Below are positions 1 to 64,000 of a DNA stretch of 64,000 nt, in pieces. Below the pieces are notes generated by a model that saw only the letters and a list, made by a program, of their open reading frames with translations, had not been told where the DNA came from and did no database searches. The stretch comes from Brachypterus glaber (Eukaryota; Arthropoda; Insecta; Coleoptera; Kateretidae): positions 10,021,340 through 10,085,339 of the forward strand of contig OY294050.1 of assembly GCA_958510825.1 (NCBI GenBank), read 5' to 3'. The first letter of the stretch is position 1. Each line of letters begins with the position of its first letter. Both the position numbers and the translations under genes were made by a program.

Positions 1-120
1 TCAAAGGGGCGTAGCTCCCTTATGACGCATTTTTAGACATATGTTTATAGGAACTTTTTGTCATATTTTATCATGAAGAATCACCTGTTAAAATTTCCTA
101 CGCTATTTCAAATACACCCT
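1..120. repeat. Family A foldback fragment at window edge
   Basis: GGCGTAGCTCCCTTATGACGC followed by TTTATAGGAACTTTTTGTC matches the arm of the 4849-5541 element; cut by the window start. Confidence 0.5.
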
Positions 121-575
121 GTTTTTTTATTATGTATTAAAGTTTTAAGCTGCTGTAAAATAAGGAAGATACTATGTGCTGTTAAATGAAAGAGATAAAT
201 ATTTTTAATATTTTATTAAAACATAAAAGTAAGATATATAGAAACATAAAATAAAAATAGATTGGTTCTTAAATTGGTATTTTTACAGCTATACAACATT
301 TATTATTCTTATTTCTTAAAGTTAACAAAATAGTTTATAAACAAAATTTTAAAAATGTACTGTTCCATTTTAAACATGCTTATGTACGGAATGTCCCAGG
401 ATTACAAACAATACAATATATTGCTAAAGTAGTTTTTACCCATGTTTTTATTCCATTCTAGGACTCCCAACAAAACTGCTGAGCGACTGAATTGGTCCAT
501 CCAAAAAATTCATTCATTTTTAAATTTAAATATTTCAAAAAAGTTATTAATCACTATAATTTTCAATTGTTACTA

Positions 576-803
576 TGGTCTGTTTAATCAAGCAAGATAG
601 TAAATTAAAAATCACACAGTGAATATTTTCAAAACAGATTCGAATATTGGACGTGCGAATATACTGCGTAGTTTTTTTTTATAAAACATTATAAAACAAC
701 ACTATATTCTATACACAAACATATACTATTCGAACCTGTTGTAAAAATATTTACTGTGCGATTTTTAATACTATAATACTATCTTGCTTGAAAAAACAGA
801 CCA
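576..803. mobile_element. Foldback MITE with TA flanks
   Basis: The arms TGGTCTGTTTAATCAAGCAA and TTGCTTGAAAAAACAGACCA extend inward over about 75 bases (…GATAGTA…AAAAATC…CACAGT) with few mismatches. TA on both sides. Confidence 0.75.
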
Positions 804-883
804 TATACAAAAAAGTAGAAAATAAATTAATTTGTAATGCTTTTTAAAAGAAGTGTAATTTTTACAGGAAAACAATATTTCTG

Positions 884-1555
884 TAAATCGTCATCTAAAG
901 GCTCTAACGGTCTAACTCCAAAACGTCATATTTTTCAGGAGACGTAAAAAACGATTTAAAACTTAATTATAGCAATTTAGAACTTTAAAACTAGCTTGTT
1001 CACAGGTAAAAATGTTTGAAATGTGTTAATGTATTTAAAACTTTTCATTGTTATCAATTTTATATAAATTATTTGAAAATTAAATTTTAACCACAGAATC
1101 TAAATTCACTAATGGTCTAACTCCAAGGGAAGATAAAGGAGGATACCTATCGTATTATATCGCGTAATATTATTACAAAAAATTTATATTTTTATATTTA
1201 ATATATAATATTACTACTAGGTAGGCATAATATATATACATTATTAATGGCAATAATTATAATTATCATCAAACAGTAAATTAACAAATATTTGAAACGG
1301 GATCCCCTGTTGTCGAGAAATAGTTTGACATTAGTGACAGTTCTCATTTAATTGTTTTCTCACAATCATATGATGGAGTTAGACACTTAGCGACTTAAAA
1401 TGTTTACATTTTTGCATTTTTTGAGGCTGATATTGGTTTAATGCAACTTTTTTTTTTGAAGTATGTTGGTAATCAGATAATGAAGCAAATTTGACAAAAA
1501 TCTTATTTTTGAAAAATTTGGAGTTAGACAACTAGAGCCTTTAGTGGACGAAATG
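884..1555. mobile_element. TIR element with TCTAACTCCAAA repeats
   Basis: Terminal inverted repeats of about 35 bases (TCTAAAGGCTCTAACGGTCT at left; its complement at 1516-1552). Two inner copies of the GTCTAACTCCA motif (about 1111 and 1375, the latter inverted) resemble subterminal binding repeats. No coding frame. Confidence 0.6.
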
Positions 1556-1692
1556 TAAATAATAAAATAAAAAATAAAAAAATAAATACTCACAAATAAT
1601 ACGGCATTTACATGGATTTAATAGAAACCTTCAAAATATTTTTGGGTGTACCACTTCAACGACTGAGCAGTTTATTCAGTATGGGACATACT

Positions 1693-1824
1693 CTGCCCTA
1701 ATACGCTAAAAAGCAGTGACTACATTTGTCGCATAGCGAAGTTTTCACGTCAATTCCGATGTAATATTTTGAAAACGCTGCTATGCGACAAATGGAGTTA
1801 CTGCTTTTTAGCGTAGTGGGGTAG
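1693..1824. mobile_element. Short foldback MITE
   Basis: A near-perfect palindrome: arm CTGCCCTAATACGCTAAAAA through GCATAGCG, and its complement through TTTTTAGCGTAGTGGGGTAG. The loop is about 25 bases. Confidence 0.7.
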
Positions 1825-2333
1825 TAACTGTAATACAGTTGTAATTTACATTTTTGTTATCCAGGTTAAATTAACAATTCGGAAGTTAATATTTTTCAAA
1901 ATAATCAGTAGCGGACTAGCCATATAACCGACTGGGCCGACCTGCTAACTTTATAAACGGGCCTTCCCATAGACTTTTATTGTTTTGTATATTTTCGACT
2001 CAACTTTCTTATTTTTCTTGTTTTTATTTTGGCCCTTTTTGTCATTTTGCCGACCTCTGATTTAAATTAAAAAAAAAAAAAAACTAAAATAAATAAAACT
2101 TAAGCCCTTAAGAGTATTAAAATTAAAATGATTTTTTAGGGATTAATGTTATTTTCTGAAAGTGTTGACTTTAGTTTAAGATAAGCCGATTTAGCTATAC
2201 GAGCTTCTGAAAAAGTATTTCTTCAAAGAAAAATGGAAACTAAAATATCTGAGATACCAAAAATGAATTATTATATTAAATATTTTTTCATTTTAATAAT
2301 ATTTTAAATAATTAACTAAAGGTGTTACTTAGA

Positions 2334-2479
2334 TATATCGTCGCCTTCGTTACAAAGGGGCTTATCCTAAAATGTATTGATGCAAAATACAATACAAATG
2401 CAAAATGTCTATTGATTTGTCAATGAACACATCACTTTATGTATAAGTGTCATTTTGAGATAATGAAGGCGACAATATG
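2334..2479. mobile_element. Small TIR element (TCGTCGCCTTCGTTA)
   Basis: Ends ATATATCGTCGCCTTCGTTA and TAATGAAGGCGACAATATGT are inverted copies; the interior is AT-rich and non-coding. Confidence 0.5.
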
Positions 2480-3095
2480 TACCAATAAATTGTTTCTAAT
2501 ATTTTTTTACTCTAGTATAGTTCCATATAAGAAAGCTATGTATTAATCAAACTATCAAAATAAGCAGTGCGTTCTTAAGTATGGCATTTTAAGTCCGTTT
2601 ATCCAAAAAAAATTTTTTTTTCGGTCGGCTTCGCTCATAAAACAATAAGCGCTAGAAAAAAAACATACGCCCTTTGGCGTTGGAGTTAAGCATTTTTGTA
2701 ATGTAGTGATCATAAATAATAACTTTATTATTATATCTAAAATATATATTGAAGTAATATGTACATATTATAATAAATTAGAAACAACGTAAAAAAAAAC
2801 GTTTTTTTTTTATATTTGCCTAAATTACTTCTTATGGTATGTTTAAACAATTTATGAACAATGTAAAAAAAATCTAGCTGTGTCTAAAAACTATGGATTA
2901 AAACCGGGTCATTTAAAAAAAAAATTAATTTTCCATTAATAAATCTGGTTTTATTTGCCAGATAAATGCGCGCCAGTAGTAAAGTATTTTAAATTACGTC
3001 AATAAATTCCAAATACGAGTCAAAAGCTAGCTCTAATTCGCTCTAATTGTAAGTCCGTCACCTCAGCCGGTCATTTTTCTCTAATTATTTTATAC

Positions 3096-3606
3096 CAAAG
3101 AACTTTTACCTCAAGAAGTAATTTCAGACCAATGTTTATGAAGGTGTCATCTTTTTGTTTGTTTATTTACTAACAAAAACGCGATACAGCTTTGTGGTGT
3201 AAAATGTAGATGTCGCTAGTCGACTTTCAGGCATGAATTCAAATCATTATACTTAAATTAAAAATGTAAAAAACTTTATTGTGTATACTATAATTATGTT
3301 TAATAATATAGTATATTTAAATCTATTAAAATTAAACTACTAGTTCATATAAAACTCATACAGAACTAATGTTTCTTAAAATTTACAATAAAATCCAAAG
3401 TATATGTTTCCAATCGGCAACACTGTACCCCTGTCAGTCATTTTACGACATTAGACTGTGAGTTTACACATTCTTTCTCTCTCTTTACGCGTACTAAGTG
3501 TAAACAATAGTCACTCCCCACCAGCCCCTCACCGTAGTTGGTTCACGCTTCAAGCAAAGCATACGGTAGATTTCATCATGTTTCTTTTCGAGGTTAAAGT
3601 TCTTTG
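3096..3606. mobile_element. hAT-like MITE, copy 1, 8-bp target duplication
   Basis: A 511-bp element with about 23-bp TIRs (CAAAGAACTTTTACCTCAAG / TTTCGAGGTTAAAGTTCTTTG), bounded by the exact 8-bp direct repeat TTTTATAC (3088-3095 and 3607-3614). No transposase frame. A second copy in opposite orientation is at 16662-17211. Assignment to hAT rests on the 8-bp duplication only. Confidence 0.8.
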
Positions 3607-4848
3607 TTTTATACTTTCACATAACAATGTATCTTAATCTCTAATGTGTAGTAAATATTAGGGACACATATGCGCAGCGTACACACGTTCCAAATAGGAA
3701 AAGAGTTAAGTGGATCACGGGGGTAAAAATTTTCGCGTGCAGGGTCGATTTAATGAGTATCACGCACAGTGGAACAAACTGAATTTCTAGAAGGAGAAAA
3801 TTCTAAAAATTTCAGGAATAATTAAAATAATCTGTTAACAACGAGAAAAATAGTTTAAAAAATCTAAAGCTCAATTTTAAATTTTCACGGGGGCTAAAAT
3901 TTGTAAATTTTTATAAAAAAAAATGTAAAAAAAATAAAACCAACTCTAAATAAGCTACTGATAACGCAAAAAATAATTGTAAATATATAAAGCTTAAAGG
4001 GGCCAAGTTTGGGGGGTTAAATATTATTTAATTTTGAAAAATTCGTAATCTACAACCCCAAAAACTCTATATCGATTTGTATATATACCGAATTTGAGTC
4101 AGCATAGTTAATAAATGCCGAAATTCGCCATATTGGCGTCGCCATATTGGCGTCGCCATTTTGAATTTAAAATTTTTAGCCAAAAAAAAAGAAAATCCTC
4201 AGAAACCGATTTTGGTTTGAATAGGCCATAAATGACACAATTTGTCTGTCATATTGGCGCCGCCATTTTGAATTTTTTAATATTGGGCAAAAATTTGTAA
4301 TCTTTGACCCCGAAAATGCCCCGATACCGATTTTGGCCGATGTGAAAGCATAACTTTAAAATTAACATCCAATTGAAAGTTTCGATTCGAAACAAATGTG
4401 ACCGGCTTCGGTGACGGAACCTCTAATTGTATAAAACGTGATATTTGATAGCACTGCGGGCGTTAATAGATTAAAAATATATTATTTTTTATTCTATACT
4501 TATACTATATCATTCTAATTTATATTAATAAAGAATTTTGTACAAAATCATTGTTTATTTACACATTTTAGTATATTTTGTAAGCAGTGTAAAAGGTGAG
4601 TACCATGTATTTGTTTTTTCTTGCTTAATCTTATACTTATACAGGGTTTTTTTTTTTAATGGTAATTTTTTGTTTTAAATAAATCAATTTTCTATAATTA
4701 ATATTTAGGATTATGTAGAAAATAAAGTTTAAAACTAATTTTGTTAATAAAATTTTTAAGATTAAACTTTGCTTAGTAAATAAAATAAAGAATCAAATAT
4801 TTAAATAAAAAAAGGTTACTGTAACATTTTAAAAAGTAACCCTGTATA

Positions 4849-5541
4849 CAAGGTGATCAATAACTGGCATCCAAAATTATCAAAAAAAGTTCCTATAAAG
4901 GTTGTTCCGGAAATGAGCTCTAATAAGCTACGGCCCTTTAAAAGTATAATAAAAATAAGGTTTTTAATTAATAACTCTGGTACCCTTTAAGCTAGAGCGA
5001 ACAGCTGTTGCATGTATACTGGTATTAATAATTAATTAATTAATTAATTAATCATTTTATGTTAATTTATTTTTTCAATTTATCCAGAGTCGTGCCTAGA
5101 CGGACAAAATATGTGAAGCTTAACACATTTTTGCCCCAAACTTTTTTATGTGTAGTTTTTTTGGACTTTTTTTTGTAAAAAATATAGATTTCTTGAGTAA
5201 AAATACATAAAATGTGTATATAGTGTAACACTGTAGAAGCAACCGTTTAAAAAAAATGCAATTCAGAGGAAGTAACATTTTTTGTCACCAAAAACGTTAC
5301 TTTTTAATATTAAATATAGGTGTTTTGGTGTAGAATACTGTTTTTCTCAGTATTAAATAAAGTATCACCCTACAGTATTAGAATTTTATTGATGCTCTTA
5401 TTTGTTCCCCATTCAATATGTAATCTTCGAAGGGCCGTAGCTCCCTTAAGGCTCATTTCCGGACCACCCTTTATAGAAACTTTTTTCATATTTTTGTTTG
5501 TAAAATTTTACATTTTGGCATGGCAGTTACTGATCACCCTG
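4849..5541. mobile_element. Foldback element family A, complete copy with TA flanks
   Basis: Left end CAAGGTGATCAATAACTGGC and right end GCAGTTACTGATCACCCTG are inverted and flanked by TA. The arms continue for over 100 bases through conserved GAAATGAGC and CTACGGCCCTT blocks. The short plus-strand frame at 5320-5556 is just the right arm. Partial relatives: 1-120, 38661-38850, 40445-40572, 47757-47935. Confidence 0.7.
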
Positions 5542-6473
5542 TATATTAGCTTATAAGCTAAATAAACTATATCTTATACGTACAAATTGAAACTAAAAGA
5601 AAAAATAAAACCTATCGGCGATTTTTTAGCTAAGTACCTTATTATACAATCCCCTTAGCCACATTATTACAATATCCTAATATAAGATGGTAGTGAACAA
5701 AAAAAAATACTTAGTTTCATTTTCAGGAAACCCTTGAGGAATTAAAGAAAAATGTCTGGAAAAACTTGTCTATACGTCTATTTTTATACATTTCTTAAAA
5801 GTTAATTATTACTAATAAAACGTTTAGAGATATCCAAAGAAACTGAAATAAAATCCCTTAAATTTCATCACATATACAGATAGCGAAATTTATTTTTTAT
5901 TTAAAAATATCACAATGATTAAAATACACTAATTTAAAATTCAATTTTAATAAACTTTAAACAATTATTAATTAATTAATTAATTCATTGTATTAAATAC
6001 AATACCCTTAAACCAGTTTTCCGTAAAAATTGCAAAGTAATATTTTTTAATATTTTCCTATTTTTTAGAATTCCCTAGTAGAATTTTAACGTTAGATTAA
6101 CGTTACTTCTAACTTGTTTTTAATGTTAAATATCCCATTTTTTAAAACTATTTTTCAGAAAATAACCTCAAAGTTTTGAGTTTCCTATAAATTTACATAT
6201 AGCCTGGGCGGTGTGAATGGGCGCGCCCATTAAAAATTTTAAGAAAACCGTAGAACCTCTTAAAAGTCATTTTTAAACTTTTTGCAAGATTTTTCGTATT
6301 TTTATATCGACCCTATAACTTATCTAAATATTGCAAAATTTTAAAATAAATTTTTATAATATTCTTTATTTACAGAAAGTATATTTGGACTGTGTTTTGC
6401 AATAACATGTTAGCCAACATTATGAAATGACAGTAGATTGGTAATTATTTTAATTAATATCTGTTAAGTTATT

Positions 6474-6678
6474 CTAACGTCATTTTTCTGACGTTATTCT
6501 AACGTCATATTTCTGACGTTATCCTAACATCATATTATTATAAAGTCAGTAATGTTACGTCCCTGGGCTGACTTATACACGTCACCGGGACGACAGCAAG
6601 ACGTCTTAATATGACGTCATGTAGGTCAGTTAGTGCCCAATAATTGACGTCAAAAAGACGTCTTTTGGTTTCTTGGGA
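6474..6678. mobile_element. GACGT-rich element, fragment
   Basis: About 200 bases carrying many ACGTC/GACGT motifs (AACGTCAT, TGACGTTA, GACGTCAT, GACGTCAAAAAGACGTC) and ending TCTTTTGGTTTCTTGGGA. It is an inverted copy of the left part of 34266-34993. Confidence 0.6.
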
Positions 6679-6802
6679 TGTAATGTGTTTGGTCTATTAA
6701 AAAAATTCAAAAACTTACTGTCGTCTCACAATGTGGGTTAACATATTATTGCATAACACAATCCACTTACTTATGGACCTATATATTACCTAGTATGTAA
6801 TA

Positions 6803-7581
6803 TTAGGGTGGACCTTATTTTTTCTTAATTATCTTAAAATTTTTATTTAGTTATAACTAGAAAATTGTAAAAATATAAGAAAAAGTCCTAAATGGGCCCC
6901 TAAAATTCGTAAAATTACCCATAAATCGTAAAAAATCTTTGAAAATTGTCAGTAATTTTTGTTTAAGTAAAAAATTTAAAGGGCTTGAAATCTTATTTTG
7001 AGCAAAAAAAAAATATGTACCAAATTTTAAAATGAAAAGATTCTAACCCGTGCTGTAAATCCGCCAAAGTTGCCCCTAACATAACTAAAAATTTACGAAT
7101 ATCTACCATAAATGTAAGTCAAACGGTAAACGAACATTTTAAAAATGTATCAAACCGGACTGAATTTATTTTAATTTAATGATTTCTAATTCATAATATT
7201 AAAATGAGTAAAACAAAACGAGCTAAGCGCCAAACAAGGGCTCCTCAAAGCGGCTTATTTAAGTCAATTGAACTGAAGAATACTTTGAAGTTTCCCTAAG
7301 TTTGCTGTTATGTTATATTTCTTATTATTATTTTCTTTCTCAAAATTAATGGAGAGCCCCTAGCACAAGCTTAGGCTTATTTGGGGCTCTCCATGACTTA
7401 AAGTGTATTGTATCACATGAATAAATAAATAAAATAAATAAGTTTTTCAAAAAATTAAAAATATGAGATAAGCCCCTTTGTATGCAAGGCAATGGTATGT
7501 TTACTCTCATAATTTTAGAATTTTTTAGTTACACCTAAATGAATATTTAAGGATTATAAAAAAATATAAGGTCCACCCTAA
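6803..7581. mobile_element. TIR element (TTAGGGTGGACCTTA)
   Basis: Left end TTAGGGTGGACCTTATTTTT and right end TATAAGGTCCACCCTAA are inverted; the flanks share TGTAATA (possible 7-bp duplication). Inside, 7340-7440 holds a hairpin (GGAGAGCCCC ... GGGGCTCTCC) followed by a TAAATAAATAAAATAAATAA tail, which looks like a separate retroposon 3' end. Confidence 0.6.
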
Positions 7582-7927
7582 TGTAATATCTTAATGCTGC
7601 AGTTTATTATAAACCTTATTTACAATATAAAAGCACCCTATTATTATTAATTATAAAGCCCAGAATATTGGAAAGATTAACAAACTCCCTTTAGTTCAAC
7701 ACATGTTATGCATAAAATGTGCAAAGTTTTTCATGATTTTTCCATTGACCTAATAAATCAGTGCCACTTCCGGTTTTACCTTAATCATCCTATCTTTGTT
7801 TTTTTTTAATTATTACGAAACTACAAATTTTAGTCCAAAGTATATAGGGTGTATCATGAAAAAAAATCAAAGATTGTTTTATTTCACGTGAAACCGGGTG
7901 ATAGAAGTGATAGAGTTAAAAAAAGTA

Positions 7928-8178
7928 CACTGATAAAAAAGATAATTTTGATTTATTTGGATATGGCCAATTAAATAATTTGGTTGTGAGTAATAAATTT
8001 TATTTAAGTCAAATAAATATTTAGTTCATGTAAATAAAATTTAATTTTAAAATTACTTATTAACGGGAACAAAATTGTTTATTTGACAAAAATAAAATTT
8101 ATTTGTCACAGCTAAATAGTTCAATTGGCCATATTCAACCAAATATTTTGTTGACACAAATAAAAGGTTTTATCAGTG
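7928..8178. mobile_element. CACTGATAAAA MITE, copy 1
   Basis: TIRs CACTGATAAAA / TTTTATCAGTG with TA on each side; internal inverted motif TATGGCCAATTAAATAATTTGG versus CAATTGGCCATA. Two further copies sit in the tandem duplication at 42346-42605 and 43721-43983. Confidence 0.72.
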
Positions 8179-8510
8179 TAAGTAAGTATTCAATAATTGT
8201 ATTTATGTATAAAGTGTGACCCTAAATATAAATATACCTTGGTTTTTTCAGGGATTTCTCAAGTCAAAAAACTTGGTCCTATTAATAATTATTTTTAATT
8301 ATTAATATTTTGTAATCTATATTATCCTACATATATTACTTTAATTTTTATTAAACATAAAAAAGATGGCGCCGCTTGATAGCATATTATGACTTCACTC
8401 ATGTGGGTAAAAAGAAGTCTCGCTCAAAATAAAAATCGACCTCTGGCTAGCAATTTACATTCCATGTGATGTGGTGATCACTTTATGGCACCCAATTGCT
8501 TAGTGTAATA

Positions 8511-9457
8511 CATTAGGGTGATCCAAAAAAAAAATTATTTACTTAATCTTCTCTATATATCGTGATTAGAACGCCCTTACAGTAAAATTTATATAGGCAA
8601 GCCTAATTGGTACTTTTAGGGCCCTAAAACCCTAAAATCATACAAATATCGATAAAATTCTTATAAAACCAGCTCTAGCATTTGTAATTTTATAATATTT
8701 AAAAGCATTGATATCTATATTTTTTTGGCTATAAAAATAAGCTTGCAAAATCTTAGCCTGATCAAATGTCTCCAACCCGTGCCCCGAAATTGCCCCTAAA
8801 TTCCGAAAAAGTGCATTTTTCATTAATTTGTGCTACTGACGAATTATAAATATTAAATAAACAAGTTTTTGTGTCACATTTTTTTTCTACATAAACCTAT
8901 TTTAGTTATTTTAAAATATTATGATAATCTACGCGCAACGAGTAGGGGGTCTAAGCGCTATATAACATCAAAATTTTGATGCGATTTTTGTTAAAATCTT
9001 GGAATTAAATGGCGCAACTCGTTGCGTAGATTAACGTAATATTTTAAAATAACTAAAATAGGTTTATATAGAAAAAAAAAAACGTGACATAAAAACTTTT
9101 TTATTTAATATTTATAATTCGTCAGTAGCACAAATTAATAGATAATGCACTTTTTCGGAATTTAGGGGCAACTTCGGGGCTTTGTTGGCACGGGTTAGAA
9201 ACCTTTGATCTGGCTAAGATTTTACAGGCTTATTTTGATACTTAAAAAGGAAAAATATAGATATCAAAGTTTTTAAATTTTATAAAACTACAAACATTAG
9301 GGCTGGTTTTATACGAATTTTATCGATATTTGCGTGATTTTAGGGTTTTAGGGCCCTAAAAGTACCACTTAGGGTTGTCTCTATAAATTTTTCTCTAAGG
9401 GCATTCTAACCACGACACAGAAAAGATTTAGTAAATATTTTTTTTTGAACTGCCCTA
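8511..9457. mobile_element. Large foldback palindrome, arms about 440 bases
   Basis: The left arm (8511-8960) and right arm (about 9005-9457) are inverted copies. Matching blocks include TAGGGCCCTAAAACCCTAAA, AATTCCGAAAAAGTGCAT, AATTTGTGCTACTGACGAAT and AATCTACGCGCAACGAG around a short centre. Ends are CATTAGGGTGATCC and GAACTGCCCTAGTA. The minus-strand frame at 8638-8823 is arm sequence, not a gene. Confidence 0.75.
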
Positions 9458-9564
9458 GTAATACACTGCTTAAAAGAAAATTTTTTTCTAAAAAAATACA
9501 AATTAAGAAATGTCAACTTATCCATTGATAATAAGAAGTATTAAGGGGTTGATTGAATACTAGG

Positions 9565-10085
9565 CCAATAAGGTGGATCCTTAAAAAATATATTTTTGGG
9601 ACTCCCCCTAAATTTGTTTCAAATTATCTAAAACTATATGTAGGTACCAAACAAGTGGATAGCTCAACGTAAACACATGTCGCACCAAGTCTAGAAAAGG
9701 TGGTAGAAAATGTATTTAGGATGTAAGTATTAAGGATGTAGAATAGGGTACCAGTTAAAAATGAAAAATTTTTAAACGCGCGATTTTGAGATTAATAGGT
9801 TCCCAATAAACCCCTTATTAAAACAAAACACGTTTATTGAGCGCAACATGACCTTGAAATGTCAAAAATTGATTAAAAATTAAAATATGGCCTAAAATAT
9901 CATGCTACATGAGCTCGAGCGCCCTAATAAGTCGATATTGGACTCACCCATGTGACTTGTTTTTATTATTTTTAGAAGTTTTATCGATTTTAGTCGACCT
10001 GAATTTGGTACACATCATTTTTATAAAATTTGAAACAAATATAGGGAACGTTTAAAAAACTATTTTTTACAGACCACCCTATTGG
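9565..10085. mobile_element. TIR element just 3' of the sGC alpha extended frame
   Basis: Ends CCAATAAGGTGGATCCTTAA and its inverted partner (ACAGACCACCCTATTGG) form about 60-base TIRs including the shared TTTGTTTCAAAT. The right edge is about 22 bases from the TAA of the extended cyclase frame; it carries the distal AATAAA. Confidence 0.65.
9962..9967 (-). promoter_or_regulatory. Candidate distal polyadenylation hexamer
   Basis: AATAAA on the minus strand about 140 bases beyond the TAA that closes the extended frame, within the TIR element at 9565-10085. It is the next good hexamer that would give a transcript containing the whole extension. Confidence 0.25.
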
Positions 10086-10107
10086 AAAAATAGCGATTTC
10101 ACGTATT

Positions 10108-10431
10108 TTATAAAGTTATACATGTAAATAAATAAATATCTGTTAATATTATTAACAACAAGAAAATTATTGCTAAAACATACCATATACATGTATCATT
10201 GACAGTCTTTGTTTTATAAGCAGTTTCTAAAACATTTTTATCTAAAACCGTGTCTTTTGAAATATCACTAATTTTTTGAATAGAATCAGATTTTTTTTCA
10301 ATAAAAGTAGATTTTTCATTTTTTTTTTCAGTTAAGGTATCATGTTTATTTTGATTTAAGCTAGATAAATCAGAATTTTTCTCATTTAACGTAGATATAT
10401 CCAGGATTATTTTTTTATCCGGTGGTGTGTC
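10108..10431 (-). CDS. In-frame 107-codon extension after the sGC alpha TGA, with C-terminal membrane segment
   Basis: Directly after the TGA, in the same frame and exon, 107 codons stay open to a TAA at 10110-10108. Residues 1-80 are polar and low in complexity: DTPPDKKIILDISTLNEKNS at the start, then Lys/Glu/Ser/Asn-rich with repeated KK and S-D motifs. Residues 81-103 form one hydrophobic helix (CIWYVLAIIFLLLIILTDIY), four or so residues from the C-terminus. In DNA this AT-rich, a frame of this length should be closed many times by chance (my rough estimate is about 1 in 10,000 to stay open). Expression would need stop-codon readthrough, a polymorphic or erroneous TGA, or an unseen splice. 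The product would be a tail-anchored cyclase subunit. I know of no animal alpha subunit with such a tail. An AATAAA at 10350-10345 inside it could instead end the mRNA early. Confidence 0.5.
   Translation of the reverse strand, partial: DTPPDKKIILDISTLNEKNSDLSSLNQNKHDTLTEKKNEKSTFIEKKSDSIQKISDISKDTVLDKNVLETAYKTKTVNDTCIWYVLAIIFLLLIILTDIYLFTCITL
10345..10350 (-). promoter_or_regulatory. Candidate polyadenylation hexamer about 80 bases after the sGC alpha TGA
   Basis: AATAAA on the minus strand, in the context CAAAATAAACATG, inside the downstream open frame. If used, the transcript would end before the membrane segment. This is a six-base motif in AT-rich DNA and can easily be chance. Confidence 0.3.
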
Positions 10432-10633
10432 TCAAATATTAAAACTAGCCTTGATCCCTATGTCGCGCAGGCCAACTTCGATGTGTTGCGCTAATTTTGC
10501 ACCTTCAGGAAGGCCGGGATGTTGGTATCCTGTTAAAAAGTGGCACGTTCCATTTATGTCGGCGGGGAAGTCCTTCGGGAGACAGGACCTGTCTCGTTGC
10601 TCGAACTGGAACCCTGGCGTATCGACTAATCTC
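10432..10633 (-). CDS. Gycalpha99B: sGC alpha, last exon up to the TGA stop
   Basis: The acceptor is TTTTATTTTCAG; the first base G completes Glu. There are 66 further codons (RLVDTPGFQFEQRDRSCLPK ... ADINGTCHFLTGYQHPGLPE ... IKASFNI) and then TGA at 10434-10432. The PGFQFEQRD, LPKDFPADI and TCHFLTGYQ blocks correspond to the last strands of the cyclase domain. The tail KLAQHIEVGLRDIGI resembles the short helix that ends insect alpha subunits, so the TGA sits where the family normally terminates. The frame does not close there: see the extension at 10108-10431. Confidence 0.94.
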
Positions 10634-10661
10634 CTGAAAATAAAACATGCTATAAGATATA

Positions 10662-10800
10662 CAGTGGGCTCAAAAAGTTACCCTCTTAACTTTTAAAAGA
10701 TTTGAGATATCGAATTCAAATTTGGAATTCGTAAAAAGGATAAACTTTCCTTTTGGGGTCACGTGATACATCATTATAAAACAAATTAAATTCTCTATTT
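10662..10800. repeat. Family B foldback arm
   Basis: CAGTGGGCTCAAAAAGTTAC then CCTCTTAACTTTTAAAAGAT, TTGAGATATCGA, and GGGGTCACGTGATACATCAT: the arm of the 13957-14673 element, 28 bases upstream of the last sGC exon. Confidence 0.55.
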
Positions 10801-11946
10801 AATATATTTTTGTTTGTTACATATTACTATCTCTTTTAACAACTAAGAAATATCAAGTTTTCCAACATCAAAAATCAGAAAACTTCAAATTTGGGAGTGG
10901 TCATTGGGAAGCAATATAAAAATGAAAAAAAGTTGTTTGGAGTAAATATAGGTTTAACAACACAATAAAAAATTAATTTATTTGGAAGTGGTCGAGCTCT
11001 CAAATAATTGAAAATTGGTCGGTTTTCAATGGATTGCGTTAGTAGTCTTTTTTGTTCTGCGGATAATTTTTTCAAATTTTGTTCAATTTATTCCTTTATA
11101 AGCGAGATACCCTAGTTAGTTTGCTCAAGAATAAAGTCGACGATTTTTTTTTTGTTTTTCTTTTTTTTTTTGAGGACAGTCGCGCACACTTTACCCCTAC
11201 TTTCGCGAGGGGGCAGTATGTTGTCTATTTCTTGAGTAAATCTGGCTCGACCATGTATGTACTATATATCTCGAAGGTAGTAATAAAAATTATTAATTAT
11301 ATTATCATACAATGTTATATTTTATAAGAATTTTAAATTAAATTATATTATAGATAAAATTTGCATATGATGTTATGAATTTAAATTATAAACCATCTAA
11401 TTGTATTATTGTAGCGCAACATAGCCCAATTTCCCTACTCAACATTTTATTACCCGTGTCTAATTCTCGTCTATATGCATACAGACACCCCTGGCGAAAA
11501 ATTTAAACTTTTAAGTTCATTGGTCCGAAACTTTTAACCACTTTTCCTGCTAAGATCAAATATAAATGCAAGTCGCATGCTATTGGAACAAAAAACTTTT
11601 TACTCAGGTAATATATTTTATTAGGCAAAACAGTTAAACTATGTAGAAGTTAATTTTTAGGTGGGTAAAACTAATAGAAATTAAGAAATTCTTGATCCTT
11701 ACTCATATTGGAGTTGATTTAAATAAACCATAGAAAATTTGGAGAGATAACATTTTTTCTATGGTTTAATATGTAATTGATTTTTTAAAAAACATTTAAC
11801 TATAGGCATATTTTGTTTAAAGACTAATTAACTGCCCAATTAAAAATAAAATTTTAACCACGTAAAATCTCATAAAACCTGTTACATAATCTGACTTGAA
11901 CCACGTAAAAGTCCAAATTTTACGTGGTTTGGACTTTTATTATTAT

Positions 11947-12828
11947 CAAGGTGGCCACTCTCTGGAAAACCGGGAAAAGTCAAGTCAGAGAATATGACCG
12001 ACCGGGAAAAGTCAGGGAATTTTGTGAGAAGTCAGGGAAAATTTTGAAAGAAGCAAAAATTTAAGAAAAGTTTTATAAAATTTTAATATTTTTAATTCAC
12101 GCGTAGTCACGGTTTGCTATTTAAACCTTATTTATACAAAAAATTTCGCCTACATACTTATTTATAAAAGATTTGCCTGTCAAAAACCAAATTTACCAAA
12201 CAAGTTTTTTCTGCAATATTTTGTAATATTTTCACCTACGAATTGTTATTAGCTATAAAGCTGTAGAAAACAAGAAAAAAAATACATATTTTATGTATTA
12301 TTTAAAGTTTTCGCATGTATTTTAAATTTGCGAATGCCTAATTTGTTTAATAACTTACCTACTTTTTTGCATATAATTTTAAAATTTTGACGCGGCGCTT
12401 ATTTCTTGTTTTTCTTTAATGAATTCATATATTATTTTTTATTTGCAAAGACTTAGTTTGTTTAAAAATTACTATTTTGTGTATTATTTTATTTTTTTGT
12501 GCCTGCGACGCTATTGTGTTTGTTTTACAAATTCATATATATTTTTTTCGCTTTGTGAAGGCTTCATTTGTTTAAATAAAGTAAACTTTCCGCGCTTTTT
12601 GCATAATATTGTAAAAATTTTTGCCGGCGCACTATACTAAGCTAAGATATCTAAGCCCTTCTTTTCAACTGGCTCTACACAAGATTTCTTTTTCCAGATA
12701 TGTCCGGCAACAGTCGGTTTTTTTTTTGTCATAAGACTCTGCTTATTGGTCATGGAAAAATCAAAAAATTGCCTGAGAAACCGGGAAAAGTCAGGGAAAT
12801 TTGTTTCGGAAAAATAGTGGCCACCCTG
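11947..12828. mobile_element. TIR element with GGGAAAAGTCAGGGAA repeats
   Basis: Ends CAAGGTGGCCACT and AGTGGCCACCCTG are inverted; several copies of ACCGGGAAAAGTCAGGGAAA-like sequence lie just inside both ends (11978-12060 and 12780-12800). The pattern resembles hAT-type subterminal repeats. The interior is AT-rich with no convincing frame. Confidence 0.6.
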
Positions 12829-13956
12829 AATTTTATTTTTGATAGGGTGACTTAACCCCTTCCGCTTTATTTTATCCACATATGGATATTCTAAGGTAAT
12901 CTAACGCATTGTGTTTTAGTGATAGTAAACTTAGTACTTTCATTTAAAGCCTGATAGGAGCCCGCATATCCCTACTTGGATATAATAGTTATTAAATTTA
13001 TTACGCAAAATAAAAAAAAACAACAAAAATGTAGGAGCTATTTTTTAACCAATCGTGCTTGAACGTAATAGTTGCGTACTTCTTGCGCCGAAGTAAGAAA
13101 TATTTCTTTATACATTTTAACAATTTTCCTGGCAGCGTATAACTTTTGATTTATATTGAACAAAATTTAAGAAATAGCAGAAACAGTTTTTGCTATTTTC
13201 AACGAAAAATTGTGTAATTTTATAAAGTGAACTTTGTATGATGGAAAGTATGTTAGAAATTTATGACAAAAGTTTACAGTTTTCTTTCACGATAATCATA
13301 AATATTTTTATTACTTCAGGGCCAACTCAAAATGGTGTCAAAATAGTGCATTTATGCGTAACGACTCAAAAATTTGGGTCAAGGTTTTTCACTTTTTACA
13401 TTTTTAAATCTGAAATAGTAAGCCTCGTAGGCTTACAAAAGACGATAATTATAATTTTGGTGTTGACGGCGTGATTTTTTTGTTAAATAGCGAAAAAAAT
13501 GGCCCTTCGGGAAACTAGTACCTATTAATTGGTTCCTTACATCATAAGCTTTCATTTAAGACCAAAATCAAAATAGTTCACCGGATATAAAAGAAATTTT
13601 TTTAATTTTGAATTTTTTCAGTGGCAGATTTCAAACATATGTTAAAACAATCACTGTGGTTTTAAATTAAAATATATGTCGCTGATCAATTATGATATTT
13701 TTTTTTGGAAAAAAAATAAAACCAACATTTACGACACGAAAACCTGAAATTCAAGCTTTAAAGGCTACAAAACACTCCTTTTATTATACACTTCCCTATA
13801 TAATTCAGATACCGAAGTATTTATGTAAACAAGCTATGGTAAAAATTTAAACTCTTTAGGGGGTAAAAAGTTATCTTATCCAGAAGGGTGGACCGACAGA
13901 CAGGATTTTTTTGAAATTTCTCTACGAATTATGCACGATTTATATTATGCATTATA

Positions 13957-14673
13957 CAGAGCGGCCAAAAGTCACCCCCCCCTCTTAACTTTTGAACCAG
14001 TTGAGATATCGACTTCAAATTTGGAACTTTTAAATAAGACAACTTAAACTATCTTTTAGCATATATTTAATACTTTCAGCTCTTAAAATGTGGGCAGGGG
14101 GGCATGGGGGCACATTTTTTTAAATTGAAAGGGGGGTCGTGTGATACATCATTTTAAAGCTTATAAAATTCTCCATTTAACGGTAAATTTTTTTTTTTTT
14201 AATTTTTTTTGGGTTTAAAATAGGGTTGAAAATGGGTATTTTTGTCAAAATTTCTCTAAAAAATCCAAACAATTTTTTAAAAATGCCTAATTTCATAATG
14301 AAAAAAAGCAAATTATACTTTTAAACTAATTTTAGTTGACATAAATAAAAATTAACAAAAAAAACTTAAAAATTTATTTTTTTAGCACAAAAAACTGAAA
14401 AATCAAAACCTTAAAAAACATGTTTAAAAATTTTAAAAATATATGGTTATATAGAGAATTTTAAAGGCTTTAAAATGATGTATCACACGACCCCCCTTTC
14501 TATTTAAAAAAATTTACCCCCATGCCCCCCTGCTCACATTTTAAGAGATAGAAGTATCAAATATATGCTTAAAGATAGTTTAAGTTGTCTTATTTAAGAG
14601 TTCTAAATTTGAAATCGATATCTCAACTCATTCAAAAGTTAAGAGGGGGGGGGGTGACTTTTGGACCGCACTG
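13957..14673. mobile_element. Foldback element family B, complete, TA flanks
   Basis: Ends CAGAGCGGCCAAAAGTCACC and GGTGACTTTTGGACCGCACTG, with TA on both sides. The arms extend over about 230 bases (ATCTTTTAGCATATATTTAA, GGGGTCGTGTGATACATCAT blocks and complements). The centre is A/T-rich. Partial relatives: 10662-10800, 23040-23272, 47450-47721, 48749-48860. Confidence 0.75.
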
Positions 14674-14683
14674 TATATTTATA

Positions 14684-14846
14684 CAATGAAGGCTCGATAA
14701 TCCGGATCTCCGGTAATCCGAATGATGCGGTAATCTGAACGATAAAATTCGGCCTACAAAGTATGGTACTTTATAGTCCGAATGTCGTCGTTTGAATTAC
14801 CGCATCATTTGGATTACCGAAGATCCGGATTATCAAGTCTCTACTG
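14684..14846. mobile_element. pogo/Tigger-like MITE
   Basis: Left end CAATGAAGGCTCGATAATCC GG and right CCGGATTATCAAGTCTCTAC TG are inverted and flanked by TA. The CGATAATCCGGA motif and CAGTAG-like ends are typical of pogo/Tigger relatives. The arms are nearly complementary throughout. Confidence 0.7.
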
Positions 14847-15139
14847 TATTATGAGAAAATAAGCCTATTTAGGCGAAAAAGAAATTTGATATTTTTGGTT
14901 GATAACTTTTTCTTTAGGAGAAATTAAAAGTCCAAACCATTCTAGTTTTGGTAAGTTGTATGCGCCTAACTGTTTCTCTAGGTTTCTTTGTTTCTACGAT
15001 GTAAGCAAAACGTTGAATTATGGAAGTTTGCAATAAAATTTTAATTAAACTTGTTTTCTTCCTAAGTTTTGGGAAAATTTATGGCTAATGTTTATTTTAC
15101 AGCCTTCCCACACAAAAATAAATCCTTGGTTTAAAGTGA

Positions 15140-15620
15140 GATACTAAACATGCCGTGAAGATATGTAATGCTACTTATTTCATTATATACTATTCAGAGA
15201 AAATGGTATATTGCATTTTTTTTAATTTTCAAAAAATTAAAAATATATTTTTTTTTTGTGTTTTTACGAAAAACAACAAAAAATAATAATTATTTTTTTT
15301 TTATTTTATTTTTTTAAGTTTAACACTTAATAACTTTTTTATTTTTGGGGGATTGTTTTCAAAAATAATAGGAAACTTCTCCTCATAGGATTTTACTTTT
15401 CCTATAAATTTCAAGTCGACTAAATTCTTGTTTAGTTATTGTGTTAACAAAAGCGTGACATCGGACGGAGAGACGAACATTTTCCCAGTTTCTTATTTTT
15501 TCATGAAACACATTTGTATACAAGAATTTTTTGTCTAGGCCGTTTTTTGGCAATTTAGGTAAATTCGAAACTACCGTACAATCAAATTCTAGCGCTTGCG
15601 CTTTGAATAGTATAATATTT
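15140..15620 (+). repeat. Interspersed repeat C, long copy
   Basis: Begins CATGCCGTGAAGATATGTAATGC-like sequence, then poly(A/T)-rich DNA, then CAAAAGCGTGACATCGGACG GAGAGACG and CAAATTCTAGCGCTTGCGCTTTG. Partial relatives at 21740-21870, 37330-37390, 47225-47380 (inverted), 49590-49630, 50845-50900, 54120-54195 and 60720-60945. Superfamily unknown; no TIR or frame. Confidence 0.5.
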
Positions 15621-16661
15621 ATAATAAATTTATTATTATTATTATTATTAAACAGCCGATTAAACTTTTTCCTATTAGTTATTATATGAATATAAATATA
15701 TAAAAAAAAGTATAGAAATATTGTATTTTTTTGAATGTTAGCTAATAAAATGTTTTTTCAGTAAGTAAAAAATAGGCGCTGTTTTCATAAGAATTATTGT
15801 ATTCAAAAAAATCTTGTTTACTCCGACTAAGTAATATTTTTTATGAGATAATCGTAAATCAAGTTTAAGGCTTCAAATATTTTTTGTTTAAATCTCTTGT
15901 CAGCCAAACAAAAGAATGGGAAAGGTAAATCCCATTTATAAAGGACACTAAGAACGACATAACATCCGATTTTCTCTTAAAAGGTTGATCCCATATAGAA
16001 CTTTTATAGAGTAAAATATGGCATCTGTTTTTGGCTAGATTAATTAATAAAAATATAAAATTTCTAACGCAAAATATTTTTTTACAAAAAAATAAATATA
16101 ATATATCAAAAATAAAAAAACTACCTATCCGTTCATCATTAATATTTATTTATCTCTTTATTCTGTTCTTAGTGTACTACTTATATTCTTGTATTTTTTA
16201 TGATAAAAGTTTTATTATGAAATACATTGATATCCCAATAGCTTTATCTTCGTTCAAATATTAATTTATCTGGTTTTGGTACCAGGATGAACTTTTCCAA
16301 ATATTTATTTATTTTTTATTCTCAAACAGAATAAAACAATATTTTCACTTAATAATGCCATAGAAAATTTACGAAGAATAAAAATATACGATTTTAAAAA
16401 TGAATAATTTTTTACCTGTTTCAGCTTTTTGGCTTTTACATGTTTTAGCTTAGCTCGTAGATAGCGATACGTTTTTTCAGGGGTGTTTTCTTTCGACTTC
16501 AGTACGTTCGAAACCAGTTATACCCAATAGCGTTTAAGATTTTTTTGTTATATTGTTTAAAATGGTGAATTTTACAAGGTAAAGTTTTATTTTAATAAAA
16601 TCCTATTCCAACCTCATAAGAAAATGACATTTTCAATTTCCGAGACGTATTCGCCCTCGGC

Positions 16662-17211
16662 CAAAGAACTTTTACCTCAAGAAGGAACATGATGAAATCT
16701 ACCGTATGCTTTGTTTGAAGCGTGAACCAACTACGGTGAGGGGCTGGTGGGGAGTGACTATTATTTACACTTAGTACGCGTAAAGAGAGAGAAAGAATGT
16801 GTAAACTCATAGTCTAATGTCGTAAAATGACTGACAGGGGTACAGTGTTGCCGACTGGAAACATATACTTTGGATATTTTATTGTAAATTTTAAGAAACA
16901 TTAGTTCTGTATGAGTTTTATATGAAGTAGTAGTTTATTTTTAATAGATTTAAATATACTATATTATTAAACATAATTATAGTATACACAATAAAGTTTT
17001 TTACATTTTTAATTTAAGTATAATGATTTGAATTCATGATAAGGTGGAAACTACGCAACATCGCTACTAGGTAGCCTGAAAGTCGACTAGCGACATCTAC
17101 ATTTTACACCACAAAAGCTGTATCGCGTTTCTGTTAGTAAATAAACAAACAAAAAGATGACACATTCATAAACATTGGTCTAAAATCACTTCTTGAGGTA
17201 AAAGTTCTTTG
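16662..17211. mobile_element. hAT-like MITE, copy 2, inverted relative to copy 1
   Basis: A 550-bp copy with the same TIRs (CAAAGAACTTTTACCTCAAG / CTTGAGGTAAAAGTTCTTTG). Flanks CCCTCGGC and CCCATGGC agree at 6 of 8 positions, a decayed duplication. It carries an extra ~30 bases near 17041 relative to copy 1. It lies in the last intron of sGC alpha. Confidence 0.78.
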
Positions 17212-17224
17212 CCCATGGCCTACG

Positions 17225-17368
17225 GGCTCGATCAAATAAAGTATTATAACAAAACAGGCACACAAAAAAAGGTGTTCCCAGACGAGACAAGGATTTCTAT
17301 ATGTTTGTCTCGTCTGGGGAATTTTTTTTTGTGTGCCTGTGTAATCGACCAAATAAAGAATTATAATA
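17225..17368. mobile_element. Hairpin MITE
   Basis: AGGCACACAAAAAAAGGTGT TCCCAGACGAGACA and its complement TGTCTCGTCTGGGGAATTTT … TGTGTGCCT enclose a ~16-base loop; outer CGATCAAATAAAG and CGACCAAATAAAG are direct rather than inverted, as if AATAAAG was the target. Confidence 0.55.
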
Positions 17369-17446
17369 ATAATATAGTAATAATTATTAATGGTGCAAGT
17401 AGCTTGCAAAAGCACTTTACACAATGATACATCAAGAACGCTTTGA

Positions 17447-17514
17447 CATAGAGACGTGAAACTTAAAAAAAAAAGTCTAAAATTTAAGTCTCTGTGTCAA
17501 AGCGTTCTTAAAAT
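17447..17514. repeat. Hairpin
   Basis: AAGAACGCTTTGACATAGAGAC and GTCTCTGTGTCAAAGCGTTCTT are inverted copies around a short A-rich loop. Confidence 0.6.
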
Positions 17515-17604
17515 TTCGTAGCATTAAGTTATTTTGCAAGAAACCTCCGCCACTAATACGACTATACCATCTCTTGAGTTGGAAATGTTACTAGGTTAGA
17601 CATA

Positions 17605-17821
17605 TCGCACCCATTACAGAACAGTGTCATAACACAAAATGTTGAAAAATGTGTTTTTAGTGTATTATTACTGCTATTATTGAGATCTACCGATCTGTAT
17701 AGCTGGCACATTACATCTAACTAGCATAGAGATCGGTAGATCTTAATAAGAGCAGCAATAATACACGAAAAACACATTTTAAAAAAATTTGTGTTATGAC
17801 ACTGTTCTGTAACGGGTGCGA
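17605..17821. mobile_element. Foldback MITE
   Basis: The arms TCGCACCCATTACAGAACAG through AGATCTACCGATCT and the complement through CTGTTCTGTAACGGGTGCGA are almost fully complementary, about 100 bases each. Confidence 0.72.
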
Positions 17822-18518
17822 TGTATGTACTAATTAATAGTTCTCTTAGGATAACACAGGCCAACAAGGATTTTGTGATCGGATGTTTTTTTATTTTCTG
17901 GCTTAGTTAAGACCCACTGAATGCCGAATAAGCATTTTTTGTTTCTACCACGTATAATTTTTTTCAGATATAAGCCATGCAAAAAATCTTATTCTTTAAC
18001 ATGAGTGTAGAATTTTTAAAATATGGACATTGGTCTACATCAACATAATCAAAAGAAGCCATTTAACACATTTTTAGAAAGATCGAAACAAAAATAAAAA
18101 TTTGAACCACCCTAATGGCGCGGATTTTTGTTGTTGAAAATTTTAGTTATTTTATTCGATATCAGCGGTATCAAAAATAGTCGCATGCAAAAATTCAGAA
18201 TTTTGTCCATTTTTTTTTCAGGCCCACTGTGCAGTTGTTCAAAACCCTTACGCGATGGACAAAAACGGCAGATGTATTCGAAATCAACATAACTAAATTA
18301 CCTAAAATCAGCTGTCAGATCCAAATCTACTTTCAAAAGTTGTAAATTTGTTGGTCTGACTATCCCATGAGATTTTTAGAAAAAAAAAACAGCTTTTTGT
18401 ATATATTCAAAACTAAAAGCACTGTATTTCAGATTCAATATTTCCATCACAATTTGTGGTCACCTAAGGTATAATAAAATTAACGTTAATTGACTTTAAC
18501 AATGTTATGAATACTTAC

Positions 18519-18673
18519 TCATATGTAGTTGGGCTGACATTTATCCTCAAGGGCTCACTTCCGGATTCAAATTTATTAGCAATAGTGACGTTATGTCCAA
18601 ACATGCAATATCTGGGCATTTTAACGCCCACGACGCCTGCCAGAACTGATCCCGTGTGAATTCCTATACGCAT
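18519..18673 (-). CDS. Gycalpha99B: sGC alpha, visible exon 7: catalytic core
   Basis: This exon is 51 codons plus two bases. The acceptor is GGTTGCAG and the donor GTAAGTATT. The peptide begins [20 protein letters not shown] and continues [31 protein letters not shown]. The [11 protein letters not shown] loop and VTIANKFES helix are hallmarks of the soluble cyclase catalytic domain; INVSPTT is typical of alpha. The trailing GA pairs with the G opening the last exon to give Glu. Only 1.45 kb separates it from exon 6. Confidence 0.97.
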
Positions 18674-18700
18674 CTGCAACCAAATAAAATAAACGGTAAA

Positions 18701-19483
18701 AATAACACTGGTCTACAAAAAAAAATAATCTTCTTCAAGGATTAAACTTATCATGCCTTAAATATTTTTGTGTGCTGAAACCGATTTTTCAATTTAAAAA
18801 ACTTTCTACAGCGTAGATTTCGAGTAAATCTCGGTTTTTATTAGAGATGGGTTATACCTCGGGTTATACGAGCCCAAAAAGGTAAACTTTTTCGTATTCA
18901 TCTGAGGGCAAATTTAAATCGTTGGCTAGGATGTTGGGAATACGTAAATGCCATTTTTTTGAAATCGGTTACGATTTTAGGGGGCAACGAGCAAAATAGT
19001 GGCGGCGCCTTGGTTTTAATTCTGTATGCTTTTCTTTATCGCTTATAACCTGCTTTTCGAATTGTTATCGCCCCAGGTCGCCCCCCTTAGTGCCACACTG
19101 GATTTTGAGCATTGCATTATAACTGTGGAACTATATAGCTTAGGAAAAGATAAGAAGTAAATGAAACACTCTAAAAAAATGCCCAAGTTATAAGCGATAA
19201 CGAACAGCATATAATTAAAACCAAGACGCCCCCACTATTTTGCTCGTTGCCCCCTGAATCGTAACCGATTTTCAAAAAAATGTCAGTTACATAATCACAC
19301 ACCCTATAGGGCTAGCCCACGATTTAAATTTGTCCTCAGGTTAATCCGAAAAAGTTTTTTGGGCTCGTATAACCCATCTAATAAAAACCGGGATTTACTC
19401 GAAATCGACGCGGTAGAAGGTTTTTTAAATTAAAAATTCGTTTTCAGCACACAAAAATACTTTTTTTGTAGACCAGCGTTATT
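18701..19483. mobile_element. CACTGGTCTAC element D filling the intron between exons 6 and 7
   Basis: Ends AATAACACTGGTCTACAAAA and TTTTGTAGACCAGCGTTATT are inverted. Arms of about 300 bases share AAATCTCGGTTTTTATTAGA, TTTCGAGTAAATC and GTTATAC blocks. A shorter relative is at 63332-63568. The left edge starts 28 bases upstream of the exon 7 acceptor. Confidence 0.7.
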
Positions 19484-19697
19484 GAAAACAAAATAAAATG
19501 GATAATTATTCAATATTTAAAAATCCCTTTTACAAAAAATATTTTATGCCAATTAAACCTTTTATCTACTGAACCATTATTCTTTTTTTATTTCAATATA
19601 TTTAATAATATATTTAAATCTATTTTATTTGGCATATTTTGAAACAATTGGTTTTTAGCTGGACAGAAAATACCAGATTTACATTAAAAAATATATA

Positions 19698-20079
19698 CGA
19701 AACATAACATTTCTTTCACAAACGAATACTATTCGAGTGCTTTTTTTACTCGGCCTTGCCTCGTTGTAAAACTAGCACACTCGTACACTGAAAACCAGGT
19801 TCGCGTAGTCGGCTTTTCGCAAACTTTCAAAAGTTTTGATTCAACTACTTGGACTTTGGCCAAACATATATGCCGAAACTGCATTTTAAATTACATAATA
19901 TGTATAAATATATTTATTTGCGATTGTACTAATTAAATAATAACAAGTTTAAATGCTACGAAACATAAAATTTCTTTCACAAACGTATCCTATTCGAGTG
20001 CTTTTTTTACTCGGCCTCGCCTCGTTGTAAAACTAGCACACTCGTGCACTGAAAACCAGGTTCGCGTAGTCGGCTTTCT
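19698..20079. repeat. Direct repeat pair of about 120 bases next to exon 6
   Basis: Copies at 19698-19820 and 19958-20079 share ATTCGAGTGCTTTTTTTACT, CGTTGTAAAACTAGCACACT and CTGAAAACCAGGTTCGCGTA with a few mismatches. The spacer is 137 bases of AT-rich DNA. Confidence 0.7.
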
Positions 20080-20127
20080 ATGGTAGTTGGTGCCCAATAT
20101 ACTATTTGACATAAATTCTAAACTTAC

Positions 20128-20271
20128 CCTGATTGGCTGCCCCTGATGCGTTTGATGTTTCGTACACGTGTCAATCATCATCATAGCCATCCAAGAGATT
20201 TGATGAGTGTGCGTAGAAGTTTCCTTGTGGAGTCCTCCGGCTACGCAATATGCGTCACCGATCGTCTCCAC
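20128..20271 (-). CDS. Gycalpha99B: sGC alpha, visible exon 6: catalytic core with second metal-binding Asp
   Basis: This exon is exactly 48 codons, phase 0 at both ends. The acceptor is TTGTTCTAG and the donor GTAAGTTTAG. It begins VETIGDAYCVAGGLHKE, the class III cyclase signature; the Asp of GDAYC is the second metal ligand supplied by alpha. It continues QISWMAMMMIDTCTKH and ends GQPIR, joining [17 protein letters not shown] matches the alpha-type helix. A degenerate 120-base repeat (19958-20079) ends about 50 bases after the donor. Confidence 0.97.
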
Positions 20272-21181
20272 CTAGAACAAAAAGTATTTTTCAAAATTTA
20301 AGTGGAATAAGAAAAGCTTAATAGTTGTTTTATATCTCCAGTGTATTTTTTAAAACCTTTATATAAGACAAATAAACCTAGTCTCATATTACCTCATAAG
20401 AAAAAATACAAAAAATATATAATATATCTTTACTGGTTCCTACAGAATTATTTTTATGGGAATCAATACTACTAGCAACTTAAAGCTACTTAAATATGCT
20501 CTATACAAATATAAAATTAGATTCCTGCTGTTATTTAAAGCTCTACTATTGTTTGGACTATATACTTGAATATAAAATCTATCTACGCACACGTTTACTC
20601 TGAATTTGCTTTAATCGGAGCGTTTTTTGTTGGTGTTTTGTGTTTTTTTGCACCTACCTCCCCCTTTAGTCGTAGGTTTCTTACCGTGTGCCAGACTATG
20701 GCAGAATATCGTGTCTTATTACCCTCATTTGTCTCTTATTACCCCTATCTCCCCTACTTATTTTTTATACTGGCACCCCCTATAACTTTGATTATAAATA
20801 ATTTTATCTAAGTTTTACTTAGTATAGGGGGTTAAACCCCCTATACTAATAATATACTAATAATTATTAGTGTTTGAAACCCAAATGCTTTTGTTTTCCA
20901 TTTTGACAGTACTTTTTTCTATTGTCAAGTAAATGTCAGTGTAATCATTTTTGCCTTTTACGTTTTTTTGAAGCCTGGAACTGTAAAACGTAGATAAAAT
21001 AGTTAATAAAATTCGTTTGCCACTGGCTTTTAGTGCAGTCGAATGATTTTTCCATGTTAAAACTTTTATTCTCGTGCACTAAAGTTGCAAACTAATTTCG
21101 TAATCGTTCTTTTGGTATGAAGATTAATTAAAAGGTTTTTTGAAAATTTGGACTTTTCTTTTAATTTTCTTATTTTTGAAG

Positions 21182-21323
21182 TTAACACCTTCGCTGTCGC
21201 CTATATAAACAGACGTCGGACTACTTTTTTGCAATGTTATTCAATCCTACAGTGAGCATGCCAGGTAGGCTCTCAGCATTTACTATGAGTAGAGGATGGA
21301 CCGGGCGGCAGCAAACGTGTTAA
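21182..21323. mobile_element. piggyBac-type MITE (TTAA)
   Basis: Ends TTAACACCTTCGCTG and CAGCAAACGTGTTAA; the TTAA ends and the internal CTATATAAACAGACGTCGGACT match the 33481-33641 element in inverse. Confidence 0.55.
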
Positions 21324-22419
21324 ACTTGCACTGCCAAAAAACTTTTCTAAAAAGAATAAATTTTAGAGTCAGTACAAGAGGAAGTATAATATGGGATACC
21401 ATCAACTTTTTCAAAAAAGTTGGGAAGGTATAAGAAAAATAAAAATTAAAAGTTCAGAACAAAAAAAAAAGTAATTGCGGCAAAGAAATACGGTGATTTC
21501 TGAATTCTCATTTAAATATTCATCATGATAAGAGTAACTAGAATAATTATTATTCTAAATACACAGGCTCACAGAAATCAGTTATTCTTAACAAGACTAT
21601 ATTTTATTTGTTTTATTAAACTCGGTTAAATAAGTACTAACCAGACTATATTTCTCTTACATATTTTTTGACGCTGAAAACGAATTTGACAGTAAAAATG
21701 CTCGGTGGACCGAAACATGTTAAGAAAAAAATAAAAACAAGCCGTAAAGATATGTAATGCTTTGCATTTCATTATATATTATTCACAGTAAATAGTGTAT
21801 GGCATTTCCCAAATAATTTCAAAAAAAAAAAAATTTCAAAAAATAATTTTTTTAAAAAAACTTATTTTTTTTATTATTAACTTAATAGTAATTGAACTTA
21901 TTATTAACTTAATAGTAATTGAACTTATTTTGTTTTGTAAGACGGTGTTATTATAAGTTTGAGGAACTTTCTTGGCGATCTTTTTAAAATTTTGCTCGAT
22001 GAAAGTAATAAAAAGCTAATAAATATTAAAAGACAAAAAGAAAAGGTTAAGTATTAACTTTATCTGGGGTTGTCGTCTAACGTCAATTTTAATTTTAATT
22101 TTTAACGAAGTTTTTAAGATTCTGAAAGTTGATAAAACTTAAAATAAATTCAGTTTTCTAAGAGAAGAAACGTGAACTGTTATAATAATTCCTATAAAAA
22201 TTTAACATTCCGAGTTTTTAACATGACATTCAACCTAATTGCTTCAACCCTCCGGTAGGCGCGCACACGGCTTGTAGCCACATATTTTAATTTCGAGTTG
22301 TATCTGAATTGGCGATCAAGTTACAATGGCGATTTATCCCGTTAGATTAGACAGGGACAAAAGTTCTACCCAAAAAGGATAGAAGACATACATACACTCC
22401 CACTTACACCCAACCAACC

Positions 22420-22680
22420 AAATTCTGTATTTGTTCTTTGTTGAACAAATACAATATTTACTTGGCCGGGCGAAAAGTGTAACTATATTATTTTTATTAA
22501 AGAAATTACTGGCGCCATCTAAATTTTAGTAGAATTATCTTATTCAACAGATTTACATTAGCTGTGTTCGTTCGTGCCGCTCACTGCTACACTTTCCGGC
22601 CAACCAAATAAATACTGTATTTATTGTATGAAAAACAAATACAGTATTTATTTGGTTGGCTGGAAAGTGTAGCAAAAATG
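22420..22680. repeat. Two related hairpins (AATACTGTATTTATT type)
   Basis: 22420-22480: CCAACCAAATTCTGTATTTG pairs with CAAATACAATATTTACTTGG. 22590-22675: CACTTTCCGGCCAACCAAAT pairs with ATTTGGTTGGCTGGAAAGTG. They share arm sequence and are probably copies of one MITE family. Confidence 0.6.
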
Positions 22681-23039
22681 AGATAGAGATATTGTAGACA
22701 TCTTTTGTTTCATAATTCTAGTTGTAGAGAGCTCCATTATGTCCTCTTAAGTATTTGTTTTTTATAGCTCGCACCACCACCACCACCAACCACGCATGTG
22801 CCGTTCCTGTATTTGACAGTTAACTTGCTAATAGGTATTTTACTGTTATACTATTAAAATATAATAATTTATTTTTTTGATATTATATTTGTTCGCTAAT
22901 ATTAAAACTCTTTTAAAAAACATTATTTGTTTTAATTTCATTTTTATTTTAACAAATTTCTTAAATTTCTCTACTACGCCAAGCGTGACATGTTATTTTA
23001 AAGCTAATAAAAATCTCTACTCGATTATATATTTTTTAT

Positions 23040-23272
23040 TATTTTCAACGTTAAAATCCCTAAACATTATATGGTAAAAAGAGATTTAATAGGCTTTAAA
23101 GTGAATTATCATACGACTCCCCTTTTAATTAAAAAAATGTTCCTCCTTGCCCCTGCCTTCAATGTGCCCAAATATATCCAATATAATTATTTGGGTTATG
23201 TTATATACGCGATCCAAACTTCAAGTTGATATCTTAAGCCGTTTACAAGACTTTACACATGCACTGTACAGC
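23040..23272. repeat. Family B arm, diverged
   Basis: TTTAAAGTGAATTATCATACGACTCCCC-like sequence, CCTGCCTTCAATGTG and TTGATATCTTAAGCC before CACTGTACAG follow the order of the right arm at 14460-14673. Confidence 0.45.
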
Positions 23273-23610
23273 TGTATATTCTGAACCCTTATGGTTTGGT
23301 TCGCATGGATGGTCCTAGAAAAAATTCTTTCTTATAAATTAATTTTTTTTATGCCTATTTTTAACTAAAATTTTATTCAAGTAAACGTGAAAGATGATTA
23401 AAATTACCAGACGCAAAGCATCTTGCTAATTCCAGACCTATTAATTTTATAAAATAGCTTACAGCGAGTTTTCGCTTTTGCTTTCTTCTGTTTTATTAAT
23501 AAATCGCACTTCCAAAAACTTTAGGCAATAATACAAAAATAATATTTTTAAGAATAGGTATATATTATAGTTTTTAATATAAAAAAATAATGTTTTTTGA
23601 GAATATTTTA

Positions 23611-23868
23611 CACAGCCACACGAAAAATACTACCAAGAAATATTTCGGAGACTATTGTATCCCTATGTATTTTGAGGCGCTGAATCCGAAATCCAGGTCA
23701 AAATAGCACCTTATCCGATAAATTTTGGAGATAACCTCAAAATGCATTATTTTATACTCATAAATGACGTTATGGTGCTTTTTTGATCTCAAATCGGATT
23801 CAGCGCCTCAAAATACATATGAATACAATGGTTCAAGAGTTCTTGACCTTTTTTTTTGCTTGGCTGTG
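23611..23868. mobile_element. TIR MITE with 3-bp TTA duplication
   Basis: Ends CACAGCCACACGAAAAA and TTTTTGCTTGGCTGTG, both flanked by TTA. Inner arms TATTTTGAGGCGCTGAATCC and GGATTCAGCGCCTCAAAATA are perfectly complementary. Confidence 0.7.
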
Positions 23869-24689
23869 TTATTATATATTATTTTATAATAATACTGATC
23901 TGATCTGATTAAGAGGTAGGTACCGTACCTTACCCCACTTATCACCGGTAGGCAGTAAACACGAAACTTTTGACGCGTCCTTGATCATTAAAATCGACCA
24001 GTAGTTTAGGCTTTAATGGGGCACAAACAAACACAGGTACATATGTACAAACAAGTTAAAACATAACCTTTCTTTTGCATTGCTGTGGTCAGATAAAAAG
24101 GTACAAAAAGTGTTAGGTCCCCATTATCACCAAAAAATACCTATTCAGAATAACGATTAAAAACGTTGTAAACTAGTGTTATTATATTTTGGATTTATAT
24201 CCAAAAATAATAACACTCGCGTTAGTTATGATCCAGTGAACAAAGAAAAAACCATTCAAAGGTAGCTCATATGATTATTTAAAATGCGTAAAAGGAAACT
24301 AAATTACAAAAATACAAAAAATTAAAGCCAGTAATGTTGTCAAAGGGATTTCTCTTTTATCTATTATACGTATATACGTTTAACATTTTCATAATGTTAT
24401 CAAAATTTTGTTTCGGAAAATCTAAATGCTACCCATAAATAGAATTTAAAATCGGTATTTTCTTTTATACCTATAGGTTAAGGCATTTTAAAAAACATGT
24501 TTTTTTTTTAATTTAATTCCTCCCTCATGTTATGTTTGAGCTAAAATTTGGCACAAAATCTTGATCTGGATTTAAAATATAACATTTCATTTATTTTTTT
24601 TTATTTCCAGAGAAGTAGGTGCTTGCCAAATTTTGTTTGTTTATGAAATTTTGCATATAATTCAATTTATGCATTTTGCACGATATGTT

Positions 24690-24742
24690 ATACAGAATAT
24701 ATACAGAATATAATATATTCTGTATATTATACAGAATATATT
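24690..24742. repeat. AT-rich TACAGAATATA repeats
   Basis: Four copies of ACAGAATATA or its complement (TATATTCTGT) form a small tandem/palindromic tract. Confidence 0.6.
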
Positions 24743-25118
24743 TGATTTCAAAGAATCGGAACCTTATAAAAAAATTAATAAAAAATGAATAAAATGAATT
24801 GGGCGGATCCAACTTATTTTTTTTTAACTGAAATTTGGTCCAGAATTTGTCTATGATATTTTTTAGGTAGATATGGTAGCAACAGCTACCATATTAAATA
24901 CTTAGTGATTCTTGGTGTATTTCTGACAGTTAGTCTGTCTAGAATTTTTAATGGTTTTTATGTATTGCCTTCATATTAACAATATATTGTGTAAAATAAT
25001 TTTATATTATATAAAAGACAAAAAAATTGTCTATAGAACTCCCTAAATAAATTTATGGAAAAAAATACCAAATGTTCCAACTAAATTCACGTAGACAGGC
25101 GCCGTGGATGGTATTTAT

Positions 25119-25269
25119 GGGAACGTTCAAGTATTACGTAACGCAAATTTTGATCATTTTGGACTCCCACCCCCATGTAACGCTATTTTCCTATACTTAA
25201 CATGGGCGTAACACTCCAAAATGACCCCACCCCCCCCCTAGAAGCGTTACGTAATACTTGAGCATTCCC
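25119..25269. mobile_element. GGGAACGTTCAAGTATTACG MITE
   Basis: Left GGGAACGTTCAAGTATTACG TAACGC; right GCGTTACGTAATACTTGAGC ATTCCC. Relatives: 55021-55234 and a single end at 50273-50302. Confidence 0.7.
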
Positions 25270-26065
25270 TACTATTTTGTTCATATTTTAGTCTGAATAG
25301 TTGTTATATCCTTTTTAAGTAAACGATTCAATTATAAGATGTGTTAAGAAGAAGCCACTAAAGTGTCTGTAACGAAGAACCGACTAATGAAAATCTTTTC
25401 TCCTAAACAAATTTAATCAATATTTAAGCTGTTGAAATTTAATTAAATGCGGTTTTCACGTTAAAATTTGATTAAACACTTACATTTTACAAGCTTGCAA
25501 GATCCTAGTAATGCCAAATTAATTATTTTCGAAACAAATAACTAGGTAGTCTGGGGGAAATAAAACAATTAGTTAGACTGATACTAAAGTTTGTTGATTT
25601 AAAATCAAAGTAAATGCTTATTGTGGGATTAATGCTTCTCGCAAAGATAAAGACATTTCCAGAATGAGAACCAACCAAAATATCCAACATCCATCGTGTC
25701 AACCTATGATATTTCGTATATATTGATAAATATGCCTCTGGAGGCGTACAAAAATTTACTTACACAAAAAATTCAGCCTCGAATGCAGCTCTTTACTAAC
25801 GTAAAGTAATTAAAATTTATTTGAAGAAATATATTTTTTTGAAATTTTTATCACCCTGTATCTTGGAGCGTTTTCGGACACATAATAAAACGTAAAATAG
25901 GAAACAAAAATAAAATTATCATATATAATTACACAAGAGGCTGAGAATTTTTCCCGATAATTCAAAGAATCGTGTGTAATTCAGAAGATTTTTTTTATAT
26001 TTTTATATATTTACAATATGTCGAACCAACTTTTATATTTTTTTCATCGCAAAATGATATAAATT

Positions 26066-26394
26066 GTTTTATCCAATACATACAGATAATAAGACAATTA
26101 CCAGCTTTATTTTAAATAGATAAACTTAATAATAACCCCCGCGTGGCTTTTACTTTATTGAGTGGATAATTATTTATTTTACCCACTCAACTGTCACTTG
26201 TCAAATTATTTTCTTGTAAATGTCATTAAAATTTTTAATAAAAATATGAATTCCTAAGCTATTTATTGGATAAAACCTGGTATGGCACTCATGGGTAAAC
26301 CGATATTGCCCATGAGAAAATTAACCTGCGAGGCGTCAGCCAAGCAGGTTAATTTTCGACTACTTTACCCACTAGTACCATAAATAACTATTAC
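26066..26394. repeat. Repeat E, copy 1
   Basis: About 330 bases, inverted relative to 40694-41029. Shared blocks: AACCCCCGCGTGGCTTTTAC, CACTTGTCAAATTATTTTCT, and the palindromic centre CCCATGAGAAAATTAACCTG CGAGGCGTCAGCC. No frame. Confidence 0.7.
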
Positions 26395-27236
26395 AGGCAT
26401 ATTCTTTGATTTAGTTAATTTAATTCCATTCTCAATTGCTAAACTAAAACCTTTTTTGTCCATTTTTAAATTGCAAATTATGGTTCTATCAATAGTTAAG
26501 TTACTTACTGCGGTACTGCGCTAGGCTTGCAAGCATGTTCATAAAAGTCAACCTATAAAAACTGTCATTACATTTTATAAAAAGAATATTTTGAGGTATT
26601 TTTTGGTAAATAATAAAGTAATAACAATAATTATAAATAGTAATATATTCATTCATATTTAATTATAAATTAGTTTTAGGTATGAAATCTTTTTGTAAAG
26701 GGAAATACTGAAAAACAAAATACAACAGCGATTCTCACTAAAGTTTTCTACAGTAGAAAATTCCCAATATAACTGTAATATGATTGGACAGAAATAAACA
26801 CATAGTCAGAAATATTGTTAAATGATTGGTTGATAAAAACGCTAAAAAATAATTGTAGGAATACGAGGTTTTAAATTGTTAAAAAAAATGAATCGAAAAG
26901 CAATAAACCTGCGCTCGTTGCCGTAAAATATATATATAGGAAATTGGTTAAATTGGGAGCTAAACTCGTAAAGTTTTAAGTGATCAAACATGTTTGATTA
27001 AATTCAATTTGACAATTACCGATCTAGAAGGGCAATTCCATAGCGATGCAATACGTTCTTTCGTACAATTTTTCTAGTTCAAGGATTTTTTTTTACACTA
27101 CTAATTTTACTGAGTAATGTTGTTTGGACTTAAAAAAAAACGTAGATTAATAATAACAATATAAAATTTTAGGAACCAAATTATATGATATTCATTTTTA
27201 AGGTACTTTACTAGGTATTAGGTATCACCCTCTATA

Positions 27237-27402
27237 CTGTCCGACCACGTTGCCTGGCCAGGAATTTTTGTATCGGAAACATCGCGCTATGTCGCCAATG
27301 AATTATGTGTATTGGGAGGAGAGGCCATAGAACATCAATGGGAGGCAACGCATTTTTTTCCGCTCCCGATGCCCCGCTAGCCAAGGTTATGTGGTCGGAC
27401 AG
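27237..27402. mobile_element. CTGTCCGACCACG MITE, TA flanks
   Basis: Ends CTGTCCGACCACGTTGCCTG and AGGTTATGTGGTCGGACAG with TA on each side; 166 bp. Confidence 0.78.
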
Positions 27403-27540
27403 TAGTTCAAAAATGTAACGTTTATCGTAAACTTCTTTAATAAAGTATATGTGTGATAATTATCACGCAAAAACAGACCTTAAGGTAAAACAGAATAGTT
27501 TTTGGTCGTTGGATGCATTGGATATTTTTGAGCCTATTAT

Positions 27541-27796
27541 ATCTGTGGCTTGGTTCTAAAAGGGCCAATGTCACTTTTTACATATTTTGAGTTATACAGC
27601 CGAACTATTTTTTTTTTTCAGATCTATATAACCTAAAAAAGCCAATTTTGTGAGATAAATGTAGAGTTTAAGCGACAATTAGCCGACGTGTTTTTTTAAT
27701 AAACATGCCTGTTAAACTGCTAAAACGGCCAATATTTGACTTAGTGTATTCGTTCAAAATTTTTGACATTGGCCCTTTTAGAACCAAGCCACAGAT
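27541..27796. mobile_element. TIR MITE (ATCTGTGGCTTGG)
   Basis: Ends ATCTGTGGCTTGGTTCTAAA and TTTAGAACCAAGCCACAGAT plus the following GGGCCAATGTCA form 33-base perfect TIRs. Confidence 0.78.
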
Positions 27797-28178
27797 ATTT
27801 ATTTGGTAAATTAATCTAAATATATTTTGCTTTCCCATTTCGAATGTTTTTAAAATTTTGAGAAAGCCTTGTATTATTCCTTTAGGTCCATTTTCTGTGA
27901 CCCCTCATGTAGTTATTTTGCAATAAAAAATTATATTTTTTCAATATTTTTACTAGCCTTTAAATATTATCATAGATAATTTCCATTTTATTTATGTATA
28001 AATAAAAAAAAATGGATTTTTTTTTCATCACGAGTGCTTCAAGGCTGACTGAAATAGCCCAGTACCAACTTGAAATATACAAAGTTAGTTAGTTTCTAAC
28101 TAGCCAGCAAATATAATTAATCATAACTGCATAAAGTAAAGTGGCTTTAGGTTGTGGAATGAGAGACTCTATAACTAG

Positions 28179-28378
28179 NNNNNNNNNNNNNNNNNNNNNN
28201 NNNNNNNNNNNNNNNNNNNNNNNNNNNNNNNNNNNNNNNNNNNNNNNNNNNNNNNNNNNNNNNNNNNNNNNNNNNNNNNNNNNNNNNNNNNNNNNNNNNN
28301 NNNNNNNNNNNNNNNNNNNNNNNNNNNNNNNNNNNNNNNNNNNNNNNNNNNNNNNNNNNNNNNNNNNNNNNNNNNNNN
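28179..28378. other. Assembly gap of 200 N
   Basis: Exactly 200 unknown bases; a round number suggests a placeholder rather than a measured size. Confidence 0.99.
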
Positions 28379-28452
28379 ATTGTCGTCCATCAGACAAATA
28401 CGTACAACTATTCTTAAATATGTAGTAGTAATACTGGCAGACTAACATCTCT

Positions 28453-28570
28453 ACTATAAATTTCTCTACTCCCTAACATCCCTACTCCATAACATCCCTA
28501 CTCCACAACAACTCTACTCCGTAACATTCTCTACTCCATAACATCTCTACTCCGTAACAACTCTACTCCA
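28453..28570. repeat. Minisatellite, about 16-base unit
   Basis: Seven or eight units of TAACATCCCTACTCCA with variation (CAACAACTCTACTCCG and similar), immediately right of the assembly gap, so the array may extend into it. Confidence 0.75.
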
Positions 28571-28933
28571 CACTATATGCACTTTATTAGCCACTTAATA
28601 ATAAATGAGCAGGTCAAAGAACAAAGAATCTTCTTCTAGATTATTTAAACTGAATTCATTTTTGACAGTGACTTAGCATGACCAATATTCTTTTGAGTTA
28701 AGACAAGTGACTAATCGAGTGTCTATAGTGTGGAGTAGAGTAAAGTACAATTGTATAGGATAATAACTCCGATTTCCTATCCATTTTTAACTGAATATTC
28801 AGTTTACTTTTTACTGTGTACTTTTGTTTGATCAACGCAGTCGTCCAACCGAAGTGACTGATAGATTTCGTGCTTGTTGGCACTCTTAAGAGCCACATAT
28901 GGTAGAAGGACAATTACGAAAAATTAATCTTTT

Positions 28934-29084
28934 CTATATGTGACCCTGCGCAAAGAAATCAGTTTACTGTGTCTTTACGTATTTTGTTTTGTCGGATTCT
29001 TATGTAGAAAAGTTTTTTACATAAGAATCCGAAAAAAAATAATTTGACACCCTAACCTGTTTCTTTATGCAGGGTCAAACATAG
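28934..29084. mobile_element. Foldback MITE
   Basis: CTATATGTGACCCTGCGCAA pairs with TGCAGGGTCAAACATAG; inner GTCGGATTCTTATGTA pairs with TACATAAGAATCCGA. Confidence 0.6.
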
Positions 29085-29229
29085 AATAGAAAAATTGTTG
29101 TAACAGTTAAAACGGCTAGCGGACATCTGATGCTAAAAGCAGAGACTGGGTAATACCTAACTAATGTCCAAAAAAATGTCTTACGTAATTTGTGCACGAA
29201 CGCGCAGCCGCACTAGCCGATTTTTAGTA

Positions 29230-29459
29230 CCGTAATTTTCACACAACTATAGTACGGCCACACAACTATAGTCCAAGGCCCCCAGGGGGCAGGGGATAAT
29301 TATTTTTAAATGTTTACAATTTCTTGTAAAAGTTGGTGTATATGGGATATTACAGCAACACGTTTTCAGTTTTTTTTTTAAATACGCTGGTTATGGAATA
29401 TAGGTGTGAAGCTGGACCATAGTTATGTGAATCTGGACTCTTGTTGTGTGAAATAACGG
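29230..29459. mobile_element. TIR MITE (CCGTAATTTTCACACAAC), TA flanks
   Basis: Ends CCGTAATTTTCACACAAC and GTTGTGTGAAATAACGG, with TA on both sides; 230 bp. Confidence 0.68.
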
Positions 29460-29743
29460 TAGCAATAGTAATTTGAAAGAATTGTCTTCATGATTAGCGT
29501 ATCAATATTATTTTCAAGAATCATTTATATCATAATTCTGGTTCTAAATATTCTTTCAGTAAAACATATACTGTATGGTATACAGGGCTATTCTATTAAA
29601 TTGTACAGTGCCTCCTAACTTTTGAGAGGCATACGATTTTGACTTTAAATTTGGAACAGATATACAATTGTGTTTCTGCGCATTCAGCAATTTCATGACA
29701 TATTGTACAGTTCCACTTCTGCCCTTTGTGGGATGTTCCTTAC

Positions 29744-29908
29744 CTTATAGACATCGATTTGCCGCAAAATAAGTCAACTGGCTGTAGAGATTCTCCAGCA
29801 TATTTATCACCATCATGGGCGTCGCTGTCGAGCATATTGATGTGAAGCCTACTATGTCGCTAAATAACATCGTCACGTCTTCGTGGGTTTTAGCCTCGAT
29901 TGTCTCTC
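29744..29908 (-). CDS. Gycalpha99B: sGC alpha, visible exon 5: first catalytic exon, with a frame break
   Basis: The acceptor is TTTTATCCAG and the donor GTAAGGAAC. The first two bases complete Gly; then ETIEAKTHEDVTMLFSDIVG and FTSICSTATPMMVINMLENL YSQ read cleanly. SDIVGFT carries the first metal-binding Asp. After the SQ codons the frame breaks. The end of the exon clearly encodes QIDVYK (joining VETIGDAYC of the next exon) in another frame, while the initial frame runs to a TAA at the exon end. The exon is 165 bases where about 167 are needed, fitting two one-base losses, probably near CAGTTGAC and GCGGCAAA. If real, the protein would lose most of the catalytic domain; if an assembly error, the gene is intact. 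I favour error because every other exon is in frame, but cannot prove it. Confidence 0.9.
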
Positions 29909-32067
29909 CTGGATAAAATAAAAAAAGCCTTTGAAAATAATTATTATAAATGTAAAGTAAAGTGGATTGAATTATAATTATCACTCTCAGTACTTTTTAA
30001 CAGATCAAAATTAAAATTTATGTTAATAGTATATTATATACATATGTTGTAAAAAAGGCTACTAATAATTATAATTATTATATTATACTATATATAATAT
30101 TATTATAGCTGAATGTTTATTATGACCTGAGAAAAATATTATGCGAGGCTATAATACAAGGGCGAAAAGTTAAATTTTTCGATTGAGTGGATTTTTTAGA
30201 AACCAAGGACCTCAGCCCCCGAGGGGGGCTAGCAAAATATAAAATCTCTACAGCCTTTAATAATGCGAGTCCAAACGGGGTATGAAGTGTATGAATTTTG
30301 GTCAATTTGGCTACTCCCCCCCTCTATTGGGGGGGGGGGAAGTGTCCGAAGTGTCCGAGTCACCCACACCGTCCGAAGTCACCTCAGTTGACGTTACTTA
30401 AAGCATTTCTCAACGGAAAAACATTAATTTTGTCTCCGCTAAGTATAATAAATTTTAATTTAAATTCTCGATATCATGTTGTATATACTAATAAGAAATT
30501 CTTAAAGAAAGGAATTTTTAATTTAATAAACTGCTGCGAAAAAATAATAATCCTTAAAATATCTTCGAAATTATTAAACGGAAGAAAAAACACGACTTTC
30601 CTTTTAGATAATTTAATTTCTTGTAGATAATCTAATAAACATTTTGCACGAAATAAATTACTTCTCAAAGAAAATAATACTTTTTCTACGACTACTAAAA
30701 TGTTAGTCAAATCCCACAAAAAAACTCTTACGGTACCTATATAGCACATTCCGTAAATACAAATTACAAAACGAAATAATACAAAATTTACTGTAAAATA
30801 TTAAATAGTTAGATAAAAACTAAATTATTTGACATAAATTATTATTTTTTTATCAAAACTTTTTAAGCAAATACACACACTTTTCAAACACAGAATGCAT
30901 TCTAGCTCTAGATACGGTATGAATATTCCGTATCAAGTGTTAGAATGAGCACATGTAGTGCCATCTCTTGTTTATAAAAGTTAAAGAAAACTGTAGCAAA
31001 ATTAGCAAAAATATATATATTTTACCATAAAATATTGAATAATTTAATGCAATTTAAAGTTTTGCGTTAAATTACATAAAGTTTATTAGTTTTTCTTAAT
31101 ATTTAACCATTTTTTTATGAATTTAGTTAAAAAATTTAAACTGCTCCATCTATTGTTAAATATTTAAACCTGATATCTGTCACAACAATCTGACATTACC
31201 TTCAATTTTTGCATTATAAATATGTGACAAAATTAAATAAAAATCTTTTTAAGTACTGATTTGATAAAATTATTAAATAACATTGCTTTATTAAAAAATA
31301 TATGTTTTGTTGCATGTACAATGTCGAGTCACAAAAAACATTGTTTTTAACCTTGTCCGCAGTTTAAAGCCATACAGTGTTTCATATTTGCAGTCGAAGA
31401 AAAAATATAGTCTACAACATGTATGGAATAGTCATTCTGCGCCCGCAAGACCATCATACAGGCCTGCCGGCTCGTATGACCAACTATCCGCTCGCGCGGA
31501 ATATTGTCTATTGTCTATTCCAATAGTTATAGAATATACTATTTTCTATAGTTTATTTCTATAAAATATGTTTAATTTTTACAAAAAAAGTTACAGTTTA
31601 TAGAGACTTATCTGTTTTTATATTTTTTGACAATTTTGGAAATATAAAAACCGTCGTATAATGCTGCTCAGACACTGCTCCTGTTAAGTAAACCTATAAT
31701 AAAGCTGTTCCTACAGAAACACAGTAATTGGTAAAACGCTATCACTATAATAGAAATCAAAATCTCATTTTATGGTTCTGGAAACTATTGAGAACAGCAG
31801 ATTCAATTTATTAAACAAACGTTTTGATATGAAATAAAAGAGTGCATTCGAGTGCTGGAAAACTTCTAGTAGAACATTATACAAAGCAAAATGAAAGCCA
31901 ATTAGAATTATGTTTTTTATAACAGACTTTGCGTTTTTCAGCTTATATTTTTTTTTACTTTAATTTTAATTATTTTACTATAGCCTACAGAAAGAAAAAA
32001 GTATTGATAGCAAGAAAAGTAACCAATGTATTTTACTAATTTGGGGTATTATTATTATTTTTTTTTT

Positions 32068-32650
32068 AACGCAAAGCATCTGCTGGTCAGGCCTCGCTCG
32101 TATCTCCAACTTTACGAGCAGGTGAGCCAGCAAAACCAATGACTACTCCACACACCGTGAGGTAAGTAATTATTGGGTCCGATTGTCATGAGCTCCGACT
32201 ATATTCAGTGATCCCAGAATAACGGCCTTCTGCATATTTCCGGATAAGAGCTTTGCTCTTTTGGAGCATGCCGGTATGGTCTTAAGTGCAGAGAGAAATG
32301 TTTGCCTTGTACCACCAAGAGAACCAGTAATGAGGACCACAAGCTTAACAGAATAACCCGGGTTGAGCCTACGGAGTTCAAAAAGCAGGTCTTGATATTT
32401 CGTCCGTTTTTCCTCCTCTTTTAAGACTATGTTCGTTTCGGCAGGAGCCGAGAATTCAATAACGAACATTGTCTTAAGATCTTTATCGAGGAGGACTACA
32501 TCAGGCTTATTGAATATTATTTGCCTAGGGTGGTGAATGAGTAGTTCCAATAAATTCGGCACCTCTCATTCTCTACAACGGACTCAATATCGTCTGGAGC
32601 ATAGGGCAGTACGGGTGTATCGTCAATACCGTAAGAGTGCTTTAGGTGAA
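32068..32650 (-). pseudogene. Non-LTR retrotransposon C-terminal endonuclease fragment, frameshifted
   Basis: Minus-strand frame 32562-32170 reads KPDVVLLDKDLKTMFVIEFS then APAETNIVLKEEEKRTKYQD and VKLVVLITGSLGG, resembling the restriction-like (PD-D/ExK) endonuclease end of R2/NeSL-type LINE polyproteins. Upstream (to about 32650) the matching peptide KHSYGIDDTPVLPYAPDDIE followed by VVENERCRIYW continues in another frame, so a frameshift lies near 32530. After the stop a short 3' UTR leads to an A-rich/(TAA)n tail at about 32045-32070, as expected of target-primed insertion. It is 5' truncated with no reverse transcriptase left; inactive. An (ATT)n tract borders the 5' side (32667-32698). 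Confidence 0.6.
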
Positions 32651-32665
32651 AGTAAATCACCCGCA

Positions 32666-32699
<34 letters not shown>

Positions 32700-32769
32700 T
32701 TTTTTGCAATTAAAATTAAATATATTTTAATAATTTAAATTAGTAACAATCCAATACAAAATATTGTAT

Positions 32770-32870
32770 AATTAATACAAGGACGAAAAATTATATTTTA
32801 ATTTCGCAGGCCCTCGGCTTCTAAAAGCCACTCATTCGAAAAATTTAACTTTTCACCCTTGTGTTATAAA
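32770..32870. repeat. Palindromic repeat F, copy
   Basis: AAGGACGAAAAATTATATTT … GGCCCTCGGCTTCTAAAAGC … AAAAATTTAACTTTTCACCCTTG: same plan as 58140-58260. Confidence 0.5.
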
Positions 32871-33043
32871 TAACTATTGTTTACACCATTAAAATAACCG
32901 CTGTCCTACTTCTTTTTGACGAGCATAGAATATAGCCTTGACCGTCACTTTAAAGTTACGTTAGCCAAGACAGACCACATGTGTGGTAATAGGTCTTTAT
33001 GTGACCAAAATTGCGTAACGTAAGACTAGATTTATATTCTTAC

Positions 33044-33182
33044 CAAGCCACAGCCGTTTCGCAATGTCCGGCGGAAATATCAGATGTAAAAGGCTGACAT
33101 TTTTTTCTCGTTCCTTGTCCACAGCCCTGTTTCCTTCCTCGATCGAACTTTTCAGTTTATCCATGCGTCTCCTTAATCCATC
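33044..33182 (-). CDS. Gycalpha99B: sGC alpha, visible exon 4: signalling coiled coil
   Basis: This exon is 46 codons plus one base. The acceptor is TTTTTCAG and the donor GTAAGAAT, ending in phase 1 (the G of a Gly codon completed by the next exon). The peptide starts DGLRRRMDKLKSSIEEGNRA and ends LLHLIFPPDIAKRLWLG. The first 30 residues form the charged, heptad-patterned dimerisation helix that links HNOBA to the cyclase domain; LLHLIFPPDIAKRLW is the conserved junction that begins the catalytic domain in all class III soluble cyclases. Confidence 0.95.
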
Positions 33183-33480
33183 CTGAAAAATATGAGAAAA
33201 TGTTGAAATTTTACGAGAATTTTTATTTGAACAAGCTCAAGTTCAACATAATATACATAAACAAATATTTCGTTGAAGATAAACACCTAAACACTCTCTT
33301 TTTAGAGTGCAGAAAGAGTTAGTAACCCATGTAGGTATGGTAATTTTTCAATAACTTTTATTGTATGCATCAAAATGTAGTCGAGTTTTCGAGAAAATTT
33401 TACCATACATTTGTACATATGTATAGAAAAATTTTAAAACGTATGTATGGTATTTTTCATTGTATTTACATATCTATTAA

Positions 33481-33641
33481 TTAACACATTCGCTGCCAAC
33501 CCGTCCAGCGGGTGAAATCCCCACTCATATTCAATGCCAAGATCCCACCTGGCGGGCTCACTGTAGACTTAAGTAACATTGTAAAAAAGTAATCCGGCAC
33601 CTGGGACGAGCGTCTATTTATATAGGCAGTGAACGTGTTAA
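33481..33641. mobile_element. piggyBac-type MITE (TTAA)
   Basis: TTAACACATTCGCTGCC and GGCAGTGAACGTGTTAA are 17-base TIRs beginning at TTAA. A minus-strand open frame through it has no family features. A further end of this type is at 48469-48485. Confidence 0.7.
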
Positions 33642-34265
33642 ATACGTCAATATCATGCGCTTGTACCGAAGGTAAAACAAAATACACATTTATCGTGCGA
33701 TCCATCATCATAGCGAACTTATTATGAAGTTTATTTTAAATATATTATATATTATGCAACAAAAGTAGGTGAATAACAGAGTTAAGACCATCTAGCTCCT
33801 GAGGGATATTCGTGATCCTCTAAATCGTTCAAGAAATACAAAAATTAATTAATGTTTTTTTAAACAGATCTCAAGATTTTAAGATTAATGTAATAAAAAA
33901 AAATCAGAATTAATGGTCGCGAAAAAGTTTAACATACCGGGGCTTAACGTGTTAAAAGAAACAGACTCTTTATGCCATGTTTTTTTAACCAAATAAACAT
34001 ATAATAAATTCAACAAGGGTAGTAAAAGTAAACATCATTATGGAGAAAACATAAAACTGGAAATAAATTTAAATTTCCATTTGCAACTTCAACTTGAACC
34101 AGAAACTAAAATAAACACAAATAATGTCATATGCTATATGATTTAGAGAAGGAAAATATTGGAGAAAATTTGAATTAGGGCTTAATGTAGTAAAAGAGAC
34201 GAAAGGAGATATATTTTGAGAAAAAGTACCGTTCCTTATTATAAAAAGTGGAGCAGAAATACAAC

Positions 34266-34993
34266 CCAGGAAACCAAAAGACGTCTTTTTGACGTCAATT
34301 ATTGGGCACTAACTGACCTACATTTCATATTATGACGTCTTGCTGTCGTCCCATTTGCGTGTATAATTCACAGGGACGTAACATTACCGACGTTATAATA
34401 ACGTCAGAAATATGACGTTGAAATAACGTGTTTAACATTATATATCTCTCCAATTAATAGTTATTTAGGGTATGAAAGAGAGACTTGCCCGTGAGAAAAT
34501 TAACCCAAATGGCTGGAGGCAGAGTGCGTTAATTTTAGAGCGGGAAATATTATAATATAGATCCTATGACAGAATTTCATAGAAAAATTTTTGCCATTAC
34601 TTCCTCTACATATCTGCTATTTTGCAGTGAAAGTAATTTTCCAGATGCATAGAAAATCTATACTAATCAGATGATGTACATCAAATTAGCAGGCTAACTA
34701 TTGTCGCTATATATTATTTAGTTTACGTTTACAAAAAAAATGACTTTATACTTTATGAAGTCATCAATCTTTAATCAATATATAGAATTTAAAACTTGTT
34801 TTAGTAGTAAAAAAACAATCTATAGCCTCAGCATTAAATTGACGTCCTAGCGACGTACAGTTTTGATAACGTCAATGTTTGACCAAAAACTAACGTCTTG
34901 TCGACATCTGATATGCGTCGTATGTATGACGTTACAAATACGACCTAAAACTGACGTTGACAGTACGTCGGGGACGTCACCTGGTTTTCTCGG
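34266..34993. mobile_element. GACGT-rich MITE, full-length copy
   Basis: Ends CCAGGAAACCAAAAGACGTC and GACGTCACCTGGTTTTCTCGG form imperfect TIRs. More than fifteen GACGT/ACGTC motifs cluster in the two outer ~170-base regions, while the centre is plain AT-rich DNA with an inner GCCCGTGAGAAAATTAAC palindrome (34488-34550). The layout suggests subterminal transposase-binding arrays. No transposase. Confidence 0.65.
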
Positions 34994-35029
34994 AAAGTAA
35001 CTACTATACACTCAAACCTTCTGATCCAC

Positions 35030-35640
35030 TCCGCCAGGAACAAAGTTTCCAGTTACCTTCCAGTAAAATTGCAATCTTCCATTTTCATAATGTTCAACAA
35101 GTTACCTTCCTTAAACCTTTTAAGCGTTGGCAAATTGAAATATTACATTTGTTACCTTCTTGGAAGATTCCAGGAACATAACATAAGTGGAAGTTACCTA
35201 CAATATTAAATTGCAATGTTTACATGATTATCAATTAAATATTAAATCAAGGTGTCTTGGATTAAGATATTTTAAGAAGAAATGTCAGAATTATATTTAA
35301 AAAAGATCTTGAATGGTTAAAAAATGTGTAAATCGTACAAATGTGTTGTTAATAATAATATTTGTGTAAAATGTTGGTTAGGCATATTTACATTTTAACT
35401 TAAAACGCTGGCACAATTTAAGTTACGCGCCATCATTTCCGGTCTGTTTCCTGAAATATTCCTGGGACCCAACATAATTATCTTCCTGAAACGTAACACA
35501 CAGCGGACTTTTTAATTTTCCAAATAGCTTGCAGGAACGTAACGAGATCTACAAGCAATGCTCCTAAAACTATTGAATATAACTGCTGTTATAATATAAA
35601 TATTTCAGGAACCTTCCTGGGCATTTTTTTCGATTATTTT
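35030..35640. repeat. Cluster of GGAACGTAAC / GTTACCTTCC motifs
   Basis: Motifs CCAGTTACCTTCC, GTTACCTTCCTTAAACC and TTGTTACCTTCTTGG (left) and CTGGGACC, TTCCTGAAACGTAAC, GCAGGAACGTAAC, CAGGAACCTTCCTGGG (right) form loosely inverted clusters. Adjacent to the GACGT-rich element. Confidence 0.45.
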
Positions 35641-35908
35641 ATGTCAGAGCAGACGACGTTACAGTTCCGACAGATTTCTAATGCATTTTTTACAACGCAA
35701 AAACGAATTCTTTGAAGCTGGACGATTTCTTGGGCAACAACACATTGCCTGCCTGTTCCTAATGGGTACAGCTGACGGTAAATAAAGAATTATTTCTTCG
35801 TTTCGTGCCTTACTTTTTACAGATGGGCCTGGCACATCAGAGCCTGGAAGGTTTTCGTGACAAATATTCGACTCTGCCGATTAAGTCTGCACACTGTGCA
35901 GTGCACAG
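35641..35908 (+). pseudogene. Exon-like fragments upstream of the nested open frame
   Basis: Two short coding-like stretches. At 35641-35780 an ATG frame (MSEQTTLQFRQISNAFF) stops, while an overlapping frame (RKNEFFEAGRFLGQQHIACL) continues to GTAAAT, as if one frameshift separated them. At 35822-35908, after a pyrimidine-rich TTTTTACAG, the frame MGLAHQSLEGFRDKYSTLPI runs to a GTATGG donor-like site. The phases do not join cleanly into the 35993-36376 frame. I infer possible remnants of one plus-strand gene; they may be chance. Confidence 0.2.
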
Positions 35909-35992
35909 GTATGGATGTTTTTAGGTATTGCCAAATTTACCACAATATTTACAGTTGAATATTCGTACAAGAGATTTTTCATAAAAATTTAA

Positions 35993-36376
35993 TCTGGTAT
36001 AAGTCCCTATACTTTAAAAAACCGGCTGGAGCAGAAGCAGAAGTATCTTTATTCATTTGTTAAAAGCAAAACTTGGGGCAAGTATCAGCTGAGCCAACTT
36101 CCTGTAGTTTCTGCTGCTATTTTAACCAGTTCTTTGTCTCTATTAAAAATAAATAGTCCCAACAGTCATTTGCTAAGCAAAATACATAAAGAGTTAAAAT
36201 ACCAGCCAAAGGCCTTCAAGATAAATAAAAGTTTGCCAGAGTCTGATATAATACTTCAAGCAGAACTTGTTGTAAAACTTATTACTCGCCAGTTTTCAGG
36301 CATCAATCTAGACAATACACCTCTAGCTAGTGTCACGCAGTCGTTAGCTCAAGCTTACCTTAACTTAAAATACTAG
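35993..36376 (+). CDS. Unrecognised open frame nested in the sGC alpha intron (possible last exon or gene remnant)
   Basis: There are 128 open codons on the strand opposite the host gene, ending in TAG at 36374-36376. The central part reads RLEQKQKYLYSFVKSKTWGK and the following QLSQLPVVSAAILTSSLSLL. The end is helical and non-repetitive (SDIILQAELVVKLITRQFSG, then LASVTQSLAQAYLNLKY). Amino-acid composition looks protein-like, unlike the poly-Lys/Phe shadows elsewhere. No clear start: a TAA precedes it at 35990-35992, and the frame is again open before that back to an acceptor-like TTTACAG at about 35953. Shorter exon-like pieces precede it (35641-35780, and 35822-35908 with a GTATGG donor). 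An AATAAA lies near 36539. It could be a small nested gene, a decayed gene copy or part of an unknown transposon. I do not recognise the family. Confidence 0.35.
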   Translation, partial: SGISPYTLKNRLEQKQKYLYSFVKSKTWGKYQLSQLPVVSAAILTSSLSLLKINSPNSHLLSKIHKELKYQPKAFKINKSLPESDIILQAELVVKLITRQFSGINLDNTPLASVTQSLAQAYLNLKY

Positions 36377-38660
36377 GATAATATATTATATAAGATATAA
36401 TAACATCAAATCATGGATAATGGATGTAGTTTACTCGTACCATAGTAATTACTGAGAAAATTACTGAATATACGTAAATTTTTACTGTAATAATACTTAA
36501 GTGCATAATGTATTTTAACTTATGAAATATCTGTTTATAAATAAAATTAAAATGTAAAATATTTATTATGTTTTTAAAAGCACGTATTGTAGTATCACAA
36601 AAGATAATGAAGAAAGTTCCGGAAAATATTTAAATGAAATTATACTGAAAAATATGTTGAAATTAATGAATGCAAGTAAATCTGTTTTCTTTGCAGAAAA
36701 TCAAAAGCTTAAGGGAAAGAAAAATATGCTGTATAGATGTAATAACTAGGATTTTTCATCCCATGATTATATTTAATCGTTAGAAAACGCGAGACAAATA
36801 AAGCGGTTAGGGATGATCGGATTTCCTGAAAGAAGTCATGGTCTGAAAATCTTGTTTTCAGCATTATGTAACAGTAAACACAGAAATGTATTTTTGTATT
36901 CGGTCGAATAACATAAATGGATTTATATCTCAACGGGGCGCCGCACACAGATAAAATTTACGCAAAACCTGGCAAAAACTTAAATATTAATATTTATGTC
37001 TGTCTGGAAAGTTTTATTGTTAAGTATTTTTAACTTTAAAATATCTGCCCTGACCACATAAAAATAATTTTGATAAAAACGTATAGTACTGTGTACTAGT
37101 ACCCGTTGAACAAGGTAGGGATAAGGTGGCATGCAAAAGATTTCGTATCTTTCGTAGTCTCAATTTTATCTGAAAAACTTTTTGCAACTGTTAAAAAAAG
37201 TTGTCAGCTTCCACAAAATGACCTTCAAAGATTTCCTCCGAAAAGAAAAAGTCTTTAAAAATTTCCTCGTAACATTCAGAGATTTCCTCCAGATTTCCTC
37301 CAATTTGTAAACGTGAATTCCTCTGCGGTTTACCCCTCGGGAAAATGCAATATACCATTTACTGTGAATAGTATATAGGGGAATGCGTAACCTTACATAT
37401 CTTTACTACTTATTTTTTTCCATCATGGACAAGAAAAACTTTGTAGATATACGCTATACATTATAAAATATTTAGTAACAGTGGCAAATTATAGTGATTT
37501 AAGCTCTATATTATAAGTATATATATTTAAAAATAAAAAAAATAAGGGTACGATAACTAATAATGTTAAAAATAAATTGGAAACGATTATTTAAACAATT
37601 TAAGTATTTCATATAATTTTTTACACTGAATGCCATAATTGTAACAGGTAGCCTTATATTTATATAATAATCGATTATAATTTTCTTAGTATATGTCTTC
37701 TAGCGCTCTTAGCTATAATTTTTTTTCCGTGTTAAACTTAAGTAAGTGTTTCAAGTATTCGGGAAATTTAGCCTCTGTGCGCCAGGTTATCAAGGTTTTG
37801 CCTCGGGTCGACTGTATAACCCCTTTAACACGTAAAACGACTATCTGTAATTTTAGTTTTAAATTGACAATGTTTTTTGATTTTATCGTAAAACAAACTG
37901 TACCTATAAATATTTTTTTCAATTTAGCACTAGCTTCAACGCCGAACAACTTATTTTTTCTGTAAGTATTCTCAGTGAGAATCCGATCATTTTCCAATTG
38001 TTTTTTTTACAATTAAAGTTATAGTTTTATGCCCAGTTTTATGTTATTGCCCATGAAAACTATCAAACTGTCAAATTTCATTGCTGTCCTAAGAACCTTG
38101 CTTAAAGTCTGCCAAACGAACGGACGGACGAAAATTCGAAAATCGGCTTTTCTCTTCTTTATTATATAAAAGTATATAATTTTTTATGGCATTTAAAAAT
38201 ACACCTTACTTATCTGAGTACATTTTTTATGGTTTCCTTCTCGTTTTTTACGATCAGGTTTATTCTTAAAGTTAATAGCAAGTTACGAGATTTTATGGTA
38301 TGAATTTTCGACAAAAAAGAGCCCAAAAGAGCATGAAAAATGTAGAAAACGTTGTCAGATTTTATATGAAAACAAATTACATTTTTAGATTAGTACCGAA
38401 AATTTAACTTTAAATTATTTAGCAGGGGTAATAGAGCCATGACGTGAGAAGAGTTACGATGGAAGGCTGATAAGCCACGGATTTGGGCAGAAATAATTAA
38501 AATAAAATTATACAAATAATAGATTTTATATGTATTATTAATTTTTCTATTTTTTTTGACTAACTTACTGGAACAGACCCAAAGCAAACCTGAAGCACAC
38601 CAGTATCCTTAAGTAACCGTCTGGTCAATTTGGGGCAGTACAGGTTTGCTTGAGTATATA

Positions 38661-38850
38661 CAGTGTGATCAGTAACTGCCATGTCAAAATTTGAGAGGTG
38701 ATTCTACATCCAAAAATATGAAAAAAAGTTGCTATAAAGGGTGGCCCAGAAATGAGCCCTAAGGAAGCTACGGCCCTTCGAAGATTACATATTGAATGGG
38801 GAACAAATAAGAGCATCCATAAAATTTTAATGCTGCAATTTTTCATTTCA
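38661..38850. repeat. Family A foldback fragment
   Basis: Starts CAGTGTGATCAGTAACTGCC after TA, then GAAATGAGCCCTAAGGAAGC, TACGGCCCTTCGAAG and GGGGAACAAATAAGAGCATC. The same blocks occur inverted at 5380-5541. Only one arm is present. Confidence 0.55.
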
Positions 38851-39708
38851 AACTGAGCTTTGGAGATTCCCTTAAAAAACACTCAGTAAACGACTTACGG
38901 CGCAAAGAAATTTGACGATTCTGAGCGATCGCGCGCGAAATAAGGCCCAGTGGCGTCTCGATTTTTTAAAGTGCATAATATTGTGACAAAAAACTTTATT
39001 TTATGTTGCCCGAAAATTTGAGTTAAGAAGATTACTGTATTCCTGTGGTTTCGAGATTTTTCATTTTAGAAAATTCGGGTTAGAGAGGTGAAAATACATT
39101 GTTACAATAGAAAATGTGCGGGGAACATCAGTAAACTTCAACTTATGGAACATTTCGATTAATGTAGGTTCGAGTTATGGGGTTTCCACTGTATTACCTT
39201 TAGACTCTGAATTTTCAAGTGTTAGGCACTAAATCTGTTCCAATAATACATTTTAATGCACCTTTGTACTGGTTCTAGATTAATTAGCAAACTGTAGTAT
39301 TTTAAAAGCTATTAGGTAATCGTTGGTTTTATTTGATAACTGTTGATAGCAGGGTTTGCTCCAGCGAGAAGTGACGCTTCTGAGTCTAAAATATTAAAAC
39401 AACTTGCTTTTTGTAACTGGTTAAACCTGTTGGGTGTAATACGTCCGCAATTCAAGAAAGTGGAGGGACAGCTTTCGCTTGAACAAAGAGTGCAAAAATT
39501 ACACCCAGAAAATCATTTTAATCAATATTTTATGGTGAGCTATGGGTGAGAATTACGAGTGTAAATATCATTTACACGAGTTTTAAAATTAACAGTCGGT
39601 TTTATTACCAGTCGTGAAATATATTTTAACACCATGTCATTTTTAAGGTGTCGCTTAAAAAATCACCCTGTAAATCTTCAGGGCTTGTTGAATTTATTTC
39701 CAACCCAC

Positions 39709-39888
39709 CTGTGCTCTGGCCTGCTCTCCAACTAGGATCACGTCCCTGGTCGCATCATGAAGAGGAATGTCGGAGATGAAGAGTCCACTCCCGGTGAGTC
39801 CCTCCAGGCCGTCGATAAATGGAGACCCGATAAATAATATGGAGTCGGATTCGGGACAGTACACCATTTGTCCTTTCAATGCTAGACC
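39709..39888 (-). CDS. Gycalpha99B: sGC alpha, visible exon 3: C-terminal half of HNOBA
   Basis: This exon is exactly 60 codons, phase 0 at both ends. The acceptor is TTTTGTTGCAG; the donor is GTGGGTTGG, the weakest in the gene. It begins [20 protein letters not shown] and continues through a [13 protein letters not shown] segment to [20 protein letters not shown] and QARAQ. The [11 protein letters not shown] block is among the best conserved stretches in soluble cyclases; the following Q(A)RAQ leads into the signalling helix. GC content is clearly above the surrounding intron, as expected of constrained coding sequence. It lies about 13 kb from exon 2 and 6.5 kb from exon 4. Confidence 0.96.
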
Positions 39889-40693
39889 CTGCAACAAAAT
39901 AGAGATTTACAGGTTTTAGATGATGACTAAAACAGAATGATTATTCTACTGTCAACAGTAAGCGAACTTTTTAAACCATACCGAGAACGATTGGTATAAC
40001 ACCTATGTTTCAAATTTGAAGTATTTGGCTCATAGTATTTAGATGCAATGGTAGTTGTCCCTGCTTATAGAAGAATGAAATTAAAAAATGTTAAAAAATA
40101 GCAGTGATTTTACTATATTTTGTTGAGAAAATGTCAAAAAATTACAGAAAAAAAGTTTCCGGCAAAAAAGTGAGATCGCCCCCCCCCCCATTTCGAAAGT
40201 CCCTAGTTAAAATTACTAATTGAATATTTTAAGGCACATCCAGCCTGTGGATGTGCACTTATTAAGAAAATGTCAAAAAAATTACAGATAAAAAAGTTTG
40301 GGGCAAAAAAGTGATATCGCCCCCCCTCATTTTACAAATTACCAAATAATTCAAAAATAAAATAAAATGATAGCATATGAAAAAATTTGTCACTGTGATT
40401 CCCAGGGTTCCAGAGATATTAAATAAAAAATACTTTTTAAATGTACCCTTATGAGGGTCGTCGTTTCCTTAGGGCTCATTTCCGGACCAACCGTTATACG
40501 AACTTTTTTATATTTTTTAAAGTAAAATCGTTCCTTATTTTTTTTTAATTTATTTCTGAATGACCCAGTATATATATATATATTTTGAATTTTACAAATT
40601 GCATTAAAATATCAAATTTTAATATTTCTGTATTTTAGTATTTTTCTTTCTCTGATTTAAGTGACATTACTCACTCAAAAATTTTCCTAGAAA

Positions 40694-41029
40694 CAGTTAT
40701 TTATGGTACTAGTGGGTAAAGTAAGATATTGCCCATGAGAAAATTGACCTGCGAGGCGTCAGCCAAGCAGAGTAATTTTCGAGAGGGCAATATCGGATTA
40801 CCCATGAGTGCTATACAAGGTTTTATTAAATAAATAGCTTAGGAATTCATATTTTTATTAAAAATTTTAATGACATTTACAAGAAAATAATTTGACAAGT
40901 GACAGTTGATTGGGTAAAATAAATAATTATCCACTCAATAAAGTAAAAGCAACGCGGGGGTTATTACTGAGTTTATCTATTTAAAATAAAGCTGGTAATT
41001 GTCTTATTATCTGTATGTATCGGATAAAT
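40694..41029. repeat. Repeat E, copy 2 (inverted)
   Basis: Carries the complement of copy 1 at 26066-26394, including GCGAGGCGTCAGCCAAGCAG, AAATAATTTGACAAGTGACA and AACGCGGGGGTTATTA. Ends against a second palindrome at 41150-41280. Confidence 0.7.
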
Positions 41030-41129
41030 ATCTATAGATATTTCCTATAACTAACGCACTAGTATCAAAAATAACAAAAACAATAAAATAATGGTTATTT
41101 TCTTAACTAGTGTATTAAGTGGATAATAG

Positions 41130-41280
41130 TATATTATTCAACGAGCATATAATAATTGCTATTAATCAATGAGGGTGAATTTTGGGACACGAGCCGATAA
41201 GCGAGTGGCCTAATCACAGGAATGATTAATAGCTATTATACGCGAGTAGAATACTATACTTTATCCACGGCCGTTTTAAA
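41130..41280. repeat. Palindromic repeat with GAGCCGATAAGCGAG apex
   Basis: TATTATTCAACGAGCATATA, AATTGCTATTAATCA and their complements around a GC-richer centre (CACGAGCCGATAAGCGAGTG). Similar in plan to repeat E and to 58140-58260. Confidence 0.5.
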
Positions 41281-42345
41281 GTTTAAACAGTTAATTTTTA
41301 CAGACCCGTGATTAATAGGCCTATTAATCACGGCCGTGAATAAAAGTCATATTCGTACGAAAGTTTTAGTTTGTCAAACAAAAAGAAATTAATAAATTCT
41401 CATGCAATACATTTCAGAATAACTATACTTATTTGTAATAAAATTTTGTTTATGACTTAATTTTTTATCGCAAGGCATCATCCATTTTAATTACTTTAGT
41501 AATAGAAATTTCAAATATAAAATTTATAGCGCCATAAAAACCTGTTGCTAATCAAATCCCAAAGAATGTTTACATTCTTAGCCGATTGAAGTTTAAATGA
41601 TAGGTTTACTCATACCACAAAAGGGTATTATATGTCGCTGTGGAGTAATTTAGTTATATACAGTATTCCGCGTCAACTCAGTTATGACTCATCAACGTTG
41701 AAAATAAACACAGAAACATAGGCTTACGGAATAATTTTGCAGAAGTATGAGGGAAATTTTTATAAATCGAAACATTTGACAACTAATTTGTTACCCACAA
41801 CAATATATACTATACATACGTATATATATCGGTGTTTTTTTGAAGAAAAAAACGACATTCGATTTTTATCTTTTAAGAATACGAAAGTTTTTAATTTTTA
41901 TTTGTCGATAACTTTTTCCCCACCTTACTCGTTTAAATGGAATCATAAAAAAAAACAAGATAAAAAGAAATAAAAATATAAATATTTAAAACCTCGCCTC
42001 AACGTTACAGTCGGCGCCTATGCGAGTACTGGAAATTCGTCGACTATTGGTTATATACAGGGTGTGGCCAGACTTTAGAGTGTCATTCCTTACTCAATGT
42101 TAAGACAAAATTTAATATAAACATAGGTCCAGTGGCGTGCACAGGCGTAACGCCAGTGGTTTAATAAAAAAAAGTATTATGCTACTGTTTTTTTGTCAAT
42201 CTGATAGGATTTTATTATTAAGCAATTAAAACTACAAAAAAGTAATCTTTTCAGTTTTTATGCTCAGACTAGCCGTTTTCGATGAAACCTAACATAATTA
42301 ACAGTAATTTAGTAGCTAAACCAATACCTATGTATTTCATTAACG

Positions 42346-42605
42346 CACTGATAAAAAGGATTTATTTGGATATGGCCAATTAAATTATTTGTGAGTAAGA
42401 AATTTTATTTGAGTCAAATAAATATATATTTTTGGGTAAACAAATATTTTAATTTCAAAATGATTTATTAATGGGACCAAAATAGTTTATTTGAAAGAAA
42501 TAAAATTTATTTGTCACAATCCAATAATTATTTAATTAAATTATAATTCAATTGGCCATATCCAACCAAATATTTTGTTGACACAAATAAACTGTTTTAT
42601 GAGTG
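42346..42605. mobile_element. CACTGATAAAA MITE, copy 2
   Basis: Same ends as the 7928-8178 element, with the right end mutated to TTTTATGAGTG. It lies inside the first unit of the 1.36 kb duplication. Confidence 0.7.
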
Positions 42606-43720
42606 CGGTTGAAGCTTTTTCAATGTTTTTTATCTTCATTTAGGTATGTTCTTAAAATGATGATAATAATATGCTTAACCTTATTAACGAGAAAGACTTA
42701 TTGAGATTTAGAGATTAATTTATTTTTCCCACAAGGACTCTGTTTTTATCAGTTTATTTTTAAAACAATGTATTAATAAAAAATAATAATTTCTTAAACT
42801 GTAAGAGTTTAAGGTTACTATAGTAACCTTAAAACCTTTTTATGTAGGTTATAAAAAAACGATATTTAAGATACATTAGGGTTATATAAAATCAACACAG
42901 TAGAAAGAAACAATACTAAAAAAAATAACTAGTGGCTATTTTTTGATCCACAAGTACCTTGCTGGCGCGCCATGGCTTAAGTTAAGTATAATATATTATG
43001 CTTAATTAGTAATCTATAAAAATTTAATATATATCAACTCAGTTATGACTCATCAACGTTGGAAATAAACACAGAAACATAGGCTTACGGAATAATTTTG
43101 CAGAAGTATGAGGGAAATTTTTATAAATCGAAATATTTGACAACTAATTTGTTACCCACAACAATATATACTATACATAAGTATATATATATATATCGGT
43201 GTTTTTTTTTGAAAAAAAAAACAACATTCGATTTTTATCTTTTAAGAATACGAAAGTTTTTAATTTTTATTTGTCGATAACTTTTTTCCCACCTTACTCG
43301 TTTAAATGGAATCATTAAAAAAAAACAAGATAAAAAGAAATAAAAATATAAATATTTCAAACCTCGCCTCAACGCTACAGTCGGCGCGGCGCCTATGCGA
43401 GTACTGGAAATTCGCCGACTATTGGTTATATACAGGGTGTGGCCAGACTTTAGGGTGTCATTCCTTACTCAATGTTAAGACAAAATTTAATATAAACATA
43501 GGTCCAGTGGCGTGCACAGGCGTAACGCCAGTGGTTTAATAAAAAAAAGTATTATGCTACTGTTTTTTTGTCAATCTGATAGGATTTTATTATTAAGCAA
43601 TTAAAACTACAAAAAAGTAATCTTTTCAGTTTTTATGCTCAGACTAGCCGTTTTCGATGAAACCTAACATAATTAACAGTAATTTAGTAGCTAAACCAAT
43701 ACCTATGTATTTCATTAACG

Positions 43721-43983
43721 CACTGATAAAAAGGATTTATTTGGATATGGCCAATTAAATTATTTGGTTGTGAGTAAGAAATTTTATTTGAGTCAAATAA
43801 ATATATATTTCAGGTAAACAAATATTTTAATTTCAAAATGATTTATTAATGGGAACAAAATAGTTTATTTGAAAGAAATAAAATTTATTTGTCACAATCC
43901 AATAATTATTTAATTAAATTATAATTCAATTGGCCATATCCAACCAAATATTTTGTTGACACAAATAAACTGTTTTATCAGTG
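43721..43983. mobile_element. CACTGATAAAA MITE, copy 3
   Basis: Same element in the second unit of the tandem duplication; the right end is intact (TTTTATCAGTG). The flank matches copy 2, so it was duplicated with its surroundings rather than transposed. Confidence 0.72.
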
Positions 43984-44629
43984 CGGTTGAAGCTTTTTCA
44001 ATGTTTTTTATCTTCATTTAGGTATGTTCTTAAAATGATGATAATAATATGCTAAACCTTATTAACGAGAAAGACTTATTGATATTTAGAGATTAATTTA
44101 TTTTTCCCACAAGGACTCTGTTTTTATCAGTTTATTTTTAAAACAATGTATTAATAAAAAATAATAATTTCTTAAACTGTAAGAGTTTAAGGTTACTATA
44201 GTAACCTTAAAACCTTTTTATGTAGGTTATAAAAAAACGATATTTAAGATACATTAGGGTTATATAAAATCAACACAGTAGAAAGAAACAATACTAAAAA
44301 AAATAACTAGTGGCTATTTTTTGATCCACAAGTACCTTGCTGGCGCGCCATGGCGTAAGCATATAATATATTATGCTTAATTAGTAATCTATAAAAATTT
44401 AATATATAGAAGTTATCACTGTTACCCTTGGATAATAAATTATTTATTACACCCCTAATTTTAATTATTATATGCAGAGTCCACAAACATAAACACATAA
44501 AAAAAATAATAATCCTGACAAGAGATAAACTTTAACATGGCAAATAAGATTCATCATCTAAAGACTTCAAAAATTATTAAGTCTGGAGATTTTATTTGTG
44601 AATAATTATAATTATTTACCTTTAATCTA

Positions 44630-44930
44630 TTGCCTCACAGGGCTTTTCCATCTTTACCTCGTCAAACATTACCCCGTGCAGATCGTTACTTCGCCTATCT
44701 CTTTACTACGTAAATCAATACCTCGTGGATTTTTACCTCGTGGTACTTTTACCTCGTATTACCTTAAGCTATTCAAGCTATTATTGCGGATTTATTTTTA
44801 CTTTGGTGTTCATTTAATTACTACGGAAGTTTAATGCTGTACTGCCGTGCTAAGCTGACCTATTTATATAGGTTGGCCATGAGGTAGCTAGATACGAAGT
44901 AAAGTTCTACGAGGTAAAGTGCCATAATTT
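44630..44930. repeat. Cluster of TTTACCTCGT / ACGAGGTAAA motifs
   Basis: About eight imperfect copies of TTACCTCGT lie direct at 44650-44765, with ACGAGGTAAAG and GAGGTAG in inverse at 44878-44925. It looks like a transposon with arrays of short binding sites near both ends; not a gene. Confidence 0.55.
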
Positions 44931-47900
44931 TAGACCAAAATAAACCATTTTTTAATAACTTTTATAATGCGTTTTTTTTTATTTATCTACACTCAGAGCA
45001 TGTTTTTGTGGTTTTAATACTGAATGTTATTACTAAATACATATTTTTTATTTATATCGCGACATTATTTAATACTTTACTTGTGGTAATAAATACTACA
45101 ATGTAAGTATTGTATATAATCTACGACACAATGTGCTCACCTGTTTGGAAGCCCAAGCAACGTGTTTGATAATACTAGCACGTTGAAGTAAAAAATACTG
45201 TTATACTTGGTAAAGTATATCACAATTATAGTAAGATATACTTTAAGTTGTGTTATTGATCTAGTTTTAAGTATGTTACAGTATTTAGTAAAATAACAAT
45301 CTGTAAATAATACCAAACTTTTGATTATTAAAAATACAGAAATAAGTAATAAAATAGGATCCGATTATTTTCTCAGTGTACAAATATGTCGTTAGTTAAC
45401 ATAGAATTGCCCTTGTTTTATGGAATAAAAAAATGTGTAAGTGACAAAGGGTAATTGCAGACAATTAAGGTTTTAAAGTAAATTAGTTAATTACTAATTA
45501 TCCGTTCTGTGAATAATGTTTCCGTCACTCGCAATAAAATATAAATTCGTGCTTTTGTAAGCTTTGGTTTAAGCTTTTTTTGTATATTCGTTTTTTTTTA
45601 ATTCTTCATTAACTGTTTCAGAGCTGTGTCAACATGTTAAAAAGTCATTTTAATAATTAAAAGTATAAACCAGCTGAACTGTTGCAAGTACCTTGTCAAA
45701 ACATTGGCACTAGGCACTAATCTAAAACTTTATGAAATAGGAAGTTGCGTGAATAGGCAACCATTAATACACCTGCGTGTTGCATAATTTATTAAAGTTT
45801 GAAAGTCTGTATCTCCTAAACGTTATATTCTAGCAAAAACTGTATAAAATTTTTTGTAGGCCTTAAAAAAGCTTTTATTTGAAATATAATTTTTTGAAAT
45901 CGGTTTATAAGTAAGTGAGTTATGCTAAAAAAACATTTTACTGCTTTAATCGCTAATATCTCGTAAACAATGTATTTTAGGAAAAAGTTGTTTATAACAT
46001 TTTTTGAGAAATTAAAAAAAATCTTTTATAGATATAGGTGCTAAATTAATAAAATTAAATTAAAAAACAATTTGCAAAAAACCGATATCTTTTTTATAAA
46101 TGGAGTTATCGAGTTTACACCCAGACAGACAGGCAGATAGACAGACAGACTGCCGGATTTTTTTTCACTGATTTCGACTCAGAAAGGTCTAAAACGTCGA
46201 GAAGTATGAAAAAAACATGGTCATAGATTTTGACTTTTGGGCGAAGATTTCAATACAATGGCACTAAGTGCCGATGTAAAAAAAAGAAAATTGAGATTTT
46301 TACAGGATTTTAATCTTTGTATAAAATAACATCGCTCTGCGTAAAAGAACATTTGTCGTTTTCCTTTTATAAGGACTTTTTATATTATATTTAAAGACAA
46401 CATAAGCCAGTATTTCTAGGTAAGGATTTTTACATAAGTTTGTATTAAAATATATTTACAGGGCCGTAGCGAAGAAGATTTAGTGGAGGGGGGTGAGAAG
46501 GACGAAAATCACACTACACACTACAGCTAAAATTAAAACTTTTATTTATTACCTTGACGAAAAAGTTGATATATAATGCTCGTATCTGGTCAAAAAGAGC
46601 GTATAGTTCAAGACCATAAGTGACCAAAAGGTCATAATTGAAGAAGAAGAAGAATAAATGCTGGCGCCTTCGCCAAAATTGTAAAAAAATGTCCGGTTTG
46701 TTGCAATGCGGGTGTTAGGGGGGTAGCCAAAATATAAAATCTCTAAAGCCTTTAATAACGCGAGAAACGGGGTATGAAGTGTATGAATTTTGGTCAATTT
46801 GCGTGCCGTATTTTATATAAAAATTAGGTCATGGATAAATAAATAATATTGCAATTACTGAGTAATATAACGAACGAGTTGTAGAGAAAGTTGAATGTGG
46901 TATGTAATATCGCAAAATACTATCGCAGCATTTTAGTAGGTATGTTTGGTAAACCTATTTTTCTAAAAATCAATGTCCTATTTACTGAAGTATTCTTCCT
47001 CAGATAAATATGCTGCCTGTGCTATATTGGTATAGTCTATTTTAAGAATTTTATACTATCAAATCAGTTTTTCCTATTTTATACAAAGTGCAGGTTTGTA
47101 TAAAATATTCCACGTAAATATATTCCAATCGAATTTTGTTCTTATATAACACAAAATAACATTACCTACTATTTAAATTTACCAAATGTAAAACCTACAC
47201 GATTATTATATTTTTCACAGCGCCTGCGCTAGAATAGTATTATACGGTAGTCTCGAATTTCCTAAAATCGCCAAAAAACGTCCTAGACAAAAAATTCTTG
47301 GATACAACTGTGTTTCATGAAAAATTAAGTAACTCTGAAAATGTCCGTCGGTCCGTCTCTCCGTCTATGCCTAAATTATAATTTTAAATTAACCAAATAT
47401 GATATAAATAAAAAAATTTAAAAACAAATCTCAAAAGAACGCATTTTTTAGCAAAAAAAAAAAAATTGAAAAAACAAAACCTTTAAAAAAGTTTTAAAGA
47501 TTTAAAAATATATGGTTGACTGGAAAATTTTATTTGATTCAATCTGATTTTTGATCTCACGTCCACTTTACGTTTTAAAATAATCCCCCTATGCCCTGAC
47601 CACGTTTTAAAAGCTTAAAATATTAAGTATAAACCAAATGATAGTTTATGCTGTTTTATTAATGTCTTAATAATTTTAAGTCGATATCTCAACTCGTTCA
47701 AAAGTTTTGGACCTCACTGTATAAACGGTGTTTGCAGTCTTTTGGAATTAAATAAGGGGGATGATTCTACATCACAAAATATTAAAAACCAGCATAGGAC
47801 ATAGGTCCGGAAACGAACCCTAAGAGAATTACGACCCTTTAAAATTTTACTAAAAATAAGGATTTTAATTAATAACTCTTGTACCCTTTGAGCTAGAGCG

Positions 47901-48985
47901 GCAAGGTTTTGTATGTATACTAGTATTATTGAGAATTAAAGACTAGTTAAATAATAATACCTTCTGAAGCTATTAATGGAAAAACATAATTATTTCTTCT
48001 TGAGATACCTAGTTGTAGTTTTTAATGTCGATGACTGTCACAGTGTGTCAGTAAAGGTATATTTTCTAAAGTGCTTTTATAAGTCTGTTGATTCAGACAG
48101 AAAGAATGTCAGGTTAAAGCATAACTGGAAACATGACAATAGTTGTTTTATTTTTGAATTCCAGAAAAGTAATTTACACTATATGCATTAGTATTATATC
48201 CACAGCTTTTGAGCTGAAAGAGTATTATACTAAGATTTTTAAACTTATAATTGCTCAAAAATTACCCTACATCAAAAATTTTTATACAGACATATTTTTT
48301 ATGATATTCAAAAAAATCTGTCTGAAAGAAATATCCGAAGTTCGGATTCCGAACAATATAAAATTTTCATAAAAAATCAAGTTTTGCGTGAAGAAGGTAC
48401 CGTTGTTTTAAAAAACGTGCCTCCACTGGGTGCGTCTTTTAAAATGACAGTTCAAGGACATATTTTTTAACACGTTCACTGCTCATTACACTCTTGAGAG
48501 TCGGCCTCTTCCTTGGCACAGTGTGCACGACTCTCATAGGAGCCAGGCGACTTTGATCATTCTATGCATCAGTTTCATAGCAGTGTTGTTTGGAGGTAAA
48601 TGTGCGCGTGTCTGCGTAAGGCGTAGGGTCCAGGACATAGAAAAAAAACATGAAATACCCTGTATACCGGGTGTCCCAACTCTATTTACCCAGCGATTTA
48701 CTCGAAAACTAAAAGAGATAATCAAGTTCTTCTAGAACCATCTTAAATTAGACAACTTAAACTATCTTTTAGCATATATTTGATACTTTTTGAATGAATG
48801 AAAAGGAGGGTCATGTGATACATCATTTTAAAGCAAATAAAATTCTCTATTGGACTGTATATATTTTAATTTTTTAAACAGTTTTTTAAGGTTTTGTTTT
48901 TTTAATTTTTTTGTGCTAAAAAATTACAAGTACAATGAGCTCAGCTACATGACCTAAGTGCTTGTAGATAGCTACCCTCCACCCT

Positions 48986-49197
48986 TTGCAAGTCTTTGAA
49001 ACACAAAGACTCAACCAAGAGGAACTAAGAGATCTCCCCTGGGCCAATATCCTGACCTTTATTGAAAGGACGGGCAGGTTCAAGGAGGACTCAAATTAGT
49101 AAATGGCTGGGATTGCCTGGGGTGACAAAAAGGGCCAGAAATGGCCTAGTTGTCCGGCTTTGGCCAACCCAAAAATTTACTACTACTACTACTACTA
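48986..49197 (+). mobile_element. 5'-truncated LINE 3' end with target-site duplication
   Basis: This is the last ~210 bases of the LINE family at 52540-53092 (TTGCAAGTCTTTGAAAC ... CCAACCCAAAAATTTACTAC), ending in a TAC repeat. It is flanked on both sides by the 14-base direct repeat CTACCCTCCACCCT (48972-48985 and 49198-49211), a typical target-site duplication from target-primed reverse transcription. Part of the downstream repeat merges with the tail. Confidence 0.8.
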
Positions 49198-50924
49198 CTA
49201 CCCTCCACCCTAATAACCATAAGTAATTACAAACAGATATGGTATAAAATAAGTCCTGGAATGACTTTTATCCGACGAAAAATAAATAAATAAATTTTAT
49301 TCTGCAAAATTCTTATTTATATATAGATAATAATAAATTATGATAATATGACCTTCGAATTTTTACCCTTTTGGCAAACATCCCATTTTTCGTAGCAAAT
49401 AGATCTTCCTGCAATGAAAAATAAAGAAAATCCCACAAGTTGTTATCAACTATGCTAAGTAAATAAATTTTCCCTGGAAAATGCAGACAAATAAGACCAT
49501 TATTCTTTCAAGATTAATTTGATTTTAAATAGAATATCTACCTACATAATATGTAAATTTACTCAAGAAGAAGGTAAACATGTAGAGAAATAAGCCGTGA
49601 AGATACGTAAAGCTTCGCATTTTATGGTATAAGAACTGAAAATAAAGTTTAGTGCCTTATAGACGGCAAACTATAAAAATCTATAAAGAAATTGCACCGC
49701 TCTACTACAGAATTTTCACAATCAATGAGAAAATCCCTACCAAAATGTCTTTTAGCTGCTATTTCACGATTAACACAAACAACGTTATTGTAAAAACGTA
49801 AAAACTAAAAAAAAGTGTTTTGTAAAATTTTAAAATACATAATAGGTAATGTTTCATATATTATGTGAAAATTCACCACAGTTATATCCTTTCTTGTTAT
49901 TTTTTCTTATAAGATAGTAATCATACTCTGTAAGTCATTTAATTTTTTTTCACATAAAAATTAAATTTTATTCTGCAAAGGTATATCATATTTAATTATA
50001 AAATAAAATTTAAAATAAAACTTTTTATTACATTAGATTAAAGTTTATATAATTTCATTATTTATTTATGTAAACATATGCATAATGTGTAGAATTATGC
50101 ATATGCTAATAAAAGAAAAAGAAAATAAAATGAAATTTCTAGTTTTAAAACTAATAATTTATAATTATATTAAAAAAAAATCTCTTTAAGATGGATATGA
50201 GGTATCCTAATTCAAAACTCGATAGTGCTCCATTTACCATATTTGACGTGACATGTACTACAAATATTCTAAATTTGCGTTACGTAATACTTGAACGTTC
50301 CCTTGCTTTAATACACACTTTTTCAACAAATATGAAAAAAACAATACTAACCTAATTTTTACCAATTCCCATCAAAGAATTCTCGGGGTATTCGGTATCA
50401 TACAAAGAGTAAAATATAATTTTTCCTACGACCTAGTTAGAAGTTAGTGCCTATTTCCCACCCGTTACCTATGACAACGGTTAGGAAGTGACAATCAGCT
50501 GATTTTAGATATCTTCTGTCAGAAAATTAGTAAACGTCAAACACATAACCTCAACAAACTAAAAAAACTAATTTTTAGGTCGTAGGAAAAATAGTATACG
50601 CACCTCGACACAAACCATTTCAGTGTACATCGAGGGCACTAAAAACTAGATACGAGTTCTCGGTGCGTAATATACTATATTTTGTAAATGGCCATTATAA
50701 AGCCGCTTTCCGTTAACGCAGGTGATAAAATACCTACCCGGTAGGGCTGTGAAAAGGGTTTAGTAAAAAGCAAAAAAATATGTTTGCTAAAAGGAAAGGA
50801 TCTAAAAACATTAGACGCTAATAAATTTGGTGTTGAGTTTAACAAGCCGTGAAAATATGTAATGCTTCGCATTGCATAGTATATTCTTGACAGTAAATTG
50901 CGTTTTTTAAACTTATGCGCTAAA

Positions 50925-51350
50925 AACGTGTTATGAAACGAGAGCTTTATACTATTTTTCTATTTTGCTCTAAAATTAAAAAAAAACTTACATTTAAACG
51001 ACTGTTTTACGAATTTTTGTTTTGAGTTGACATTACAATTTTCGCTATGTTTAAAATTCATAGAACAAACGATATTTTGATATCTTTTATAGTCAGCTTT
51101 TCTCTTTTTCACTGTAAAAGTAACCAAGCACCATTTTAAACCCGATAAAAATTAACTTAAAACACAATTTGTAGAAAACTAAACTTAAAATCGGTGTTGA
51201 CATTTGCACGGAAATGCCAAGCGATTGTCTTTTGTCCTGTATTGTCAACACAAAAGAAAAAAAGTCCAAACCTCTTATAGTATAACAATAAGCAAAATGC
51301 GTGTGATTATGAACTTATAAGACTCGCAAAATAGAAAAATATAATTTATT
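50925..51350. repeat. Repeat G, copy 1
   Basis: GCGCTAAAAACGTGTTATGAAACG through ATTTTGCTCTAAAATTAAAAAA to AAATGCGTGTGATTATGAAC: same order as 53685-54118, about 430 bases, roughly 75-80% alike by eye. No frame. Confidence 0.65.
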
Positions 51351-51441
51351 TGAGCTTAGGCGCGCACCCTAATACATATTGTATTAAAGAGTACATAACT
51401 TTTTTTTTTTTAGATTTTTTTAAATTATTAAATATAAATTC

Positions 51442-51608
51442 GTGATACTAGGTTAGGTACCGGTGCTTTTTTTTTCAAACTTTACTCATATTAATCCCAA
51501 TTTTTGGAAAATGCAACTCCTGCTAAAGCAGTCGTTTCATTTTCGTCATTGGGATTAATATTCGTAAAATTTATGTAAAAAACCACCGATACCTAACCTA
51601 GTATCACT
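51442..51608. mobile_element. Foldback MITE
   Basis: GTGATACTAGGTTAGGTACC pairs with GATACCTAACCTAGTATCAC; inner ATTAATCCCAAT pairs with ATTGGGATTAAT. Confidence 0.7.
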
Positions 51609-52119
51609 TGATGATATTATCCCTGATAATTTTTTCTAGAAATTTAAAGTAGACTCGATTATACTTTCTTGAGTTATGATATGGACAAGAAAACGTGACA
51701 TACGGATAGATGGATGGGCATTTTTAAAAGTTGGTTAGAATTGGTTATTTTTAATATATTTTTTTTATTTTGGATAATTTTTTTTTTTTGGTGTCCAAAG
51801 AAACGCATAATACTCCTCTGCTGTAAAACAACGAGGAGTATAAAAAGAGCAGAGAAAGCTACTCAACTAGAGACCATTATTTACTTGTTCTTGGCCCTCA
51901 CGGTTCATTAATTTTTATACGTTCTCTATCTCTTTTTACAGTCATTTGTTATTCGCAGGTAGGTGAATGTATTATTTTCCTTCTTCCGTTTATTTTTTTT
52001 GTCGAAAAATCTCGTTTAGCTTTCGTTTTTTCATTTAAATGTTTTTTAAATACGGAAATATAGGGACCCTATGGATATAGGGCTCTAAAATGGAACAAAA
52101 AGTTTTTCTGTCATGTTGC

Positions 52120-52175
52120 CAACTGCCCAACTTAGTGTCACCAAAATGATGTTGGTGAGACTAAGTTGGGCAGCC
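52120..52175. repeat. Hairpin
   Basis: CTGCCCAACTTAGTGTCACC pairs with GGTGAGACTAAGTTGGGCAG. Confidence 0.65.
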
Positions 52176-52539
52176 CAATAAGGCCTGACCATTTTGAAGT
52201 CATTAAAATCAGTTGTCAAATTTGCCACTAAAAAATTAGCATACCGGGTGAGTTTTATTTAAGTACGCCGTGCTGCTTAGCAGCAAAAAGGAAAGGTTTT
52301 CAAAAATTTGCAGAGGACCGGAAAGATAGATTTACTGATATCCGGGGGGGTGGCCATCATGGTTTGCCATGGTGGGGTACTTTCAGTACTGGGCTCTCCC
52401 CTTTCCTTTTTTTTATGTCCAGCCCAAAAATTAAGATTAATATTCATTCGATAAAAACGAAACTTTGGTGATTTATATATAATTTTACATTGACTATAAA
52501 ATGGCGGACATGTTTAAATGATATTAAGGAAAAAGTTCA

Positions 52540-53092
52540 AGACTCGGATCAGGGATGGCCTGTACGGGGCCGGAATCTATATTTGGTGTTACAAGGAAGC
52601 AGGTAAAGACCGCTCTCGATGAGCTAAAGGAGCAATGGAGGGCGGTCGACGGTTGCCGGCAAGCTAGGGAGTTCCTGGCTGAACCTAGCAAATCAAAGAC
52701 GGACTGGTTGTTGGAAAAGGGAAGACCTGCACTCAGACAACTTGTAGGGTCCTCACGCGCCACTGCAAGCTAAGAAAGCACCTGGCAACAATGCGGATTC
52801 TAGAGTCCGCTATGCACAGAGAGCAGAGAGGATAAAACATCCTCTCATTAGTTAGCCGGGTGTGTCAGATACGACAGGATCAGGTTGCAAGTCTTTGAAA
52901 CTCAAAGACTCAACCAAGAGGAACTAAGAGATCTCCCCTGGGCTAATATCCTGACCTTTATTAAAAGGACAGGCAGGTTCAAGGATGACTCAAATTAGTA
53001 AATGACTGGGATTGCCTGGCGCGACAAAAAGGGCCAGAAATGGCCTAGTTGTCCGGCTTTGGCCAACCCAAAAATTTACTACTACTACTACT
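52540..53092 (+). pseudogene. LINE fragment: RNase H-like C-terminus and 3' UTR with (ACT)n tail
   Basis: Frame 52555-52742 reads MACTGPESIFGVTRKQVKTA ... LDELKEQWRAVDGCRQAREF ... LEKGRPALRQLVG. The next block, LTRHCKLRKHLATMRILESA, is in another frame, so a frameshift lies near 52745. The arrangement (GPE..GV, W....GCRQA, R..L.GLLTGHC.L..HL) is that of the RNase H end of jockey/LOA-type LINE polyproteins. A 3' UTR with AAGACTCAACCAAGAGGAAC and CCTGACCTTTATT follows and ends in a TAC/ACT trinucleotide tail at about 53076-53092. The same 3' end occurs at 48986-49197. Confidence 0.6.
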
Positions 53093-53221
53093 AATAAGCA
53101 AAAAGTTCAACTTACTGTCATCTGAAAATGTCCCTTAACATATTATTGCATGACACAATTCCATTACAATTACATAATTGTAGATATTTATGATTCTCAA
53201 TATTAAAAAAAATAAACTTAC

Positions 53222-53576
53222 CTTGGCCACAAAGTTTGCATCATCCGACAAGGATTTTATCGCCAAGACAAAAGGCGTATTGGCTCTCTTAATAATTTCA
53301 GAAAAACTCAAATTTATATTTCTCGGCCTTTGGAATTCAAAATACGTTGAAACGGCGGTACCACAAAGCTTCAAAAAGTTTCCAAATAGTCTCATGAAAC
53401 CAGAACCAAGTTGCACTAGCTCCATTCGACGATCTATGATAAAATGCCACGGAAATGCTTTGCAGAAGGTGACTACGCCCATTTGCACGTCCGAAACGTT
53501 GTCCGAATAAGCCTTTTCTTTGGCGAGGTCCGAAACGTGTGAGTTCGTTTGGTTGAAAATCTTATTAATGTTGTAA
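53222..53576 (-). CDS. Gycalpha99B: sGC alpha, visible exon 2: end of HNOB linker and start of HNOBA (PAS-like)
   Basis: The acceptor is TTTATTTTCAG and the donor is GTAAGTTTA after GCCAAG, so the exon ends in phase 0. Its first base T completes the AG from the previous exon (Ser), followed by YNINKIFNQTNSHVSDLAKE. It encodes 118 whole codons. GVVTFCKAFPWHFIIDRRME followed by LVQLGSGFMRLFG is the signature start of the HNOBA domain (TFCKAFP with hydrophobic PAS strands); PRNINLSFSEIIKRANTPFV matches its middle. HNOBA mediates alpha/beta heterodimer contacts and transmits the heme signal (family knowledge). No frame break is seen. The plus-strand open frame over the same interval is a shadow. 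Confidence 0.95.
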
Positions 53577-53629
53577 CTGAAAATAAATAATAGTATATTA
53601 AAGTACTAGTTTCATAACATACGTTTTTA

Positions 53630-54118
53630 GCGCACGAGTACAGGTTTAGAAAACGAGCCGCTTGCGGCGAGTTTTCTAAAGTCTAGTGCACTAAAAACGT
53701 TTTATGAAACGAGTGCTTTATACAGTTTTTTATATTTTGCTCTAAAATTAAAAAAAAACTTACATTGAAATTGATGACTGATTTAGGGATTTTTGTTTTG
53801 GATTGGCATTACAGTTTACACCATGATTAAAATTCTAAGAACAAATGATATTTTCATATATTTTATAGTCATCTCTTTTCTTTTTTACTGCAATTAACCA
53901 AGAAACAATTTTAACATGGTAAAAATATCCTAAACACAAAATTTTGTAGAAAATTCAACTTTAAAGCGATATTGACATTTGCAAGGAAAACTTCAAGCGA
54001 TAGGCCAGGTCTGTTGCCAACCCAAAAGAACAAAAAGTACAGACCTCTTATGGGCCTATAAGAACACGCAAAATGCGTGTGATTATGAGCTTATAAGAGT
54101 CTCAAAATAGAAAAATAA
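53630..54118. repeat. Repeat G, copy 2
   Basis: Adds an upstream palindrome (GAAAACGAGCCGCTTGCGGC GAGTTTTC) absent from copy 1. Starts just 54 bases upstream of the exon 2 acceptor on the minus strand. Confidence 0.65.
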
Positions 54119-54827
54119 ATAAACAAGCCGTAAAGATATGTAATGCTACGCATTTTATTATATTCTATTCACAGTAAATGGTCTATTGCATTTTTTCAAA
54201 TATTTGAAAAAAAAAATTTCAAACAAAAAAAAATAAAAAATGTTCAACGATTTTTTTTTAATTTCTTTTTGAAAAAAACAAAAAAAAAAATTAAAAAAAA
54301 AGTTAGTATTAGGTAGGTATTATGGATCTACTGAATATGTACTTTAAAGAGTGTTATAGTATTTAATAAAATAACAAAGTGTAAATAATACCAAGATCTG
54401 GAAAAGTGATAATACAGACAAAAGTTATAAAATCGTCTCTGAAAATTTTCTTAGTGTAGGCCCGAATTATATCTATTAGAGTAATTAACATCTATTAGAT
54501 TCTAACAGGAAAAAGTTTTATTCCTACTTCTGTTAAGCCTTCATCGTATGTATATCGATCGCATTATTTCGCTCCAAGTTAACTTGAATTTTCAATTTGT
54601 GATTTTAGTAGAATGGATTAGGGAATCTGTTTGAAATTTGATCTGTCAACTTAAAAGACCCGTTTGATGAGGCCCACATAAAAGGTTTCCCATTGCCTTG
54701 TTAAGTCGAAAGCGGTATATTTGTTGATTTATCGTTGCCAGTTCAATACGTACTACTTACTGTACATCATAATATATTTACAGAAAAACCTAAATTTGTG
54801 TAAGGTGCCATCGCAAAGTAAGGGCAT

Positions 54828-54958
54828 ATCCACAGTCTCGCATAAAACATAAGAATGCGATGCCCTGATGGTTTGATGTGCCGTCATGTATCTTGTAAGC
54901 CAATCACGGTATCGCATTCTTATGTACTATGTTTATTATGTGAGGCTGTGAATACGCA
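54828..54958. mobile_element. Foldback MITE
   Basis: ATCCACAGTCTCGCATAAAA plus CATAAGAATGCGAT pair with ATCGCATTCTTATG and TATGTGAGGCTGTGAATACG. Confidence 0.6.
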
Positions 54959-55020
54959 GTAAAACTAAGCGATCAGACAAAATACTGGTACAAATTTATG
55001 ATAAAAGGATTCCGCCATAA

Positions 55021-55234
55021 GGGAACGTTCAAGTATCACGTAACGCAAATTGTACCAAAATTCATACACTTCAACCCCGGTTTTCGCGTTATTAAAGGGT
55101 CTAGAGGTTTTATATTTTGGCTACCTCCCCTAACACACCCCCTATTAGGGGGGGGGGGGTAGCCAAAACATTAAATCTCTACAGCTTTTATTAATTTTGG
55201 TACAATTTGCGTTACGTGATACTTGAACGTTTCC
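55021..55234. mobile_element. GGGAACGTTCAAGTATCACG MITE with TAA flanks
   Basis: TIRs GGGAACGTTCAAGTATCACG / CGTGATACTTGAACGTTTCC extend to GTAACGCAAATTGTACCAAAA; flanked by TAA on both sides, a 3-bp duplication as in PIF/Harbinger. The interior GGCTACC/GGTAGCC with a G tract also appears at 30215-30345 and 46690-46800. Confidence 0.72.
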
Positions 55235-56364
55235 TAATGTACGCAAAAAAAATATATATTTAACTAAATGAATATCATTTAAGAGTGAATTTTTAGTTTA
55301 TAAACGCAATAACAAAAAAGGATATTATTTTAAAGGTGAATTTTGGGATAGATGAGATGATATCTCATATTATGTTTTAAATGTTTTAAATACCTAAATA
55401 TTTATTAAAAATTCGTTAAAAACTTAATATTATCGTAAACCTGCCAACAACGCAGGCGCATGCGTTTGATATTATTCAATACTCGTGATGCTATAAATGA
55501 GTCTCAACATAATAACATTTAGAATGTAATATTGTACAATATTAATTAAATGTATTTATTTAAAAGTACAGGTAAGAAATGTATATGTGACCTTTTTATA
55601 AGCTTGTTTTTTAATAATATCATGGAAATAAAGTTATTTAACACGTTAAAAGCCAGATTAAGTTACTAGTCTGGAGCCACACTGTCCCATGGGACTGCAT
55701 GCTTTGGCTTTTGGTTACCGTTGGAGCTGCTGGATTGATTTACAATATTATTATATAAATACCTCAAATATAATTCCATAATCTTAGTAAAACATAAAAA
55801 AACTAATTATAAAGTTGACAATTTTGGTTCAAGAGTGAAAAGTTAAACAACAATCGGCTTTTGGGAAGGCACATGTCTTAATAGTTACTTATAATTTTTA
55901 TAAATGCCTTTATATTTCTTCAAAAAAATATATGGATCAAAAGTGCGACAATTAGCCCCGGTCACCCCTAATTAAATCCACATTAATCGAGAAGCAAACT
56001 GTTGATGTTTAACGTCCATATTTTATTTCAGTTAAGTGGCAGCCCAGATGTTGCTCCATATAATATTCTAATTAAAGTTTAAATCAATTTAACTGATCTA
56101 TTAAATTTCTATATAAATCTAATTTGTAGATAAATTAACTAAAACAACTGGAAAGAGAAGCCTCAAATAAAAACATTAATTGGCACTAAACTAATAGTGA
56201 TTTTAATGTAACACAGGCCCACAACTTTTTGTATCAATAAAAACTAGATGAGCAGTTCAAGCACCTTTGCTAATAGCAGAATACCAGTATAATTGTATTG
56301 TAATCGGATTCAAGTATGCTTAAAATGCTTGAGTATCTACAAACAAATTAAATATATTTATATA

Positions 56365-56970
56365 CAGGGTGGCCCATAAGTCACTTAACCCTCTAAAAAT
56401 TGAATAACGTAAATTGCACCCCCTCAAGGTCACTGTTTGCGGCTCTGTAACTTTCCAAATGGTAATCGGGCTTTACTTCTGCTAGGAAAATGGCAATACA
56501 GTTACAGTGAATGGCGAACGATATCTTGCAATGCTGGAAAATTTGGTGTGCCCTGCAGTGGAGAACATGCCACAGATATGGTGATAGCAAGATGGGGCAA
56601 CTGCCCATGCGGCCAGAGCCACAATGCAGCTTTTAAGGTACCTTTTCGAAGAGCGAATAATTTCGCGAAATTCGGATTTTCATTTTCCTTCACGTTCGCC
56701 CGATTTGACAGCACCGGACTTTTTTCTTTAGAGCTACCTGAAAGATCGGGTGTATGTCAACAAGCCCAGGACTATTCAACAGCTTAAGCCAGACATGTTA
56801 AGAGCCGTCATGGAAAATGTCGTGAAATGTACGTCATTTAAAAGACATGATTTTTCATGCATAGTTAAAAAAATCCATTTCCTGTACTCTATATTGTAAA
56901 AAAAATAAATAAAAAAAAATTAAAAACTTATTCAGTTTTTAAATGATAAAGTGACTTATGGGCCACCCTG
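56365..56970. mobile_element. Deleted mariner-like element with TA target duplication
   Basis: A 606-bp element with near-perfect terminal inverted repeats (CAGGGTGGCCCATAAGTCAC / GTGACTTATGGGCCACCCTG), flanked by TA on each side. The plus-strand interior keeps pieces of a Tc1/mariner transposase in shifted frames: a RSPDLTAPDFFL-like block at about 56696-56735 (third catalytic Asp region) followed by SYLKDRVYVNKPRTIQQLKP. The N-terminal part and the first catalytic Asp are missing. A mobilisable but non-autonomous copy. Confidence 0.85.
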
Positions 56971-58139
56971 TACTAGCAAATTAATTTTAAAATCCTACAT
57001 AGAAAGGTTTTAAAATTAACGTTTTAAAAATATTTAAAAATAAACATTTCACTGAAATATTAAAAAAAAAACTACATCCCGTGATTCAAGTTGAATTATA
57101 TTCGAAAAAAAAATCACTTTTCCATATTTTAATTTCCTGGATGAGATTGGTTATTAAATATTTTAATTTAAACCGAATTGCATTATTTCATAACTTTATT
57201 GCAGTAGCGCCTAAGCGTGTTTTCGATTTTCCGCCAGTCACCAATGTCTTAGACAAAAGTGCTACAAAAACAAGATCCTTTATTTTAACCAAACTATATA
57301 TTTTATACGTATTTTTGGTAGCTGTAAACCAATTTCACAATTAAAAATCTCTCTGCCCCCAATATTTTTTTTTATCCGAACTCGAACAACTGTTAGTTAA
57401 AATGTGTTTTTAATTTAAAATAGGACCCATTATTAGTAAATTTTACTTTTGCAATATACCCACTGTGACATAAAATTTATATTAAAACCATTTTTATTTA
57501 ATTTAACCAATTTTTTAGTCGATTGATTCTAAAAGCGTCACTTTTTGTTCATGTTTTGCGGGCGAACAGTTGGACTTTGTGGCCAAAAAGTTTTTTCGGC
57601 CCACTTACTAAAACTTGTTATTTTTAAGCTTTTTTTAAATAAGATGTTTTACCTTTACTGTAATATTTATAAAATGACCCTTTGGTCACTTTTGGTCTTG
57701 AAATATATGTTCTTTTTGACCAGATAAAAGTATTATAATCATTTCATATAAATAAATATTTCTTCTAACATAACCTCAAAAGATATGGTTAACCGGTTAA
57801 TCTATATTCATCCACTAAAATAAATCACAAACACAAAATTTCAATTGTAAAATCAATTTCAATATTTATAATATTTATAGAACGGTTTCAGAAGTATTAA
57901 TATTTTCATAACAAGTACATTTTAACACAAATTATTCAAAACACTAAGCTAATTTCTAAATGAAACCGCACGCAAAAGAAACGATTCAATTGTTTTTTTA
58001 GCGATTTGATGGATAACAAATTGTCATGGATAACTAGATAGGTTATAAGACAGTAAAATTAAATATTTTTTACAATTTAAAATTAAACATATTTTAATAA
58101 TTTATTATTATTAGTAACAATCGAATAAAAAATATTGTA

Positions 58140-58260
58140 TAATACACGGGCGAAAAGTTAAATTTTGATTTCGTATGTTTATTACCCTCAGGCCGTAGGC
58201 CCTCGGCTTCTAAAAACATACTCAATCGAAAAATTTAACTTTTCGCTCTTGTATAATAAA
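58140..58260. repeat. Palindromic repeat F
   Basis: GGGCGAAAAGTTAAATTTTG and AAAATTTAACTTTTCGCTCT form arms around CAGGCCGTAGGCCCTCGGCTTCT-like GC-rich apex. Relatives at 30130-30240 and 32770-32870. Confidence 0.6.
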
Positions 58261-58851
58261 TAACTATTTATATAGTAATTGGACTGAGTTTTTTGTGGGC
58301 CTGTGTTATTAATAACACCGTATACTCGCCTTCGCCAAAATTGCAAATAATGACGGGGATATTTGCGAAAAAACACATGTGTGCCGACTAATTGCAAAAT
58401 AAAAAAGCCCGCGTTCCACAGAATGTGTGCCACACATAAGGACTTTTTACCAAATATTTATTTATAATAACAAAGCGAATTGAAAGCGTACAAAAAAATT
58501 TAGACAAGTAGGATTTTTTTCCTAACAAAACCCTAATATGACTTTACTATATATAATAAGTTGAGATTTCTTCTTGAGTTCGCCGTTTGTCAAAGTTTAA
58601 TGCGGCAGAAAATAAAATTGGAATAAATCCCTACTGTATTCATACAAATGGAGATTTATAAAGTTTCTCTAGGTATTAAGACTTTTTCCATAGCTTGAAA
58701 ATACTGCTGTTGAGAGTTACATAATATTTTTTTCTCAATATAATAAACTATTTTGTTTTATATTTAAAAAAATAGTTTTTACCCCCTTCGACCCCTCAGT
58801 TTAACAAAAACAATCCTGTAGACTATAGCCAAGAACTTTAGATAATGATAA

Positions 58852-59897
58852 CACTAGGCAACAAATGACAACTTTTTTTTTGCCCTGATCTAAAAGTAAA
58901 TTTTTACTAATTCGAGGGCGTAGAACCCGAATCTGATCTTAAAAAAATTCCAGCACCTCACTTCTACAGAAAATAATGACTTTGTTTTCAAAATCTTTAA
59001 AAAAGCAGTAGGAATTTGAAAATTTTAGGATATATTAAAAGAACGAGGAATTTGAAAATCCATATGCGAAGGATCTACTGTCTCAGTAAGTATGCGAAAA
59101 TAAAAAACTTAAAATTAAAGTGCAGAGTTTACTTAATTTCTTAATTCTGGCAAAACTATCAAAACTTAATTTGTAAATTATAAAATTTTCTACAAAAATA
59201 TACATACAATTATTTTTTTATTTGGCTTAGTTTGTTCGTAAAAAGGAAACAAATAAAAAAGCAATAAAATTAAAGCACAAAGTGTAAACCTTTTTAACGA
59301 GCGCCAAAAATATTTGTCTTATCAATCTAAAGTAGCAGAATCTGAATTTGACATCAAAAAAATCCAGCACGTCTTATTTTTTAAATTTTGACCACCTAGT
59401 AATGATTTTTGACGTTTTTTAGCATGGATACGTGGCCCTAAGCTTGTACCCTTATGCACCCCTCTTTTTAGTAAAGAGAGGGGTCATAAGGGTACAAGGG
59501 TGAATAAGGAGTCCTTACCCTCCAAAAAGTCCAAACCCCTACTTAGTTGTATCAAAGGATGCATTTTTTTAAATATGTTTTTCCCTAGTATCCCTACTTT
59601 AAGTAGAATAAGTAGGCTACTTATTCTACCTATGAATTCAAAGTTTCCATATTCTAAGTTTATTATTTTTTAACTACTATTAAGTCGCCGAATTCAAATT
59701 TGTCCTCAGAATATTTTTATCTCCCATGATTTTAGAACAAAATAGGGCTAAAATAATGATTTTTATCAATTTTATCTCATTTTTCTCAGAAATCTGAGGT
59801 AATAGAAATATTCTGATGCCAGATTCGGTCTCAGCGACTCAAAATTAGTTTAAAAACATATGACTCCAATCAGGGCAAGAAACCGTGTTACCTAGTG
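58852..59897. mobile_element. CACTA-like element, TAA duplication
   Basis: Ends CACTAGGCAAC and GTTACCTAGTG are inverted and both flanked by TAA; inner arms share GCCCTGAT/ATCAGGGC. The CACTA start plus 3-bp duplication fits the CMC superfamily. About 1.05 kb, no transposase. Contains hairpins at 59448-59500 (TGTACCCTTATG … CATAAGGGTACA) and 59590-59632. Confidence 0.6.
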
Positions 59898-61253
59898 TAA
59901 TTAATTTCTCAGATTTAAAAGGTAATAAATATTGGTATTTTTTCAAGCTAGTGGTAAAAAGTTTTATTCTACTAATTAAAAACTTTTGAATCTTAAACCG
60001 TAAAAGATTAAGTTTTAAGTTTCGATTTTATACAAAGTAATGTAATATAGTTAAAAGTTCCATAAAACAAACGTGAAACTTTAATATGTGCTGACATACA
60101 AATGAATTGCACTTTAAAGTTTAGTTGTTTTAAAGTAAATAAATTGAATTTTTAAATTAAAACTTTTTTTTTTGTATGCACAGAAAGATTTTTTTGCCAA
60201 GAAAATTTACCAAATGCCAGGTATAAGATATGATAAGGACTTCACGATAATAGAGTATTTTTTAATTACAGTAATATTTAGAGGGTTTGTTTTATTTTTA
60301 AATAACATTTTCTTACGTATTTTTAACCAAAAGTTCAAATCGGTCGATTTTTTTTAGTAAGCTGTTTATTTGGTTATTATAATTAACAAAAAAATTCTAT
60401 TCTAAGTTGCAAACTTCCAAAACTTTTCATATTACATACAAAGCCCTTAAGATATCAAGACTCACACCTGCCCAAATAAATACAATTGTATACAATGTGT
60501 ACAAGGTCATAAAAAGCTTAAAAAATGTTACAAGATTTTTTTCTTATTTATTTTTGCGAAAAAAATAAAAAAAAAACATTTTTTTTTTAAAACAAGATCT
60601 TTTTTTGAAAATTAAAAATATAAAAAAAAACTTTAATAAAATTCAATTTTTTTCTTTATTTTAATTTTGCGAAAAACGAAAAAAATAAAAAAAAAATTAA
60701 ATAATAGTTTTTTAATTTTTTTAAGTTCAACCCCCATAACTTTTGTTTTTGGGGTATTACTTTCAAAAACAAACGGGATCTTCCCCTCGTAGAACTTGAT
60801 TTTTCCTGAAGTCAATAGGATTATTTGTTCTTGAGTTATCGTTTTAACAAAAATCATGACATCGGATGAACAAAAAGACGGACAAACGGATATTTTAAAA
60901 AAAGTTGATTATTTTTTCATAAAACAAATTTATATCCAAGAATATAGTAAAAAAAAATCGAAAAATTTTTATTGCTTTTTTTACGTCTCTGGACGTTTTA
61001 TATCCAAGCTTGGCCTATAGGGGAAAGTATTATTTTGTTGGCAGCAGTATTTTTTCTAGGAAGATTTTTGAATTTTTTTATTATTTTATTAATTTGGCGA
61101 AGATGGCATCCCAAAAACTGGTTTTGAGTTGGTTAAAGCCGGTGTTTCGCTTTACTAAGTAGTACTAGTACTAGCACACAGAAGTCCTGGGACTTAGGGG
61201 ATACTTAGAAAAGTACGATGTTAAACAATCATAATATGTCATGATATTCTTAC

Positions 61254-61608
61254 CTATAATGTAAACTATCTGCACTAGTGTTGATTGTTACTTCAGCATC
61301 TGTGCTATATAAAATTTTTGCTATTGCTTTCAGGCTACCAACTAACAAAAATGCAACAGCGGGTCTCTCCGTGGTAAAGTCCAGTTGTAAACTGTCAAAA
61401 CCCGTCGAACTACATGCAAAAGCTTCGGTTTCGTTTACATCAGTTTCATTTTCCTGGTACTTGAGGACATCGTGTACTCCGTCAAGTGTGGTCAAAAACT
61501 CCTGAAGGTCACCACCCAAGCAGCGGAAAGCTCGTTCCATGCGTCCGGAACATGATGTGGAAATTAATTCTTGGCCTAGTTTGTCTAAGAATGTTTTGTG
61601 GTCTTTAC
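61254..61608 (-). CDS. Gycalpha99B: sGC alpha, visible exon 1: C-terminal part of HNOB domain
   Basis: This exon gives 117 whole codons. The acceptor is a long T tract plus CAG (AG at 61609-61610) and the donor is GTAAGAAT after TTACATTATAG. It opens with two bases of a split codon (phase 1) and ends with two bases (AG). The translation contains RAFRCLGGDLQEFLTTLDGV and RPAVAFLLVGSLKAIAKILY, which I recognise as the second half of the HNOB (heme-NO-binding) fold of alpha subunits. In alpha subunits this domain does not carry the heme ligand but contributes to dimerisation and signal relay (family knowledge). The stretch between these blocks (KYQENETDVNETEAFACSST) is acidic and is probably the variable loop. 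The upstream exon(s), with the first part of HNOB, are not in the window. Confidence 0.93.
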
Positions 61609-62039
61609 CTGAAAAAAAAACAGTAAGCCATAATCATATAAATAGTTCAGTCGAAAGGTCGTGTGAAAGGACCTCACCTTGCCTTGATATGCAAACTCTC
61701 TGTTTTTTCTGTAATCAAAAGGGGTTCGTTTGGAAAGTTTAAATCCAAATTTATACACCTGTGCATTTTTTTTGCACAGTTATGTATAAAAACGCATTTG
61801 TTTGGTTTTTGGTCTGTAACTCGGCTTCGGCTCGTCTCTCAAGAAAAAATGAACATGATAGTTGTCCGTTATTAAATTCTCTACAATTTTTGTAAATAAC
61901 TTTTTGTATTTAAAGAATCGGAAAAAGTTACAGACAAGGGCGTAGATCTTTTTCTTCTATGTGGGGGTAATACCCAGGGCCGGCCTTTCAAGCCTCAAAT
62001 TTGGCGCCTCTAGCAAAAGAAAAAACACCCTAAAATAAA

Positions 62040-62320
62040 GCTTTGTACGCCTACAAAAAAAATGCCCCCCAAAAAATACCACAAGAAAAAAAGCGTTGTC
62101 CCTGTCGGTTTCTACCAAACGTGGCGCCCATACAAAAAAAAATGACGGCGCCCAAAAAAATACCCTAATACAAAAGCTTTGTCCCTGACGGTTTCTACCA
62201 AACTTGGCGCCCAAAAAGATACCAACAAGAAAAAAAACTGTGTCCTTGTATGTTTCTACCAAACTTGGCGCCCTGCAAACAAAATTGGCGCCCACACCTA
62301 TGGGGGGGGTAATTACCCCC
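62040..62320. repeat. Short repeat cluster: GTTTCTACCAAACTTGGCGCC
   Basis: Three tandem-like copies of TGTCCCTG(A/T)CGGTTTCTACCAAA followed by CTTGGCGCCC at about 62096, 62180 and 62241, with additional GGCGCCC motifs between. Spacing is about 60-85 bases. The minus-strand open frame here reflects the repeats. Confidence 0.6.
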
Positions 62321-62339
62321 ATTACCCCCCCTCATCTAC

Positions 62340-64000
62340 GCCCTTGGGTTTATGCACCACAGCTGAAATCTCAAAATTAATCTGCCCAAGTGGGCCCCCA
62401 TTTTGGGGTTGTTGATATAAAAGGTTTATTTTCTTCTTGATCATACACTTTCCTCGGAAAAAGGTGGGACACTTAAAATTGTTTTGTCTTATATTGAATT
62501 GACCTATAAATTAAAAAAAATAGATAATTTCAACTACTTTTAAATTTAATTCAGTTTAATTTAGTCTTTGTGGGCCCCAGATGCTCGGGTGGCCCAAGTT
62601 GGGTCCCCATTTTGGGGAGGTGCCACTAACAATAAAGAACTTAAAACGCTCGAAAAAAAAATAGATTTGGCAACCGTATTTCTGTATTTATGATAATGTT
62701 ATGTAACTTTTTAATAAAACGCATTCACATTAAACCTTTTAGTCACTTCATTACAGTCTGCCGAATGAGGTGGATCTTTCGTGATTTTTTGTGTGTTTTT
62801 AGTTCTACGTTTTGTGTTTTTACACTATATCGGATTATTATGAATTGTTTTTCAACCACGAGTATATGTAAGTAATTTTGATTATTAACATATTTATTTT
62901 TTATTTAATTTTTATAATAAATAGAAAATTTAGCTTGATTCTATAGTGATAAAAGTGCTGTATAAGTCTTTGGGCGCGGGAGGGGGGGGGTTACGACAGC
63001 TAAAATCTCAAAATTAATCTGCCCAAGTGAGCCCCCATTTTGAGCGATAACACTGCACAAAACTTCCTAACATTTATTATAATAAAATCAACAAAGATAT
63101 TTCTGACTCATATGATAATGTTATGTAATTTTTTAACAAAAGGAATTCTAAATTTAATCTTGTTCATTTCATTACAGTCTGCCGATTGAAGTGGATCGTT
63201 CCGTGTTTTTTCTTGTGTTTTTAGTTCTGATCGTTATTTGTGTATGTTTTGTGTTTTTACATCAACTATATATGGCTTATCGGACTACTTAGGAATAATT
63301 TTTCAACCGCGAGTGTAAGTAATTTTGATTACACTGGTCTACAAAAAAAAATCTTCCCCAAGGACTAAACCTATCATGCCTTAAGTATTTTTGTGCGCTG
63401 AAACCGAATTTTCAATTTCAAAAACTTTCTACCGCGTAGATTTCGATTAAATCCCATACGTGCCTAAAAAAGTAAACTTTTTCGGATTCATCAGCACACA
63501 AAAATACTTAACGCATGATAGGTTTTGGTCTTTGGAGAAGATTTTTTTTCTTTTTTTGTAGACCAGTGTTATTAAGATAAATATTTTTTAACTTTGAGCA
63601 ATTATGAGTAACTTTGGGGAACGGAAAATTTTTAAATGGGAAGGGGCAATCTACGACAGCTGAAATATCGAAATTAAGCTGCAGCTGAGCATGCCCAAGA
63701 GGGCCCCCATTTTGAGCGATATCATTGCACAAAACTTTCTAAAGTTTATTATAATAAAATCGGCAACGATATTCCTGACTCATATGATAATGTTATGTAA
63801 TTTTTTAACAAGTGCCATTGTAAACTAAATATTTTAGTCATTTCATTACAGTCTGCCGAATAAAGTGGATCGTTTTTGTTTGTTTTTTGTTCTAAACAGG
63901 ATTAGTGTATGTTTTGTGTGTTTTTTTTATAATACTATAGTGTATTTAGGAATAATTTTTAAACAGCGAGTAAATGTAAGTAATTTAAAAAACGATTTTG
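62340..64000 (+). repeat. Three-unit direct tandem array, cut by window end
   Basis: Units at about 62362-62885, 62992-63329 and 63650-64000 share ATCTCAAAATTAATCTGCCC, GGCCCCCATTTTG, TATGATAATGTTATGTAATT, TTCATTACAGTCTGCCGAAT and CGAGT..ATGTAAGTAATTTT. The middle and last units are separated by the MITE at 63332-63568. No protein-like frame. Confidence 0.65.
63332..63568. mobile_element. CACTGGTCTAC MITE with TTA duplication
   Basis: Ends CACTGGTCTACAAAAAAAAA and TTTTTTTGTAGACCAGTG, both flanked by TTA. Short relative of 18701-19483. Confidence 0.72.

Follow-up and report, generated by a model that had tools for sequence, protein, structure and literature searches.

Does the open reading frame that continues for 107 codons beyond the stop codon of a guanylyl cyclase gene in the beetle Brachypterus glaber belong to that gene, and, if it does, how would ribosomes reach it? 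The locus lies in a 64,000-nucleotide stretch of contig OY294050.1 (positions 10,021,340 to 10,085,339), here called the window, to which all coordinates below refer unless a contig is named.

The cyclase gene and its usual stop

The minus strand of the window carries, between 61608 and 10432, eight exons of the gene for the alpha subunit of the NO-sensitive guanylyl cyclase (sGC alpha). Seven were placed by tblastn, with the protein P0001 as query for the first, together with splice sites: E1 (61254..61608), from the N-terminal half of the protein; E2 (53222..53576); E3 (39709..39888); E4 (33044..33182), with the linker and the start of the catalytic region; and E5 (29744..29908), E6 (20128..20271) and E7 (18519..18673), all within the catalytic domain, E7 ending with two left-over bases of a codon (GA). 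The last exon, E8 (10432..10633), whose C-terminus was compared with those of relatives, holds the canonical C-terminus and a TGA at 10434-10432. The 5' exons lie past the end of the window: when the beetle's own genome was searched (a 648-Mb assembly, as in all own-genome searches here), residues 1-60 of P0001 matched C15:10126035-10126211, outside the window, and residues 61-114 had no match anywhere. The best protein match of the exons was P0001 itself, from Aethina tumida (84% identity over 52% of the query). The matches are 'head-specific guanylate cyclase' proteins, and 30 of the 31 best listed carry a species name, all of which we take to be beetles. Orthology to the NO-sensitive cyclase alpha is indicated by matches in both the catalytic and the upstream domains; the eight exons match the known subunit (Manduca alpha-1, PDB 6pas), the usual C-terminus is present, and cyclase matches away from this locus in the same genome were at most 50% identical.

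The last exon ends ...GLRDIGIKASFNI, directly followed by the TGA. For comparison, the best 120 of 3201 protein matches were aligned on a TCHFL-like motif, which is present in 118 of them (P0065 and P0083, in which the pattern did not match, were omitted). From the start of this motif to the C-terminus there are 38 residues in B. glaber and 32-53 in the 118 homologues, 49 of which have 36, and the end KADLSI of Phaedon cochleariae corresponds to KASFNI here. None of these 118 homologues has a hydrophobic stretch past the motif, the highest 19-residue hydropathy in that part being 1.24 as against 2.68 in the frame beyond the TGA, and none has a hydrophobic C-terminal extension. Judged by its position, the TGA is the usual end of sGC alpha, so that whatever follows it appears to have been added after an old stop.

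An open and coding-like frame beyond the stop

As the sequence-only reading of this DNA had stated, the cyclase frame stays open for 107 codons past the TGA (10111..10431, minus strand; hereafter the tail) and closes with a TAA at 10108..10110. The other two minus-strand frames contain 12 and 15 stops in 106 codons over the same stretch, the G+C content of which is 0.23. Among 20,000 dinucleotide shuffles of the tail, which had a mean of 10.4 in-frame stops, not one was free of them, in line with the earlier estimate that chance openness is very unlikely. When each codon position was shuffled separately, 31 of 100,000 sequences were open, and stretches drawn from Markov models were open in 8 of 20,000 cases (order 3, local) and 2 of 20,000 (order 2, trained on the tail). 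In 200 kb of control DNA from elsewhere in the genome, 52 of 26,986 inter-stop runs reached at least 107 codons, eight of them with a G+C content no higher than 0.30 and none with one of 0.25 or below. Within the window the figure was 15 of 8770 runs, the tail included, and several of these overlap cyclase exons.

The base composition of the tail also varies with codon position, a coding measure that was absent from the sequence-only reading and that strengthens its observation. Over positions 1, 2 and 3 there are 22, 5 and 9 G and 6, 24 and 7 C, and an excess of G at the first and C at the second position is the usual pattern of coding DNA. The corresponding chi-square (nucleotide by codon position, a single-species composition statistic of our own and not the published Z curve) is 34.4, the highest among the 273 open runs of at least 50 codons in the window, and was reached by none and by two of 4000 simulated runs, in two sets already conditioned to be open. 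Both excesses are seen in the first, second and third quarters alike, including the first 26 codons after the TGA; the hydrophobic last quarter has the C excess only. In the 318 bases past the TAA the chi-squares fall to 5.7-6.6, and the excess is reversed in the cyclase frame. The seven cyclase exons that were scored gave only 7.2-21.1, with the last exon lowest, so that the measure is not a clean one for coding and the higher value of the tail may be partly compositional. Codon use in the tail differs from that of its host gene, as seen from a GC3 of 0.15 compared to 0.36-0.55 in six cyclase exons. Taken together, the openness, the codon-position bias and its rarity in simulations make it probable that the tail codes for protein in the frame of the cyclase, or did so until recently.

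Translated, the first 75-80 or so residues of the tail are polar and the end is hydrophobic, as had been described before. The best 19-residue Kyte-Doolittle window (2.68) covers residues 81-99 of the 107, windows above 1.6 begin only at residues 76-89, and the hydrophobic segment as a whole (residues 81-107, 10111..10191) is like a tail anchor. Tail-anchored proteins as a class have a single hydrophobic segment right at the C-terminal end; the cyclase tail likewise has its only strong segment there, although in this case the anchor is a predicted one and would be found only in a minority isoform. The statistics of a single genome thus support the earlier reading of the extension as coding and laid out like a tail-anchored protein.

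Relatives of the tail were sought in several ways. No homologous protein was found at E <=10 among 377 candidates of about 266-845 aa or among 31 of about 59-187 aa, in searches that depend on shared 5-residue words and can miss distant or low-complexity relatives. Pfam gave three matches below threshold, the best being MDFI (12.9 bits with a cut-off of 27). A protein search of the genome for a second copy (E <=10, eight of eight candidates scored) found none, and a wider DNA query that included the tail gave 43 other matches (40 of 1605 candidates scored), all of them to query positions 149-405, an intron repeat. The tail looks to be lineage-specific, or to be evolving too fast to be traced by searches of this kind.

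Joining the tail to the cyclase

None of the 107 codons of the tail is an ATG, so that the tail would need a coding partner upstream, and the cyclase lies directly before it in the same frame. Of the ways in which the two could be joined, we rate readthrough of the TGA highest, with splicing out of the TGA as its main rival. The stop lies in the context AUU-UGA-GAC, and the G that follows it had already been pointed out in the earlier reading. This is not the enriched base: C follows the stop in 49-63% of readthrough candidates from fly and mosquito, according to the available excerpt of PMC5100048. Nor is the RNA downstream unusual in its folding, the one 109-nt stretch that was folded having a z of -1.29, with 24 of 200 shuffles as stable. 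A leaky context and RNA structure are features enriched in known cases of readthrough and are not absolute requirements. A product of this sort, in which readthrough adds a tail, would be of a kind already known. PMC5100048 also describes readthrough as abundant in most insects tested by a single-genome method, and among the Drosophila readthrough extensions of Dunn et al. (PMC3840789), as far as the accessible part of that paper goes, eight have predicted transmembrane domains. Of the original proposal, then, a coding tail is supported, and joining by readthrough stays the simplest account, with both stop context and fold unfavourable to it.

Two other means of decoding the TGA were considered. 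For selenocysteine, neither a SECIS element nor any other Rfam match was found within the window at the gathering threshold. A-to-I editing would turn TGA into TGG, but the base before the A is a G, and ADAR enzymes disfavour G before the edited A.

Alternative splicing could make the tail an ordinary alternative C-terminus, either by an in-frame intron within the last exon or by use of an acceptor at 10361 for the splice from exon 7, and we consider it unlikely. Opportunities are not lacking, as 65 donor-acceptor pairs (28 GT-AG and 37 GC-AG) in the last exon and tail keep the frame and remove the TGA. However, every in-frame pair scores below the true sites of sGC alpha: in none of the 65 do both sites exceed 2.3 on a matrix made from the sGC alpha introns, which rests on only 7 donors and 8 acceptors, while the true sites, each left out in turn, gave 3.2-11.1 (donors) and 4.3-13.6 (acceptors). 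The shortest GT-AG pair listed is a possible intron of 72 nt (10431..10502; first base 10502, last 10431) with the donor AAG/GTGCAA and the acceptor ATATTTGAG/AC (slashes mark the exon boundaries), the latter placed precisely where the open tail begins. Its use would join ...GLPE to DTPPDKK.... Its scores of 2.3 and 1.9 are both under those of every left-out true site, and sites at least as good were found at 49 of 334 GT and 35 of 315 AG examined in introns. It also differs from all sGC alpha sites in having a G at -3 of the acceptor and in lacking a G at +5 of the donor. The acceptor at 10361 (score 2.4) is in phase with exon 7, but a splice to it would delete the part of the catalytic domain encoded by the last exon and would leave the first 23 coding-like codons of the tail unexplained. 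The sequence-only reading had correctly judged the AG right after the TGA to be out of phase from exon 7, and this AG is absent among the acceptors in phase with that exon; both the in-frame 72-nt pair and the acceptor at 10361 had escaped it.

Signals for the 3' end of the message are present on either side of the tail stop. The AATAAA noted earlier at 10350 lies inside the tail (10345..10350), and no GT-rich stretch occurs in the 45 bases shown for it. A second AATAAA, past the tail stop (9962..9967), is followed by a stretch containing G and T. It is a candidate 3' end that would allow an mRNA including the tail.

Chance, a second gene or an altered stop

The tail may do nothing, being a chance open frame in an AT-rich 3' UTR or an untranslated relic of coding sequence; this too we judge unlikely, and so is pure chance, which had been listed earlier as an alternative. 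Openness and codon-position signature each fall far outside the null models. Several points do favour it. Many open runs were scanned before the tail was picked, and imperfect tandem repeats in the tail (10272..10352, minus strand, about two copies each) have periods of 21 and 30 nt, each divisible by three, and could help to keep the frame open. The repeats could also inflate the chi-square, but with their span removed the remaining 79 codons still gave 23.8, a value reached by only 24 of 10,000 simulations. In the control DNA two of eight AT-rich long runs exceeded 34.4, one of them a gene-like, coiled-coil-like frame of 567 codons and the other a frame that is in part of low complexity. Very high chi-squares were also found there for trinucleotide repeats, which again allows for a compositional part in a score above those of the true exons. 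Hydrophobic stretches come cheaply in AT-rich open frames: in two simulated sets, each of 4000 open runs, 558 and 465 had a 19-mer somewhere with a Kyte-Doolittle value of at least 2.0. A single stretch restricted to the end was seen in 101 and 84 runs of these sets, and a terminal one as strong as that of the tail in 8 and 7. The tail-anchor layout consequently adds modest support. A further point against an inert tail is that the protein search of the genome found no copy that could have been its source.

A tail that belongs to some other gene is improbable. It would be the terminal exon of an unrecognised gene on the same strand, overlapping the 3' end of the cyclase and sharing its frame by chance. 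Such a gene would supply the upstream partner that a coding-like tail with no ATG needs, and agrees with the failure to find a homologue of the tail and with the acceptor-like AG at its start. It would, however, have to fall into the right frame (one chance in three) and begin its exon exactly at the cyclase stop, with an acceptor that is weak, and the intron preceding the last cyclase exon (10.66-18.5 kb) has no minus-strand run of at least 50 codons among the top-ranked coding-like runs listed.

Least probable of all is a constitutive tail, with a sense codon in the true allele and the TGA due to misassembly or polymorphism. The TGA lies where sGC alpha usually ends and where the relatives examined stop too, and a loss of the sense codon, as the earlier reading had allowed for, is accordingly disfavoured. 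The one point in favour of a constitutive tail is that the assembly may be imperfect. Near the 3' end of exon E5 (29908-29744) two bases are missing from the conserved LYSQFDxFCGQxDVYK frame, the conserved FDxFCGQxDVYK at 29744-29777 on the minus strand having 34 bases where 36 are expected, and as assembled the exon runs into a stop, which leaves the gene frameshifted before the catalytic domain ends. This is possibly due to base-loss errors in the assembly, or else to a real lesion in a damaged allele. The differences in E5 are losses of bases, whereas a constitutive tail would call for an erroneous substitution at the TGA. If the TTT ahead of the TGA were one base longer or shorter, a new stop would follow 6 or 8 codons on, and the cyclase would still not be connected to the tail. 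A run of seven A follows the fifth codon of the tail, and a change of frame could be hidden there.

A putative membrane-anchored cyclase

The explanation we regard as best, and to which we give about an even chance of being right, is that the tail is a coding, lineage-specific extension of sGC alpha, translated by minority readthrough of the UGA and tail-anchored, giving a local membrane pool of the enzyme. A minority of ribosomes would read through the UGA and translate the 107 codons in the cyclase frame, adding a polar and probably disordered linker of about 80 residues and one terminal hydrophobic segment. The longer isoform would then be inserted into a membrane after translation, as a tail-anchored protein, and would keep some of the alpha/beta heterodimer on an internal membrane, with the normal product remaining in the cytosol. 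Some copies of sGC alpha may thus be made with a membrane anchor; readthrough as the joining route, membrane insertion and local cGMP are inferred. A broader proposal, more tentative and somewhat less likely than an even chance would make it, is that a tail anchor arose in a beetle lineage from the 3' UTR after the ancestral stop and brings a regulated fraction of the NO receptor cyclase to an internal membrane, and that the leakiness of the UGA sets the ratio of cytosolic to membrane NO sensor.

The arrangement resembles readthrough extensions of Drosophila and Anopheles, in which, going by the available portions of PMC5100048 and PMC3840789, the first stop is often TGA and a coding-like frame runs on to a second stop. 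Those extensions are supported there by comparative data or ribosome profiling, whereas the one described here comes from a single beetle genome and has a G after its TGA. A search of open-licence papers found none that joined soluble guanylyl cyclase with tail-anchored proteins, and those listed for guanylyl cyclase with readthrough looked unrelated, judging by title and the start of the abstract.

Placement at membranes has precedent in mammals. According to the accessible part of PMC9914232, the alpha2/beta1 cyclase is held at synaptic membranes via the C-terminus of alpha2 and PSD-95, and the membrane-associated NO-sensitive enzyme responds more sensitively when the dose of NO donor is low. 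On that description of a mammalian cyclase at membranes, it is plausible that the beetle has a minor pool of NO receptor on membranes. In both cases the C-terminus of an alpha subunit would determine the membrane placement, but in alpha2 this involves a protein-protein contact of the normal C-terminus (again from the available text of PMC9914232), and in the beetle the proposal is of a hydrophobic anchor carried by an extension that is optional. The location of NO-sensitive cyclase may shape which pool of cGMP is fed. If the proposal is true, membrane-bound and cytosolic cyclase would be separated by one stop codon, and the question could be tested in an insect by changing that single codon. 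It would also mean a long and apparently recent readthrough extension in a beetle; the one beetle named in the excerpt of PMC5100048, Tribolium (T. castaneum), was not scored there as readthrough-abundant, possibly through incomplete annotation.

Other features of the locus and control DNA

Three further features were seen in passing. In the control DNA, locus L023 (G000:C15:30000001-30010000) has, at about 0.5-7.5 kb on its plus strand, a series of Glu/Lys-rich, coiled-coil-like frames of up to 567 codons with 30% G+C, which are probably exons of a large coiled-coil protein. Within a cyclase intron, the minus strand at 32173-32565 contains an open frame of 131 codons with readable, protein-like sequence, possibly a piece of a protein from a mobile element. 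The intron 5' of the last cyclase exon includes a repeat of about 225 bases (10796-11052, minus strand) that is matched at 72-92% identity by at least 43 further places in the genome (40 of 1605 candidates scored), some copies of which lie less than 1 kb apart, in the same or in opposite orientation.
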